From Acidimicrobiales bacterium (GTDB taxonomy: Bacteria > Actinomycetota > Acidimicrobiia > Acidimicrobiales > Poriferisodalaceae), in NCBI GenBank assembly GCA_014239555.1, contig JAAZYR010000005.1, positions 1 through 64,000 on the forward strand: a DNA stretch of 64,000 nt, given 5' to 3'. Of this stretch, positions 1 to 64,000 are shown piece after piece. How positions within the stretch are numbered: position 1 is the stretch's first letter; each line of letters starts with the position of its first letter. The translations under genes were made by a program, and so were the position numbers. The notes beneath the pieces were generated by a model, which saw only the letters and a program-made list of their open reading frames with translations, did no database searches and was not told the DNA's origin.

Positions 1-443
1 GCGATATCGATGCCCTCAATCTCGGCGGCCCGAAGTAAAACGGATCGAAGTTCGGGGTCATATACCGACGTCATATCCGTATGTGTGACTTCGCCTGGTT
101 GGTCAAAAAAGGTGCAATCGCGTCCTTGGGTGAACTCAATGAAATCGTCAACCAAAAGCAGTGACCCTGATCCGCGTTCGGGAACCATTGATCCGACGAC
201 GTTGACGGCAAACACCGAGTCGACTCCCAAGTCGACGAGAGCACGAATATTGGCCCGATAGTTGATGGCATTAGGAGGTATCGAATGATCGCCGCCGTGG
301 CGGGCAACGAAAGCGACAGGGACGTTGTGCCAGAGTCCTGTAGACACCGATGCATTTCCGTAGTCAGTAACGAACGTCTCGTCTCTTCGTTCACGTAACC
401 CTGGAAGTTCGTAATAGCCACTACCTGCGATGATCCCGATCAT
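1..443 (-). CDS. MTA/MTI phosphorylase (PNP/MTAP family), 3' part cut by window edge
   Basis: The minus frame from ATG at 443 stays open to the left edge, giving 147 residues. It begins MIGIIAGSGYYELPGL and carries a phosphate-binding ARHGGDH segment, then IPPNAINYRANI and FIEFTQGRDCTFF, the usual order of the trimeric methylthioadenosine/purine nucleoside phosphorylase family. These enzymes split methylthioadenosine or methylthioinosine with phosphate to the base and methylthioribose-1-phosphate. It follows an MTA-deaminase-like gene on the same strand after 65 bp, so I infer a methylthioinosine route (deaminate, then phosphorolyse). Whether the substrate is MTA, MTI or another purine nucleoside cannot be read from this part. 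No clear Shine-Dalgarno precedes the ATG. Confidence 0.85.
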   Translation of the reverse strand, partial: MIGIIAGSGYYELPGLRERRDETFVTDYGNASVSTGLWHNVPVAFVARHGGDHSIPPNAINYRANIRALVDLGVDSVFAVNVVGSMVPERGSGSLLLVDDFIEFTQGRDCTFFDQPGEVTHTDMTSVYDPELRSVLLRAAEIEGIDI

Positions 444-508
444 GACGCCATCGTGACACGCTACTGGCGACCCATGTGTTGGCTGAGGGGTGGTCTACCG
501 TTTCGTCG

Positions 509-1840
509 TTAGGTTCCGGACTGTTGCGCTAGACGCAAACCGCGAGATTGCACTTCAGTCATAGCTTGTTCTACATCGACTGTGAGGCATTGTCGGTCGG
601 CGACAACTTGTTCGCCTCCCACCCAAACATCGGTGACATGTCGTCCGCTGCCTGACCATGCCAGGTGCGCAATTAAGTCGTCGGTGCAGGTGACAGGAAC
701 AAAGGTCGGATCATCTAAGTTGATGCGAATAAAATCAGCTCTGTGCCCTTTTTCGAGGCTGCCCACGTCGAAATTGCCAATAGCTCGAGCACCTTCAACA
801 GTGGCCATCCGAAGCGCATCTCGCGGACTCATCGCTGAAGCATCCAGTGCTGAAACCCTTGCTAGTAAAGGTGCGAACTTGATTTCTTGCCACAGGTCCA
901 GGTCATCGTTTGAGGCGGGCCCGTCGGTTGCCAATCCGACTTCGATTCCTCGTGCACGCATTGCGTGGACCCGGGCGACACCGGATCCAAGTTTCATGTT
1001 GCTGACGGGGCAATGAGCGACAGAGACTTCGTGTTGCGCGTACATTTCGATGTCGGCGTCACTGAGCCAAACACTGTGCGCTGCCAGAACTCGTCCATCA
1101 AGAATGTCGTGTTCAGCTAGTAGCTGAACAGTCGAGCGGCCCTCGTGTGCTGATTCGAGTTCGCTTCCTTCGTCCTGAGTTTCGCAGACGTGAATGTGTA
1201 GAAGCGCGTCTAGATCGCGAGCTGCTGCAGCTATCTCTGCGCAGAGTTCGAGCGGCAGGTCGTACGCCGAATGAGGCCCAAATCCAACGGTGACCCTATT
1301 TTCCGGGTCGTGGTAGTGCTGATGGAAGTCAGCGATCGTGGTTATGCGCCTTTGGGTCGAACCGAAATCAACAGCATGAAGCGCCGAGATGATGCCGGGT
1401 GTCATAACTAGCCGAATCCCTGCATCAGTAGAGGCTTCGACTACCGACTCTTCGAAGAGGTACATCTCACAGGTGCTTGTCACGCCTGCTCGTAGCATCT
1501 CCGATGCTCCGAGACGCATTCCCCAAAGCACATCCTCAGGGGTCATTTCACCTTCGCGCGGCCACATCACTTGCGTTAACCATTCCAGGAGAGGGAGCCC
1601 GTCACCGGCGCCACGCACCAGCGTCATAGGGGTGTGGGCGTGGCTATTTACAAGGCCCGGCATGATCAAGCCACCAAGCTGATGCACAGGGCCGTCACAC
1701 AGCGGTGCTTCCGATTGAGGTCCGATGAATGAAATCCGACCGTCAGTTACGTCAATTGCAGCGTTCGAGACAACAGAAAAGTCTTGATCGCAAGTGACCG
1801 CGATGTCAGCAAGATAGCGATGGGTAGTCACGTGCAACAT
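509..1840 (-). CDS. mtaD: Amidohydrolase, MTA/SAH deaminase-like (TRZ/ATZ family)
   Basis: This 443-residue protein is a metal-dependent TIM-barrel amidohydrolase. The HxH metal site is in LVNSHAHTPM, further ligands are in LHIHVCET and LAAHSVWL, and the catalytic Asp lies in LATDGPASNDD. That layout and length fit the cytosolic family deaminating 5'-methylthioadenosine, S-adenosylhomocysteine or related N-heterocycles (MtaD, atrazine-type hydrolases). The downstream phosphorylase on the same strand supports methylthioadenosine as substrate. The alternative is a guanine or triazine-type deaminase of the same family. Gene start is about 80 bp from the divergent livH. Confidence 0.8.
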   Translation of the reverse strand: MLHVTTHRYLADIAVTCDQDFSVVSNAAIDVTDGRISFIGPQSEAPLCDGPVHQLGGLIMPGLVNSHAHTPMTLVRGAGDGLPLLEWLTQVMWPREGEMTPEDVLWGMRLGASEMLRAGVTSTCEMYLFEESVVEASTDAGIRLVMTPGIISALHAVDFGSTQRRITTIADFHQHYHDPENRVTVGFGPHSAYDLPLELCAEIAAAARDLDALLHIHVCETQDEGSELESAHEGRSTVQLLAEHDILDGRVLAAHSVWLSDADIEMYAQHEVSVAHCPVSNMKLGSGVARVHAMRARGIEVGLATDGPASNDDLDLWQEIKFAPLLARVSALDASAMSPRDALRMATVEGARAIGNFDVGSLEKGHRADFIRINLDDPTFVPVTCTDDLIAHLAWSGSGRHVTDVWVGGEQVVADRQCLTVDVEQAMTEVQSRGLRLAQQSGT

Positions 1841-1919
1841 CCTGGCACGCGATTTTAGAAGTAGGTATGACCAGTAAGAGGGTGCTTAACGCACGCGGGG
1901 ATGACAGACTTCGAAGTGC

Positions 1920-2858
1920 ATGTCGCTGTTCTTACAACGAACCTTTGACTCCCTTGCTAACGGCTCGGCGTACGCCGCTCTGGCGGTCGCTATTTCGATG
2001 GTATTCCGCTCGACCGGAGTTCTAAATCTCGCGCAGGGTCAGCTAGCGATGTTTTCCACCTATATCGCCCTGGTCTTCGCCACGGGGCCGAGTCCCTATC
2101 TGAAGTTCTCATCCAACACGGACGTGCTGGGGGCGGCGTGGCCGATCTGGGCGGCCATCCTTGGCGCGGTAGTGATCTCGATGGTGATCGGAGCTTTCAC
2201 TGAAAGGGTCATTATTCGTCCTATTAGCGCTGACCCCGTTGCGGCCATTGGAGCGACACTAGGTCTGTATTTACTCCTCGGTGCTTTTGTTCGAAAGCAA
2301 TGGGGCGGGCGAACGATGTTCTTGGGCTCTCCCTTTCCTCAGACCGTCGACGATCGCTGGGATATCGGCGGCGCTCGTCTCTGGCACGACTCCGTCGGGA
2401 TCACGCTCACAATGATCGGAGTATTGGGTCTTCTGGCGGTGCTCCAACGCCGAACCAAAGTTGGTCTCGCTTTTCGAGCGGTGACATCGAATCGCACGGG
2501 ATCGCTCATGGTAGGAATCAGGGTTAGTCGGGTGCTTATGCTCGGCTGGGCCTTGGCAGCTGGGATCGGGGCATTAGCAGGTGGTCTGATAGCCGGAGAG
2601 ATCAATGTGCGGCCCGACATGATGGGACGGCTCCTAATATTCGGTCTTGCGGCGGCCACTTTGGGCGGCCTTAGAAGCCCAGTTCTCGCGTTTGTCGGAG
2701 GTTACTTATTCGCATTTCTTGAGACCATGCTGGGCGGTTACGTGAGCTTCATCGATAGTCAAGTCACGTTGGTATGGGCCTTATTGGTACTCATCGTCGT
2801 CTTATTTGTGCGCCCCTCGGGACTATTACCGCGAAGCGAAGCGTGGCAGCAACGATGA
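1920..2858 (+). CDS. livH: Branched-chain amino acid ABC transporter permease LivH-type
   Basis: A 312-residue integral membrane protein with about eight hydrophobic segments. The N-terminal stretch with NGSAYAALAVAISMVFRSTG followed by NLAQGQLAMF is typical of LivH permeases, which form half of the membrane channel of Liv-type (HAAT) importers. It overlaps the livM-like gene by ATGA, so translation is coupled. No LivG/LivF ATPases or binding protein adjoin it; two binding-protein genes lie about 38 kb away in this window. The substrate could be a branched-chain amino acid, another amino acid, urea or an amide. Confidence 0.9.
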   Translation: MSLFLQRTFDSLANGSAYAALAVAISMVFRSTGVLNLAQGQLAMFSTYIALVFATGPSPYLKFSSNTDVLGAAWPIWAAILGAVVISMVIGAFTERVIIRPISADPVAAIGATLGLYLLLGAFVRKQWGGRTMFLGSPFPQTVDDRWDIGGARLWHDSVGITLTMIGVLGLLAVLQRRTKVGLAFRAVTSNRTGSLMVGIRVSRVLMLGWALAAGIGALAGGLIAGEINVRPDMMGRLLIFGLAAATLGGLRSPVLAFVGGYLFAFLETMLGGYVSFIDSQVTLVWALLVLIVVLFVRPSGLLPRSEAWQQR

Positions 2859-3991
2859 CCGCTAGAAATCCGGCTACTTCAACCCCTCTGCGAATTGTGT
2901 GGGTGGTTATCTCACTGGCATTCGTCGTTTTGTCTGTGCGAGTCGGGTTTGGTGCAACTCCGAAGATAGTCACCGACTTTTCAAACTCAATAGCCTTATC
3001 GCTCGCGTTTGGCGGGTTGGTGCTGCTGACCCACTACCTCGGCCTTTTATCCCTAGGCCAGGGAGCTCTTGTCGGGGTCGGGGCTTACGCCGCGCTGCAT
3101 GCGGTGAACGATTTTGGTGCACCCGTCGTTTGGATGCCTCTGGCCGGCCTGTTGGCAGGAACGCTCGTGGGGGCCATCGTGGCCATTCCTTCTCTGCGTT
3201 TACCCAAGGCGTATCTTGCTCTCCTTACTCTTTCTCTGGCAGTTGCCTATCCCATCATCCTGAAGCAAGTTGACGGCAACTTGCCAGTCACCCTCGATGG
3301 TGAATTTGTGGCGCCGTCGTGGACAGGGATCGCCGAAGAGGACGAACACATATGGGAACTTTTTCTGGTCACGATTTACGCATCGGCAGCGCTTTTCTTG
3401 GTTCAAGGCCTACTGAGAGGACCAATAGGACGGGCCTTTATAGCTAGCCGTGACGAACCCGAAGCTGCGAGGGCCTTTGGGGTCCCGGTCTATCGGCTGC
3501 GGCTCTACGGGGTGGCATTAAGCGGAGGCATGGCCGGATTAGCTGGTGGCCTTCTGATGATTCCAACTAACTTCAACGACTTCACCCATTATCCAGAAGA
3601 GTTGTCGATCAAGATGTTCGCACTGGCGATAGCTTTCGGCGGATCCCGTTTAATTTCGTCAGTTCCCGCGGCGTTGATCCTTATCTTTCTTCCAGTTTGG
3701 TTAATTGATCGGAATTGGGTCGTCGAATACGGATGGGTGGGGCTCTTTAAATCCGAAGGATTCATCTACGCTGCGCTTCTTCTCGCCACTGCATACCTCA
3801 CTAGAGGCAAGGGCTTCATGCACTTGTTTGAACGTCGCAAACCTCGCAACATAGAAACAGCCGTGACCACAAACAGAGGCGCTTCACTAGTAGCTGATCA
3901 ACTCGTGGCTCTTGAGAACCAGTTAAATCGAATAGAGGGGTTTGTGGGTGAGCGACCTGACATCAGTTCGCGCCAAGAACCGAATGATTGA
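2855..3991 (+). CDS. livM: Branched-chain amino acid ABC transporter permease LivM-type
   Basis: I start this permease at the ATG overlapping the livH stop (ATGA), giving 378 residues; a longer frame begins at 2774 inside livH but coupling favours 2855. The LGLLSLGQGALVGVGAYAAL segment and the cytoplasmic-loop sequence SRDEPEAARAFGVPVYRLRL are characteristic of LivM, the second membrane subunit of Liv importers. After the last membrane helix there is a soluble tail of about 60 residues ending with a short helical stretch (ALENQLNRIEGFV). Transcription runs into a convergent SDR gene. Confidence 0.9.
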   Translation: MTARNPATSTPLRIVWVVISLAFVVLSVRVGFGATPKIVTDFSNSIALSLAFGGLVLLTHYLGLLSLGQGALVGVGAYAALHAVNDFGAPVVWMPLAGLLAGTLVGAIVAIPSLRLPKAYLALLTLSLAVAYPIILKQVDGNLPVTLDGEFVAPSWTGIAEEDEHIWELFLVTIYASAALFLVQGLLRGPIGRAFIASRDEPEAARAFGVPVYRLRLYGVALSGGMAGLAGGLLMIPTNFNDFTHYPEELSIKMFALAIAFGGSRLISSVPAALILIFLPVWLIDRNWVVEYGWVGLFKSEGFIYAALLLATAYLTRGKGFMHLFERRKPRNIETAVTTNRGASLVADQLVALENQLNRIEGFVGERPDISSRQEPND

Positions 3992-4034
3992 CCTAACTCT
4001 TCTGCACGCTTCACCGCCTAAACGTGCGGCTCAA

Positions 4035-4071
4035 GTTCCGCGCCGCGATCTATTGCGCCAAACAGCGGAAC
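4035..4071. repeat. Hairpin element, copy A (shared loop with 6227-6262)
   Basis: Arms GTTCCGC (4035-4041) and GCGGAAC (4065-4071) enclose a 23-nt loop. A 21-bp stretch at 4044-4064, almost the whole loop, is identical to 6236-6256 upstream of the rhodopsin gene, while the outer arms there are different yet still complementary. The element sits between convergent livM and an SDR gene, 46 bases beyond the SDR stop. There is no T-run, so it is not a classical terminator. It may be a structured RNA, a REP-like palindrome or a protein site. Confidence 0.6.
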
Positions 4072-4117
4072 CTAAAGCGAGTTGGGGTTTATGGAGATAT
4101 CCCTCGAATGGCTGTAA

Positions 4118-4897
4118 CTAAGCGTTTTTGATCAGCAGGCCACCATCGACTGGCAAGATTGCGCCAGTCATGTATTGACTGGCTGGCAAGCAAAAGTTGA
4201 GTGTCCCATGGGCCACTTCTTCAGGTTGTGCGAAACGGCCAAGCGCGGTGCGTCGCTTCGCGAAAATAACCTTAACTTCATCTGGAATATCAGCGACCAT
4301 CGCAGTGTCGATAGGGCCAGGGCAGATGCAGTTGACGGTGATTGCCTCTCTACCTAGTTCTACAGCCAAAGATTTCGTAAGGCCGACCACACCGTGCTTT
4401 GCAGCGGTATACGGTGACCCGAACCTGGTGGCACCCCACCCTTCGGTCGACGCAATATTGACGATACGCGCAGCGTCACTTCGACGTAGATAGGGAAGGG
4501 CTGCCCGAATTGTTCGAGTGTGAGCGGTGAGGAGAACTTCGAGCGAAATCGCCCACTCGTCTTCATAATTTTCGGCGTCGATGGGAGCCAAACAAGAAAT
4601 GCCTGCGTTGTTGATGAGATAGTCGATGCCCCCGAAGCGGTCAGCGACTTCTGTGGTGACTTGCTGTACGCGGTCGGCGTTGGCGACATCCATGGTCCAT
4701 CCTGCAGCGGATCCACCAGCTTCGGTAATTTCAGCAACCACCGCGTCCACTTCGGTTTGGCCAAGGTCCGTTACTGCGACGTGTGCGCCTTCATCAGCAA
4801 AAAGGTGCGCCGTTGAACGGCCTTGCCCCCCGCCGGCGCCAGTCACCAACACCACTCGACCTTTCACCGACCTGCTTAGTTCAGTTAAACGCCCCAC
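4118..4897 (-). CDS. Short-chain dehydrogenase/reductase (FabG-like)
   Basis: A classical SDR of about 259 residues. The cofactor motif is TGAGGGQG, followed by NNAG, the catalytic Ser in NIASTEG, YTAAK with catalytic Tyr and Lys, and a C-terminal TGAILPVDGG. The Asp after beta-strand 2 (VTDLG) suggests NAD(H) preference. I choose GTG at 4897 because AGGAGG lies just upstream; an ATG at 4915 in the same frame is possible but the ribosome site then falls inside the gene. Members reduce or oxidise hydroxyl/keto groups, often on acyl-CoA or terpenoid substrates; the substrate here is unknown. Confidence 0.88.
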   Translation of the reverse strand: MGRLTELSRSVKGRVVLVTGAGGGQGRSTAHLFADEGAHVAVTDLGQTEVDAVVAEITEAGGSAAGWTMDVANADRVQQVTTEVADRFGGIDYLINNAGISCLAPIDAENYEDEWAISLEVLLTAHTRTIRAALPYLRRSDAARIVNIASTEGWGATRFGSPYTAAKHGVVGLTKSLAVELGREAITVNCICPGPIDTAMVADIPDEVKVIFAKRRTALGRFAQPEEVAHGTLNFCLPASQYMTGAILPVDGGLLIKNA

Positions 4898-4984
4898 ATT
4901 GGCCTCCTCGGACATGTACGGAACTGAAACTAGCTGTACCTGGCTGGGCGCTGGCGACCGAAGGAATTCCCGTCCAGGTTCGAG

Positions 4985-5331
4985 CTAGAGAGTTTCGAGG
5001 TGACGTTCAAGCACGTCTGCGTACTTCGCTAGAACCGCTTCGCGTTGTTTGGGTAGATGCGTGCTTGGGAACAGGTCGTCGCAGGGAACATAATCATCGA
5101 GTACTCGACGAGCTACTTGAACTTTGTGCACTTCTGTGGGCCCATCGGCCAGCCCCATATGAAATGACCCCATCACTTCTCTAGTAAAGGGCATTTCCCA
5201 TGACACACCCAACGAACCATGAATTTGCAGTGCTCGGGTCGCAATATTTCGGTAGACACCAGGCATTGCGGCCTTTAGCCCAGAGATGTCTTTGCGAACT
5301 TTCTTATAATCCTGGTACCTGTCAAGGCTTC
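4985..5331 (-). pseudogene. Acyl-CoA dehydrogenase, C-terminal remnant
   Basis: The minus frame encodes only the last ~115 residues of an acyl-CoA dehydrogenase: a segment reading KKVRKDISGLKAAMPGVYRN, then RALQIHGSLGVSWEMPFTRE and LADGPTEVHKVQVARRVL, which match the C-terminal helical domain and its FAD/CoA contacts. The FAD-binding N-terminal and middle domains (about 300 residues) are missing. Homology stops where the 53-bp direct repeat begins at 5332. An internal ATG at 5266 could give a 93-residue peptide, but it would lack any active site. I read this as a gene truncated by the rearrangement that placed the rhodopsin gene here. Confidence 0.8.
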
Positions 5332-5384
5332 GGCCTTGAGGTTTAACTCAAAAGCCAATCAGCTGGGGCTAAGTCACTTTCCGC
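5332..5384. repeat. 53-bp direct repeat, copy 1 (3' side of rhodopsin)
   Basis: This stretch is identical over 53 bp to 6298-6350, which is the last 13 codons, stop and 3' flank of the SDR gene at 6309-7136. The similarity continues more weakly into 5385-5404 (14 of 20 bases), and there the differences include synonymous-type changes in the SDR frame plus an in-frame TAA. So this is the end of an SDR homologue, not just a short repeat. It directly abuts the truncated acyl-CoA dehydrogenase. It also contains the small inverted repeat TTGAG/CTCAA. Confidence 0.9.
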
Positions 5385-5435
5385 TTAACGACGACTTTTC
5401 AACCAGAGATACCCAAGCCAGAACGACCTATTTGT

Positions 5436-6149
5436 CTAGCTTTCGGAGGTTGACCGAGCTTTGGCTATGCCAACGATCATTAACCCGTATAGACCTTTTG
5501 CTGTGATGTCGGCAAACGTGTACCCGACTTGGCGCAAGGTTTCTAGGGTGCCTGAGTTGGCGTCAAAGACGGGGAACAAATATGCGATTGGGTAAACCAA
5601 CCAGGTAGCTAGCAGAACATATGTGGCGTTTTTAATGGCTACTGCTACCACCGCGGTTTCTCGTGTTGCTGCAGCTTTGAGTTGGCCGTACAGCGTCCAC
5701 AGGATGAATGCGAACGGGATCATCGCTAGGAACCAGAAAAGCCACTTCGTTCCAGAAGTGCTTGCGACCTCACCCGGATAACCCAATCCGATCATTAAGA
5801 CAGTTGCGGGTAATAACGATTTCATTAACCGTTTGCGAATATCGGCACTGACTCCCAGAACAATAAGAAGTTCGATGATGAGCAGAGGAACGGTGATCAA
5901 CCAATCGGCGTATCGGTAGCCCTCATTCATCTTCATATCGCCGAAATCTGACCAAATTCTGAAGTAGTGGTAACCAGCTATTCCGACTACCACCGCAGAA
6001 ACAGAAATCGCCGACCTGTACTGCTCTTTTACTGCTTTCAGTTGGGTCAGGAAATAGACGAAAGCGCCGAACATTACTGCTGTCCCGAAAGACAGAACGT
6101 TGTACACGAGGGTGTATTGGTCGGGACTCAGCAACTCAACTGGGTTCAT
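5436..6149 (-). CDS. Proton-pumping rhodopsin (proteorhodopsin type, green-tuned)
   Basis: A 237-residue seven-helix retinal protein of the cytoplasmic membrane, predicted to pump protons outward in light. Helix C (YRYADWLITVPLLIIE) has Asp82, Thr86 and Glu93, the DTE triad of proteorhodopsins: primary acceptor, Thr and proton donor. Leu90 sits at the spectral-tuning position and predicts green absorption. His61 aligns with the Asp-partner His. Helix G carries Asp214 and the Schiff-base Lys218 (ADITAKGLYG). Where antenna-binding xanthorhodopsins have a small Gly in helix E I align Trp139, arguing against a carotenoid antenna. Known planktonic Acidimicrobiia carry such rhodopsins. No retinal-synthesis gene is in the window. 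The gene lies between perfect 53-bp repeats. Confidence 0.96.
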   Translation of the reverse strand: MNPVELLSPDQYTLVYNVLSFGTAVMFGAFVYFLTQLKAVKEQYRSAISVSAVVVGIAGYHYFRIWSDFGDMKMNEGYRYADWLITVPLLIIELLIVLGVSADIRKRLMKSLLPATVLMIGLGYPGEVASTSGTKWLFWFLAMIPFAFILWTLYGQLKAAATRETAVVAVAIKNATYVLLATWLVYPIAYLFPVFDANSGTLETLRQVGYTFADITAKGLYGLMIVGIAKARSTSES

Positions 6150-6155
6150 AAGTGA

Positions 6156-6161
6156 CTCCTT
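6156..6161 (-). promoter_or_regulatory. Strong Shine-Dalgarno of the rhodopsin gene
   Basis: On the minus strand AAGGAG ends six bases before the rhodopsin ATG at 6149. It is one of the best ribosome sites in the window, where many genes lack one, and suggests efficient translation. Confidence 0.8.
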
Positions 6162-6226
6162 AACGGACTATTGCTGTGAACGCTAAAGGCAGGTTTCCTC
6201 AAAGCCCCATAGCGCTCGCACTCGCA

Positions 6227-6262
6227 GCCCCGCGACGCGATCTATTGCGCCAAACATGGGGC
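6227..6262. repeat. Hairpin element, copy B, in rhodopsin 5' region
   Basis: Arms GCCCC (6227-6231) and GGGGC (6258-6262) enclose a 26-nt loop that includes the 21-bp sequence shared with 4044-4064. The arm sequences differ from copy A but still pair, which looks like compensatory change. The upper arm is 46 bases from the stop of the SDR at 6309, the same spacing as copy A has to its SDR, and about 80-110 bases upstream of the rhodopsin start, so it could act in the rhodopsin leader. Confidence 0.6.
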
Positions 6263-6297
6263 GAAGTCAGGTACCTCTAAATCGAAATTTCCTGTCG

Positions 6298-6350
6298 GGC
6301 CTTGAGGTTTAACTCAAAAGCCAATCAGCTGGGGCTAAGTCACTTTCCGC
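6298..6350. repeat. 53-bp direct repeat, copy 2 (5' side of rhodopsin, inside SDR 3' end)
   Basis: Identical to 5332-5384. Here the repeat forms the natural end of the SDR gene: the minus strand encodes AESDLAPADWLLS and TAA. Recombination between the copies would remove a 966-bp unit containing only hairpin copy B and the rhodopsin gene, and leave the SDR gene whole. Confidence 0.92.
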
Positions 6351-7136
6351 GTAAAGGCGGCTTTGGAACCTTTGCATGCCAGTAATCCAACGGTCCACGT
6401 CGCTGGCTTTTCGTTCTCTGTATGTCTGAACTTCAGGGTGCGGTAATACCAGAAACCTTTCTTCAGACATGCACTCGATGACAGTGTCCGCTAATTGTGC
6501 AGCGGTGAGGACTCCATCACCAGCCGCGCTGCCCGGTGTGCCGGTCCCTTGATCAAGCCGATCGGGGCTATTTCGCAGGATGTTGGTTTCTACGGCCTGC
6601 GGACAGAGCATTGACACTCGAATACCTCGTTCTCCATAGGTAATGGAAAGAAACTCACCTAACGAAACCGCCGCCGCTTTAGTAACGGCGTATTGCATGG
6701 ACCCGAGTTGTGTGAGGAGGCCGGCAGCAGATGCAGTGTTCAGCAAATAACCCCCACCGTTGGCAACCATGACCGGCACCGCAGCCCTGGCGGCATAGAT
6801 GTGGGACATCACATGCACTTCCCACATCCGTTGAATTTCGGCGTTGTCGGTCTCGAGGCCCCCCTGGGTGACATACCCAGCATTTGAAGCGAAAATATCG
6901 AGCGTTCCGTGGTCGTCGACAGTTTCAGCAACGACCGCTGCCACGGCCGCTTCGTCGGTGACGTCTAATGCAACTGCCCTGCCGTTTACGTTCTGAGCTA
7001 CGCGTTCGGCATTTACCCCATCGCGATCTACCACAACTACGCCCCGTGCACCTTCGGCATGAAATCTTTCGGCGAGCGCTTCACCGATTCCGCTACCGCC
7101 ACCGGTGACGATGGCAACTTTGTCTCTAATTTCCAT
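6309..7136 (-). CDS. Short-chain dehydrogenase/reductase
   Basis: A 275-residue SDR from ATG at 7136; a longer frame from 7178 adds 14 residues that do not fit the family. Motifs are TGGGSGIG, an NAG variant ASNAG, catalytic Ser in LNTASAAG, and YAVTKAA with Tyr and Lys. The Asp-Arg after strand 2 (VVDRD) suggests NAD(H). The C-terminal part with LPHPEVQTYRERKASDVDRW resembles SDRs annotated as retinol- or hydroxysteroid-dehydrogenase-like in actinobacteria. Its last 13 codons are duplicated beyond the downstream rhodopsin gene. A role in retinoid metabolism would be attractive from context but is only a guess. Confidence 0.88.
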   Translation of the reverse strand: MEIRDKVAIVTGGGSGIGEALAERFHAEGARGVVVVDRDGVNAERVAQNVNGRAVALDVTDEAAVAAVVAETVDDHGTLDIFASNAGYVTQGGLETDNAEIQRMWEVHVMSHIYAARAAVPVMVANGGGYLLNTASAAGLLTQLGSMQYAVTKAAAVSLGEFLSITYGERGIRVSMLCPQAVETNILRNSPDRLDQGTGTPGSAAGDGVLTAAQLADTVIECMSEERFLVLPHPEVQTYRERKASDVDRWITGMQRFQSRLYAESDLAPADWLLS

Positions 7137-7275
7137 AGGAGCAGCGTAACGAGCAGCACTGAAGGCTGCTTGACGCACGCACCATCGTTTATAAAGCTAC
7201 GGCTCTCAACCGAGGCACGCTTCCCCCTGCCACGCTGCTGGCAACTTCCGCTCAATCCCCGAAGGACACGATCAA

Positions 7276-8496
7276 ATGGCTACTCCGCTCGACAACGTGA
7301 CCGTCATCGAAATTGACAACTGGATGGCTTCGCCAAGCGCTGGAGCCATACTCGCTGACCTCGGTGCTGATGTGATCAAGATTGAGCCTTTGAACGGCGA
7401 CCCGATGCGAGACATGGGTCGACCGGCGAAAGTTTCAGAAGACAAAAAGGGTTTCGATTTCCAGTTCGACGTGTCAAACCGGGGAAAGAGGTCGATTGCT
7501 ATAGACCTCGAGTCCGAAGCCGGGTTGGAAGTCGCTTTATCCCTCATCGCTGGTGCCGATGTGTTCATGTGCAACCTTTTGAGGCACCGCCAGGAAAAAT
7601 TCGGATTGGACCCTGAAAGCGTCAAAGAAGTCAACGCAAACATTGTTCACGCGACCTTGACTGGCTACGGAACTCATGGCCCCGAAGCACATCGACCTGG
7701 GTACGACGTCACTGCTTTTTTTGGGCGGTCTGGTCTCTATGACGCTATGCGCGAGGGTGAGAGTGGCACAGTCCCCATGGCGCGCCCCGCTCAAGGCGAC
7801 CACACGACCGGACTCGCATTTGTTGCCGCAATTTTGGCGGCGCTTCGCCTCGCAGAAAGAACCGGTGAGGCACAGGTAGTTGAGACGTCTCTCTATGAGA
7901 CCGCCATTTGGACACAAGCGACTGATTACGCAATTACGGCAGTGGACCTGGCGCCACTCCGACCCCGTGCTAGAGAAAATATGATCATCCCAACCGCAAA
8001 TCGGTACCCATGCGGTGATGGGAAGTGGGTCGTTCTCAACATGCCCGAGGAGAGCGCTTGGTCGAAGTTGTGCCGCGTAATTGAACGAGAAGATTTGTTA
8101 GCCGATGAGAGACTTCAAGACATTCGGGGGCGTTTCCAACACATGCCTGAACTAGTCGCCGCTATCGACGAGGCCCTTTCTTATCGAAGCCGGGACGAAT
8201 GGGGCGAAATTTTCGATGAAAACAGCATCATTTGGGGGCCGGTACTTGGCCTTCACGAAGTCGCTTCTGATCCTCAAGCTGATGCACTGGGAGTTTTTCC
8301 GACGGTGCACAGTGATGACATCGGTTCGTACCGAACCGTCGCTGTTCCCATGCGCTTCACCGATGTTGACGTCGGACCGAAAGGTCCGGCACCAATGTTG
8401 GGACAACATACGCGGGAAATTCTCGCAGACGCAGGTCACGAACCGGAAGAAATTCAATCTCTCCTTAAGCGCGGTGCAATCGGAGAGTTGTCTTAG
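7276..8496 (+). CDS. Class III CoA-transferase (CaiB/BaiF family)
   Basis: A 406-residue protein of the formyl-CoA transferase fold. The N-terminal NVTVIEIDNWMASPSAGAIL, DLGADVIKIEPLNGDPMR and NRGKRSIAIDL blocks are signature family III sequences, and the catalytic aspartate is expected in AQGDHTTGLAF. Such enzymes move CoA between carboxylic acids, usually to activate a substrate for beta-oxidation or alpha-methylacyl-CoA chemistry. It is divergent from the SDR at 6309-7136 across 139 bp, which must hold both promoters; I could not identify convincing -35/-10 pairs. The substrate is unknown. Confidence 0.92.
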   Translation: MATPLDNVTVIEIDNWMASPSAGAILADLGADVIKIEPLNGDPMRDMGRPAKVSEDKKGFDFQFDVSNRGKRSIAIDLESEAGLEVALSLIAGADVFMCNLLRHRQEKFGLDPESVKEVNANIVHATLTGYGTHGPEAHRPGYDVTAFFGRSGLYDAMREGESGTVPMARPAQGDHTTGLAFVAAILAALRLAERTGEAQVVETSLYETAIWTQATDYAITAVDLAPLRPRARENMIIPTANRYPCGDGKWVVLNMPEESAWSKLCRVIEREDLLADERLQDIRGRFQHMPELVAAIDEALSYRSRDEWGEIFDENSIIWGPVLGLHEVASDPQADALGVFPTVHSDDIGSYRTVAVPMRFTDVDVGPKGPAPMLGQHTREILADAGHEPEEIQSLLKRGAIGELS

Positions 8497-8564
8497 ATTT
8501 CTTGTTCCGTTTGCCTGCCGAATTCAGCGGTTGTCTCATTGCAGGAATTTTCGAGTTGATCGCA

Positions 8565-9380
8565 TCAGAGTCGGATTTCGTCCGGGGCGATCATTTGACT
8601 TTGCAGCACCCACCCAATGACTCCAATTTCATCATGGAGAGTTGTGCGACAACACGCCAAATTTGTTGACGAACGTTCAACTGCCGAGTCAAGCAAGACC
8701 CATTCGGATTGCGGCAGACGCAAAAGTTGGAGGGTCACGTCAGCGTTGATGAACGACTTTTCGCCCTCAACATATTCCCAACCGACTGCTGCTCCGAGGT
8801 CGGACAAAGTCGCGACCTGCTGAAATTTTGAGGTCGGTTCATCGGCTATTAGCGCGTGATCAAGGCGTGCCCATATAAGTCCTGGACCGGACTCCTCTGT
8901 CGAGCCATTAATGACACGAAGTTCGACCGCGTCGGCGTTGAATCCAGGTCTCGGGTATTCCATATCGGGGTGTGCCCCGGGGTCCGCTCGTTCGGAGGGG
9001 ATCGCTGGGATTGGTATTTGTTCTCCCGTCAGATCTTTCGGTCGCGAAAGCCACTGCGAGGTAGCGCGTGCTGTCAATCTGCCGTCATGTGTTATCGATG
9101 CTTCTACTACGGCCGTCCGTTTTCCGTTCTTCACAACGTTGGCTGCTACTCCCAACGCACCAACCGGGACCCCTGAGAGAATCTCTACGGTGTAGCGCGA
9201 ACAGATGAGATCTTCTCGGTCAAGTTCACGCTCTATGAAGCGACTCATTAAGCCACAAATAGGTCCACCATGCATCACGCCATGACTCCACGGGCCGCGG
9301 GTCAGTTCGGTCGCTTCGACGCCTCCTTCACAGGTCAAAAAGAGCGCTGGGGGATATTCTTCTGGGGCGGGGGTGGGCAT
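8565..9380 (-). CDS. Acyl-CoA thioesterase-like protein (double hot-dog)
   Basis: A 271-residue protein whose N-terminal half contains RGPWSHGVMHGGPICGLMSR and a VEILSGVPVG strand, as in the TesB-like/4HBT_3 thioesterase family. The second half (SGPGLIWARLDHALIADEP, GWEYVEGEKSFINADVTLQL) resembles the paired C-terminal hot-dog. Two fused hot-dogs normally make one pseudo-dimeric hydrolase for acyl-CoA. It is convergent with the CoA-transferase before it and divergent from the LLM gene after it (22 bp between starts), so it probably works in the same acyl-CoA network. Confidence 0.8.
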   Translation of the reverse strand: MPTPAPEEYPPALFLTCEGGVEATELTRGPWSHGVMHGGPICGLMSRFIERELDREDLICSRYTVEILSGVPVGALGVAANVVKNGKRTAVVEASITHDGRLTARATSQWLSRPKDLTGEQIPIPAIPSERADPGAHPDMEYPRPGFNADAVELRVINGSTEESGPGLIWARLDHALIADEPTSKFQQVATLSDLGAAVGWEYVEGEKSFINADVTLQLLRLPQSEWVLLDSAVERSSTNLACCRTTLHDEIGVIGWVLQSQMIAPDEIRL

Positions 9381-9402
9381 CGAACCACGTTAGGGTGCGG
9401 AA

Positions 9403-10341
9403 ATGAATCCGTTCCGATTTGGCGTCCAGTTTTCAACATCAGCGTCGGGTTCTACCTACAGAGAAACTGTCCGGAAAATCGAGGATCTGGGCTACAGCAC
9501 CGTGTTTTGTCCCGATCATTACGATGATCAGTGGGCGCCGACGGTGGCTTTGACGGTGGCGGCAGAAGCCACGAAAAGTCTACGAGTGGCTGCGCTGGTG
9601 TATGACGTGGATTATCGGCACCCAGTGACTCTCGCCAAAGAGATTGCGACTCTCGATGTCATATCCGAAGGTCGGGTGGAGTTCGGCATTGGTGCGGGAT
9701 GGATGAGACGTGACTACGAAGCTGCCGGAATCCCGTTCGACAGACCTGGGGTTCGCATAGACCGAATGATTGAGGCCATCGAAGTCATCCAAGGTTTATG
9801 GACAGCTGAAACTTTCGACTTTCAAGGAAGTCACTACTCCATCAATGGCTTGGCCGGCTCGCCATCGCCTCACCAAGCGGGTGGGCCACCAATAATCGTC
9901 GGAGGCGGCGGGAAACGAGTCTTAACCGAAGCAGCCCGGCGAGCTGACATTGTTGGACTTAATGCTTCACTCCACGCTGGATCTGTAGGCCCAGAGACAG
10001 CATTATCTGCTCTTGGAGAGAGATTCTTGGAGCGACGTAACTGGGTGGAGGAAGCGGCAGGAGAACGATTTTCCCAACTCGAACTTCAGATGAATACCTT
10101 TATGACCGCTGTAACTGCTACGACTGCAGAAGCTGACGAAATGATCGAGGGGATGGCACCGATGTTCGGTCTCTCACCAGATCAGGCACGAACTATACCG
10201 ATGGTTCTTGCCGGGACCGTTAATGACGTCTGCGAGCAGCTTCACCATCACCGTGAACTCTACGGAACTAGCTATTGGGTAATTCACGATGGAGAAATCG
10301 ACGCGATGGCACCAGTTGTGGAGCGAATGCGGGGAAAATGA
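9403..10341 (+). CDS. LLM-class F420-dependent oxidoreductase
   Basis: A 312-residue TIM-barrel protein of the luciferase-like monooxygenase superfamily, in the F420-dependent subgroup (FRFGVQFSTSASG start; RVEFGIGAGWMRRDYEAAGI, a typical LLM active-site/coenzyme strand; GGPPIIVGGGGKR). These enzymes transfer hydride to or from coenzyme F420 on secondary alcohols, sugars or unsaturated compounds. No flavin reductase partner is nearby, which favours F420 over FMN. The substrate cannot be inferred. The gene runs toward addB, 58 bp before the start chosen for that gene. Confidence 0.88.
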   Translation: MNPFRFGVQFSTSASGSTYRETVRKIEDLGYSTVFCPDHYDDQWAPTVALTVAAEATKSLRVAALVYDVDYRHPVTLAKEIATLDVISEGRVEFGIGAGWMRRDYEAAGIPFDRPGVRIDRMIEAIEVIQGLWTAETFDFQGSHYSINGLAGSPSPHQAGGPPIIVGGGGKRVLTEAARRADIVGLNASLHAGSVGPETALSALGERFLERRNWVEEAAGERFSQLELQMNTFMTAVTATTAEADEMIEGMAPMFGLSPDQARTIPMVLAGTVNDVCEQLHHHRELYGTSYWVIHDGEIDAMAPVVERMRGK

Positions 10342-10399
10342 TCCCTGGGGCACAGGTCATCCTCATCGCTTCGTCGCGCGAAAGTCCCACCCCAGATCT

Positions 10400-13300
10400 A
10401 TGGTCAGAGCCGTGATCGACTTACGGTCCGTCGAATTTGGTCAACCAGCGCTGCATAAGCTCGGAGAAGTGGTGCGCGCCGCGAAGCGCCAAGATGTCTT
10501 TGCGCCGGTCACGATTGTTGTCTCATCTTCTTTCGCTGCAGTCACTTTGCGCCGCAAATTAGTGAGGGATGAGTTTCGCCCAACGTCAGATGGTCGCAAC
10601 GGCTTAGTCGGAGTTTCTTTCCAAACACCATTTCAGCTAGCCGAAGCGTTAGCGGCCGACTCTTTAGCCGTCACGAATCGTCGACCACTCACTAAACCAA
10701 TAATCGCCGCGGCGATCAGACAAATTTTGCGCCGAGATTCTGGAATTTTTCACAACTCGGCGAGTCACCCAACTACTGAGCGCGCCTTAGTTCGCGCGCA
10801 CCGCGAGTTACGCGATCTGACTCCAGAGCAGCTCGACGTTTTACGTTCGACCGGAGCAAGAGCGGCCGATGTCGTGCGCGTCCATGAAGCGATCACGAAG
10901 CGGTTAGCTGCCGACTGGTTCGACGAATTCGATCTATTGAAGGTCGCCACCGAGTCGATAAAAGACGCCTCCGAGTTCGGACTCGTCGTCGTTTTTCTTC
11001 CCGAACAGTTATCGATGCCAACCTCAGATTTCTTACGCGAGTTGGGAAACACAACACAGGTGGTGGCTCTCGTCGGTATTACCGGACACGACGACGCCGA
11101 TTTCGACGCTCATCGGACCGCACAAATGCTCGGAGGTGAACTGGATCCAACGGGCATTCAGATACCTGTCGGGGACGCGATTATTTCGCTGAGCGATCCC
11201 GATGAAGAGGTCCGATCAGCAGTTCGAACAGTGATTATGTCGTTGGATGATGGGGTCAGCGTTGATCGCATCGCCGTTCTCTATCCGCACCGAAATCCCT
11301 ATTTACGCCTTGTTGAAGAACAATTCGAAGAAGCAGGCATCCGCCACAATGGCGATGCAGCGAGACGTCTGTCCGACTCCGTTCTTGGACGTTTCATCAG
11401 CAGCATGCTGGAACTTGCCGATGAGGGGCGAGCCCGGGAGAACGTTCTGCAACTGCTCGCATCAGGGCCGATTCGACAGTTTTCGGATGGACAGAGGCAT
11501 GTTCCTGCGGTTGCGTGGTCGAGACGAGCTCGCGCTGCTGGTGTTATCGGCGGGTTGGGAGATTGGACTCTTCGCCTCACAACTCACCGTGACGATCTGG
11601 TGGAAGTTTCTAAACGACGCAGATCACAAGGGAAGGACATAACTGAAGTCGGTGATTTCGACAAGGCTGTCGCCGAAACCGAAGAACTGCTCGAATTCGT
11701 TACGGAACTTGATGAGTTGACCACCGCCAGCGAGCTTCCCGATAGTTGGCCCGGTTTGTGTGATTGGTTGAGATCATTGGTCGCGCGTTATCTTGGTCCG
11801 CGTTCCCTTTTGCCGGTAGATGAGCAGCAGGCAGCAGAAACCATCGAGCGGATCCTTCAGCGACTATCGGTGTTAGCTCGGATCGAATCGAACGTGACAC
11901 TGACTGTTTTCAGGCGAACCTTTGAGGCGCAGACCGCCGACACTGTCGAACGATACGGAACTTTGGGTGACGGAGTTTTCGTGGGAAGTGTCGAACGCGC
12001 TTCGGGTGCCGATTTCGACTTGGTCATCGTTTTGGGATTGGCCGAAGGTATATCGCCTACACGGTGGCGCGAGGATGGCCTACTCCCTGATTATGAACGA
12101 GAATCCCTCGAAGGAACGATGACTCTGACGCGCGACAGAGGGATGTTGGACTACAGGCGATACCTCGCCGTGCTCGCAGCTTCCACATCGAGCATTCTCA
12201 CCTATCCCAGGGGAGATTTACGTCGAGGCGAAGGCAACTATCCTTCGAGATGGCTCGACGACACCGTCGCTTCACATGGAGCACTTTCTCTCGAAGAGGC
12301 CATGCAAGACGACGAGCAATCCTGGGCGACCTTGATTCCCTCCTTCGTGTCGGGGGTTCGAACAACAAAGATCCCTGTGTCCCTCAACGAGTTCGATTTA
12401 CAGTATTTGCTGGATTGTTTGGACCAGAACCAGAATTTGGCCGCGACCTCTTTGGGAGCATCGTCGCCTTTTGAGCTAGGGCGACAACTCATCGAAAGCC
12501 GAGACAACCAAATATTTAGCCGCTACGACGGAAATCTTGCAGGTGTGGTTACTCGCGAAGGGATTCGGACTGATGTGGTATCTCCTACTCGGCTTCAGGA
12601 TTGGGCCGATTGTCCGCACAAATACTTCATGCGTCACGTGTTGGCAATACGTGAGCCTGAAAGACCGGAGGAACGAATTCGCGTCTCGGCTCTCGACCGC
12701 GGGTCATTAATACATGAGTCAGCTGACCGTTTTTTTCAAGAATTTCTTGAATCGCGATCAACTGATGGTGAGCCTGTCACCTACACAGACGCGGACGTCG
12801 CAGCGATCGTGAGACATGGCCAGGAGGTAGCTAGCGAACTCGAGGCGCGGGGCGCGGTCGGCAGCCCCATCTTTTGGACCCGAGACCGAGAAGCTCTCCT
12901 CAACGATTTACGAGGACTACTTATCAACGAACAAAAGCGGGAGATTCGAGGACGTGTCGTAGCTTCCGAGTTCGGCTTTGGCGTCGATGGGGCAAGTGTT
13001 GGAGCTATCCGCCGAACCCTGCCTTCGGGGAGAGTAGTCACATTTAGGGGAAGCATAGATCGGGTCGAAATGACCGAAAATGGCGATCTAGTAGTGGTCG
13101 ACTACAAAACAGGATCTGTTGAACCCTACAAAGGCCTAAGTAGCAGAGAGCCGACTCTCGCCGGAACGAAACTACAACTCCCCATTTACGCTCTCGGTGC
13201 CCGTGCAGGGTTCGGGAATGACAACACTCTTGTTCATTCCACGTACTGGTTCACCAGTAACAATCCCGGTCGATGGCAAACAAAAGGCTACGAGGTCACC

Positions 13301-13561
13301 GATCGAGTCTTGTCGGACTTTGATTCAACGATCGACATAATCATTAACGGAATCGAACGTGGGGTGTTCCCCGCCCGACCACAAGAGAACACGTGGAGCG
13401 GAGCCGGCAGATGCCCTTACTGCGATCCCGACGGTCTCGGGAGCCGTGAACTGTTGAAACGGTGGGAAGCGTTAAAACTAAGCGAAGAATTCGGTTCGGC
13501 TGGGGTCCTGTGGGACCCGAACACAGGTAACACCCCTGGGCAGGGCAGCCCCGATGACTGA
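10400..13561 (+). CDS. addB: AddB-like subunit: inactive helicase with PD-(D/E)XK nuclease
   Basis: I start at ATG 10400 (1053 residues); an upstream frame to 10289 overlaps the LLM gene and looks spurious. Where a helicase would have a Walker A motif the protein reads TIVVSSSFAAVTLRRKL, with no GKT, as in AddB. The C-terminal domain has GSLIHESADRFF, GSIDRVEM and VVVDYKTGSVE, the RecB-type nuclease motifs. An iron-sulfur cluster is hinted by Cys in DWADCPHKYF and by CPYC near the end, but the usual fourth cysteine after CPYC is not seen. With AddA it should process double-strand breaks for RecA. Overlaps addA by 8 bp. Confidence 0.85.
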   Translation: MVRAVIDLRSVEFGQPALHKLGEVVRAAKRQDVFAPVTIVVSSSFAAVTLRRKLVRDEFRPTSDGRNGLVGVSFQTPFQLAEALAADSLAVTNRRPLTKPIIAAAIRQILRRDSGIFHNSASHPTTERALVRAHRELRDLTPEQLDVLRSTGARAADVVRVHEAITKRLAADWFDEFDLLKVATESIKDASEFGLVVVFLPEQLSMPTSDFLRELGNTTQVVALVGITGHDDADFDAHRTAQMLGGELDPTGIQIPVGDAIISLSDPDEEVRSAVRTVIMSLDDGVSVDRIAVLYPHRNPYLRLVEEQFEEAGIRHNGDAARRLSDSVLGRFISSMLELADEGRARENVLQLLASGPIRQFSDGQRHVPAVAWSRRARAAGVIGGLGDWTLRLTTHRDDLVEVSKRRRSQGKDITEVGDFDKAVAETEELLEFVTELDELTTASELPDSWPGLCDWLRSLVARYLGPRSLLPVDEQQAAETIERILQRLSVLARIESNVTLTVFRRTFEAQTADTVERYGTLGDGVFVGSVERASGADFDLVIVLGLAEGISPTRWREDGLLPDYERESLEGTMTLTRDRGMLDYRRYLAVLAASTSSILTYPRGDLRRGEGNYPSRWLDDTVASHGALSLEEAMQDDEQSWATLIPSFVSGVRTTKIPVSLNEFDLQYLLDCLDQNQNLAATSLGASSPFELGRQLIESRDNQIFSRYDGNLAGVVTREGIRTDVVSPTRLQDWADCPHKYFMRHVLAIREPERPEERIRVSALDRGSLIHESADRFFQEFLESRSTDGEPVTYTDADVAAIVRHGQEVASELEARGAVGSPIFWTRDREALLNDLRGLLINEQKREIRGRVVASEFGFGVDGASVGAIRRTLPSGRVVTFRGSIDRVEMTENGDLVVVDYKTGSVEPYKGLSSREPTLAGTKLQLPIYALGARAGFGNDNTLVHSTYWFTSNNPGRWQTKGYEVTDRVLSDFDSTIDIIINGIERGVFPARPQENTWSGAGRCPYCDPDGLGSRELLKRWEALKLSEEFGSAGVLWDPNTGNTPGQGSPDD

Positions 13562-16500
13562 TGTGACTGAACTTCCAGATAGCGGCGACCGATCTCTGAT
13601 CGAAGAACTCCTGGGAGAAACTCTTTTCGTAGAGGCCGGTGCAGGATCGGGGAAGACCCATTCTTTAGTCGAACGCATTGTGCGTTTGATTCTCAATCCG
13701 GATCCCATTCCCTTAAGCCAAATCGCTGTCATCACCTTTACGGAGAAAGCGGCCGCAGAGTTGCGTCACCGAATTCGCATCCGTTTGGAGAAATCATTAG
13801 GTGAGCACCATGAAGAGTCAGATCGTGAGTTAGCCGCTGAAGCTCTGCGCGAGCTTGACGGCGCTGCGGTCGCCACCTTGCATGGCTTTGCCTTAAGAAT
13901 TCTTTCCGAACACCCTCTTGAGGCCGGACTCCCCCCCAACTTCGAAACAATTGATGAAATATCGGGTCAGGTTGTCTTTCGTGAAACATTTGAGCGCTTT
14001 CGGGACGAACTATTCAGCGACCCAGAGTGGGGGGAGACACTGCTTCTTGCTGACGCTCTCGGTATCGACACCGATCGGGATTTTTATGCTCTCGCCGATG
14101 CGCTTGAAAACAACTGGGATTTGCTGCAACGCATCGAACCACCTGCCCTCCCTGAAATAGATTTTTCTGGTTTGGTGAACGACGGCGAACACTTAGCCAG
14201 CCGTATCGATGAACACAGCGGACCAGGTGACCGAATGACGCGACTCTTGGAGGAACTGCGTGAGGTGGTGGAGCACATCGCGGGTGGATTCGACGTGATC
14301 GAGCAGACTGCTGTGTTAAATGGAGCGGGGCTCAGTTCTGGTTCCAGAGCGGGCAACAGCAAATATTGGCCAGACATCGCCAACATCCGCGAAGAATACG
14401 AGAGCTTCCGAGCCGCCGTGGAGAAACACCGTTCGCAGTTGGTTGACTTTGTTCTCCGCAGATCAACCACACGCTTAAGCAACTTCATTCTCGATGAGGT
14501 CGAGAACCGACGTTTGCGTGGTCGCCTCAACTTCCATGATTTACTCGTCTTCGCTCGAGATTTATTGAGCGACCCGATTCATGGTTCTGTAATCCGCAAA
14601 CGAGTTCACGCCAAGTATCGATCGCTTTTAATTGACGAATTTCAAGACACTGACCCACTTCAAATACAGATAGTGACCCTCGTTGCCACTTCCCCCGATG
14701 ACCCTCCTCAAGAATCTTGGGTGGACATGGTAACTAGGCCCGGGCATCTGTTTTTCGTGGGTGACCCCAAGCAATCCATATATCGCTTCCGGAGAGCGGA
14801 CATCAGCCTGTACATGCAGGCTCAGCAGCATCATCAATCAAGAGAAATTCGACTGTTAACCAACTTTCGAAGCGGCCCACAGATCATTGCCTGGATAAAC
14901 GAGGTATTCGGAAATCTGATCCAGTATCGCCCGGGCAGCCAACCCAACTATGAACCCTTAGTCGCCAATAGGGAGGCGCCCCCTATTGGTGCCGGTGTGA
15001 TGGTTCTGGGAAGTCGTCCTCACCCGAAACGCAGCAAGAAAACCCCCGACGGGTTCAACATGAACGAGATCCGGCGGGTTGAAGCCGAAGAGATTGCTCA
15101 GACCATTATTCGATGCCGTCAACAAGGGTGGTCGGTGGGAGAAGAAGGGAGTTGGCGACCGGCGAAATTTTCAGATATCGCTGTCTTGGTACCTGGGCGA
15201 CCTTCTATGCCTGCTTTAGAGGACGCATTCGAGAATCTCGGCATTCCCTACCGCATTGCTTCAACCACCAATGTCTGGCGAAGTCGAGAAGTTCGAGATT
15301 TAATCATGTGTCTTCGTGCTGTTGACGACCCCACTGACGAGTTGGCGACCGTATCTGTTCTGCGATCTTCGATCTATGGGTGCGGGGACGATGACCTTTA
15401 CAGCTTCAAGCTGTCCCATGACGATGCGTGGAACTGGAACGTCGTCGATGACGCAGAACATCATCGCCGCAGCGCAAACGGGGATCCAGTCGCACGCGGC
15501 TTAGCTCATCTTTCCATGCTGCATTCTCAGCGAACCTCGCTGACTCCGTCACAAATTCTGAGGAGAATCATTCGTGATAGGCAGATGTATGAACAGTGCG
15601 CTGCTCGGCGAAATCCGCGCGAGTCACTCCGACGGATCCGGCATGTCCTAGATCAAGCTCGCGCGTGGTCCGATGAGGCCAGCGGAACTCTGCAACGGTT
15701 TCTTCTTTGGGTCGCGCAGCAGTCAGCAGACAATGCTCGGCCGATCGAAGCGATCCTGCCTGAAAACGACGACGACTCAATACGCATCATGACAATCCAC
15801 GGAGCTAAAGGACTTGAGTTTCCTATCTGTATGGTGGCCGGTCTAGCCAAAGGGTCAACGTCAAGTCGAGGTATCTCAGTGGGGTATGTCCAGGGCGTTG
15901 ACGCTCCGACCGTTCGTTATCGAAAAGGCACCGAAAATACCGATTTTGCTCAATGGCACGAGACCGAAAGCGCTTTTCGACACGACGAATTGGTTCGAAC
16001 CCTATATGTCGCTTGCACGCGAGCTCGCGACCATTTAGTTGTGTCACTGCACCGGACGGAACTTGCGTCATCGCCGACGGAAGTGGACAAGCTCCACGGT
16101 GCTGACATCATCGCGTCCGGTCACGAAATGGCGCCACAGAGTGAGTCAACGCCACCAACCATTGTTCAGGGTTGGGTCAAGGAACACCAGAACGTGTCGT
16201 ATCCGCCGAGACTGGGCCGCTCAGAGTGGACGCAGGTTCATCAACGCGCCGTTACTCGCAGCACTCAGCGGGTTTCGCTGAGCGCAACCGCTATCGCAAA
16301 ATCAGGGGGCTTCGAAGATGCGACCAACCCTGGACTTGAAAAAGACCCAGAATATATTGATGCAGCACCATGGAATCGCGGTCGATACGGCACGGCGGTT
16401 GGTCGCGCGGTGCACGCGGTACTGCAAAGAATTGACTTAGTCTCGAGTGAACGTTTGTTGCCCCTGTCCTCGGTCCAAGCCGAAGTTGAGGGAATACCGG

Positions 16501-16922
16501 AACAGACTGAAACCGTTGTCGCTCTTGTTGAGTCGGCATTATCGAGTGCACTGGTTCGCGAAGCAGCGCAAGAACGTCATTGGCGAGAAATTTATGTTGC
16601 CTCAACCATCCACGGCACAGTTCTTGAAGGTTACGTTGATCTGGTTTTCGAGACTAAAGATGGTTTGGTCATAGTCGATTACAAAACCGATCAATTTGAC
16701 CCAACTGAAGCGGCCGAAAAGTTAGGCGGCTACCAACTTCAGGCCGCTGCCTATGCACTTGCTTTAGGCGAGGCGACCAACCAGCCAGTGGCCCGGGTGG
16801 AACTCGTGTTTCTTCGTGCGGGTGGTCCCGCCGTTATTTCACCGGTGCCTCACCTCGATGAGGTGTTGAGCAACGTTCGGGCCATCATTGAGCGCGAGGC
16901 GGAGGTTGGTATCCGCCCATGA
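13554..16922 (+). CDS. addA: AddA-like helicase-nuclease (UvrD family)
   Basis: A 1122-residue superfamily 1A helicase. Walker A is AGAGSGKT (residues 28-35), motif Ia FTEKAAAELRHR, Walker B LLIDEFQDTDPLQ, motif III GDPKQSIYRFRRAD, motif V MTIHGAKGLEFP and motif VI LYVACTRARDHL. The C-terminal domain has ID and DYK nuclease residues (VIVDYKTDQF) and GGYQLQAAAYA. With the overlapping addB gene it forms the AddAB break-resection complex that replaces RecBCD in many actinobacteria. AdnAB-like architecture is possible, but the partner has no motor motifs. The 3' end overlaps the convergent amidase by 38 bp. Confidence 0.92.
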   Translation: MTDVTELPDSGDRSLIEELLGETLFVEAGAGSGKTHSLVERIVRLILNPDPIPLSQIAVITFTEKAAAELRHRIRIRLEKSLGEHHEESDRELAAEALRELDGAAVATLHGFALRILSEHPLEAGLPPNFETIDEISGQVVFRETFERFRDELFSDPEWGETLLLADALGIDTDRDFYALADALENNWDLLQRIEPPALPEIDFSGLVNDGEHLASRIDEHSGPGDRMTRLLEELREVVEHIAGGFDVIEQTAVLNGAGLSSGSRAGNSKYWPDIANIREEYESFRAAVEKHRSQLVDFVLRRSTTRLSNFILDEVENRRLRGRLNFHDLLVFARDLLSDPIHGSVIRKRVHAKYRSLLIDEFQDTDPLQIQIVTLVATSPDDPPQESWVDMVTRPGHLFFVGDPKQSIYRFRRADISLYMQAQQHHQSREIRLLTNFRSGPQIIAWINEVFGNLIQYRPGSQPNYEPLVANREAPPIGAGVMVLGSRPHPKRSKKTPDGFNMNEIRRVEAEEIAQTIIRCRQQGWSVGEEGSWRPAKFSDIAVLVPGRPSMPALEDAFENLGIPYRIASTTNVWRSREVRDLIMCLRAVDDPTDELATVSVLRSSIYGCGDDDLYSFKLSHDDAWNWNVVDDAEHHRRSANGDPVARGLAHLSMLHSQRTSLTPSQILRRIIRDRQMYEQCAARRNPRESLRRIRHVLDQARAWSDEASGTLQRFLLWVAQQSADNARPIEAILPENDDDSIRIMTIHGAKGLEFPICMVAGLAKGSTSSRGISVGYVQGVDAPTVRYRKGTENTDFAQWHETESAFRHDELVRTLYVACTRARDHLVVSLHRTELASSPTEVDKLHGADIIASGHEMAPQSESTPPTIVQGWVKEHQNVSYPPRLGRSEWTQVHQRAVTRSTQRVSLSATAIAKSGGFEDATNPGLEKDPEYIDAAPWNRGRYGTAVGRAVHAVLQRIDLVSSERLLPLSSVQAEVEGIPEQTETVVALVESALSSALVREAAQERHWREIYVASTIHGTVLEGYVDLVFETKDGLVIVDYKTDQFDPTEAAEKLGGYQLQAAAYALALGEATNQPVARVELVFLRAGGPAVISPVPHLDEVLSNVRAIIEREAEVGIRP

Positions 16923-18249
16923 GTTTTCCTATGTGAGATGCGACTGCGATGGTTGTTCGATCACTGCCGTAGCTGCCGACGACTTGGCAGCCAATAGGTA
17001 GTCCTGATTCTCCGAGCCCGGTTGGTGGCACCGTGGAAGGCAGATAGGCCATGCCCACCATGGTCGTCCACTTGACAACGTCAAGGTAGCTGCGTTGTTC
17101 TTCATTACAGAGCAGAGACCGACTCAAGAAATCGCCTTCTTGCTGATGTTCGAAAGGCGGCACGAAACAAACCGGCATGATTACAGCGTCGTAGCTGCTG
17201 AAGAACTCAGCCCATTTCAATCTGATTTGCTCCCGTCTGACATGGTGATCAAGCCAGATGCGATGACCGGGGCCGTCACTTTCGCTGCTTTGTGAAGTTG
17301 CTCTTTGGACCAACCAAAGACCCAACATCGCTGCTTCATCGGGGTCTATGTCAGGTCTCGCCGTCCTATCAACAGGTACCCCGTCTTTCTCTAGTTCGTG
17401 CACCACCGTTTCGAGATGTTGAAGCACTTCATTGTCAATTGGGCAGAAGTCATCATCAAGCCACGCGGCAACACGCAAGTCACCGATATTTGTGGGTGCG
17501 CTTCCCAGTTGAGCAACCCAGGGAGGTGAGTCTCGTTTCATTACGTCCAAGAGGAGTTCAAGGTCATGCGAGCTCCTGGCTAAGGGTCCAAAAACGTTAA
17601 CGTCAGCTTCGTTCACTCCACCGTTGACGTGGTCGAGGTATCCGGTGGTCGGGATCACACCAAAACTAGGCTTATGCCCCCATATCCCATTGAACGCAGC
17701 TGGGAACCTGATCGATCCGCCGATATCAGTGCCGATTTCAAAAGATGTAAACCCCATCGCAACCGCCGCTGCAGCACCTCCAGAGGATCCACCAGGTCCA
17801 CGAGATAAATCCCATGGGTTGTTAGTGGTCCCAAATATTTCGTTGTACGCCTGAATATCGCCTGACCATCGAGGCAAGTTCGTCTTTCCCATGACGATGG
17901 CGCCTTCTCGACGAACCGCGTTAACCACCGCTGCGTCGCGGTCTGGGACATTGTCGGTGAGTTCTACCGCCCCACCAGTCGACCTCAAGCCTTTGGTTTC
18001 CAACGCGTCTTTCACCGTGATGGGAACACCATGCAGGCGTCCCAGCGCCTGCCCCTCGGCTTGAGCGGAATCAGCAGCATCGGCATCAATCAGCGCCGTT
18101 TCAAAATCTCGGGTAACTACTGCATTGATCTCACCATCTCGACGTTCTATTCGATCAATGCAATGTTCGGTCAATTCGCGGCTTGAAATTTCGCCCCGGC
18201 TAATCAAATCCACCTGCTCAACTGTGGACAGCAGTGCTACGTCTTTCAC
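16885..18249 (-). CDS. Amidase signature family hydrolase
   Basis: A 454-residue enzyme with the Ser-cisSer-Lys triad: Lys80 in ITVKD, Ser155 in GPGGSSGGAAAAV and nucleophile Ser179 in GTDIGGSIRFPA. The spacing (99 residues Lys to Ser, 24 between serines) is the family standard. It hydrolyses amides or amino-acid amides; the exact substrate is open. It is not GatA, since no gatC/gatB adjoin it. The start codon is GTG at 18249 preceded by a run of seven G on the coding strand that can serve as ribosome site. The 3' end overlaps addA on the other strand by 38 bp. Confidence 0.9.
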   Translation of the reverse strand: MKDVALLSTVEQVDLISRGEISSRELTEHCIDRIERRDGEINAVVTRDFETALIDADAADSAQAEGQALGRLHGVPITVKDALETKGLRSTGGAVELTDNVPDRDAAVVNAVRREGAIVMGKTNLPRWSGDIQAYNEIFGTTNNPWDLSRGPGGSSGGAAAAVAMGFTSFEIGTDIGGSIRFPAAFNGIWGHKPSFGVIPTTGYLDHVNGGVNEADVNVFGPLARSSHDLELLLDVMKRDSPPWVAQLGSAPTNIGDLRVAAWLDDDFCPIDNEVLQHLETVVHELEKDGVPVDRTARPDIDPDEAAMLGLWLVQRATSQSSESDGPGHRIWLDHHVRREQIRLKWAEFFSSYDAVIMPVCFVPPFEHQQEGDFLSRSLLCNEEQRSYLDVVKWTTMVGMAYLPSTVPPTGLGESGLPIGCQVVGSYGSDRTTIAVASHIGKLMGGYQPPPRAQ

Positions 18250-18270
18250 TGGACCCCCCCTTTTTGAAAT

Positions 18271-19602
18271 TCATCCGCCCAAAACAAATAACGCTGACCC
18301 TTGCGACGTCTCGACGACCATTGTCAACTCCGCTGAGTCGAGACCCAGTCTGCCCCAGAGCGAAGGCAAACCGGTCAGTTCCTCCAACGGTTGCTCTCCA
18401 CTGGAATCTCGGAACCAAAGTCCTTCTTCACGTTCAAAGATTAGAGACATGCCTGAAGAACTCGCTAAGGCATCGATAAGTCCCAACGCGATCGGGGGAA
18501 TAAGTTGATTCCTGTCTAGGCGCTGACCGTCATGAACGGTGTGAGCGTCATCTTCGGACACTACTAAGCCATCGACTACGCCCAGCTCTGCCACCCGCAG
18601 CCCCGGCAGAAGGGTCGTACCCCAGTTATCACCATCAGCGGAGCGGCTCACCACTGATCGTTGTATGGGTCCAGTGTCAAGAAATTCCTGTGCTTCGAAA
18701 GGACCGAGTTTGTCAAGAGAGTGCACCACTCGGCCAGCTTTACGATCAGTTGCGAATATGAGGCCATCGACAATTTTCGCATCAACCACGTCAATACCGC
18801 GACTTTGCAACAAGCAAACTGGATCAAGTGACAGCTCTTCTACGCGGGAGAGAACTAGTTCGTGGTCTGTGACGCGGAGTCTCGCTGCGGACACCGCACT
18901 AACTAAGCCGGTGGCAAATTCATTTGGCAGCTCATATCGCTTCCAGGTGTTTCCATCTCGAACTTGGATCACCAGGGCACGAGTGCAGACGTCCTCTCCC
19001 AGCCACCCAGCTACACGCAGCACTTCTTCACCTGCGCCGAAATCGACTGCTATGACCTGTAGCGATGCAGGGATTTCCAGTTCGCGCCATGATGACTCAT
19101 CTCGCACAAACCACTGTGAAATGACTCGGGCTAACACCCTGTCACCCGAGTACATGTATTCCGTCGTCGCGCCAGTTACCGGACCCTCGACTTTGGTCCA
19201 GCGCGATTCAGATGACCTGTTCACTGATGTCGAAGTAACTTCTGCATCCTCCGTAGCTGCTCTCGCTACCGTCTCGTAGGTGGGACTTGGAGAAGCCAGC
19301 GAAACTGATGAGTCTTCGTCTCCTGGTTCGTCGTCGGACATCAATGTTGTCGTCTGATCTGTTTCGGCCAGCGGAGCCAAATTCAGAGATGTGGCTTGTT
19401 CATTGCTGCGACTCGATAACACGCCGACTAATCCGCCGATTGCTCCCAATACGATCAATGTCCCAAGTCCGCGCAGAATGAAGCGTTGGCGGCGCGCTCG
19501 GCTGGAGGCGCGAATACGCACGGCGTCCACCATCCCGGGCGTAAGAGCAACTTGTTCGCCGGTATCGCGTAAATGCCGTCGGACTTCATCATCAAGATTC
19601 AT
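18271..19602 (-). CDS. Membrane-anchored protein, putative anti-sigma factor
   Basis: A 443-residue protein with a short cytoplasmic N-terminus (about 40 residues, basic at its end: RASSRARRQRF), one membrane helix at about residues 41-62, and about 380 residues outside. The outer part starts with a Ser/Thr/Glu-rich linker and continues as strand-rich sequence without a family I recognise. It lies directly after the sigma-factor gene, overlapping it by 11 bp, with AGGAGG nine bases before its ATG, which is the usual arrangement for an anti-sigma partner. I see no zinc-binding HxxxCxxC motif, so the assignment rests on context and topology. Confidence 0.65.
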   Translation of the reverse strand: MNLDDEVRRHLRDTGEQVALTPGMVDAVRIRASSRARRQRFILRGLGTLIVLGAIGGLVGVLSSRSNEQATSLNLAPLAETDQTTTLMSDDEPGDEDSSVSLASPSPTYETVARAATEDAEVTSTSVNRSSESRWTKVEGPVTGATTEYMYSGDRVLARVISQWFVRDESSWRELEIPASLQVIAVDFGAGEEVLRVAGWLGEDVCTRALVIQVRDGNTWKRYELPNEFATGLVSAVSAARLRVTDHELVLSRVEELSLDPVCLLQSRGIDVVDAKIVDGLIFATDRKAGRVVHSLDKLGPFEAQEFLDTGPIQRSVVSRSADGDNWGTTLLPGLRVAELGVVDGLVVSEDDAHTVHDGQRLDRNQLIPPIALGLIDALASSSGMSLIFEREEGLWFRDSSGEQPLEELTGLPSLWGRLGLDSAELTMVVETSQGSALFVLGG

Positions 19603-20170
19603 GGTGAACGTCCTCCTGACTTACCCCTGATCGAAGCACCGAAGGGTCACTCAGCTCATTCGCAAGCTGACCTAGGGCACGGCTCAGACGGCTCTTCACA
19701 GTTCCCGGCCGGATGCCAAGTGCATCGGCTGTTTCCTCAACCGACCAATCCATAAAGAACCTAGCCACCACAACGGTCCGGTGGCTAGGTGACAACTCTG
19801 CGAGTGCCCTCTCAAGGTCGATATCCACTAACTCGTCTTCTATCGGTTCGTAGTTCATTAGCAAAGGGCGTTTGTCGCGTTCTCTTCGCGTCCGACGTAG
19901 CCATGACCGAGCCCAGTTCATCGCAACGCGGTAAATCCAACCTTGGGGGTTCTTATAAGTAGAGACTTCAGACCACCTTTGACAGGCTCTAACGAACGCT
20001 TCGTCTGCAGCTTCTGCGCCAAGATCAGCGTTTCTCAGACTGAGGCTCAGAGCGCGAGCGATCTGATCGCGATTGTGAAGGTAAAAAGTGTCGAAATCGC
20101 GGTAAGCCTCTGTGGGCCCTTCGGGTCTTCGCCGAACAGCGGCGCTGTCATGCCTCTGGTCGTCGCCCAT
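19592..20170 (-). CDS. ECF-type RNA polymerase sigma factor
   Basis: A 192-residue sigma-70 family protein from ATG 20170, chosen because GAGGGG lies just upstream; a longer frame reaches 20236. Region 2 spans FDTFYLHNRDQIARALSL to GWIYRVAMNWARSWLRR, and region 4 has the helix-turn-helix in FMDWSVEETADALGIRPGTV followed by KSRLSRAL. The short region 2-4 layout is that of extracytoplasmic-function (SigE/SigL-like) factors. It should be held by the membrane protein encoded next and released by an envelope signal. No matching promoter motif could be established from this window. Confidence 0.9.
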   Translation of the reverse strand: MGDDQRHDSAAVRRRPEGPTEAYRDFDTFYLHNRDQIARALSLSLRNADLGAEAADEAFVRACQRWSEVSTYKNPQGWIYRVAMNWARSWLRRTRRERDKRPLLMNYEPIEDELVDIDLERALAELSPSHRTVVVARFFMDWSVEETADALGIRPGTVKSRLSRALGQLANELSDPSVLRSGVSQEDVHHES

Positions 20171-20300
20171 TCGGTTCCCCTCGGTTTCGATGAGCATGAG
20201 CGCGGTCCACTGATCTCTGGTGATGGTTAAACCCAAAGGGTAAGACGTTCATGTACATCGACCATTCCCGCTGTATCGCAAACTTACCGGGAGAGTTCCC

Positions 20301-21128
20301 TCACCTGCCTTCAGGTCTGTACAGCTTGATAGGGCCTTGCCCGGTCATCATTTCACTTTGACGATGCCACGGTCTGCCAGCGTGAGCTCCTCCATCAACG
20401 ACGATCGCTGTGCCGGTAATAAAAGTGGAGTCATCTGAGGCAAGGAAAAGAGCTGTTTGGGCGATGTCTTCAGCTTCACCTACACGCCCTATTGGTTGGT
20501 ACCGGCCAAATCGGTCACGGAATTTTTGACGCCGATCCGCGTCCAACGGGCCATGCGCTAGTGGCGTTGCGACTACCCCAGGGCATATTGCATTCACTCT
20601 TATCCCCTGTTGCCCGAGTTCGAGTGCGACCGATTTTGTGAGGTGAATGACTGCCGCTTTGGTGGCGGTGTAGAGATGCGGTGACTCGCCGGCCTGTAAC
20701 CCCGCTACCGATGCAGTGGAAATAATGGAACCGGACCCTTGTGCTTTCATCACCGGGGCGGCATGTTTCATTCCAAAGAACACGCCTTTAAGTAACACAT
20801 CAACGGTGATATCGAAATCGTCTTCAGTAATAGATTCCACTGGGCCTCGGGCCCCTCCGAAACCCGCGTTGTTAAACATCACATCAAGACGTCCCCAACG
20901 TGATCCGGCCCTCGAAACAGCGGCGGCTATATCCGCTTCACATGACACATCAACGTGGAGGAAGTCGCCTAGGTCTCCGAGTTCAGCGGCAACGATTTGT
21001 CCCTTTTCATCGTTCATGTCGGTAACGAGAACCCTGGCTCCCTCAGATGCAAAGAGTCGTGCTGTTGCAGCGCCCATCCCGCTCGCGGCGCCCGTAATAA
21101 CCGCTACTTTCCCCTCAAGTCTGCTCAC
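20301..21128 (-). CDS. Short-chain dehydrogenase/reductase
   Basis: A 275-residue classical SDR: TGAASGMG cofactor loop, VTDMND (Asp, NAD preference), NNAG, Ser in STASVAG, YTATKAA with Tyr and Lys, and the C-terminal TGTAIVVDGG. About 20 extra residues follow the normal end (HRQSEMMTGQGPIKLYRPEG). Its start overlaps the upstream CoA-transferase gene by 14 bp, so the two are co-translated and likely act on successive intermediates. It is the last gene of the minus-strand catabolic run that begins with the P450 at 26885. Confidence 0.9.
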   Translation of the reverse strand: MSRLEGKVAVITGAASGMGAATARLFASEGARVLVTDMNDEKGQIVAAELGDLGDFLHVDVSCEADIAAAVSRAGSRWGRLDVMFNNAGFGGARGPVESITEDDFDITVDVLLKGVFFGMKHAAPVMKAQGSGSIISTASVAGLQAGESPHLYTATKAAVIHLTKSVALELGQQGIRVNAICPGVVATPLAHGPLDADRRQKFRDRFGRYQPIGRVGEAEDIAQTALFLASDDSTFITGTAIVVDGGAHAGRPWHRQSEMMTGQGPIKLYRPEGR

Positions 21129-22323
21129 TGGTTCTCTCCTCAGGTGGATTCTGTTCTAACAGCACACCAGCTTCGAATAGGGCCGTGACTTCGTGGTGGC
21201 TGACACCCAACCAATCATTCAAAACCTCGGAGTTGTGTTCCCCTCTGTAGGGGGCAACTTCGTTGGACGACAAACCAGACTTGCTCTTCGAAAACCGGTA
21301 AGGCGTTTGAGCTACGCGTCTCGTGGAACCATCACGCGCGTCAATGTCCACTGAAGAGCCTCGAAATTGAGCGGTCGGCGATTCATATGCCTCAGCAGTG
21401 GTTTTTATGTCACCCCATGCAAGGTTGCATGAGTCAAGCGCGTCATACATCTCTGCTCGTGTAGCGAACGAGCTCAAAAAGTTGTTTATTGCCTGCTCCC
21501 GGTATGCGCGCTTGGTGGGTATGTCGCTGTTTTCTGGGGCGTTGTCTTCCAATCCGTGAACCAGGTGGAGTTGTTTCCAAATCCACCTGAAGTCACCCGC
21601 TGTGAGGACCGGACCGTCTACGCCTTCCCAAACAAGTCCTCCAGCAGCGGTGTAACGCAAGTCATCGAGACCCACGTGACTGGCGTCATCGGTCGCGAGA
21701 AAAGCATCAAGCATGCACATATCGATGTGCTGGCCTTCCCCGGTCTGTTCCGCCACGCGTAGTGCCGCTAAAAGGCCAATCGTGCCGTGCAGAGAAGCAT
21801 TGGTGTCTGCAGCTGAAAGGTTCAGGTCGATGACGGGGTGGTTATTCCATTCGGCGCTTCGGTGAAGCCACCCTGATTCTCCATGAAGAATCGGTGCATA
21901 CGCGGCACGAGCCGATTCTGGGCCTTCCTGTCCGAATCCTGAGATTGAAAGCATCACCAGCTTCTCATTGACCTGTCGCAAATTTTCGTACGCAAGGCCG
22001 TACCTTTTCATTACCCCCGGTCGAAAGTTTTCGATTACCACATCGGCTTCAGCGGCCATTCGAAGAAGTAGCTCAGACCCGCCCTCAATTCGCAGGTCTA
22101 CGCATACATTGCGTTTACCAATATTTTGCTGGGTGTAATAGCCCGCTAACCCTGCACGGACCTTCCCCCAATTTCGGGTCACGTCACCTTCTGGGGGTTC
22201 CACTTTCACAACTTCCGCTCCAAGGTCGCTGAGGATGCGCCCGGCGAAAGGTCCAGCTAGGACTCTGCTCATATCGAGCACTTTGATTCCTTCAAGCGGT
22301 CTCACCGCGCCCCCTAGGCCCAA
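21115..22323 (-). CDS. Class III CoA-transferase (CaiB/BaiF family)
   Basis: A 402-residue family III CoA-transferase: GIKVLDMSRVLAGPFAGRIL, DLGAEVVKVEPPEGDVTRNW, NIGKRNVCVDLR and a conserved Asp in LNLSAADTNASLHG. ATG 22323 is used; GTG at 22305 would also fit the family start. It is expected to load a carboxylic acid intermediate with CoA or to epimerise a 2-methylacyl-CoA. A 131-bp gap separates it from the dioxygenase gene upstream on the same strand, in which I see no obvious terminator. Confidence 0.9.
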   Translation of the reverse strand: MGLGGAVRPLEGIKVLDMSRVLAGPFAGRILSDLGAEVVKVEPPEGDVTRNWGKVRAGLAGYYTQQNIGKRNVCVDLRIEGGSELLLRMAAEADVVIENFRPGVMKRYGLAYENLRQVNEKLVMLSISGFGQEGPESARAAYAPILHGESGWLHRSAEWNNHPVIDLNLSAADTNASLHGTIGLLAALRVAEQTGEGQHIDMCMLDAFLATDDASHVGLDDLRYTAAGGLVWEGVDGPVLTAGDFRWIWKQLHLVHGLEDNAPENSDIPTKRAYREQAINNFLSSFATRAEMYDALDSCNLAWGDIKTTAEAYESPTAQFRGSSVDIDARDGSTRRVAQTPYRFSKSKSGLSSNEVAPYRGEHNSEVLNDWLGVSHHEVTALFEAGVLLEQNPPEERTSEQT

Positions 22324-22454
22324 TATTCGGAATTAGATGCGTTGGCAGTCTCGCGCGTGAACATCGTTTGATCTACCAAGGTCAACGAAGGCCAGTTTGA
22401 CCATGGTTGGCTGAACCATTTGAAATTGGCGCCCTATGCGACGCCGTTAGGTCT

Positions 22455-23315
22455 TTAAACGGGTTCGTCGCCTTCGATAGTTACTCGGTGCATGTAGCGT
22501 CTTTGCCCCTGATAGTCATTCAGGGCGTAGTGCTGCACAATGCGGTTATCCCACATCGTGACAGTCCCAGCTTCCCACTTGACTCGGCAAGTGAACCGTT
22601 CTTCTTCGCAGTGTTGGTAGAGGAATGCGAGCAGAGCTTGGCTCTCGCTTTTTCGCATTCCCTTGATTCTTTCGGTAAAAGGCCGGTTGACGTACAACGC
22701 TCGCAAGGCCGATTCTGGGTGAGTGCGGACCACGGGGTGTTCAACCAGCTGGTGTGCCTGTTCGGAAACCTCCAACGTCATGGATCCATATTCGTTTTTA
22801 TGTTTGTCGGAATCGCCACCAGCGCCGTATTGGCTAGCTGCTGAGTGGATTCCTGTAAGCCCATTGACGATTGTCTTCATCGTGTCGGACAGAGCCATGT
22901 ACGCAGCGTGTTGGTTGGAGAAAACAGTGTCTCCACCATATTCAGGAACTTCTAGTGCGTACAGAACCGAGCCAAGTGGAGGTGTGGGAAGAAATGACAT
23001 GTCGCTATGCCATCCGCCGCCAAAATTGATGGTCTCGTGTGGTTCTTTAATGACAGCGACGACTTCTGGGTGGTCATCCAGTCCGGTGATGTAGGGATGC
23101 GTCTCAAGGCAACCGAAATGTTCAGCGAAACGTTTTTGTGCCATCGGTGAGAGTTCTTGCTCTCGAAAGACCAGGACGTGGTAGCGATTAAAGGCTTCGC
23201 GTATATCGTCGATTAGGCGTCCGCTGGCGTCACCCAAGTCCACTCCTTGAATTTCTGCACCCAAAGCGCCAGCTACCGGTCGGATGGAAAGGTTCAAATC
23301 GGAGCTCTTGTTCAC
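22455..23315 (-). CDS. TauD/TfdA-family 2-oxoglutarate/Fe(II) dioxygenase
   Basis: I start at GTG 23315 (286 residues), 10 bp after the preceding gene stop; a longer frame from 23375 would run into that gene. The metal site is HSDMSF (His and Asp) with the distal His in [14 protein letters not shown], and Arg for 2-oxoglutarate in [10 protein letters not shown]. The N-terminal [12 protein letters not shown] block is typical of TauD. Family members hydroxylate taurine, alkyl sulfates, 2,4-D and other small acids, often cleaving C-S or C-O bonds. Here it is embedded in a CoA-ester catabolic run, so the substrate may be an organic acid rather than taurine. Confidence 0.9.
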
Positions 23316-23325
23316 GTTTGTAAGG

Positions 23326-24255
23326 TTAGTCAGCCATGCGCCGGAGTCTGTCCCCGACCTCACCAATCGCCTCAATCCCAGCTTCGGTACTGGTTGCGAC
23401 TGGGGTGAGATTGAAGTGCCTACATCCAGCTTCGAGATAGGGCGCTAGGTAGTCGACTATGTCGTCGATTGTGCCGTGTGGTGTGTATCGCTCAAATTTT
23501 TCGAACGGAACCCTATAGAACCCCTCCATAGCTGGACCTACGAACGATGCCGCTTCTGCGCGGTCTTCTCCGATTCCGACCCATAGCTGAATCCCGTGAT
23601 CTGGATCGACATCTCGCCCTGCCTTTTGTGCCGCATCATCAAAGACCGTTAGCGCCTCGAGATATCTTTGGCTTGAACACCACGCGCCAAGCCAGCCCTC
23701 GGCGAAGCGACCAGCACGACGAAGCGCAGCATCGGATCGTCCTCCTACGTAGAACGGGATCGAAGGATTTGGGACTGGAACGATGCGTGCTTGCTCCAAA
23801 CTGAAGAATTCGCCATGATGATCCACTGTGACACCGGCTAGGAGTTGTTGAAGCACATCAAGAGATTCGTCTGTTCGTTTCCCACGAGTACGAGGGTCAA
23901 CCCCACATACTTCAACTTCGTGACGGTCGTCACCACCGACTCCCACCCCGAAGCTAACTCGACCTGGAGCCATTTCTGCGAGGTTGGCGAGCTGGCGAGC
24001 TACGGGCATTGGGTGTCGAAGGGCGAGTAAGTAAACCCCAAGGTAGATACCCAATGTGGGATGCAGATTTGCGAGGGCGGCACCTATCACCATGCCATCG
24101 TGTCCGTGCCCAATTCGGAAACTCACATGGTCAGCAAAAAACATGTGGTCAATACCCGCGTCGGCTACGAGGTTCACTGCCTTAAGGCGCTCCTCCCATG
24201 GGCGGGTCCAAATATCAAGGCCGGGGGTGACACCAACTCGAATCGCTGAGCTCAT
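23326..24255 (-). CDS. LLM-class F420-dependent oxidoreductase
   Basis: A 309-residue luciferase-like TIM barrel with [18 protein letters not shown] at the start, [20 protein letters not shown] in the coenzyme-binding region and [18 protein letters not shown] later. It fits the F420-dependent subgroup that oxidises or reduces hydroxyl and enone groups. The ATG overlaps the thioesterase stop by 4 bp and its stop is 10 bp before the TauD-like gene, so it is part of one operon. Confidence 0.88.
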
Positions 24256-24686
24256 GATTTAGGCGTCATGATCAGGCAAGTTCCTTGGGCAACAGCGACG
24301 AGACGGTCATCGTTGGTGATGTCAATTCTGACAACCGCGGTAGTGCGGCTCATTGAAATGATTTCAGCACTAGCGGTACAGGTTCCGCCACTGACCGGTT
24401 TCAGGAGGTTTATTTTGAACTCGGTGGTCGCGGCCCAAGACCCTTCTGGCATAACGGGATACATCACTACTCCCAATACGTGGTCACAAAACGCCGAGAG
24501 GCAGCCACCATGCATGTTTCCGATCATGGTGATCATCTCGTCGCTAACTTCAAAAGACGCCACGAGTTGGCCGGGAGTCACGTCATCAATTCGGATTCCC
24601 AAAAAACCGTCGATCCCTTTGGTTGGGATGAATTTTTTGAAACGCTGCGCTGTTTTGGGGTTCCAGTGTTCAAACGTTAATGCCAT
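24252..24686 (-). CDS. PaaI-family hot-dog thioesterase
   Basis: A 144-residue single hot-dog domain. The central helix segment NMHGGCLSAFCDHVLGVVMY and the strand ATTEFKINLLKPVSGGT are typical of PaaI/YdiI acyl-CoA thioesterases; the conserved Asp is in FCDH and the HGG loop begins the helix. It likely hydrolyses a CoA ester made within this operon or rescues trapped CoA. Its 3' end overlaps the LLM gene by 4 bp, and it follows the esterase gene after 40 bp. Confidence 0.88.
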   Translation of the reverse strand: MALTFEHWNPKTAQRFKKFIPTKGIDGFLGIRIDDVTPGQLVASFEVSDEMITMIGNMHGGCLSAFCDHVLGVVMYPVMPEGSWAATTEFKINLLKPVSGGTCTASAEIISMSRTTAVVRIDITNDDRLVAVAQGTCLIMTPKS

Positions 24687-24726
24687 ATTCGAACCGTAGC
24701 GCCCGAAGAGGTTCTCTGACCGAACT

Positions 24727-25587
24727 TCAACCTTCTATGGTCTCGTCGAGCCAACAACATAAATCGTCCAGGAAATGTTGCGTTTGTTTTGTTTCGAGGT
24801 GGCCGAAGCCGTGTGCCGCTCCTGGATAATGCTTGAGTGTGAAGCAGCCGCCCGCTTGGCGATACGCGCTAGCTAGTTCGTCGACCATTTGTGGGGGAAC
24901 ATTTTGATCGTTTCCCGCCTGAGCAAACCAAACCTCAGGTAGTTGCGTTTTGGTCTCTTCATTCACTATGCGCGAAAGGCAAGCATCAGTCATCGCTTGC
25001 TCCGTGCCGAAGTAGGCCTCTGTGTTAACGACAAGCCTTTTGCCTAGGTCGGTATCTAAAGATCGGGCGTACATATAACGGGCAAACGGATCGACGGGAG
25101 CCCAGAATGTCCCTACTCCGGTCACACGACCGTCTATCGGTCCTTGTTCTTCCCACTTTCCATCCACGTACATTTCGGTGCCTTGAGAGTCAATCGACTG
25201 AGGTCTCAGGGCTGCCAGTAACGCGAGGTGGCCACCGCTTGAACTTCCAATAGAGATAATTCGGTCGCTGTTACCAGTCAGTTGCAGCGCGCGTAGTCGC
25301 GCCCAATGAGCTGCGGCGCTGACATCGGTAGATGCGTCGGGGTGTTGGTGTTCGGGTCCGCAGCGAAAGTCAATGGCAACCACTGAGAATCCGGCAGCGG
25401 CGAGTGCGGCGTCGTAATGCGAACCTGCCCGTCGATCGTGATCGCACCACGCTCCCCCGTGCACGTCGAGCACCACACCGCGGACCACCGTTTTCGTTGG
25501 GGGGTTCCATACTCGAGCCAACAATTCTTTCTTCCCTCGTCGTAGGTAAGGAATGTCGGCATAGTCAACGATCATTTGTTGTTCCAT
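24727..25587 (-). CDS. Alpha/beta-hydrolase, esterase type
   Basis: A 286-residue alpha/beta hydrolase related to hormone-sensitive-lipase-like and kynurenine-formamidase-like esterases. The oxyanion motif is HGGAW, the nucleophile Ser sits in SIGSSSGGHLALL, and the terminal His is in YPGAAHGFGH. No signal peptide is visible, so it works in the cytoplasm. Its start overlaps the P450 gene by 16 bp, so the two are translationally coupled; an ester or lactone made by the P450 is a plausible substrate. Confidence 0.88.
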   Translation of the reverse strand: MEQQMIVDYADIPYLRRGKKELLARVWNPPTKTVVRGVVLDVHGGAWCDHDRRAGSHYDAALAAAGFSVVAIDFRCGPEHQHPDASTDVSAAAHWARLRALQLTGNSDRIISIGSSSGGHLALLAALRPQSIDSQGTEMYVDGKWEEQGPIDGRVTGVGTFWAPVDPFARYMYARSLDTDLGKRLVVNTEAYFGTEQAMTDACLSRIVNEETKTQLPEVWFAQAGNDQNVPPQMVDELASAYRQAGGCFTLKHYPGAAHGFGHLETKQTQHFLDDLCCWLDETIEG

Positions 25588-26885
25588 TTGACTGGTAGAT
25601 GTTTCGGGCCGTTTTGGAAATTAGAAATTAGGTGTTCCGGTTCTCCGTTGAGTTCGATATTTGGCAGCCGCCATAAGACCTGCTCAAAGATGGCAGACAT
25701 CTGACGTCGAGCGACGTGGGCTCCTAAACAGAAGTGGGGGCCGGCGCCAAAGGTGACATGGTCATTTGGGGTTCGTTCAACATCGAATTGGTCCGGGTTT
25801 TGAAAAGCTGTGGGGTCTCGATTCGCTGCTACGTGATACACGACGATTTTGTCGTTTCGGCTGATACTGGCCCCGCCTAGGTCCACAGCACGTGTGGCGG
25901 TGCGGCGGAAATGCACCACAGGGGGGGAATATCGCAACATTTCTTCGATGGCACTGGGAAGCAGTTCGGGGTGAGAGATCAACTTCTTCATCTGCGCTGG
26001 GTGTTCAAGCAGTGCGAGCATCCCTCCTGGAATCCCGTTTCTAAGTGTTTCATTGCCTGCAACTGCAAACAGAAAGAACATGGTTTCGAATTCTTCGGTC
26101 GTTATTGCTCCCTCCTCGTCTTCAGTCGCGAGGAGGGTCGATACCACGTCGTCACCTGGGTATCGTCGGCGATATTTAGCCAACTCCGACGCGTATAAGT
26201 ACATGTCGGCGAGTCCTTCGCGGGACCGGGGGTCGGGCATTCGTCCGCTCCCATCTGGTCTGATTTCATCTCTCAGCTTCCGAGCCTTGCGTGCCATGTC
26301 AGTGCCAGTGGATGGGTCGAATTGATCAGAAATTGCGTATTCACTGTCTTGATAGCCGATGACTCTGTTGCTCCAATCGAATAGCAGCATGCGGTCTTCT
26401 TCAGGAACCCCCATGATCTCAGCGAGTGTCATGAGAGGTAACTCCGCAGCGATATCGCTTGCAAAATCTGCGTTGCCCTTGGGAACAACTCTGTCGATTA
26501 TCAATTTCGCTCGACGCGAAATACCGTCCTCGAGCGCGGCTATAGCGCGAGGAGTAAACGACTTCGCCAGCAGTCGGCGCAGGCGAGTATGGCTGGGTGG
26601 GTCCTGGTTCAGCATCATGCGTTGCACGAAAGCCAACATCTCTGCTGTGCCCGGATCACGTATCTGGGTCGCCCCTCGATGAGATGAAAACGTTGATGGG
26701 TCGCGCAACACTTGGTTGACCAGTTTGTGGGTGAGCACGGCCCAGTAACCCGGTCCTTCGCTCCAACCCATTACGGACGGTTCGGCCACCCAATGGACAG
26801 GTGCCTCTTCTCTCATTTCTGCGATGAGGTCGTATGGGACACCTTGGGTGTAGGTCGCGGGGTCGAACAATCGAGTGCGATCCAT
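25572..26885 (-). CDS. Cytochrome P450
   Basis: A 437-residue soluble bacterial P450. The haem-binding loop FGAGPHFCLGAHVARR places the thiolate at Cys386; the I-helix carries FAVAGNETLRNG, with Asn where many have Asp or Thr-adjacent acids, and the K-helix ExxR is in EEMLRYSPPV. It needs a ferredoxin and reductase, none of which is in the window. It resembles CYP families used in actinobacteria on steroids, terpenes and fatty acids, but I cannot name the substrate. It is the first gene of the minus-strand run 26885 to 20301, 69 bp from the divergent BrkB-like gene. Confidence 0.93.
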   Translation of the reverse strand: MDRTRLFDPATYTQGVPYDLIAEMREEAPVHWVAEPSVMGWSEGPGYWAVLTHKLVNQVLRDPSTFSSHRGATQIRDPGTAEMLAFVQRMMLNQDPPSHTRLRRLLAKSFTPRAIAALEDGISRRAKLIIDRVVPKGNADFASDIAAELPLMTLAEIMGVPEEDRMLLFDWSNRVIGYQDSEYAISDQFDPSTGTDMARKARKLRDEIRPDGSGRMPDPRSREGLADMYLYASELAKYRRRYPGDDVVSTLLATEDEEGAITTEEFETMFFLFAVAGNETLRNGIPGGMLALLEHPAQMKKLISHPELLPSAIEEMLRYSPPVVHFRRTATRAVDLGGASISRNDKIVVYHVAANRDPTAFQNPDQFDVERTPNDHVTFGAGPHFCLGAHVARRQMSAIFEQVLWRLPNIELNGEPEHLISNFQNGPKHLPVKWNNK

Positions 26886-26954
26886 TCCCCGTTACTAGCA
26901 CGATTGGAGTTGCCTTCGACCCGCGTTCTTTGCAGATAGTTGGTCGATTGCACA

Positions 26955-27983
26955 ATGACTGGCACCCTTGGTTTAATGACGAGTTCCCAGCCCGACGGTC
27001 TCGGCGCCCGTTGGCGTCCTGGCTTCTGGCAACTACTGCGCCAGTTCACTTCGAACGTGTCAGATCATCACACCCTTTTAGCTGCCGCTGGTGTGGCCTA
27101 TTACTTTGCTCTGGCGTTGGTTCCTGCTGTGGTGACGATTGTTTCAATTTACGGTTTGGTCGCTGAACCCAACGAAGTAGCCGACCAGCTCGAACCGCTA
27201 ACCAATGCTCTCCCCAGCGAAGCTGGACAACTTGTGGTTGCGCAGCTTCGGGGAGTTACGTCAATCGGTGATGGTCGAGTAGGCATCAGTCTTGGTATTG
27301 GTTTGTTCGGTTTGTTGTGGTTGGTTTCAAATGCCTTTAATTCGTCCGTCATGGCAATCAGAATCGCTCATGCTCGACGAAGTCCCCATAATTGGGTTCA
27401 AGGGAGAATTTTCGCGCTGAAGCTATCTGCAGTCGCTATGGCGGTGACGACCGTAGTGATTTGGGGAGTGATTGCGTTCCCGAGAACTCTCGAAGCAGCG
27501 GGATTTACCGATGGGGCTCGCCCTTGGCTGGAAGCGATTCGTTGGCCCATGGTGCTCGTCCTTGCTTCTATGTCGTTGGGCTGGATTTACCGGATGGTGG
27601 TGGGACCGTCGGTACGCACTCGCGCGCGCGTCGTAGCGGTCGGAATTGGTGGTGCGATTTGGATCAGCGGCACGTTTGGTATGAGCGTTGCCGCAAGTTC
27701 AGCGGACCAACTCCAGGCCACGTTCGGATCCCTCGGAGCGGTCGCTGTTCTACTGATTTGGTTATACCTCTCGGCGTCGTCGATGCTTCTAGCAGCGGAA
27801 GCAGAGTCGGTACTAGCTGAGGCGTGGCGGCGCGGTCCGGTTAGGAGGGGCGGGCGGGGTCGCCAACACAAAAAAAACCATACCGAGCGCGGCGAGGGTG
27901 GCCAAAACCAAGAACCCGGCCCTGTAGGTTCCGGTGATGTCGGCCAGGACACCGGCGATGATGGGGCCAAAGACGGTCCCTAA
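26955..27983 (+). CDS. YihY/BrkB-family membrane protein
   Basis: An integral membrane protein of the YihY (formerly RNase BN) family with about six helices; LLAAAGVAYYFALALVPAVV and LGAVAVLLIWLYLSASSMLL are the family hallmarks. The function of the family is unresolved. I use ATG 26955; TTG 26940 and ATG 26976 are in frame and no ribosome site decides. The domain ends near 27810. The last ~56 residues form a Gly/Arg/Gln/Asp-rich disordered tail that lies entirely antisense to the convergent MFS gene, an overlap of 171 bp. Confidence 0.85.
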   Translation: MTGTLGLMTSSQPDGLGARWRPGFWQLLRQFTSNVSDHHTLLAAAGVAYYFALALVPAVVTIVSIYGLVAEPNEVADQLEPLTNALPSEAGQLVVAQLRGVTSIGDGRVGISLGIGLFGLLWLVSNAFNSSVMAIRIAHARRSPHNWVQGRIFALKLSAVAMAVTTVVIWGVIAFPRTLEAAGFTDGARPWLEAIRWPMVLVLASMSLGWIYRMVVGPSVRTRARVVAVGIGGAIWISGTFGMSVAASSADQLQATFGSLGAVAVLLIWLYLSASSMLLAAEAESVLAEAWRRGPVRRGGRGRQHKKNHTERGEGGQNQEPGPVGSGDVGQDTGDDGAKDGP

Positions 27984-29075
27984 CATCACAATCAATGAGC
28001 TCAGTCCCATGATGAACCCGAAAGATGACGATCCGAAATAGTCAGCGCGAAGAGCCTGCATAAGCGGTCCTCTTGCGCCCCATGCCACTCCATGCAGGAC
28101 TACGAAGAGGCCGATCATCCAAGCTCGGTGCGCGAATGCAAGCACAAGAATTCCACCTGCATGGCCCAGCATCGCTAGCGATGCGATGAGACGCTTGTTG
28201 ATGCGGTCGCCAAGCGCACCTCCAATTGCCATGCCGATGATTTGCATAATTGGTAGAGCGGCGCCTACGAAGCTGGCTTGTTGTAACGAATAGCCCCGTT
28301 CCGATGTGAGAAATAGTGCCAGGTGGGCCATAACCGCCCCAACCACGAAGAGGGCACTCATGTGGCCGAGGGAAATCATCCAGAAAGCCCGAGTACGGAT
28401 CGCTTCTTTAGCTGTGAAGTGAACTGAGGTAAGACCTTCAGCTGTGTATGGCTCAACTAGCTCTTCGGGGGTGAGCCCGTCGACAGGTTCTCCGTAGTCA
28501 GCCGGATATCCGTCGAGGTAACGGGCGAAGAAGTACACCCCTATGCCCGCTAGAACACCAGAAACAGATGCTGTCGCCCGCCAGCCGTTGGCGTTCATCG
28601 ACCAAACCACGACAGGAACAGCTAATCCGCCAGCTGCGAATCCCAAGCTTCCCGTTGCCAGTGCACGGGCTCGTCGTCGTTCGAACCAACGAACAATTGC
28701 CACGGTAACGGTCAGGAAACCACTTAAACCCGCACCGATTGCGATGAGCAGAAAAGAGGCGAAGAACTCCCAAAGATTTTGTATTCGGCCAAACCATAGA
28801 AATCCCAGGACAAGGAATACTGAACCGATCCGAGCGATACGTTTAGGGCCAAATCGATCAAGCATCCACCCTTGCATCGGCCCGAGTAACGCTGATTCGA
28901 ATCGGTTTACCGAAAAAGCGGCGGAGAGGACGGATTTACTCCACCCGAATTGTCGCTCAAGTACTACCAGGTAGCTTCCCATCGCTTGCATGATTAGGGC
29001 GCTCTGGATGAACTGAATGATGATGCCTGAACTGACGACCTTCCACCCTCGGAAGATCGGTCGGTTACCAGGCAT
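27813..29075 (-). CDS. MFS transporter (monocarboxylate/oxalate-formate type)
   Basis: A 12-helix major facilitator of about 420 residues starting at ATG 29075, nine residues before FRGWKVV, as in the paralogue at 46945. The loop 2-3 motif is MLDRFGPKRIARIG and the repeat in the second half is ALGDRINKRLIASL. The protein resembles carriers for small carboxylic acids. TTG 29138 or ATG 29123 would extend it but add no membrane sequence. Its last 57 codons overlap the BrkB-like gene on the other strand. Confidence 0.87.
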   Translation of the reverse strand: MPGNRPIFRGWKVVSSGIIIQFIQSALIMQAMGSYLVVLERQFGWSKSVLSAAFSVNRFESALLGPMQGWMLDRFGPKRIARIGSVFLVLGFLWFGRIQNLWEFFASFLLIAIGAGLSGFLTVTVAIVRWFERRRARALATGSLGFAAGGLAVPVVVWSMNANGWRATASVSGVLAGIGVYFFARYLDGYPADYGEPVDGLTPEELVEPYTAEGLTSVHFTAKEAIRTRAFWMISLGHMSALFVVGAVMAHLALFLTSERGYSLQQASFVGAALPIMQIIGMAIGGALGDRINKRLIASLAMLGHAGGILVLAFAHRAWMIGLFVVLHGVAWGARGPLMQALRADYFGSSSFGFIMGLSSLIVMLGTVFGPIIAGVLADITGTYRAGFLVLATLAALGMVFFVLATPPAPPNRTAPPRLS

Positions 29076-29170
29076 CGTTACATGGTGCCATTGTGTGTGT
29101 AGTTTCGCCTCATCGAACGCCATCAAGGAGGGGACCAAGTGTTGTCAGCAGTCTCTGGTGAAGGACAGAC

Positions 29171-30094
29171 ATGAGCCAGCAGGGCGAAATTATTGGTTTC
29201 GTAGGTCTGGGAAATATGGGTGGCGCGATGTGTGATCGTCTCGTCAAAGCTGGTCATTCAGTTTCCGTCTATGACGTTAGGAGCGAGGCGGTTCAGCAGT
29301 TGGTTGACCGTGGTGCCCAACCAAGCGAATCGGCATGGGAGTGTGCGGCCCGAGCGGATCTGCTTTTTACTTCGCTTCCACGTCCAGACGATGTAGAAGA
29401 CGTAATGGGCGGCGTTGACGGGGCGCTGCAGGCGTTGCGGCCCGGGTCGGTATGGGTTGACCTGACCACCAATCAGGTCGAGCTAGTGCGAGCTTTGGCA
29501 GATCAAGCTCCTCATGGGGTTGACGTCGTTGACTCCCCCGTCACCGGCGCCGTTGACGGGGCTCGAAACGGGTCCCTGACATTGTTTGTCGGCGGAGAAG
29601 AAACAGTCGTTGAGCGAGTCATACCAGTACTCGAGAACCTTGGACTGGTGATACCCACGGGAAAGTTAGGTTCGGGCAATGTCGTGAAATTGGTCACAAA
29701 CCAACTCTGGTTTGTTCACGCTGCCGCACTAGGGGAAGGTTTCGCCCTGGGAATGGCGAATGGTGTCAGGCTCGAAACCCTTTGGTACGCGATCAAAGAA
29801 TCGGTCGCCGACTCCTTTGTCGCCCGTCATGACGCCCCATCAATTTTCGCCGGACATTATGACCCTAGTTTTTCCCTCGATCTATGCGTGAAAGATCTCA
29901 AGCTCATTAACGAATTGTCGAAAGTAGTGCGTGCAAAGCTGCCGTTAACTGAAACCGCTGCAGAGATTTTCAGTCAAGCAGCCAATCGATACGGTCACGG
30001 TGCCGGAGAATTACACGTAGCACGAAAGATCGAAGATGACGCCCAATTGTCATTTCGTATGGAAGGCGACTGGACGCCGCCCTGGGAACAATGA
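29171..30094 (+). CDS. 3-hydroxyisobutyrate dehydrogenase-family oxidoreductase
   Basis: A 307-residue beta-hydroxyacid dehydrogenase. GFVGLGNMGGAM is the dinucleotide-binding loop, DSPVTGAVDGARNGSLTLFV the substrate-binding signature, and the catalytic Lys is in GNVVKLVTNQLWF. The family oxidises 3-hydroxyisobutyrate, tartronate semialdehyde and similar acids. AAGGAC precedes the ATG. It is followed after 1 bp by a 2-oxoglutarate oxygenase gene and probably forms an operon with it and the hydrolase at 31033. Confidence 0.9.
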   Translation: MSQQGEIIGFVGLGNMGGAMCDRLVKAGHSVSVYDVRSEAVQQLVDRGAQPSESAWECAARADLLFTSLPRPDDVEDVMGGVDGALQALRPGSVWVDLTTNQVELVRALADQAPHGVDVVDSPVTGAVDGARNGSLTLFVGGEETVVERVIPVLENLGLVIPTGKLGSGNVVKLVTNQLWFVHAAALGEGFALGMANGVRLETLWYAIKESVADSFVARHDAPSIFAGHYDPSFSLDLCVKDLKLINELSKVVRAKLPLTETAAEIFSQAANRYGHGAGELHVARKIEDDAQLSFRMEGDWTPPWEQ

Positions 30095-30095
30095 G

Positions 30096-30971
30096 GTGAC
30101 TTCGACGGCTAGTAGCCATCCGCTAGGTGAGCTGATCGATTTGGTGAAATATCCGCTCGATCGTCCCGAAAGCCGCGATTACTGGGCTTCCGTGATGACT
30201 GCCCGGAATCAGCTCGGAGTTGACGGGTGCGCTGTAATCAATGATTTCGTTCACCCTCGGGGGGTTACGGCACTGAATCAGGAGATTCTTTCGCAGAAAC
30301 ACACGACCCACTTCTCCGATCAGGCGATGAACCCCTATTTTCACTTTGAACACAACCCCCACTTTTCTGATGATCACCCGATGAACACGTTTCTTGAACG
30401 TTCAAGTGGTTTCATTCCCGGTGATAGCTGGGATCGGTACGGCCCGATGAGTCAGATTTTTCGGGCCCCTGAAATGGCCACATTCCTGGCTGCGTGTCTG
30501 CAGATTTCCGAACTGCACTGTTATGCCGATCCCCTCGCGGGGTTGACATCAAATATTTTGGATCCGGGGCAACTTTTTACCTGGCACTTCGACACCAACG
30601 ACTTTGCTGTCACGATCTTGGTGCAACAAGCTGACAGCGGTGGCCTGTTTGAATATGCGCCCCAAATTAGAAGCGCTAGCAATGAAGGATTTCACCTCGT
30701 CAGCAAAATCCTCAACGGCAGTCGCCACGAGGTGAAGACCCTCGACTTGCGGCCAGGCGACCTGCAAATCTTCCGGGGGCGGCACTCTTTGCATCGGGTC
30801 AGTCGAGTGTCACCCGAGAGTTGTTCCCGGCACGCCGCTATCTACGCGTATACCGAAAAACCCGGCGTCGTTGGTCGCGTCGAACGAACAACCCAGCTTT
30901 TCGGTCGGGTTCTTCCCGAGCATCTTGAAGCAGAACGCGAACGCGTTCGCAGCGACAAGCTGGTCGACTAA
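30096..30971 (+). CDS. HalD/BesD-like 2-oxoglutarate/Fe(II) oxygenase
   Basis: I start at GTG 30096, one base after the previous stop (about 291 residues). The core contains FTWHFDTNDFAVTILVQQ, GLFEYAPQIRS and FRGRHSLHRVSRV. The first gives a His-x-Asp pair, the last the distal His, with an Arg for 2-oxoglutarate downstream. The layout resembles the HalD/BesD group that acts on free amino acids. Radical halogenases of that group replace the Asp with Gly; as the carboxylate is present here I predict hydroxylation rather than halogenation. The substrate is unknown. It lies in a co-directional set with a HIBADH-like dehydrogenase and a hydrolase. Confidence 0.72.
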   Translation: MTSTASSHPLGELIDLVKYPLDRPESRDYWASVMTARNQLGVDGCAVINDFVHPRGVTALNQEILSQKHTTHFSDQAMNPYFHFEHNPHFSDDHPMNTFLERSSGFIPGDSWDRYGPMSQIFRAPEMATFLAACLQISELHCYADPLAGLTSNILDPGQLFTWHFDTNDFAVTILVQQADSGGLFEYAPQIRSASNEGFHLVSKILNGSRHEVKTLDLRPGDLQIFRGRHSLHRVSRVSPESCSRHAAIYAYTEKPGVVGRVERTTQLFGRVLPEHLEAERERVRSDKLVD

Positions 30972-31032
30972 CCGATGCGCTGAAGACCCCAAAGCGGCAG
31001 CTTCAACAGTCGACCGCCGTTACGATTAATCG

Positions 31033-31770
31033 ATGACCGGATCTACACCCACCCTCCTGCTGCTCCATGGCCTCGGCGCCACGGCACAAGTGTGGGATCC
31101 ACTTATTGCGACGGCGAAATGGGCAGGGCGAGTTGTTGCGCCTGATTTGCGCGGCCACGGATCCGCCCGCTGGGCTGAAAACTACTCATTCGGTGGGATG
31201 GCCTCAGACGTAGCGGAGTTGGTAGAAGTCGATGAAACCTATGTGGTACTAGGGCATTCCATGGGCGGTGTCGTGGGAGCTGCTTTAGCGACCGGCTTAT
31301 TCGGTCATCCTCCGCTAGCAGTTGGGGTTATTGGGGCAAAGATTGTTTGGTCTGATGAGGAGTTGGCGAAGCTCCCTGAGGTTGCCGCGAAACCGCCAAG
31401 AGTTTTCGATAACCGAGAAGGGGCTGCCGATTGGTTTCTCAAACTTTCGGGGCTGTTTGGGGTCGTGCCGTCTGATAGCCCGCTCACAGAACGCGGAGTG
31501 GTCCACATTTCCGATGGCTGGAGGGCAAGCCAGGATCCGCGAAGCGTTCTTGTGGGAACAGGCGCCCCGCCTTTCTCTGAAATGTTAAAAGACGTGTTGG
31601 CGCCGACTTTTATGTCACTTGGAGAACATGACCCGTTGGTGTCCCCGTCTGATCACAAGAACATGCCTACCGATTCGCCTCATGTATTCAAAGGATTGGG
31701 ACACAACGCCATGGTTGAAGATCCAGCGACCGTGTGGTCATGGTTTTGTAAAGCAGCTTCACTCGTCTGA
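31033..31770 (+). CDS. Alpha/beta-fold hydrolase
   Basis: A 245-residue alpha/beta hydrolase. The oxyanion region is LLLHGLGAT, the nucleophile Ser is in VVLGHSMGGVVGAA, the acid in SLGEHDPLVSP, and the His in FKGLGHNAMVEDP. This is the layout of esterases, lactonases and C-C hydrolases such as MhpC. The gene follows the 2OG oxygenase after 61 bp on the same strand. Its stop codon lies at the edge of a hexanucleotide repeat shared with the convergent membrane-protein gene. Confidence 0.87.
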   Translation: MTGSTPTLLLLHGLGATAQVWDPLIATAKWAGRVVAPDLRGHGSARWAENYSFGGMASDVAELVEVDETYVVLGHSMGGVVGAALATGLFGHPPLAVGVIGAKIVWSDEELAKLPEVAAKPPRVFDNREGAADWFLKLSGLFGVVPSDSPLTERGVVHISDGWRASQDPRSVLVGTGAPPFSEMLKDVLAPTFMSLGEHDPLVSPSDHKNMPTDSPHVFKGLGHNAMVEDPATVWSWFCKAASLV

Positions 31771-32169
31771 AGTCGAAGTCGAAGTCGAAGTCGAAGTCGA
31801 AGTCGAAGTCGAAGTCGATGTCGATGTCGCCAACGCGACCATCGCGAATGTGACGATCATCAACGAAGTGTGCACAGCTTTGAATCCGAAAGACCAGTCG
31901 CTGTCAATCAAAATACTGCTTCCACGTATTAGCCAAAATCCGATAGACCAGGTCGCTAACCATTTGAGAGGGTTCCACCCAGGGCGACCCGAAACTACCC
32001 ACGACAGTGTGACTGTGGCCAACAGTAAAAAAATCCCGGCAACCGCTAGTCGCCAAGCAGCTGCAACTCCATCGAGATCGTCATTTGTTAGGACATTACG
32101 GATCCGAGAAATCCATAGCGCAAAGGTCCAACCCAGAAGCGGAAAGACCCGCCACCTATTCGTTCTCAA
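31759..32169 (-). CDS. Small membrane protein with a Thr-Ser repeat tail
   Basis: A 136-residue protein with three or four hydrophobic segments (WRVFPLLGWTFALWI, AWRLAVAGIFLLLATVTLSW, LATWSIGFWLIRG, TSLMIVTFAMVALA). I do not recognise the family. The C-terminus is about ten Ser-Thr pairs encoded by a perfect hexanucleotide repeat. It overlaps the SDR gene upstream by 4 bp, so it is likely co-transcribed with it, and converges with the hydrolase by 12 bp. The topology suggests a small integral protein with its tail free in solution; function unknown. Confidence 0.7.
   Translation of the reverse strand: MRTNRWRVFPLLGWTFALWISRIRNVLTNDDLDGVAAAWRLAVAGIFLLLATVTLSWVVSGRPGWNPLKWLATWSIGFWLIRGSSILIDSDWSFGFKAVHTSLMIVTFAMVALATSTSTSTSTSTSTSTSTSTSDE
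31769..31828. repeat. Hexanucleotide tandem repeat, (GAAGTC)8 (GATGTC)2
   Basis: Eight perfect GAAGTC units at 31769-31816 are followed by two GATGTC units. On the minus strand they encode the Ser-Thr tail of the membrane protein, and they begin at the hydrolase stop codon. Slippage would change the tail by two residues per unit without breaking the frame. Confidence 0.95.
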
Positions 32170-32936
32170 CCCTCCTCGATAGGTAACTCACCGGCGATCC
32201 GGATGAGTTCTCCGCCATCGATCGTCAGCGTGTTACCTGTCATCCAAGATGCACCAGCCGACAAGTAAAGGGCCGCTTCGCCTATGTCTTCAGGTTCTCC
32301 GAGACGTTGGAGCGGCAGCATGTCCGAAATCATTTGCCCTCGCGGCCCATCCCACAAGACCTTCGCGAAGTCGGTACGAATCAAACCGGGCGCAATGCAA
32401 TTGACTCGGACTTTGGGTCCCAGTTCGGCGGCCAACTGTCGGGTCATATGCATTAGGGCGTCCTTGAACATGCAATAAACACCTAATGCTTCACTCGTGG
32501 TGAACCCGCCTACAGAAGCGATGTTGATAACCGACCCGCCATGTTCTTGCATCCACTTTTGCCACGCCGTCTGGGTCCATTGCAAAGGAGCTCGGAGGTT
32601 TACTTCGTATGTCTTGTCTAGCCGTGGAACATCGCAGTCGATCATGGGTCCTGCCCATGGATTCGTCGCTGCATTGTTGACAAGAATGTCGATAGCACCG
32701 AATCGCTCAATCGTGGCGTCTATCACCCGCTCCGCTTCCTCAAGCTGACCGATGTGTGACGCCACGTAGTCACTATCGCCTCCGATGTCGGTCAGAGCCG
32801 CTTCACATTTTTCAGCTTTTCGGCTGGTGATCATCACTTGAGCTCCGGCTGCAGCAAATGCTGCGGCAATACCTTTCCCAATGCCGGCTGAGCCGCCAGT
32901 TACCAGCGCAGTTTTCCCGTCAAGTCGTAAATCCAT
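32166..32936 (-). CDS. Short-chain dehydrogenase/reductase
   Basis: A 256-residue SDR: TGGSAGIG cofactor loop, ITSRKAEKC after strand 2 (Arg/Lys suggests NADP), NNAATNP in place of NNAG, Ser in NIASVGG, YCMFKDA with Tyr and Lys, and GNTLTIDGG near the end. The order of genes on this strand (acyl-CoA dehydrogenase, then this SDR, then the small membrane protein) suggests a beta-oxidation-like pair; the substrate is open. Confidence 0.9.
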   Translation of the reverse strand: MDLRLDGKTALVTGGSAGIGKGIAAAFAAAGAQVMITSRKAEKCEAALTDIGGDSDYVASHIGQLEEAERVIDATIERFGAIDILVNNAATNPWAGPMIDCDVPRLDKTYEVNLRAPLQWTQTAWQKWMQEHGGSVINIASVGGFTTSEALGVYCMFKDALMHMTRQLAAELGPKVRVNCIAPGLIRTDFAKVLWDGPRGQMISDMLPLQRLGEPEDIGEAALYLSAGASWMTGNTLTIDGGELIRIAGELPIEEG

Positions 32937-32962
32937 GTTGACATTTCCCTTTGTAGTCCGGT

Positions 32963-34213
32963 TCAGTTTTTTCCGATTTCATTCCAGGGCCCGCTATCAG
33001 CTCGCGGCTCACGAGGGAGCCCCAAGACTCGATCACCAACAATGTTGCGCTGTACCTCTGATGTGCCCGCATAGATAGTGCCCGGACGGGCCCCCAGCAT
33101 GGTCTGCACCCACGCGAGCGTCGAAAACTCAGCGCCAATTGCGTCGGTCTGTATTCCATGAGCTGCCGGGCGGCCACTTGGAGTCATCGCCTCCGCTCCG
33201 AGTATGTGCATCGTCTTTTCAGTAAACCATGTGTGATATTCGCTCCAAATGAGTTTATGAAGAGACGATTCTGGCCCTGGCGTATTACCAGCGAGAACTG
33301 ACGTTACTTGTCGTTGCCCCATCCATTTCATAATTTCTACTGTGCTGTGTGCGCGTGCAAGGTCTTGTCGCATCAGAGGATCGCTGGTGAGTCCCCGTTG
33401 TTGCGCGACAGCCGACACTCTGTCCAACTCATCTCTAAATCGAACAGCGTCAGTTGTAGCGCCGTGACCTCTCTCAAATCCAAGAAGTACGTTTGCCACT
33501 CGCCAGCCGTCATTTACGTCGCCAACCACGTTTTCTTTAGGGGCTTTTGCATCGCTGAAAAACACTTCGTTGAAGTCATGGCGGTTACTGATGTTGATAA
33601 TGGGACGGCATTCAACCCCTTCTTGTTGCATGGGAACGAGAAGGAAGGAAATGCCTTTGTGTTTTGGCGCCTCTGGGGCGGTTCGGCACAGCACAAAAAC
33701 CCAGTTAGCCGTGTGGCCACTTGATGTCCAAACTTTCTGGCCGTTAATCACCCACTCGTCACCATCAAGAACAGCACGAGTACCAAGATTCGCCAAGTCT
33801 GATCCACTGTTCGGTTCGCTATATCCCTGACACCATCGATCTTCACCGCTAATGATTCGCGGGAGGAACTTACGTTTTTGTTCTTCGCTTCCACACTGAA
33901 TAATTGCGTTTCCTACCATCGTGATAGAAAAGCCATCGTTTTGGTTACCTTCGGGTACTCCAGCTTTCGCGAATTCCTCAGCAAGGACGATCCGTTCGAT
34001 TTCGCTGAGCCCTGCTCCTCCGTATTCTTCGGGCCAGGACACCGCAAGCAGGCGATTCTCCGCCAGGAGGGCTCGCCATTCCTCGACGAAGCGATCTCGA
34101 GAAGGTTCGTCGAGGCCCCCAAGCCCGTTCCAGTTACTTGGTAAATGCTCACCCAAAAAGCCTTGAATTTTTTGACGATACGTTTCGGCCTCGTGGTTAT
34201 AAGTCGGATGCAT
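32963..34213 (-). CDS. Acyl-CoA dehydrogenase family protein
   Basis: A 416-residue flavoprotein with all three domains. RWCQGYSEPNSGSDLANLGT and WVINGQKVWTSSGHTANWVF form the FAD/substrate region; the C-terminal SLHKLIWSEYHTWFTEKTMH and AGTSEVQRNIVGDRVL end the protein. The position that carries the catalytic Glu in short- and medium-chain enzymes (EGTSE/Q) reads Ala here (IYAGTSEVQ), so the base must come from another helix or from a partner subunit, as in hetero-oligomeric actinobacterial FadE pairs. A 27-bp gap separates it from the downstream SDR. Confidence 0.9.
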   Translation of the reverse strand: MHPTYNHEAETYRQKIQGFLGEHLPSNWNGLGGLDEPSRDRFVEEWRALLAENRLLAVSWPEEYGGAGLSEIERIVLAEEFAKAGVPEGNQNDGFSITMVGNAIIQCGSEEQKRKFLPRIISGEDRWCQGYSEPNSGSDLANLGTRAVLDGDEWVINGQKVWTSSGHTANWVFVLCRTAPEAPKHKGISFLLVPMQQEGVECRPIINISNRHDFNEVFFSDAKAPKENVVGDVNDGWRVANVLLGFERGHGATTDAVRFRDELDRVSAVAQQRGLTSDPLMRQDLARAHSTVEIMKWMGQRQVTSVLAGNTPGPESSLHKLIWSEYHTWFTEKTMHILGAEAMTPSGRPAAHGIQTDAIGAEFSTLAWVQTMLGARPGTIYAGTSEVQRNIVGDRVLGLPREPRADSGPWNEIGKN

Positions 34214-42998: not shown

Positions 42999-44651
42999 CT
43001 ATCGGCAACCACCGTTGGCTTTATCCCAACGACAGTTCGGGGTTCCACCGTTGGCGTCAACAACGTCACCAACCATGACCCATGTCTGGTTCTCTGCATC
43101 GAACTTGCTGTACTCGGAACCTTCAACGAAGTAGGCGTCCGAATTGCCCTTCAGTTCGGTAACAAGACCGTCCAGGAGACCTGGGTGATAGATCTTGAAG
43201 TTACGCAAAGCCAACATCAAGTTGGTACGGCTCATGCCACCAGGCAGGGCGTCAGCGATGCGGAATGCTTCAGTAAACGCATATCCACGGAAGACACCTT
43301 CGCCTGTTAGCGAAATGCCTGGGTCTTCACCGGCGTCTGAGATGAGGTCGCGTGCAAAGGCAATAAACGGCTCTTTCATCTTCACGCTGTCAGTGGTGTC
43401 TTTGGCGCCACCACCAACAATCCAGTAGTCGTTCGCTGCCATTCCGGCCGGCGCCATGTAAGCAGCAATTCCCTTACATACCGAAGGAGTGAATGCCGCT
43501 GACAGGCGTTCGTAAAGACCAGAGGCCTCTACTTCTTGGATGGCCAGCAAGCATGGGTTGCCTGCAGTCATGGAAATGAACACGTCAGGATCGAACGCAG
43601 CGATGGTGGTCACCTCATTGGTGAGCGTCGGAGCGGCCGGGTCGTGACGAACTGGAAGGTACTCAGCTACCACGTCGGGGTTGTTTTCGACGTACGCCTC
43701 AAAGCCCATTTCATAGGCAAGACCGAAGTCGTTGTCCATCACCAAACCGGCAACCTTCACAGGAAGCTCATCGGCGAGGTTCACCTTGATCCATGTTCCC
43801 CACAGCACAGCCTCAGTCGAGTATGACATTTGGTAGCTGGTGGTCCATGGGTGGAGCTCAGGGTCACCCCATGCTGGGTGACCTGAGAGGTAGAACGGGT
43901 GAGGAATGCATTCTTCGTTGATCTTGTCGTAGACAGCAAGACCATTCGGCGAGCCGAGGCCTTGGATCAAGTGAATGTTTGCGGACTCGATGAGTTCGTC
44001 AACGTACTCAATTGTTTGAGCGGCGACATAACCGTCGTCCTTGATGATGAATTCGATGTCACGGCCACTCAACACGTCGAGTGAGTCGATGTAATCGAAC
44101 CAGATTTGCATACCGAGGCTGAGGTTGCCGTATGCGGCAAGGTTGCCTGATTGCACGGTGGTCTGACCGAAACGTAGCTGATCATCGGTAAGGCCTGCGT
44201 GATCGTCCCAGTCTGATGGGCAGACGTTGAGGTCAACGTCCATGCCGCTAGGTCCAATGAGGTGGTTGTCGCTATTGACGCCCCACTCACCGGCTTCCAT
44301 CTTCGCGGTGATCGCTGCGATGATCGCGTCACGGTTGCAGTCAGCTTCAGCGAAGATGCCTTCAACGTTTGAGCGGTCAGAAGGACAATCGCTAGCAACT
44401 TCTTCTTCAGCTTCGCCGTCATCTTCACCGGACACGGCTTTTTCAATCGCGTCTTGGCTCAGAGTACCGCCAGTGTCTTCTTCCTCAGCTTCCTCAGCTT
44501 CTTCCGCTTCGGCTTCGTCAGCAGATTCGCTAGAACTACTAGCGCTACTAGACGAATCGTCGTCGTCGTCACTGCTTCCGCACGCCGCCGCAACAAGTGC
44601 GAACGCGAACAGAACAGCGAGCAGACGCAACAAATTGCGTCGAATCTCCAT
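42999..44651 (-). CDS. Liv-type ABC transporter substrate-binding lipoprotein, copy 2
   Basis: A 550-residue paralogue of the protein at 41021. The lipoprotein signal (MEIRRNLLRLLAVLF, lipobox VAAAC, lipid Cys24) and acidic Ser/Glu-rich linker are conserved, then the Liv-binding fold starts at DQLRFGQTTVQSGNLAAYGN. A central segment (AEYLPVRHDPAAPTLTNEV and onward) is identical between the two proteins over about 55 residues, while the N-terminal and C-terminal thirds differ, so ligands may differ. AGGGGA precedes the ATG. The upstream gap to the divergent LLM gene carries a 13-bp inverted repeat. Confidence 0.88.
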   Translation of the reverse strand: MEIRRNLLRLLAVLFAFALVAAACGSSDDDDDSSSSASSSSESADEAEAEEAEEAEEEDTGGTLSQDAIEKAVSGEDDGEAEEEVASDCPSDRSNVEGIFAEADCNRDAIIAAITAKMEAGEWGVNSDNHLIGPSGMDVDLNVCPSDWDDHAGLTDDQLRFGQTTVQSGNLAAYGNLSLGMQIWFDYIDSLDVLSGRDIEFIIKDDGYVAAQTIEYVDELIESANIHLIQGLGSPNGLAVYDKINEECIPHPFYLSGHPAWGDPELHPWTTSYQMSYSTEAVLWGTWIKVNLADELPVKVAGLVMDNDFGLAYEMGFEAYVENNPDVVAEYLPVRHDPAAPTLTNEVTTIAAFDPDVFISMTAGNPCLLAIQEVEASGLYERLSAAFTPSVCKGIAAYMAPAGMAANDYWIVGGGAKDTTDSVKMKEPFIAFARDLISDAGEDPGISLTGEGVFRGYAFTEAFRIADALPGGMSRTNLMLALRNFKIYHPGLLDGLVTELKGNSDAYFVEGSEYSKFDAENQTWVMVGDVVDANGGTPNCRWDKANGGCR

Positions 44652-44675
44652 GTGGAGTCCCCTTTAGGTTTAATT

Positions 44676-44760
44676 GGTTTTGATTCGTATTCAACCGTTC
44701 CACGGAACGATCGATGAGTGGAAGCTAGGTCAACTGTTTGGCCGACCACGAATCGAAACC
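44676..44760. promoter_or_regulatory. Long-range inverted repeat upstream of binding-protein copy 2
   Basis: Arms at 44676-44688 and 44748-44760 match in 12 of 13 positions as inverted copies; each contains GATTCGT or its complement. A smaller palindrome GTTCC-AC-GGAAC lies between them at 44697-44708. The 172-bp region is shared by divergent promoters (binding protein and LLM gene). The TTCGTA core resembles the arms of the palindromes at 42803 and 42867, which may mean a common regulator. Confidence 0.45.
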
Positions 44761-44823
44761 CTCTATTTGCGCGAGTTGTCACAAAATCGCAAAGGACGCC
44801 CTTTGGGGCCGTAAGTTGGGTAA

Positions 44824-45741
44824 ATGGATTGGGGAGTGCATTTACCGCACCTAGGCAGAGACATTGGGCGTGATTCTTTAATCGAATTCGCTCAAGCAGC
44901 AGAAAAAATGGGAATTCATTCGGCTTGGGCCAGCGATCATGTGTGTTGGCCAGCGCAGTTCGAGTCAAAATACCCCTACAGCGCTGACGGCTCTTTCCCG
45001 GCTCCGGCTGGTCTTGGGTGGCTCGATCCCATCGGCACGTTGCTATTTGTTGCTGGCTGCACCGAACAGATTCGGTTGGGGTTCACCGTTCTGATTCTTC
45101 CGTACCGTCAGCCCGTAGCGACCGCCAAACAACTCGCAACCATTGATGTGGTGTCCAATGGAAGACTCATCTTGGGAGTCGGAGTCGGGTGGATGCGCGA
45201 AGAAGCCGAGGTGCTAGGTATGCCTTGGGATAACCGTGGACGCCGCTCCGACGAACAGTTGGAAATTTTTGAGGCGCTGTTCCGAGAAGAAACACCTTCC
45301 TATAACGGCACCTACTACTCGTTCCCGCCGGTTCGGTTTGAACCCAAGCCGATCCAGCAACCACTACCTATATGGGTGGGAGGTCATAGTCCGGCAGCCT
45401 TTAAACGCACGGCTCGTTTCGGCCACGCTTTTCATGCCGCATTCCAACCATTGGATGTTGTGGAAAATGAATGGGCGCAGGTGCGCGAAGCGTGCGAGGT
45501 GATCGCTCGAGACCCTGATGAACTGGACCTATCACTTCGCATGTTTTTGGATCCCAGTGAGACCATGGAGCCTGCCAAGTCCATCGGTGGATCCGCCGAT
45601 CAAATGGTTGACACGATCGGAGTCTGTCAGGAAATAGGAATCACACATATTCTTGTTGACCCAGTAGCCAGAGGCGGAATCAACGGTCGCCTGGATGCTC
45701 TAGCCGACTTTATGAGCGACGTTGCAACGCAAATCAAATGA
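44824..45741 (+). CDS. LLM-class F420-dependent oxidoreductase
   Basis: A 305-residue luciferase-like TIM barrel of the F420-dependent subgroup similar to TIGR03619 members: MDWGVHLPHLGRD, GIHSAWASDHVCWPAQFESK, NGRLILGVGVGWMREEAEVL and PLPIWVGGHSPAAFKRTARF. Function unknown beyond hydride transfer with F420. The S4-domain gene begins within or just after its end on the same strand, so they share a transcript. Confidence 0.88.
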   Translation: MDWGVHLPHLGRDIGRDSLIEFAQAAEKMGIHSAWASDHVCWPAQFESKYPYSADGSFPAPAGLGWLDPIGTLLFVAGCTEQIRLGFTVLILPYRQPVATAKQLATIDVVSNGRLILGVGVGWMREEAEVLGMPWDNRGRRSDEQLEIFEALFREETPSYNGTYYSFPPVRFEPKPIQQPLPIWVGGHSPAAFKRTARFGHAFHAAFQPLDVVENEWAQVREACEVIARDPDELDLSLRMFLDPSETMEPAKSIGGSADQMVDTIGVCQEIGITHILVDPVARGGINGRLDALADFMSDVATQIK

Positions 45742-45748
45742 GTCATCC

Positions 45749-46129
45749 GTGACCGCCGAGTTCTGCCGGATAGACAGATGGCTTTGGGCGGTTCGCGTTT
45801 TCCGTAGCCGCTCCATCTCAAAAGACGCTTGCGTTAGCGGATCGGTCCGCATCAACACTGACTCAGCGAAACCCGCAGCCAAAGTGAAGATCGGCGACCG
45901 AGTCACGGTACGAGTGAACGGCCATAAACGGGAACTTGAGGTGAAGAAGCTTTTAGAAAAACGCGTCAGTCCTTCTCTCGCCACCCAGTGTTACCACGAC
46001 CACACACCCATTCGACAACAACCTTCTACATCTACCTCTGGAACCCAAGTCGCGAAGCGCGACCAAGGCTCGGGTCGACCAACGAAACGAGACAGACGCC
46101 GCATCGACCGGCTACGAAGAGCGCTATAA
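45749..46129 (+). CDS. S4-domain RNA-binding protein (Hsp15-like)
   Basis: About 126 residues from GTG 45749; a frame from ATG 45722 overlaps the LLM gene by 20 bp. RIDRWLWAVRVFRSRSISKD and KVKIGDRVTVRVNGHKRELE form an S4 RNA-binding domain of the Hsp15 (HslR) type, followed by a basic tail (RPTKRDRRRIDRLRRAL). Hsp15 in other bacteria rescues stalled 50S subunits that carry peptidyl-tRNA. The basic tail is the usual form of the family. Confidence 0.87.
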   Translation: MTAEFCRIDRWLWAVRVFRSRSISKDACVSGSVRINTDSAKPAAKVKIGDRVTVRVNGHKRELEVKKLLEKRVSPSLATQCYHDHTPIRQQPSTSTSGTQVAKRDQGSGRPTKRDRRRIDRLRRAL

Positions 46130-46157
46130 CCCACGTTATTGACTTACACGAGGTACC

Positions 46158-46940
46158 TTGCCAGCGGTGAATCTTCCTTTACCAGTCGTTCTTGCTCACG
46201 CCCGCTTGGCTATGGACATAGTGACTGTCTCGGATGTTGAAGTTCCCAACTCAGCGTCGCTGGCGTACGACGCGCAAGAGCAACTCATTGGGCTCGTGGA
46301 CTCAGCTCTTGTGGGATGGAAGGTGGGGGCGACCAGCTCGGCCAGTCAAGAGTTGCTCGGCGTCAAAACCCCGATTTGCGGGCCAGTTTTTGAACGCACT
46401 CTTGTCGAATCAGGGACCGAAATCGCTGCATCAAACTTTCATCATCGGCCTGGATTTGAATCGGAGTTCGCGTTCACACTCGGCATGACCATCCGACCCG
46501 GTGGGGCGGTGATGAATGGGAACGCAGCAAGAGAGGTTGTTTCTACCGTTCATCCAGCGATCGAGCTTGTGTGTTCACGGTTTGACAGCAACTTCAATGT
46601 TGACCCAGCGTTACTCGTCGCCGACGGCGCCCTTCACGCAGCCTTGGTAGTCGGTCCCGGTACCGACGCCGACGAAGTTGAGAACTTGCGCGCCCATCAA
46701 CTTCGCACCCTTGTCGACAATGAAGAAATCGCGAACGGCACAGGAAATGAGGTCTTGGGCGATCCCTTCGAATCGTTGGCTTGGCTGTGTAATCACTTGA
46801 ATCGCCGAGGCTTGACGCTGCATGAGGGAAGTGTCGTGACCACCGGAGCTGCAACAGGGCTACATCTCACCGAAGCTGACCAACTCCTCACAACAGACGG
46901 CGGGAACCTGGGTTCTGTGAGTCTGAATTTGATGGGATAA
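46158..46940 (+). CDS. 2-keto-4-pentenoate hydratase/FAH-superfamily protein
   Basis: A 260-residue member of the MhpD/XylJ hydratase-decarboxylase group within the fumarylacetoacetase fold: GWKVGATSSASQELLGV, then metal ligands in GFESEFAFTLG and IELVCSRF, and VTTGAATGLHLTEADQ near the end. These enzymes add water to 2-hydroxy-penta-2,4-dienoates in aromatic meta-cleavage, or decarboxylate related acids. The start is TTG 46158 with GAGG four bases upstream; GTG 46167 is an alternative. No meta-cleavage dioxygenase is adjacent. An MFS gene follows after 4 bp. Confidence 0.82.
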   Translation: MPAVNLPLPVVLAHARLAMDIVTVSDVEVPNSASLAYDAQEQLIGLVDSALVGWKVGATSSASQELLGVKTPICGPVFERTLVESGTEIAASNFHHRPGFESEFAFTLGMTIRPGGAVMNGNAAREVVSTVHPAIELVCSRFDSNFNVDPALLVADGALHAALVVGPGTDADEVENLRAHQLRTLVDNEEIANGTGNEVLGDPFESLAWLCNHLNRRGLTLHEGSVVTTGAATGLHLTEADQLLTTDGGNLGSVSLNLMG

Positions 46941-46944
46941 CCAC

Positions 46945-48210
46945 ATGTTTCCGACACCGAGGTCGGAGCGGTTTCGAGGTTGGTCACTTCTCGGACTCTC
47001 AACCCTCGCGATTTCTTTCACCCTTCCAGGTCAAACAATCGGCGTTTCGTCTTTCGCTGAGCATCTGACTAATGACCTCAAGATCAGTTCAACCACCCTC
47101 TCTACCGCCTACCTCATAGGCACCATCGTCGGTGCACTTACGATGCCCGCCTTCGGCCGATGGATTGACCGCGCGGGCGTGCGGAAAACGATGATCACCA
47201 TAGCTACCGCTTTTTCGCTTGCGGTTGCCTATATGGGCACAGTGCGGCATTTATGGATGCTCGTTTTCGGTTTCATTGGCATCAGGATGCTGGGTCAAGG
47301 CGCTTTGAGTTTGGTCAGCCAAACCAGCATTGCGCTTTGGTTTGATCAAAAACGCGGGTTCGCCTTCGGTATTTCTATGACTGTGTCGGCGGGCCTAATG
47401 TCGCTCGGTCCTCTCGTTCTTACCTCGTTGATCGCTGGGTTCGGTTGGCGGTGGGCGTGGTGCATCGCTGGCGGGTGCATTTTCGTTGCGGTGGTACCCG
47501 CGACATGGCGTTGGATGGAAGACCGCCCCGAGTCACTGGGACAATTACCCGATGGCCTTTCCCCAGCGCTCGTCGAATCAGCCGAAAAAGTTCACCACTA
47601 CACGGCGAAGGAAGCTTTAGCAACGCAAGCATTTTGGATCACGACTTCGGTGATGGTGGTGTCTTCGGCTTTGCTTACTGGTGTGACGTTCCACCACTTC
47701 GCGCTAATGGAAGCGGCCGGCTTGACAACGGCTCAAGCCGCTACCGTTTTTGTTCCTCAAATGATTGGGACCGTCGCGGCAGGGTTCCTCTGGGCGGGGC
47801 TGTCGGACCGAATGTCTCCGAAGGTCTTGCTCGTTTCCTGCCAAGCTTCGCTCGTGGCTGCGCACCTTGCGTACGCAGGGGCTCAACCCGGGATTGGGGC
47901 CGCGATTTATTCGCTTCTTCTCGGAGTGAACGGCGGGTCGATCCGCGCTCTTGTATCGGTTCTCTACCCAAAATGGTTCGGCACCCAACACATCGGTGCA
48001 ATCCGGGGAGTCGCAACGGCATTTGGTGTCGGTGCATCAGCTATCGGTCCCCTCATCATCGCGGGAGGTTTCCAGATCACGGGAAATTATGTTCAACTCA
48101 ATTACATCCTGGCCACTGTTCCTGCAGCGGCTATGGTCTCCGCCCTTTTTCTAAGGCCGCCACAAAAAGTTAAGTTAAAGACGGCCCTACCGGAAACCGA
48201 CGTTCGGTAG
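46945..48210 (+). CDS. MFS transporter
   Basis: A 421-residue 12-helix major facilitator. [20 protein letters not shown] starts helix 1, [14 protein letters not shown] is the loop 2-3 motif, [14 protein letters not shown] the equivalent in the second half. It lies 4 bp after the hydratase gene and probably imports or exports the compound that enzyme handles. Same general clade as the carrier at 27813 (monocarboxylate-like), with a similar N-terminal start. Confidence 0.88.
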
Positions 48211-48221
48211 CGTCTTTTCGC

Positions 48222-50159
48222 GTGCTTACTGCAACCGCTCTCACCAAAACACACGGCGCTAGACACCTTTTTCGCGACGTCAGCATTCAATTGTCCCCTG
48301 GTCGGCGGATAGCTCTGGTCGGCGCCAATGGCGTCGGCAAAACTACTTTGATCGAAATTCTTCTCGGAACGCAGGACCCCGACGCCGGGAATGTTCATCG
48401 CCCTACGGACCTCTCAATTGGCTATTTACCGCAGGAGCTCGAAGACGAGTTGAAAGGAAGCGTTCTAGAGGTAACTCTCCAGGGAGCAGCTCAAATTGTT
48501 GGTCTCCAACAACGTCTTCTAGAACTACAGGACCAACTCACCGGACTTGAAGACCCCAACCAAGATCAGTTGCTGAGCGAATACGGCGAAACTCAGAGCC
48601 AATTCGAACAGCTTGGCGGGTACGCGATCGAGTCGGAAGCCCAACGAGTACTGGCTGGATTGGGTTTCGATCCAGAATCAGTTCGTCGCGATGTTTTTGA
48701 ACTATCCGGCGGCTGGCGGATGCGTGTCGCTCTCGCCAAACTTCTCCTCGCTCAGCCCGACGTTTTGATCCTCGACGAACCGACGAATCATCTTGACGTC
48801 GATTCAGTGGCATGGCTTGAAGAGCAACTTTCAGTCTGGTCAGGGTGCATTCTTTTCGTCAGCCACGACCGAGACTTCATTGACTGCGTGGCGAATCGAG
48901 TCATCGAGCTTGACGGTCATTCAGGCCACGAGTACGTGGGTGGGTTTTCTGAATTCGTGGTGAGCAGGGAGACTCGACTTGCTCAGCTGGAGGCCGCGGC
49001 CGCACACCAAAACCGAAAGTTCGCTGACACTGAGCGCTTCATTGAACGTTTCCGTTACAAGGCAAGTAAAGCGAGACAGGTCCAGAGCCGCGTAAAGGCC
49101 ATTGAGCGCACCGAACGCATTCGGGTTCCGGATTCAAAAGAGTTGCAGGCGAAGTTTGAATTCCCACTGCCGCGAAGGTCTTCGCGTGTCGTCGTTGAGC
49201 TCGAAAACGCAGCCGCGGGATATGACGACCAAACAGTGCTAAGTGACGTCTCAATCGTCATCGAAAGAGGAAGAAAAGTTGCGCTTGTTGGCCCAAACGG
49301 GGCAGGAAAGACAACCCTCTTGCGGCTGTTGTTGGGGGAACTGGAAGCGACGCAAGGAAAGGCTCGTCTGGGCAACAAAGTCGACTACGCGAGATTCGCC
49401 CAACATCTAACCGAAGTCTTCGATGCGCACCGAACAGTCCTTCAAGAGTTCAAAGCATCGATTGGTGATCCGGGTGAGAGAAACCTGCGAACAGTTCTGG
49501 GAGGGTTTGGATTTCGAGGTGAGCAAGTCGACCAAAAAATCGCTGATTTGTCGGGTGGTGAGCGCACCAGGCTGGCGCTAGCAATCACGATGGCTAACCC
49601 GGTGAACCTTTTGATTCTTGACGAACCAACAAACCATCTTGACCTTCCTAGTTGCGACCGTCTTGAAGACGCATTGAACGCCTACCCGGGAACCCTCATC
49701 CTCGTCACACATGACCGGCATCTAATCCGCAACGTCGCTGATGCCTTAATAGTCGTCCGTAACGGAACAGCGACTTGGCACGAGGGAGTCGACGAAGGCC
49801 TTCTACGGCCAGTGCCGATGGTTGTTGAACCTGAACGAGCATCGGCTCCTTCTGCAAATCAACACAACGAAGCGCGCGAAGGTCGGAAAAATGAGGCTCG
49901 TCGACGCAACAAGATGCGCGAAGCAACTAAAGGCTTGCGAGGCGAACTCAGTCGGGCGGAGCGTTCCTGGGAAAAAGCCGAAGAGGAACTCGCCCAACTT
50001 CAAAACCAACTTGGTGATAGCTCAACCTACGAAGACCCAGAACTGGTGAGAGCCCTGGGGAAGCGACACGAGGAGTTAAAAGATAACGCGGCCGGTTTGA
50101 TGGAAATGTACGAAACGATTCAACGCCGACTGGTCAGAAAAGAAGCAGAGTTCGATTAA
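48222..50159 (+). CDS. ABC-F family ATPase
   Basis: A 645-residue protein with two ABC domains and no membrane helices. Walker A motifs GANGVGKTT and GPNGAGKTT, signature motifs [14 protein letters not shown] and [13 protein letters not shown], and Walker [12 protein letters not shown] twice, separated by the ABC-F linker. The C-terminal ~85 residues are a charged coiled coil, as in Uup/EttA-type proteins. ABC-F proteins act on the ribosome (translation gating, stall or antibiotic relief). The gene starts with GTG 48222 right after the MFS gene. Confidence 0.92.
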
Positions 50160-50162
50160 GTC

Positions 50163-50882
50163 TCACAGGCAGCTGTTTTTTGGCGCCGAGATAGCCACGT
50201 GCTCAACCGTCACTTGATCATCGAGAGTGACCAGTGCCGCCGTACCATTTCCCGGGTAACCCATGGGCGCTCCGGGATACCACGCGACAACCTCGCCGTG
50301 ACTGGCATCCGTGGTGACATGCCAATGTCCTAGTGCGACGTAGTCGGCCTCGGTCGCAGAGATCTCCTCGTGCGTAATTGGTGAAGATCGGTGGGCATCA
50401 TCTGAGGTGAGATTTAAATGACCGTGAGCTGCCACTACAAACCATTGAGTGTTGGGACGCGGTGGCACTTCCGCTAGAGGTCGATATTGAGGTTCGTGAT
50501 CTGCCATTGCTCGCCCCCACACAGTCACGCGACCAGAGGCAAGTACCAACGATGAGCCGTCGAGGCGGTCTAGGAGTTTGACACCCGTTCGTTCGACGTC
50601 AATTCGGCATCGTTCCCAAAGCGACGTTGTGTCGTGCACGTCATGATTCCCCGGTATCACGATGACCGGAACGCCCGGCGCAGTCAGAAGTTCAAGAGTT
50701 CGAACAATCGCTGCGTCTGGAAGACGGGCGTGGTCGAACAAGTCCCCGGCAACTATCAATACATCTACTCGGTGTTCAATGACCGCGGCCGCTAACGCAT
50801 GGGCCGGACACTGGCAAACTTCTCTGTGAGAATCACCCGGGCCTTTTGTATGTCCGATGTGCACGTCGGAGGTATGGAGCAT
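50163..50882 (-). CDS. Metallophosphoesterase (SbcD/Mre11-like)
   Basis: A calcineurin-like phosphoesterase of about 240 residues from ATG 50882, with AGGG five bases upstream. Metal motifs are DVHIGH, VAGDLFDHARL, IPGNHDVHD, AAHGHL and LGHWHV. The order resembles the N-terminal nuclease part of SbcD/Mre11, but it lacks the long capping domain and there is no sbcC neighbour, so a general phosphoesterase is also possible. Longer starts at 50888 or 50921 exist. It is convergent with the ABC-F gene and nearly head-to-head with the PPOX gene. Confidence 0.82.
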   Translation of the reverse strand: MLHTSDVHIGHTKGPGDSHREVCQCPAHALAAAVIEHRVDVLIVAGDLFDHARLPDAAIVRTLELLTAPGVPVIVIPGNHDVHDTTSLWERCRIDVERTGVKLLDRLDGSSLVLASGRVTVWGRAMADHEPQYRPLAEVPPRPNTQWFVVAAHGHLNLTSDDAHRSSPITHEEISATEADYVALGHWHVTTDASHGEVVAWYPGAPMGYPGNGTAALVTLDDQVTVEHVAISAPKNSCL

Positions 50883-50919
50883 TCGCACCCTGTTGGTCTC
50901 CGCTCTAGCATCGTTACCC

Positions 50920-51384
50920 ATGGTTCGAAAGATTGCCACTAACCGGGCCGTCGAGCGAGACGAATTGGTGTCATTTATACGACCGCGGCACCGCGGGGTG
51001 CTATCGACCACAAGAATTAACGGTCGGCCCCAGATGTCTTTGGTGACTATGGGCTTGGATAATCGGGGGCGCGTCGTGGTGGCGACCTACCCCGAGCGGG
51101 TTAAAACTCTGAACGCTCGTCGGAACCCGTCAGCGTCTCTGCTGGTGATGGGCGACGAATTTAATAGCGAGTGGGTACAGGTCGATGGGACTCTTGAGGT
51201 ACTTGATCTGCCTGAAGCTATCGAACCTCTGTGTGAGTACTTTCGAGCCATCAGTGGAGAACATCCTCACTGGGCGGAATATCGGGAGGCAATGATCCAA
51301 CAAGGAAAGTCGTTGCTTCGATTCTCCATAGAAACTTGGGGTCCTATTTCCCAGGGAGGATTCCCTGAACGCCTCGCAAACTGA
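50920..51384 (+). CDS. PPOX-class F420-dependent enzyme
   Basis: A 155-residue split-barrel protein from ATG 50920; a frame from 50857 would lie across the neighbouring start. The pattern FIRPRHRGVLSTTRINGRPQ, MSLVTMGLDNRGRVVVATYP and KTLNARRNPSASLLVM is that of PPOX-class F420-binding reductases, which usually reduce unsaturated compounds or quinones, or bind flavin. Only 37 bp separate its ATG from the phosphoesterase start. Confidence 0.87.
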   Translation: MVRKIATNRAVERDELVSFIRPRHRGVLSTTRINGRPQMSLVTMGLDNRGRVVVATYPERVKTLNARRNPSASLLVMGDEFNSEWVQVDGTLEVLDLPEAIEPLCEYFRAISGEHPHWAEYREAMIQQGKSLLRFSIETWGPISQGGFPERLAN

Positions 51385-51459
51385 TGTTTTTTTACCTGCA
51401 AACATAAGTTTGTTCTTCAATTCCATGTCAACGAGGTCACAGCGAATAGCTTCTTTCTC

Positions 51460-52284
51460 GTGCGAATTTTATTAACGAATGACGACGGCATCGAGAGCGA
51501 AGGGCTTCACGTGCTCGCTCGTTCGATGCGAGAGCACGGCGAGGTCTTCGTGGTAGCTCCTGATAGCGAATTTTCGGGCGCCGGCGCCGCTATCGGACCT
51601 ATTCATCTGAATGAGCCTCAGGTGCGCGAAGCAACAATTGACGGGATCGATACTGCGTGGGCCGTTTCTGGGCCTCCGGCCTTGTGTGTGATGTTCGCAC
51701 GTCTTGGCGCTTTTGGGCCCGTGGATCTCGTTGTCTCCGGTATCAATCCGGGCGCGAACGTCGGTCGGTCGGTGTATCACTCTGGCACGGTGGGTGCAGC
51801 GCTAACTGCCCGTCATACCGCGATTCCTAGTTTGGCAGTGAGTCAACACGTGACCGGATTCGGTGTTGCAGATCAATCTTGGGATGATTTGATACGCGAT
51901 CAAAAATGGCATGTTGCAGCCGAAGTTGCTAGTTCAGTCATCGAAGGCATGTTGCGAGACGACATCGGCGACAGCCCAGTAATTAATCTCAATGTCCCCA
52001 ATCTTGAACTCAATCAAATTCGAGGGTGGCGATTCACAGAGCTCGGTCCCGAGCCGCCCCGAGCGATGAACCGAGTCGAGTTGCAGCCAGTTGTGGATGA
52101 AGCCGGGGCGTTCAACGTCTCTATGTCCTGGGGCGACGAAACCGCTCAGACCCCAGAGTGCGACGCAGGCGCCATCATGAACGATGAAATTTCGATCAGC
52201 TATTTGTCGCGCATCGTTGCTCTCGAGCCGCCGAAGGAATCAAGTCTGGGCTCTGCGCTTACGGATCTCTTAAAGGGTTCGTGA
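51460..52284 (+). CDS. surE: 5'/3'-nucleotidase SurE
   Basis: A 274-residue SurE with a GTG start. Metal ligands are LLTNDDG (the DD pair), Ser in VAPDSEFSGAGAAI, and Asn in VSGINPGANVGRSVYHSGTV. SurE hydrolyses nucleoside monophosphates and short polyphosphates and helps stress survival; it acts in the cytoplasm. The gene is preceded by an AT-rich 75-bp gap and ends 30 bp before the convergent hydrolase. Confidence 0.94.
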   Translation: MRILLTNDDGIESEGLHVLARSMREHGEVFVVAPDSEFSGAGAAIGPIHLNEPQVREATIDGIDTAWAVSGPPALCVMFARLGAFGPVDLVVSGINPGANVGRSVYHSGTVGAALTARHTAIPSLAVSQHVTGFGVADQSWDDLIRDQKWHVAAEVASSVIEGMLRDDIGDSPVINLNVPNLELNQIRGWRFTELGPEPPRAMNRVELQPVVDEAGAFNVSMSWGDETAQTPECDAGAIMNDEISISYLSRIVALEPPKESSLGSALTDLLKGS

Positions 52285-52314
52285 CTGATTTCGACGCTCT
52301 CCATCGGTTCTTAG

Positions 52315-53430
52315 TTAAGAACGCTGCGCGACCCATTCAGCAATCAGATCCGCTGCCTCGCCTCGGGCATCCTCACGTTCACGAAGATAGTGATCGCCTT
52401 CGATCGTGTGAAGTGTCAAGTCTTCGGAACCAAGAGCTTCAACAATGGCGCGAGTGTCACTCGGGAATACGCCTGTGTCCGCGTCAGCATCGATGACAAG
52501 CGCCGGAAGGCTGATTCGGGCGAGATGTGGAGCTGCGTTGCATTGCGAATCGCTAAGGCTCCACATCGAAAGCCAGGTACGCAAAGAACTCACGGTTCCT
52601 ACGCCGTAAATTCCGTAATTTGCTCGCCGAGGGTCGCCTAGGTAACAACTCGGAACTTGTCTTTGGCTTGGGTCTATCGATCCGTCAATCATTCGTAAAT
52701 CAGCCCAAAGGCGCGGGGTGGTAAAAAGTCGGTCGTAGTGCCCGGCAGCAACGACGCGATCGATTTCATTACGCGCCCAGTCGGTGATGCGATGATTACG
52801 ACGTATTTGCGCATCTCGATATTTTTCAATGAACTTCTGGGTGAATGGAACTTCCCGGTCATCTGCAAACGGGTTCAGATCGGGGATGACACTGAGAGGG
52901 TCAGATTCTTCTTTGACTGAGGCGTCCATCCAATTAGTCAAAACTTCCGGTCGTCCTGGGTGGGCTGCGACCGAAATGTACAGATCCGCGCTAGGAATCT
53001 CGAGAGCTGAGGGAACAATCGATGTTCGACCATATTCCGCAGTCAGATTGGGTTCAATCGCCTGAGATTGGTAGGCAGCCATTAGCGATCCGCCACCCGA
53101 GTTGCCAAGTAAAACAACCGTGTCTACACCGGCTTTTTGTCTAAGCCAATTGACCCCTACTGCAATTTCGGCGATGGCGTGGTCAAGTAAAAAGTAGGGT
53201 TCAGCGCCTCTGAACCGCGTATTCCAACCTAAGAATCCGATGCCGCGAGTGGCACAAAGGTCCGCAAGATAATGTTCGCTGAAGTCAATGTTGTAGTGGG
53301 TAGCAATGATTGCGACGGTCGGTCGAGTGCCTCGAGGTCGATAGTAAACACCCTGGCAGGGGTGGCCACCAGCGCCAGCGCGTCCAACAATCGGAGAAGC
53401 CAATCCAACGAACTCGCGTTCCACTGACAC
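52315..53430 (-). CDS. Alpha/beta-hydrolase family protein
   Basis: A 371-residue hydrolase from GTG 53430, which lies 2 bp past the stop of the VOC fragment; a longer frame to 53628 is a frame-shadow of that fragment. VAIIATHYNIDFSEHYLADL starts the fold, the nucleophile Ser is in VVLLGNSGGGSLMAAY, the acid in IDADADTGVFPSD, and the His in IEGDHYLRE. A lid of about 150 residues interrupts the core. No signal peptide. It is co-transcribed with the VOC fragment and the MFS gene, so it may act on an imported ester or amide. Confidence 0.82.
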   Translation of the reverse strand: MSVEREFVGLASPIVGRAGAGGHPCQGVYYRPRGTRPTVAIIATHYNIDFSEHYLADLCATRGIGFLGWNTRFRGAEPYFLLDHAIAEIAVGVNWLRQKAGVDTVVLLGNSGGGSLMAAYQSQAIEPNLTAEYGRTSIVPSALEIPSADLYISVAAHPGRPEVLTNWMDASVKEESDPLSVIPDLNPFADDREVPFTQKFIEKYRDAQIRRNHRITDWARNEIDRVVAAGHYDRLFTTPRLWADLRMIDGSIDPSQRQVPSCYLGDPRRANYGIYGVGTVSSLRTWLSMWSLSDSQCNAAPHLARISLPALVIDADADTGVFPSDTRAIVEALGSEDLTLHTIEGDHYLREREDARGEAADLIAEWVAQRS

Positions 53431-53432
53431 GT

Positions 53433-53624
53433 TCAGGCGCTTTCCCTGATCGGGGCAGCAAGGACCCGGGCGACTTCCTGTTGGTCTCGAGGCATCCCCG
53501 GAATGTCGCGGCAAAGCTCCAAATTTGCTCGTGGGAACTTGAAAAGGTCTTGATAGACGTGGCGGGTAGCTTCGAGGTCTTTTGTCGAGTAGGCGATGTG
53601 GTGGAAAGCCAAAGGGTCCTTCAA
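53433..53624 (-). pseudogene. VOC/glyoxalase-fold fragment
   Basis: A 63-codon frame (TTG start exactly abutting the MFS stop) begins LAFHHIAYSTKDLEATRHVY, a clear start of a vicinal-oxygen-chelate module with its first metal His. After about 35 residues the resemblance fades and the frame stops 2 bp before the hydrolase GTG. A normal VOC enzyme needs two such modules (about 120-140 residues), so this is best read as a truncated remnant. A functional half-module or coupling leader cannot be excluded. Confidence 0.6.
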
Positions 53625-54923
53625 TCAATCCGTTGTTATTTCAGTCTCGCTGACGCGGGAAGCCTGTACGACCGCGATAGCGACAACCACAGCTAACCCA
53701 ATAGAAACGAGCGTCGCCCAGTGCGCAAGATCGTGGAAGCTCCGCTGTTCAACGGCAAGGCCGGATGAGATTCCTGCAAGCGCCCCCATAGCGGTCATCA
53801 TGACATCGGCAGTCGCTTGACTTGCGACGCGATCTTGCGGAGCGAAAGCCGATGTAAGTAATGCGGCGCCGGCTACTACCGAACAACACCAACCCACGCC
53901 AATTAGTAAGAGACCAACGATGTGTCCGGTCGCGTGTTCGGCATCGGTATGTGAGGCTATTTCGGCTCCGATCGCAGAGATGATCGCGCCGGCCCCAACG
54001 ACTAACGGACCTCCGATGCGATCCGTAATCCTCCCGATCAACGGCGACAGGGCGTACATGCCGACTATGTGAAGAGAAATCGTTAGGCCGATCACTGTGG
54101 TCGCTTGGCCCCCGTCGCGCATATGAAGAGGAGCCACTGTCATGGTTCCGACCATTACTCCCTGCGACAGCATCATCCCTATGACGGCTAGACGGGCCAT
54201 CGGATGGGCGATGACTGCTTTGAAAGCGGCAAACGAAGGAGCCTGCACCCGCCCTTGTTCGTTCCCCACCGCTACCTGCAGAGGGTCCGGTCGAAGTCGC
54301 ATATGGATAGTGGCAGAAGCAACTAGGAACAAAATTGCGGCTAGCACGTACGAGGGAGCGAATCGGGCAGCGCCGTTATCGCCCCCAATGATTGAACTCA
54401 ATCCGAGCCCAAGAGTTGGGCCTAAGACCGTACCCAACGTTGTGGCCCACATGACCAAACTGATGCTTCTAGCCCTATTGGCGTCAGTCGCTAGGTCTGC
54501 TCCTGCGTAGCGCGCAGCCAGGTTGCCTGCTTGGCCGCACCCGATCAGCAACATGCCCAGGATTAGCAACGGGTAGACCGAAAAAACGGCCGCAGTTAAA
54601 CCGAGTAAGGCGCCGGCCGAGCCAATCGCGTACGCGACGCTAAGGCCTACGCGTCTTCCCCGTCGAGCCATTAGTAACCCGAGCGGAAGACCTGCGAGAG
54701 AACCTCCGGTGCTTAGACACACCGCCGCCAATGCGCCTTTGGTTTCGCTGCCCGTGATTTCAAGTCCCAAAAGGGCACACGCAGAAAAGCCAGCCGCCAT
54801 CGCTAATCCGGCAGGCACAACTCCGCTCTGTAGAACGCGTATCGTTTGGCGTTGCACTCCGGCAACATCATCGAGGGTCTCGGTCAACTGCCGCTCGATT
54901 CTTGAGCAATGGCTTTCGCCCAT
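53625..54923 (-). CDS. MFS transporter
   Basis: A 432-residue 12-helix major facilitator; GLLMARRGRRVGLSVAY is the loop 2-3 motif and RITDRIGGPLVVGAG its partner in the second half. The N-terminal ~30 residues precede helix 1, and the 5' end overlaps the acyl-CoA synthetase by 40 bp, so a later start is possible. It resembles multidrug or small-molecule carriers. It stands between an acyl-CoA synthetase and a hydrolase on the same strand. Confidence 0.85.
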   Translation of the reverse strand: MGESHCSRIERQLTETLDDVAGVQRQTIRVLQSGVVPAGLAMAAGFSACALLGLEITGSETKGALAAVCLSTGGSLAGLPLGLLMARRGRRVGLSVAYAIGSAGALLGLTAAVFSVYPLLILGMLLIGCGQAGNLAARYAGADLATDANRARSISLVMWATTLGTVLGPTLGLGLSSIIGGDNGAARFAPSYVLAAILFLVASATIHMRLRPDPLQVAVGNEQGRVQAPSFAAFKAVIAHPMARLAVIGMMLSQGVMVGTMTVAPLHMRDGGQATTVIGLTISLHIVGMYALSPLIGRITDRIGGPLVVGAGAIISAIGAEIASHTDAEHATGHIVGLLLIGVGWCCSVVAGAALLTSAFAPQDRVASQATADVMMTAMGALAGISSGLAVEQRSFHDLAHWATLVSIGLAVVVAIAVVQASRVSETEITTD

Positions 54924-56527
54924 CGGTAGTCCGGTTTACCGGCTGGGCTCCGTTGGATATTTTCGACCTGTAGAACGGCTTTCGGTCTTTTGTATTGAGC
55001 AATCTTTGTGCCGCAGTGTTCGATGATTTCTGATTCTCTGAGCCGAGCCCCGTCTACCAGTTGAACGATAGCCACGACCTCACTCCCCCAGCGTTCACTC
55101 GGACGCCCACACACGACCACGTCATAAACGTCGGAATGCATTTTCACCGCATTCTCGACCTCTTCCGCGAAAATTTTCTCGCCCCCGGAGTTAATAGTCG
55201 CTGAATCCCGACCTAAAACTTCGATTCGTCCACCTGCAAGACGTCGAGCACGGTCCCCAGGGATCGAATGGCGAGCGTCATCAATCACCGGAAAAGTAGT
55301 TCGAGTTTTTTCGGCGTCGTTGAGATAACCAAGTGGCACGCGGCCCGACATAGCGAACCAGCCAACCTCGTCGGATCCGGCTTCGAGTACGGCGTCCATT
55401 GCAGCGTTGACAACAGTGCTTCCCGGAGCGGGTTCAAAATCACCAGTGCTAGCGCGTTCATCCTTACTACTCACGTTGCTTCCCTGAACTCCTGTTTCGC
55501 TCGATCCGATGGAATCGCGGATTGTCACGCCATCGAATTGCTCTTTGAGTTCATTCTTAAGCGCTGCATTCAAAACGGCACCGCCACTAATTATTGACCG
55601 TAGCGACGAAGGCGACGGCGCACCGGATTTCACAGCGTCAAGTAGCGGTCGAGCGAACGCGTCGCCGACTATCTGGAGAAATTCGACGCCTTCGCGTTCG
55701 CAAACCTCGAGAACTGTTAACGCGTCGTACCTGTCGGTGACATCAGGTAACACGACTGTGTGGCCCATTGAAAGGGCCTGCAGTGCGATCCATTGGGCGG
55801 CGCCATGCATAAATGGGGCGCTGGTCATCCAGCGTAAAGTGCCTCTTCCGGCGGCAGCGGAAACTTCTTCGTAGGAGTCGTATTCGCGTCTCTCGTGCCG
55901 GTTCAATCCGCCTAAGGCACCGACGAAAAAGTCCGCGTTGCGCCAAAGTACGCCTTTAGGCTGCCCTGTGGTGCCGCCCGTGTACAGCAGGTACAAATCG
56001 TCTGGCGAACATTCTTCAAGGGATCGAGGTTCGTGCACCCCGACGAACTCCTCGTAGGCAACTGCTCCTGGCAGCATTTCGTTGCCCGATGCATCTGCCA
56101 CCTGGATGATGAGTTCTAGATCTGGCAAATCCGTGAGCACCTGGGCAAGTGAAGGCGCGTACATGGAGTTAACCACTACTGCTTTGGCCGCTGCATCGCG
56201 AAGCAGGTAATGCAGCTCTTCAGCGACGTAGCGATGATTGACATTGAAAGTCGCTGCCCGAGCTGCCCACCCACCTAACATCGACTCGAGATATTCGGGA
56301 CCGTTATTCAGGTAAAGAGCAACGTGATCTTGGCCGCTTTGATGGCCTTTTAAAGATGAGCGTTCCGTGTGACATCCCAGTCCAGCCTTAGCAAACGCGT
56401 TTCCCAGTCGTTGATAGCGATCAACGAATTTGGGGAAGGATATCTCTTTGCCCTGATGAGTCAGAGCTACCCGCTCCGGGTGAGTCTTCGCGACTGCAGC
56501 TATGACCCGCGCCAGGTTGAATTCCAC
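54884..56527 (-). CDS. Acyl-CoA synthetase (AMP-forming)
   Basis: An ANL-superfamily ligase of about 547 residues. I choose GTG 56527 because the protein then starts VEFNLARVIAAVAKTHPERV, as relatives do; TTG 56569 is in frame. The P-loop is YTGGTTGQPKG, followed by the adenylate-binding region DSIGSSETGVQGSN, the hinge VLGRDSATINSGGEKIFAEE and the catalytic Lys in RSPAGKPDYRW. It activates a carboxylic acid through the adenylate to the CoA thioester. The 3' end overlaps the MFS gene, suggesting import plus activation of one substrate. Confidence 0.92.
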   Translation of the reverse strand: MEFNLARVIAAVAKTHPERVALTHQGKEISFPKFVDRYQRLGNAFAKAGLGCHTERSSLKGHQSGQDHVALYLNNGPEYLESMLGGWAARAATFNVNHRYVAEELHYLLRDAAAKAVVVNSMYAPSLAQVLTDLPDLELIIQVADASGNEMLPGAVAYEEFVGVHEPRSLEECSPDDLYLLYTGGTTGQPKGVLWRNADFFVGALGGLNRHERREYDSYEEVSAAAGRGTLRWMTSAPFMHGAAQWIALQALSMGHTVVLPDVTDRYDALTVLEVCEREGVEFLQIVGDAFARPLLDAVKSGAPSPSSLRSIISGGAVLNAALKNELKEQFDGVTIRDSIGSSETGVQGSNVSSKDERASTGDFEPAPGSTVVNAAMDAVLEAGSDEVGWFAMSGRVPLGYLNDAEKTRTTFPVIDDARHSIPGDRARRLAGGRIEVLGRDSATINSGGEKIFAEEVENAVKMHSDVYDVVVCGRPSERWGSEVVAIVQLVDGARLRESEIIEHCGTKIAQYKRPKAVLQVENIQRSPAGKPDYRWAKAIAQESSGS

Positions 56528-56625
56528 TGACGAGACAGTAACGAACTTGACCGTCGCCTGTTCCTGCAAAGTCAGTAAATCTGGATGAAGTAGGCAGGTT
56601 TAATATCTTCCGCCAAACTGAGCGG

Positions 56626-57210
56626 GTGGACAAGCGACTCATTCTCGCATCGGGATCACCTCGCCGAAGAGCGTTGTTGGCGCAACTCGGCGTTAATTTC
56701 GATGTTTACGTTCCTTCAGTGGACGAATCGCAAAAACCAAATGAGGACCCAACGGACTACGTGACCAGGATTTCGTCAGCCAAAGCTCAGGCGGTCACCG
56801 GTGACGTCGTCCTAGGTGCAGATACTTGTGTCTCCTTGAACGGCACCATCTATGGCAAGCCCTCGGACCTTGGTCACGCCGAAGTCATACTTAAAGAATT
56901 GTCCGGGAAGACTCATCAAGTGATCACTGGGGTTGCGGTGCAATTTGACGGCCATTTGTTGAACCGAGTCGTCCAAACGGACGTCGAATTCATCGATGTA
57001 TGCCAAAGGGCTCTCGACTGGTATCTCGATCTGGGGGAGTCCCTGGACAAAGCGGGTGCGTACGGCTTACAGGGAGCAGCTGGAGCATTTATCAGCGCTA
57101 TTCGCGGAAGTCATTCGAATGTGATCGGGCTCCCGCTTGTCGAGACTGCCGATCTGCTTCGCGACGCCGGCTTCGATTTGATGTACACAGCGAGGTCGGA
57201 TCATCAATGA
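56626..57210 (+). CDS. maf: Maf-family nucleotide pyrophosphatase
   Basis: A 194-residue Maf protein with GTG start: LASGSPRRRALLAQLGVNFD, VDESQKPNE, AKAQAV, the catalytic Asp in VLGADTCVSLNG, and KAGAYGLQGAAGAFI. These proteins hydrolyse non-canonical or excess dTTP/UTP/CTP to monophosphates. The Asp and the pattern GAAGAF are conserved. It overlaps dus by ATGA, so they share translation. Confidence 0.92.
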   Translation: MDKRLILASGSPRRRALLAQLGVNFDVYVPSVDESQKPNEDPTDYVTRISSAKAQAVTGDVVLGADTCVSLNGTIYGKPSDLGHAEVILKELSGKTHQVITGVAVQFDGHLLNRVVQTDVEFIDVCQRALDWYLDLGESLDKAGAYGLQGAAGAFISAIRGSHSNVIGLPLVETADLLRDAGFDLMYTARSDHQ

Positions 57211-58391
57211 CGGCCTACCGCAGCGCCCTGAACGAACAGCTACATTGCGCCGGTCCTGGTGAAGTTCCGCCCGTCGAGCTAGGCCCTATCCGTCTCCAAA
57301 CTCCAATAGTGCTGGCACCGATGGCCGGAGTTACTGATTGGCCTTTCCGCTCCTTGTGTCTCGGGTGGGGAGCCGCCCTGTACGTGAACCAAATGATCAC
57401 AGCGCGAGCGTTGGTTGAGGAGCATGCCCCGACTTGGAAGTTGGCCGAATTTGGGCCAGGTGAACCAATTCGATCGATTCAACTGTATGGAACGGACCCA
57501 CAATATGTGGCCCTAGCGGTTCGCATGCTCAAGGATCGGCTTGGCATTGACCACCTGGACATGAACTTTGGGTGCCCGGCCCCGAAGGTAACCCGTAATG
57601 GTGGTGGCGCGGCAATTCCGGTGAAGCGTCGATTGCTGGCAAGCATCGTGGAATCAGCAGTAAAGGCTGCCGGAGAAGTCCCTGTGACGATCAAGTTTCG
57701 TAAGGGAATCGATGACGATCATTTAACATTTCTTGATAGCGGCAGAATCGCTCAGGAAACGGGATGTGTCGGCGTTACTTTGCACGCTCGGACAGCGAAG
57801 GACCTCTATTCAGGGCACGCTGATTGGGACGCAATTACCCAACTTGTGGAGCACATAGACATCCCAGTATTTGGTAACGGCGATATTTGGGAACCGTGGG
57901 ATGCCTTACGAATGATCCGACACACTGGAGCGGCAGGGGTGGAAATCGGACGGGGTTGCTTAGGTCGACCGTGGCTTTTCTCGGACCTGGTTGCTGTGTT
58001 GAGTGGAAGTGAGCCTGATCTGACAAGGCCAACACTTGGGCTCGTAGTTGATGTGATGCTTGATCATGTTCGCCGCTTACTTGAGTTTTACGACCAGAGC
58101 GAAGGTGACGTGATTCGTCGCTTTCGAAAGCACGCTGGTTGGTACGTGGCAGGATGGCCAGTCGGCAAAGAGCTCCGCCGCCGCTTGCACGCAGTAAGCA
58201 GTTTTGGCGAACTTGCGACTGTGACGGCGGAGTTCGATAAGGACATCGTCTTGCCACCCGAAGGGGTCCGTGTGAAGCGAAGCCACACGGGCGGACCAAG
58301 GAAAGTGGCGCTTCCTGACGGTTGGTTGAGCGACCCTCATGAGGAAATAACTCTTAATGCTTCTGCGGAGGTCAACGTAAGTGGAGGCTGA
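57207..58391 (+). CDS. dus: tRNA-dihydrouridine synthase
   Basis: A 394-residue Dus flavoprotein from ATG 57207, which overlaps the maf stop; a longer frame from 57000 is spurious. TPIVLAPMAGVTDWPFRSLC starts the TIM barrel, the active Cys is in DMNFGCPAPKVTRNGGGAAI, and HARTAKDLYSGHADWDAI and GNGDIWEPWDALRM bind FMN. It reduces uridines in the tRNA D-loop with NADPH. The C-terminal helical domain is longer than in E. coli DusB, ending with a tail of unknown role. Confidence 0.93.
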   Translation: MTAYRSALNEQLHCAGPGEVPPVELGPIRLQTPIVLAPMAGVTDWPFRSLCLGWGAALYVNQMITARALVEEHAPTWKLAEFGPGEPIRSIQLYGTDPQYVALAVRMLKDRLGIDHLDMNFGCPAPKVTRNGGGAAIPVKRRLLASIVESAVKAAGEVPVTIKFRKGIDDDHLTFLDSGRIAQETGCVGVTLHARTAKDLYSGHADWDAITQLVEHIDIPVFGNGDIWEPWDALRMIRHTGAAGVEIGRGCLGRPWLFSDLVAVLSGSEPDLTRPTLGLVVDVMLDHVRRLLEFYDQSEGDVIRRFRKHAGWYVAGWPVGKELRRRLHAVSSFGELATVTAEFDKDIVLPPEGVRVKRSHTGGPRKVALPDGWLSDPHEEITLNASAEVNVSGG

Positions 58392-58953
58392 CCTCGGTCC
58401 TGTCGTTGACAAATCAACCTGGCGCAAAAGGTTGCGCCAGCTGCGAACGTCTCCTGAGCAGAAAGTTGAACGACAAATAGTTGCAGAGTTAACGGCGTTC
58501 CTTGGTCAACGAGCCGGATTATTTTTGTTTTACAGGGCTATGCGAACAGAAATCTCGCTTGACGCATTGGCTGACCAGTTGGGGTGGGAAAGGTTTGTTA
58601 CTACCAGAACCCCTCAATCTGGTGTGCTTACAGTTCACTCGGCGGCCGGCTCCATGGAACAGCATCCCTACGGTTACGCCCAACCCGTGGCGGATGCCAC
58701 AGAAATTTCGATTGAACGTATTTCAGTCGCCCTTGTTCCAGGGTTGGCCTTCGATTCGAAGGGCAATCGACTGGGTCAAGGCGTTGGCTACTATGACGAA
58801 CTGTTAACGCGGGTTCCAGATGACTGCTTCCGCATCGGCGTCACCGCCGATGAATTTATCTTTCCCGAGCTTCCCGCAGAGCCACACGACGTTTCGATGA
58901 CGCACTTAGCGTCAGAAAGCGGCGTAACCACCGTGGGGGAGCTACCCACTTAA
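58381..58953 (+). CDS. 5-formyltetrahydrofolate cyclo-ligase family protein
   Basis: A 190-residue protein with GTG start, overlapping dus by 11 bp. KSTWRKRLRQLRTSPEQKVE at the start, FYRAMRTEISLDAL in the middle and the substrate/ATP site LVPGLAFDSKGNRLGQGVGY with YYD fit the family that converts 5-formyl-THF to 5,10-methenyl-THF using ATP. It is convergent with the PaaI gene, one base apart. Confidence 0.9.
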   Translation: MEADLGPVVDKSTWRKRLRQLRTSPEQKVERQIVAELTAFLGQRAGLFLFYRAMRTEISLDALADQLGWERFVTTRTPQSGVLTVHSAAGSMEQHPYGYAQPVADATEISIERISVALVPGLAFDSKGNRLGQGVGYYDELLTRVPDDCFRIGVTADEFIFPELPAEPHDVSMTHLASESGVTTVGELPT

Positions 58954-58954
58954 T

Positions 58955-59461
58955 TTAGATCGGCTCGGTCCGCATCTGGCGCCATCGCGAAGTGGCGGTT
59001 GTGAGTTCTCTCATATCGCTCGACAGCAGTACGGATTCTACGTAGATGTCGCGATCTTTTACGGCCACCACCCATGCCCGTCCAATCACCTCATTAGCTA
59101 TGAACGCCGGCCTTAAGTACGTCAAGTGCATCTCAGCTGTCGCGCACGCTAGGTCTGGTGCTTCTGACGGAAGCGACCCGTGGGCAGCGACGCCCATAAC
59201 TTCGTCCAAGATTGCGGCTTGGATTCCGCCGTGGATGACGGTGTCAAAGCCACAGTGATGTTCGGCGGTTTGGTGTCTCGTTTCGACCGTGCCATCGCCG
59301 TACCTGAAAAACTCGAGGCGCAAGCCTTCATCATTAGATATCGAGCAGCCAAAACAGCGGTCTACACCAGACCGCTCAAGCGGATAAGGCTCAGCCGTGC
59401 TTTGCCTGTACGGATCGGTGGAGCTTTTTGTCACGTCTGGGATGGTACGCATTCTGGCCAA
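58955..59461 (-). CDS. PaaI-family hot-dog thioesterase
   Basis: A 168-residue single hot-dog: CFGCSISNDEGLRLEF at the N-terminus is a Cys pair typical of a PaaI subgroup, then HHCGFDTVIHGGIQAAILDE with catalytic Asp/Glu region and AEMHLTYLRPAFIANEV. It likely hydrolyses aryl- or acyl-CoA. It lies 12 bp after the double CoA-transferase gene on the same strand and is probably its operon partner, clearing or recycling the same thioester pool. Confidence 0.88.
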   Translation of the reverse strand: MARMRTIPDVTKSSTDPYRQSTAEPYPLERSGVDRCFGCSISNDEGLRLEFFRYGDGTVETRHQTAEHHCGFDTVIHGGIQAAILDEVMGVAAHGSLPSEAPDLACATAEMHLTYLRPAFIANEVIGRAWVVAVKDRDIYVESVLLSSDMRELTTATSRWRQMRTEPI

Positions 59462-59473
59462 TACGTGCGGGCC

Positions 59474-61813
59474 TCATTCGAGAACCTCTGCGACTGCTAG
59501 CTCGGCGATTTGGTCACCGTCATAACCAAGGATGTCTTCTAGAACTTCCATCGAATGTTGGCCATATGTTGGCCCCGCCCACTCGAAACCGCCGACTGAT
59601 CGTGACAGTTGATACGGAATGCCATCAATCATCACTTGGCCCGCTTCCGGGTGTGGTGCCCAAGGAAAGTGGCCTCGATGAACCAACTGCGGATCGTTCA
59701 TACAGTCAGAGGTGTCCTGCACCATGTGTGCCGCAATTCCATGCCGTTGCAGACGTATTTGTAAACCTCCCGCACTCTGATTCTTCGTCCATTCGCCAAT
59801 GTCATTGTCGAGCGCTACCGATTGTTCATGCCGTTCGCTGACAGTGAGTTCGGCAAGGTCTTCGCGGCGCATTTCTCGGCACAAGGATCGCCATTGGTCG
59901 TCATTTTCACATGCGATGGCACACCAGTTATCTACTCCCGCGGCCGGGTACACACCGTGCGGAGCCATGTCCGGGTCACTGTTCCCGCGACGACTTGGGA
60001 CTTGGCCAGTCCTTTGGTAGTCCACTATCCCGGGGGTTAGATAGTGCGTCGCTGCCTCGGCCTGGGAAAAGTCCAAATACTGGCCTTCTCCGGTGCGCCG
60101 TCGGTGATCAAGTGCCGCTAGAAGGGCTGCCGCAGTGAACCGGGGCGACGTGTAGTCGGTATAAGCCATGTACGGTCCGGCAGCACCGCGGTCTGGCCAT
60201 CCCGTGATGTCATAAAACCCTGCAACCGCAGCGGCGAGATTACCGAATCCGGCAAAGTCTCGCATGGGACCCGTTTGTCCAAAAACGCAGCTCGACAAAA
60301 GAATGATGCCCGGGTTGATCCTGCGGAGTACCTCGTACCCCATTCCCATGGCATCCAGAGTTCCAGGGGTGAACGATTCGACTGCGATATCGGCCCATGC
60401 AGCCAAGTCAAGAACAACTTGCTTGGCTTCGGGCTTGGAAAGGTTAATTGCCAAGCTCATTTTGTTGGCGTTTACCGAGTGCCAAGTAATCGCGTTTTCT
60501 TGCTCAGGAATATCATCTCGGTGACCCAAGGCTCCTCTGAGTAGACATGGGCGAGTCACCGATTCAAGTCGAACAACTTCTGCTCCCCAAAACGCCAGCA
60601 GTTTCGTCGTCAGCGGTCCCGCAGCTACCCACGAGAAATCCAGAACTTTAAGGCCTTCAAGGGGTCGACTTGCTTGAAGTTTTTTAGCGGGTGGAGGAAG
60701 TTCGGGACGCGATATTCGCGAGACCCGAACCTCTTCGTCGTGTTGACCTAGATCCGGTGCGGGACCCAGTCGACGCAGTGGGGATTCGCTGGCGTGAATA
60801 AAAGGTCCTGGGTAGCGGATCCCGGAGATGTCGTCCCAAAATTCGCGTGCTGCGAACTGTTCACTTTCAACTACATCCGCTAGGTCCGTTATTGGAGTAA
60901 CCAAAAGAGTGCGATCAAGGCTCTCTTTCATGAACTCGGCCTTTGTTTTGGTCCTTGCAAACTCAGCAATGAGGTCCATTACCCGAGACAGCTCTTCGAG
61001 GGTTTCATCACCGTTTTGAATGTGCAGGGCGAAATCCACCCAGTCTTTGTCGCGGGTCGCTTCGTCGCAGCCGCCCTCCTCGCACATCCAGTCCATAAAC
61101 CGTCTGAACATAGGGCCGATCATCGCTCCGAACGCAACGGTGATCAGGACCTCGCCGTCGGAACATGGGTAGGTCCACCGAAGATGCACTGGGCCCTGAT
61201 GCACACCGCCTGCCATCCGTTCCTGAGGAGGTAGGCCAGCCGGCCCGTGCAAGATCGCTGGGAGCGCAGTTTCGGCCATCGCTTGTTGAGTAGAGACATC
61301 GACGTGTTGCCCGTGACCGGAACGGGATCGCTCATCGTTGGCTACTAAAGCGCCAACTAACGCCTGACATGCAGAGTGGGACCAAGCTTGTGGTATCGAG
61401 ATGCGCACAGGAGCGCGATCTGCGTCTCCGTTACAGATCATTTGACCGCTAGCGGCTACCAAGGTTAGGTCGGTTGCCAGCCAGTCGGCCTTAGGTCCGT
61501 CAGTTCCAAAGGGGGTCATCGACACCGTTATTAATTGCGGACTCCTGCGCCGGAGTTCGGGGAGATCTACCGGCAGCGCGTGAGCTCCGCAATCGATAAC
61601 GAAGTCAGCGTCCGCCGCGAGAGCCTCAATATCAGCAAGGTCGCTCACGACGACTGAGCGTTTTCCACGGTTGTACGCCTCGAACCAATCGTCGCGCGGC
61701 CACCCTCCATCTGGTTCAGCCAAGACCACATCGCAGCCCAATTGAGCAAGTAGGAACCCTGTCAGCCAACCCCGGTGGTCGGTTAAATCAATCACGCGAT
61801 AGTTGTCGAGCAC
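59474..61813 (-). CDS. Fused double class III CoA-transferase
   Basis: A 779-residue protein made of two CaiB/BaiF units. The first (residues about 1-360) starts NYRVIDLTDHRGWLTGFLLA with AYNRGKRSVVVSDL; the second (about 385-779) starts LEGLKVLDFSWVAAGPLTTK with FWGAEVVRLESVTRPCL and AYTDYTSPRFTAAALLAALD. Family III enzymes are normally interlocked homodimers of ~400-residue chains, so a fusion would give a covalent pseudo-dimer. The first unit looks more degenerate and may be non-catalytic. The substrate is unknown. Confidence 0.88.
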   Translation of the reverse strand: MLDNYRVIDLTDHRGWLTGFLLAQLGCDVVLAEPDGGWPRDDWFEAYNRGKRSVVVSDLADIEALAADADFVIDCGAHALPVDLPELRRRSPQLITVSMTPFGTDGPKADWLATDLTLVAASGQMICNGDADRAPVRISIPQAWSHSACQALVGALVANDERSRSGHGQHVDVSTQQAMAETALPAILHGPAGLPPQERMAGGVHQGPVHLRWTYPCSDGEVLITVAFGAMIGPMFRRFMDWMCEEGGCDEATRDKDWVDFALHIQNGDETLEELSRVMDLIAEFARTKTKAEFMKESLDRTLLVTPITDLADVVESEQFAAREFWDDISGIRYPGPFIHASESPLRRLGPAPDLGQHDEEVRVSRISRPELPPPAKKLQASRPLEGLKVLDFSWVAAGPLTTKLLAFWGAEVVRLESVTRPCLLRGALGHRDDIPEQENAITWHSVNANKMSLAINLSKPEAKQVVLDLAAWADIAVESFTPGTLDAMGMGYEVLRRINPGIILLSSCVFGQTGPMRDFAGFGNLAAAVAGFYDITGWPDRGAAGPYMAYTDYTSPRFTAAALLAALDHRRRTGEGQYLDFSQAEAATHYLTPGIVDYQRTGQVPSRRGNSDPDMAPHGVYPAAGVDNWCAIACENDDQWRSLCREMRREDLAELTVSERHEQSVALDNDIGEWTKNQSAGGLQIRLQRHGIAAHMVQDTSDCMNDPQLVHRGHFPWAPHPEAGQVMIDGIPYQLSRSVGGFEWAGPTYGQHSMEVLEDILGYDGDQIAELAVAEVLE

Positions 61814-61843
61814 CCTTCCCCCTTACATCACTCGGGGTTGAGC

Positions 61844-62464
61844 CTAGATCGGTTTTTTTGTAGCCGTTCTGGCCGTCTCGATTTGGTTGTGTCGAAAGCA
61901 ACTCACGAAGTGATCGTTAACTATGCCATCAGCTTGCATCAGCGAGTAGCAGGTTGTGGGACCGACGAAGCGCCATCCAAGTTTCTTCAACGCTTTGCTC
62001 ATCTCTTCGGATTCGGCTGTCGCAGCTGCTACGTCCGACGGCGTCTGGACGGAATGATGGTGCTGGGGTTCAAAACTCCAAAAAAAATTCGCCAAAGAGC
62101 CGTGGATTTCTATGGTCTGAAGTGCGGCGCGAGCATTGGCAATGGTGGCCTCAATCTTGCCGCGATGTCGAACTATTCCCGCATCGTTGAGAAGTCTCTC
62201 GACTTCCGGGGCACCAAATTTGGCCACTGCGTCGATATCAAATCCAGCGAAAGCTGCCCGAAAATTTTCACGTTTCCGCAAGATGGTCAGCCACGAAAGT
62301 CCGGATTGGAATCCCTCCAAGCACATCTTTTCGTAGAGCCGAACGTCGTCAGTAACTGGCACACCCCATTCGGTGTCGTGGTAGTGCGCGTAATCTGTAT
62401 CTTTCTCGCCCCAGGAACACACCACTGTCCCATCTGAGCGCACCAAAGTTCCGCCAGCCACCAC
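61844..62464 (-). CDS. tag: DNA-3-methyladenine glycosylase I
   Basis: A 206-residue Tag glycosylase. Zinc ligands are seen in VCSWGEKD (Cys) and YHDTEWGVP (His) near the start and NDHFVSCFRH (His, Cys) near the end; the base pocket is in FEGFQSGLSWLTILRKRENF-like sequence. It removes 3-methyladenine from DNA in base excision repair. The first ten residues before the Cys are unusual, and the true start could be slightly downstream. Confidence 0.93.
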   Translation of the reverse strand: MVAGGTLVRSDGTVVCSWGEKDTDYAHYHDTEWGVPVTDDVRLYEKMCLEGFQSGLSWLTILRKRENFRAAFAGFDIDAVAKFGAPEVERLLNDAGIVRHRGKIEATIANARAALQTIEIHGSLANFFWSFEPQHHHSVQTPSDVAAATAESEEMSKALKKLGWRFVGPTTCYSLMQADGIVNDHFVSCFRHNQIETARTATKKPI

Positions 62465-62543
62465 CAGAAAATAGCCTCTGGAACGACTTTAAGCTTGAGC
62501 GTTGTTCAAGTGAGAAACTGGGGCCCGCACTATGGGAGAAATC

Positions 62544-62981
62544 ATGGAAACTGAGCTGCAACGCCTTCTAGACGAAAACGCTTGTGAAAAACTGATCTCC
62601 GAATATTGTCATTTAGTCGACTTCGGGAATGCCAGCGCTATCGCCGATCTCTTTACCGCCGACGGAAGCTGGACTGGTCCTGGCGTAAGCATGGTTGGGC
62701 AAGACGAAATACGAGCAGGTTTTAAGCGAAGAGAAGCGGTCACTAGGCGACAATCTAGACATCTCTGCACCAATGTTTTGATCCGTGTGAACGGCGACGA
62801 GGCGATCGGTTTGTGCTATCTACTTAACTTCCGTCATGATTCTTCAACGGGCACCGCAGAGTTACCCGCACCATCTGGCCTTGCGAAATATGTCGGCGAA
62901 TACCATGATCTCTTTGTCCGCAGCCCAGAAGGATGGCGATTCGCAACACGTCGATTCGATCTAACATTTCTCCGAGATTGA
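62544..62981 (+). CDS. SnoaL-like/NTF2-fold protein
   Basis: A 145-residue NTF2-fold domain from ATG 62544, preceded by GGAGAA; an ATG at 62532 is in frame. The pattern ENACEKLISEYCHLVDFGNA, IADLFTADGSWTGPG and RHLCTNVLIRVNGDEA is common to polyketide-cyclase-like and dehydratase-like SnoaL proteins of unknown specificity. The YHDLFVRSPEGWRFATRRFD end is typical. Function cannot be assigned; a role as small hydrolase or isomerase is possible. Confidence 0.82.
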   Translation: METELQRLLDENACEKLISEYCHLVDFGNASAIADLFTADGSWTGPGVSMVGQDEIRAGFKRREAVTRRQSRHLCTNVLIRVNGDEAIGLCYLLNFRHDSSTGTAELPAPSGLAKYVGEYHDLFVRSPEGWRFATRRFDLTFLRD

Positions 62982-63062
62982 GCGCTGGCTCCGCTGCATG
63001 CAGCCAACACCAGATTCAGGCGCCATAATTGGATTACCGACCAACCCCACTTTGAGCAAAAG

Positions 63063-63461
63063 ATGAGCCGTTTACAACTCGCGATCAATGTTGCCGATTT
63101 AGATGAAGCAATAGCGTTCTATTCGAAGATGTTTTCTACTGCGCCGACTAAGACCCGACCTGGGTACGCGAATTTTGCCATTGAAGAGCCTCCTCTCAAA
63201 TTAGTTTTATTCGAAAACTCCGAAGCTGGGGGTTCGATTAACCATTTGGGCGTTGAAGTTGAAAACGCAGTCATGGTCACCGAAGCTGACCTCCGCATGA
63301 CGGAGGAGGGGTTACCTACTACGGGGATCGACGAAACGATGTGCTGCTACGCGGACAAGACGGAGACCTGGATTCAGGGACCAGACGAAATCCGATGGGA
63401 GTGGTACGTCAAAACTGGTGATAACGAACAGTTCGAATCGGTTTCTACCCGCTGTCCTTAG
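63063..63461 (+). CDS. arsI: ArsI-like C-As lyase (VOC/CadI family)
   Basis: A 132-residue VOC protein resembling ArsI/CadI: MSRLQLAINVADLDEAIAFY, then GYANFAIEEPPLKLVLFE, metal ligands consistent with Gln5, His61 and Glu113, and a vicinal Cys pair Cys94-Cys95 (TMCCYADK), which in ArsI binds trivalent organoarsenicals before Fe(II)/O2 breaks the C-As bond. No ArsR regulator, ArsM or efflux gene is adjacent, so the arsenic role is an inference from motifs. Confidence 0.82.
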   Translation: MSRLQLAINVADLDEAIAFYSKMFSTAPTKTRPGYANFAIEEPPLKLVLFENSEAGGSINHLGVEVENAVMVTEADLRMTEEGLPTTGIDETMCCYADKTETWIQGPDEIRWEWYVKTGDNEQFESVSTRCP

Positions 63462-63469
63462 TCAAATGC

Positions 63470-63736
63470 CTACCTGGCAGGCTGGGGGTGCGCTATGTCT
63501 TCAAGAACAAGGTCCTCATTAGCCCCATCACGTAAGCCTGCAGTCATTTCTGAGTGAAGCTGCCGAATCTTTGTGCTGGCTGTGGATGCGAACAAACTCG
63601 GGGCTATCGCGTGGGCCGCGGCGGCGACAGACGCTAATGCCAACTCTTTCGCGAAGCGACTCGCTACGCGGAAATGCTCTAGATAGGTCTCCCCTACCGA
63701 AGCCGGATGTTCGGTGAAGTAATCCTTTATCGCCAC
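63470..63736 (-). CDS. Small conserved protein (DUF6356-like)
   Basis: An 88-residue protein starting MAIKDYFTEHPASVGETYLE, with HFRVASRFAKELALASVAAA in the middle and one hydrophobic segment around ALASVAAAAHAIAPSLF. It resembles the short proteins annotated DUF6356 in actinobacteria and proteobacteria; function unknown. It is convergent with the ArsI-like gene and divergent from the Lrp-type regulator across 113 AT-rich bases. Confidence 0.7.
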   Translation of the reverse strand: MAIKDYFTEHPASVGETYLEHFRVASRFAKELALASVAAAAHAIAPSLFASTASTKIRQLHSEMTAGLRDGANEDLVLEDIAHPQPAR

Positions 63737-63849
63737 ATCAAGATTGTAGGTTGATCGCTACGACACGTTGTTGCCGCGAAACTGGTGTTCTCTCGCATTT
63801 GCACATGATTTATGCTTATTTAAAGCTTTGCATGCATTACTCTTGTGCC

Positions 63850-64000
63850 GTGGACCTTATCGATCGAGAAATACTGCATCTCTTACAAGAGGATTCGACG
63901 CGTTCAGCCCGGGAGTTAGGGGCCGAAGTTGGTTTAACTCCAACTCCTTGCTGGCGGCGAGTCCAGAACTTACGTCGAGAGGGCATCATTCAGCGTGAGG
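63850..64000 (+). CDS. Lrp/AsnC-family regulator, 3' part cut by window edge
   Basis: The plus frame from GTG 63850 is open to the right edge (50 codons). VDLIDREILHLLQEDSTRSA is followed by an HTH reading ELGAEVGLTPTPCWRRVQNL and GIIQRE, the N-terminal DNA-binding domain of the feast/famine family. ATG 63832 is in frame and could be the start. The RAM ligand domain lies beyond the edge. The AT-rich upstream stretch with TTTGCATGCATTA is a plausible self-operator. A target cannot be named. Confidence 0.82.
   Translation, partial: MDLIDREILHLLQEDSTRSARELGAEVGLTPTPCWRRVQNLRREGIIQRE

Follow-up and report, generated by a model that had tools for sequence, protein, structure and literature searches.

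A lone rhodopsin gene in a probable compound insertion beside a short-chain dehydrogenase gene of an Acidimicrobiales genome

The stretch of 64,000 nucleotides analysed here as a whole, hereafter the window, comes from genome G000 (2.72 Mb, 68 contigs), and the site described below lies on a contig of 222 kb. The site is flanked by a permease-like gene and a resident short-chain dehydrogenase (SDR) gene, and the following features were assigned to it (coordinates, strand where there is one, and basis).

2774-3991, ABC-permease-like gene, assigned by reading the ORF
4038..4064, left copy of a 27-nt repeat, derived from a decayed gene that once followed SDR, and putative left edge of the foreign DNA; single copy in G001
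4065..4121, plus strand, tail of a convergent gene (last 18 codons, AEPKASWGLWRYPSNGCN, and the stop), cut at the left junction; homology to G019 and G014
4118..4915, minus strand, SDR2, a complete short-chain dehydrogenase on the fragment; Pfam, 91-93% amino-acid identity to G014, G016, and G019
4985..5322, minus strand, acyl-CoA dehydrogenase reduced to its C-terminal quarter, where the fragment breaks off on the right; Pfam, 81% nucleotide identity to the full gene of G005 (contig C13)
5317..5404, minus strand, duplicate SDR 3' end plus 3' flank, hairpin included; holds the left 53-bp repeat (5332-5384) and the diverged 5385-5404
5405..5422, junction sequence; longest exact match of 5385-5424 is 13 nt in 1.57 Mb of fetched loci
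5423..6191, minus strand, rhodopsin block, with the gene at 5436-6149 and ~40 nt of 5' leader; Pfam PF01036, 91% nucleotide identity to G018, G015, and G013
6192..6229, junction sequence; no exact match longer than 12 nt among 1.57 Mb of fetched loci
6230..6256, right copy of the 27-nt repeat; direct-repeat comparison
6257..6297, spacer, dead-gene remnant, G001-like except that 7 nt are deleted, and with them the hairpin following the SDR stop; comparison with G001
6298..6350, minus strand, right copy of the 53-bp repeat, formed by the genuine SDR 3' end together with the next 11 nt; exact-repeat search
6309..7139, minus strand, intact resident SDR gene, whose orthologues are conserved across the genus; Pfam and comparison with congeners

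An earlier reading of this DNA, made from the sequence only, had described identical 53-bp repeats around a 966-bp cassette, and recomputation of the exact match bore the repeats out, with a start-to-start spacing of 966. The stretches 5332-5384 and 6298-6350 agree over 53 nt without mismatch, in direct orientation, and are the longest exact direct repeat in the 64-kb window, whereas the longest exact repeat reached only 14-16 nt in 20 codon-block shuffles; the pair is far above chance expectation. The right copy is indeed the true SDR end, since it contains the stop (6309-6311) of the full gene on the minus strand. The sequence-only reading was also correct that the acyl-CoA dehydrogenase is truncated, with approximately the N-terminal three quarters gone and 110 codons aligning to the end of a 434-aa homologue, and that 5385-5404 is SDR-like with an in-frame stop: 14 of its 20 positions are like the SDR coding sequence, the stop is TAA, and the chance of an extension this good adjoining the repeat is P ~1e-4. 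Elsewhere in the window, diverged tandem repeats with a spacing of ~1.98 kb were observed (41409-41708 / 43390-43689, 82%; 42146-42217 / 44124-44195, 76%). The same area holds exact stretches 44 and 24 nt in length, and the repeats perhaps represent tandem paralogous genes. A short tandem array of GAAGTC units is located at 31769-31834.

The boundaries first proposed for the insertion had to be redrawn in two places. An additional direct repeat, 4038-4064 / 6230-6256 (27 nt, one mismatch), had been overlooked. In G001, the nearest relative searched, the equivalent of 3990-4064 runs directly into the equivalent of 6232-7270 with one 27-nt copy, which argues that the 27-nt repeat, and not the 53-bp repeat, marks the true edges of the foreign DNA. 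The foreign DNA bounded by these copies would be ~2.17 kb long, and the 53-bp repeat is one part of a larger scar. Furthermore, the left SDR-derived copy does not start at 5332 as had been assumed: the SDR 3' flank of G001 matches down to 5320, a common TGTC carries the likeness to ~5317, and the copy as a whole (~5317-5404) is 90.6% identical to the SDR 3' end and flank of G001. Dehydrogenase homology stops at 5323, which places the probable dehydrogenase/SDR-end junction at about 5317-5323.

The continuous site of G001 is a rhodopsin-free allele. All five congeners searched lack rhodopsin, and all five keep the permease-SDR order without SDR2 or the dehydrogenase in between. In the three genomes of g6 and g8 that were translated (G018 and G019 of g6, G031 of g8), an intact gene follows SDR, and the 27-nt repeat corresponds to its MFDAIDR region. 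These comparisons point to the remnant of a dead gene as the insertion target, with the resident SDR left intact. A decaying gene is also seen between the SDR and permease-like genes of G005 (locus L013, 1575-2140) and G004 (L012), and it is intact in other genera of the family. Just right of the insert, G000 stays G001-like (96%). A recombined tract on this side was considered and rejected; the change from ~6600 on is an exchange between G001 and G005. Compared with each other, G001 (L213) and G005 (L214) are 87-95% alike left of ~6600 and 97-99% alike from ~7400 on, suggesting a breakpoint between these two species inside or beside the SDR gene.

The idea that the rhodopsin is a newcomer gained weight from its absence in the five congeners and from the likeness of the block (5423/5425/5432-6191) to rhodopsins of another genus, G013, G015, and G018, which reaches 97% at the amino-acid level in addition to the nucleotide identity given above. 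The scar is real and informative, and the acquisition probably recent. Selection on the gene, estimated against L025 (dN 0.017, dS 0.35, dN/dS about 0.05), appears to be purifying, consistent with a function that has been kept. By sequence profile the protein is xanthorhodopsin-type, and its best solved relatives are 3ddl and 6nwd. It shares with xanthorhodopsin-type proton pumps the family, as judged by sequence, as well as the retinal lysine and the acceptor and donor carboxylates; the Asp and Glu in RYADWLITVPLLIIE and the Lys in TAKGLYG occupy what we take to be the places expected for a proton pump. Xanthorhodopsin has Gly near the antenna opening, whereas the window rhodopsin has Trp there in the alignment. 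With Trp at this position, a carotenoid antenna is unlikely in the window rhodopsin.

Genes of the carotenoid-oxygenase family (PF03055) were present in 35 of 39 genomes of the family, including 7/7 with rhodopsin and 28/32 without. They are a possible source of retinal, and hint at a way for a rhodopsin gained by itself to have been of use from the start. PF15461 (Blh) was detected in 0/39 family genomes but also in 0/14 controls, and its absence is uninformative. The proteorhodopsins of Vibrio AND4 and BAA-1116 are likewise a lateral gain of rhodopsin in a marine bacterium (PMC2860489). There, retinal genes are included and transposase genes flank the region (PMC2860489), whereas the present site has a lone rhodopsin and no transposase.

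The region 4065-5323 matches the dehydrogenase-SDR2 region of G014, G016, and G019 of another genus at 74-75% nucleotide identity, and these three genomes carry the two genes as a pair. This fragment of 1.26 kb comprises the convergent-gene tail, the whole of SDR2, and the last quarter of the acyl-CoA dehydrogenase. DNA homology with G019 begins exactly at 4065, and the convergent-gene tail borders SDR2 in G019 (AEPAATWGLWRYPSAGC...) and G014 too, so the fragment was cut within a gene at both ends. At the dehydrogenase junction a microhomology of 4-6 nt is shared (TGTC to CTGTCG), and the fragment stands in for ~36 bp of host spacer. SDR2 was not found in the five congeners at E<=1e-60, and none of the five has a dehydrogenase at this site; at E<=1e-120 the only dehydrogenase within the genus is that of G005, which is full-length and on another contig. 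The sequence-only reading had held that the insertion destroyed a resident acyl-CoA dehydrogenase. This part has to be given up: with the gene missing from the site in every congener and a separate cut fragment shared with SDR2, the dehydrogenase appears to have arrived as debris and not to have been a victim.

A host-derived stretch of 141 bp (6230-6370), consisting of the 27-nt repeat, the spacer, and the SDR end, is present on both sides of rhodopsin. Its length and that of the segment 5405-6229 (825 bp) sum to 966, the repeat spacing. On the left side the stretch is broken by the dehydrogenase fragment, which takes the place of its spacer. The alignments favour a reading in which one 141-bp piece of host DNA was duplicated and now flanks an 825-bp rhodopsin segment. 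Divergence between the copies is uneven, with 0/53 followed by 6/20 differences on one side and the 7-nt deletion on the opposite side, and the 27-nt copies differ at one position. Downstream, the left copy has a G001-like 3' flank and the right copy has the 7-nt deletion. At the opposite end, resemblance to G001 continues beyond 6350 in the right copy but not beyond 5384 in the left copy. This arrangement fits what a single crossover inside the 53 bp would be predicted to leave.

On balance, we consider it fairly probable that the locus is a young compound insertion, with no recognisable mobile element, into the dead-gene remnant between the permease-like and SDR genes of a marine actinobacterium. 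In one step, a random dehydrogenase-SDR2 fragment of 1.26 kb would have replaced the ~36 bp of spacer by illegitimate joining, using the 4-6 nt microhomology at its dehydrogenase end. In another, 825 bp of rhodopsin DNA may have been joined to 141 bp of the intergenic region and SDR 3' end in a congeneric allele without the first fragment, and the short DNA may have closed into a circle of ~966 bp that entered by one crossover within the 53 bp common to both alleles. Such a crossover would leave SDR intact, with rhodopsin enclosed between two copies each of the SDR 3' end and the 27-nt piece, and the copies would differ only outside the 53 bp, save for the one mismatch in the 27-nt piece. The dehydrogenase fragment could have entered the left copy, or the recipient beforehand, and either of the two events may have come first. 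Arrival by recombination at the SDR 3' end or by integration of a circle had been proposed earlier; the involvement of the SDR end stands, and a circle is the best-fitting form, itself a presumed intermediate. As in single-crossover integrants, a foreign segment lies between direct duplications of resident sequence, the resident gene is intact, the same stretch is found on both sides, and segment plus duplicate equal the spacing.

Neither the donor allele (rhodopsin beside the 27-nt piece, without the dehydrogenase fragment) nor an intermediate allele (the fragment without rhodopsin) was found among the genus genomes searched. The in-frame stop in 5385-5404 is odd for a functional donor SDR and needs fragment-end damage or a chance join. 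Uptake through ComEC received no support because ComEC is absent from G000, its genus (0/6), and g6 (0/8), although present in 17/39 genomes and 10/14 controls. A Ku end-joining step was likewise unsupported, since Ku is absent from G000; it occurs in 3/39 genomes and 1/14 controls. Another history, which we regard as unlikely, is that the rhodopsin segment was inserted with a long (141-bp) target duplication, through staggered breakage and fill-in or through replication template switching, after which the dehydrogenase fragment entered the left copy and gene conversion held the 53 bp identical. One lineage would then suffice, without a second allele, for the same anatomy, and the near-identity of the 27-nt and 53-bp copies shows that they are young. 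Nevertheless, the uneven distribution of differences around the 53 bp would not easily result from plain drift, and the genome has no Ku.

The compound insertion has partial counterparts among experimental systems. Of 60 clones from a conjugation experiment in E. coli, 56 had a duplication of the homologous locus, 109-950 bp long in the 14 that were sequenced (PMC3240628). The duplications were attributed there to a single crossover of a circle short of part of its homology, most likely cut and re-closed (PMC3240628). Such integration of a re-closed fragment leaves foreign DNA between direct duplications (PMC3240628), as at this site, where the duplication is 141 bp. The present case differs from that class in being natural and between species, with shorter homology and a second, unrelated fragment in one copy. 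Homology-facilitated illegitimate recombination (HFIR), which combines one homologous end with one illegitimate join, is also comparable; the join mostly has a short microhomology, of 3-10 bp there (PMC3240628) and of 4-6 nt at the dehydrogenase junction here. However, classical HFIR deletes resident DNA of similar size (PMC3240628), while the rhodopsin part of the insertion duplicates it instead; host DNA, some 36 bp of it, was replaced by the dehydrogenase fragment alone. Among the literature matches listed, none concerned a rhodopsin between host-derived direct repeats, which is weak evidence of absence.

The chief doubt about the structure is that the locus is known from an assembly. An assembler might have joined two strains, one with the dehydrogenase fragment and one with rhodopsin, through the shared 53 bp; the assembly is in 68 contigs, exact repeats of 53 and 21 nt are within the range of short k-mer mis-joins, and the alleles look mixed. 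Even so, the SDR-like end at 5385-5404 belongs to the rhodopsin side, so that one of the strains would itself need to have rhodopsin flanked by two SDR 3' ends. The site is also embedded in the 222-kb contig, where gene order to its left and right agrees with that of congeners over several kb. We judge such a chimera less likely still than a target duplication.

Site-specific integration usually occurs at the 3' end of a gene, which is kept intact and has its end duplicated. An intact gene with a duplicated 3' end resembles this usual anatomy, and a cassette or integrative element with the SDR 3' end as attachment site and rhodopsin as cargo was weighed on this ground. We consider it very improbable. 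No recombinase was recognised among the ORFs of the site (window 1-12000 read by eye; Pfam of four site ORFs), the insert ends in cut genes, and a search of the genome itself with 5300-6400 gave only the site and the other 27-nt copy. In viral contigs, neither exact matches to the SDR-end motif (0) nor close relatives of the rhodopsin were found; four stretches match a peptide pattern, none encoding a relative. Carriage of the rhodopsin by viruses was dismissed on the same grounds.

Flanking repeats were also surveyed at other rhodopsin loci. The best 80 of 98 rhodopsin loci in genome contigs together with the window made 81. Flanks were long enough in 71 of them, and removal of L098 and L100, two contig-edge artefacts, left 69 including the window. 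The window scored 55 nt and the next best of the 68 others 14 nt. Four of these 68 scored 13-14; in mispaired controls, which still contained the artefact loci L098 and L100, 95% scored 12 or less and the 99% level was 35. The median was 10 in both observed loci and controls. Neither among these 68 assessable loci, none of which stands out, nor in the window's own genome was the same attachment site seen in use elsewhere, which speaks against an integrative element. The result also removes support from the earlier suggestion that a repeat mechanism accounts for the patchy presence of rhodopsin. Rhodopsin was found in 7/39 genomes and 4/10 genera of the family, with different neighbours in the window, g6, L028, and L029.

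Clean loss of rhodopsin by recombination between the 53-bp copies is possible, as had been envisaged. Loss by this path would retain the SDR2/dehydrogenase fragment. No allele of that form turned up, and the observed empty sites are without the fragment as well, as would be expected of the pre-insertion state or of recombination between the 27-nt copies.

Rhodopsin lies on the same strand as SDR, about 160 bp behind the SDR stop. A hairpin, TCAAGGC-CGAA-GCCTTGA, is located behind rhodopsin (5317-5345) and is deleted between SDR and rhodopsin (6280-6311). The one after rhodopsin, in the left SDR-end copy, folds at -12.3 kcal/mol (z -2.6) with no T-run after it, and the SDR-rhodopsin interval of the window reaches only -1.5, with no hairpin left. 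Expression of rhodopsin by read-through from SDR is a plausible, if speculative, possibility because the 7-nt deletion took away the hairpin behind SDR. This idea is weakened by the corresponding hairpin of G001, which at -5.6 folds no better than shuffles (z -0.44). Consensus scans did not rise above shuffles, with one promoter-like sequence against 1.5 expected and three terminator-like sequences against 2.2 expected.

Lateral transfer of rhodopsin is mostly inferred from trees. At this locus one can follow base by base where the gene landed, how the site looks when empty, which genes are its closest relatives, and what scars the joining left, and lateral acquisition becomes a testable sequence of events. 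A second scar was found by chance at L163 (G013 contig C11, 5097-7231), where a segment of ~2.05 kb, some 300 bp upstream of the G013 rhodopsin, is enclosed by 42-nt direct repeats (95%). The segment aligns to contig C5 of the window genome in two pieces, with identities of 98% and 92%; it is matched in G001 and G005 as well and is absent from the sister genomes G014, G015, and G018. The 42-nt repeat corresponds to the 3' part of a 120-aa ORF of contig C5, whose neighbourhood is common to both genera. From these matches it resembles the scar in the window, though the DNA would have moved in the opposite direction, and it hints at a common route. We doubt, but put forward tentatively, that these marine actinobacteria have a recurring route, free of transposases, by which individual genes, rhodopsin among them, spread through short circles and one crossover at gene 3' ends, with the G013 scar as a second product. 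Such a route would leave the host gene intact, the newcomer under host read-through, and a duplication scar that is reversible.
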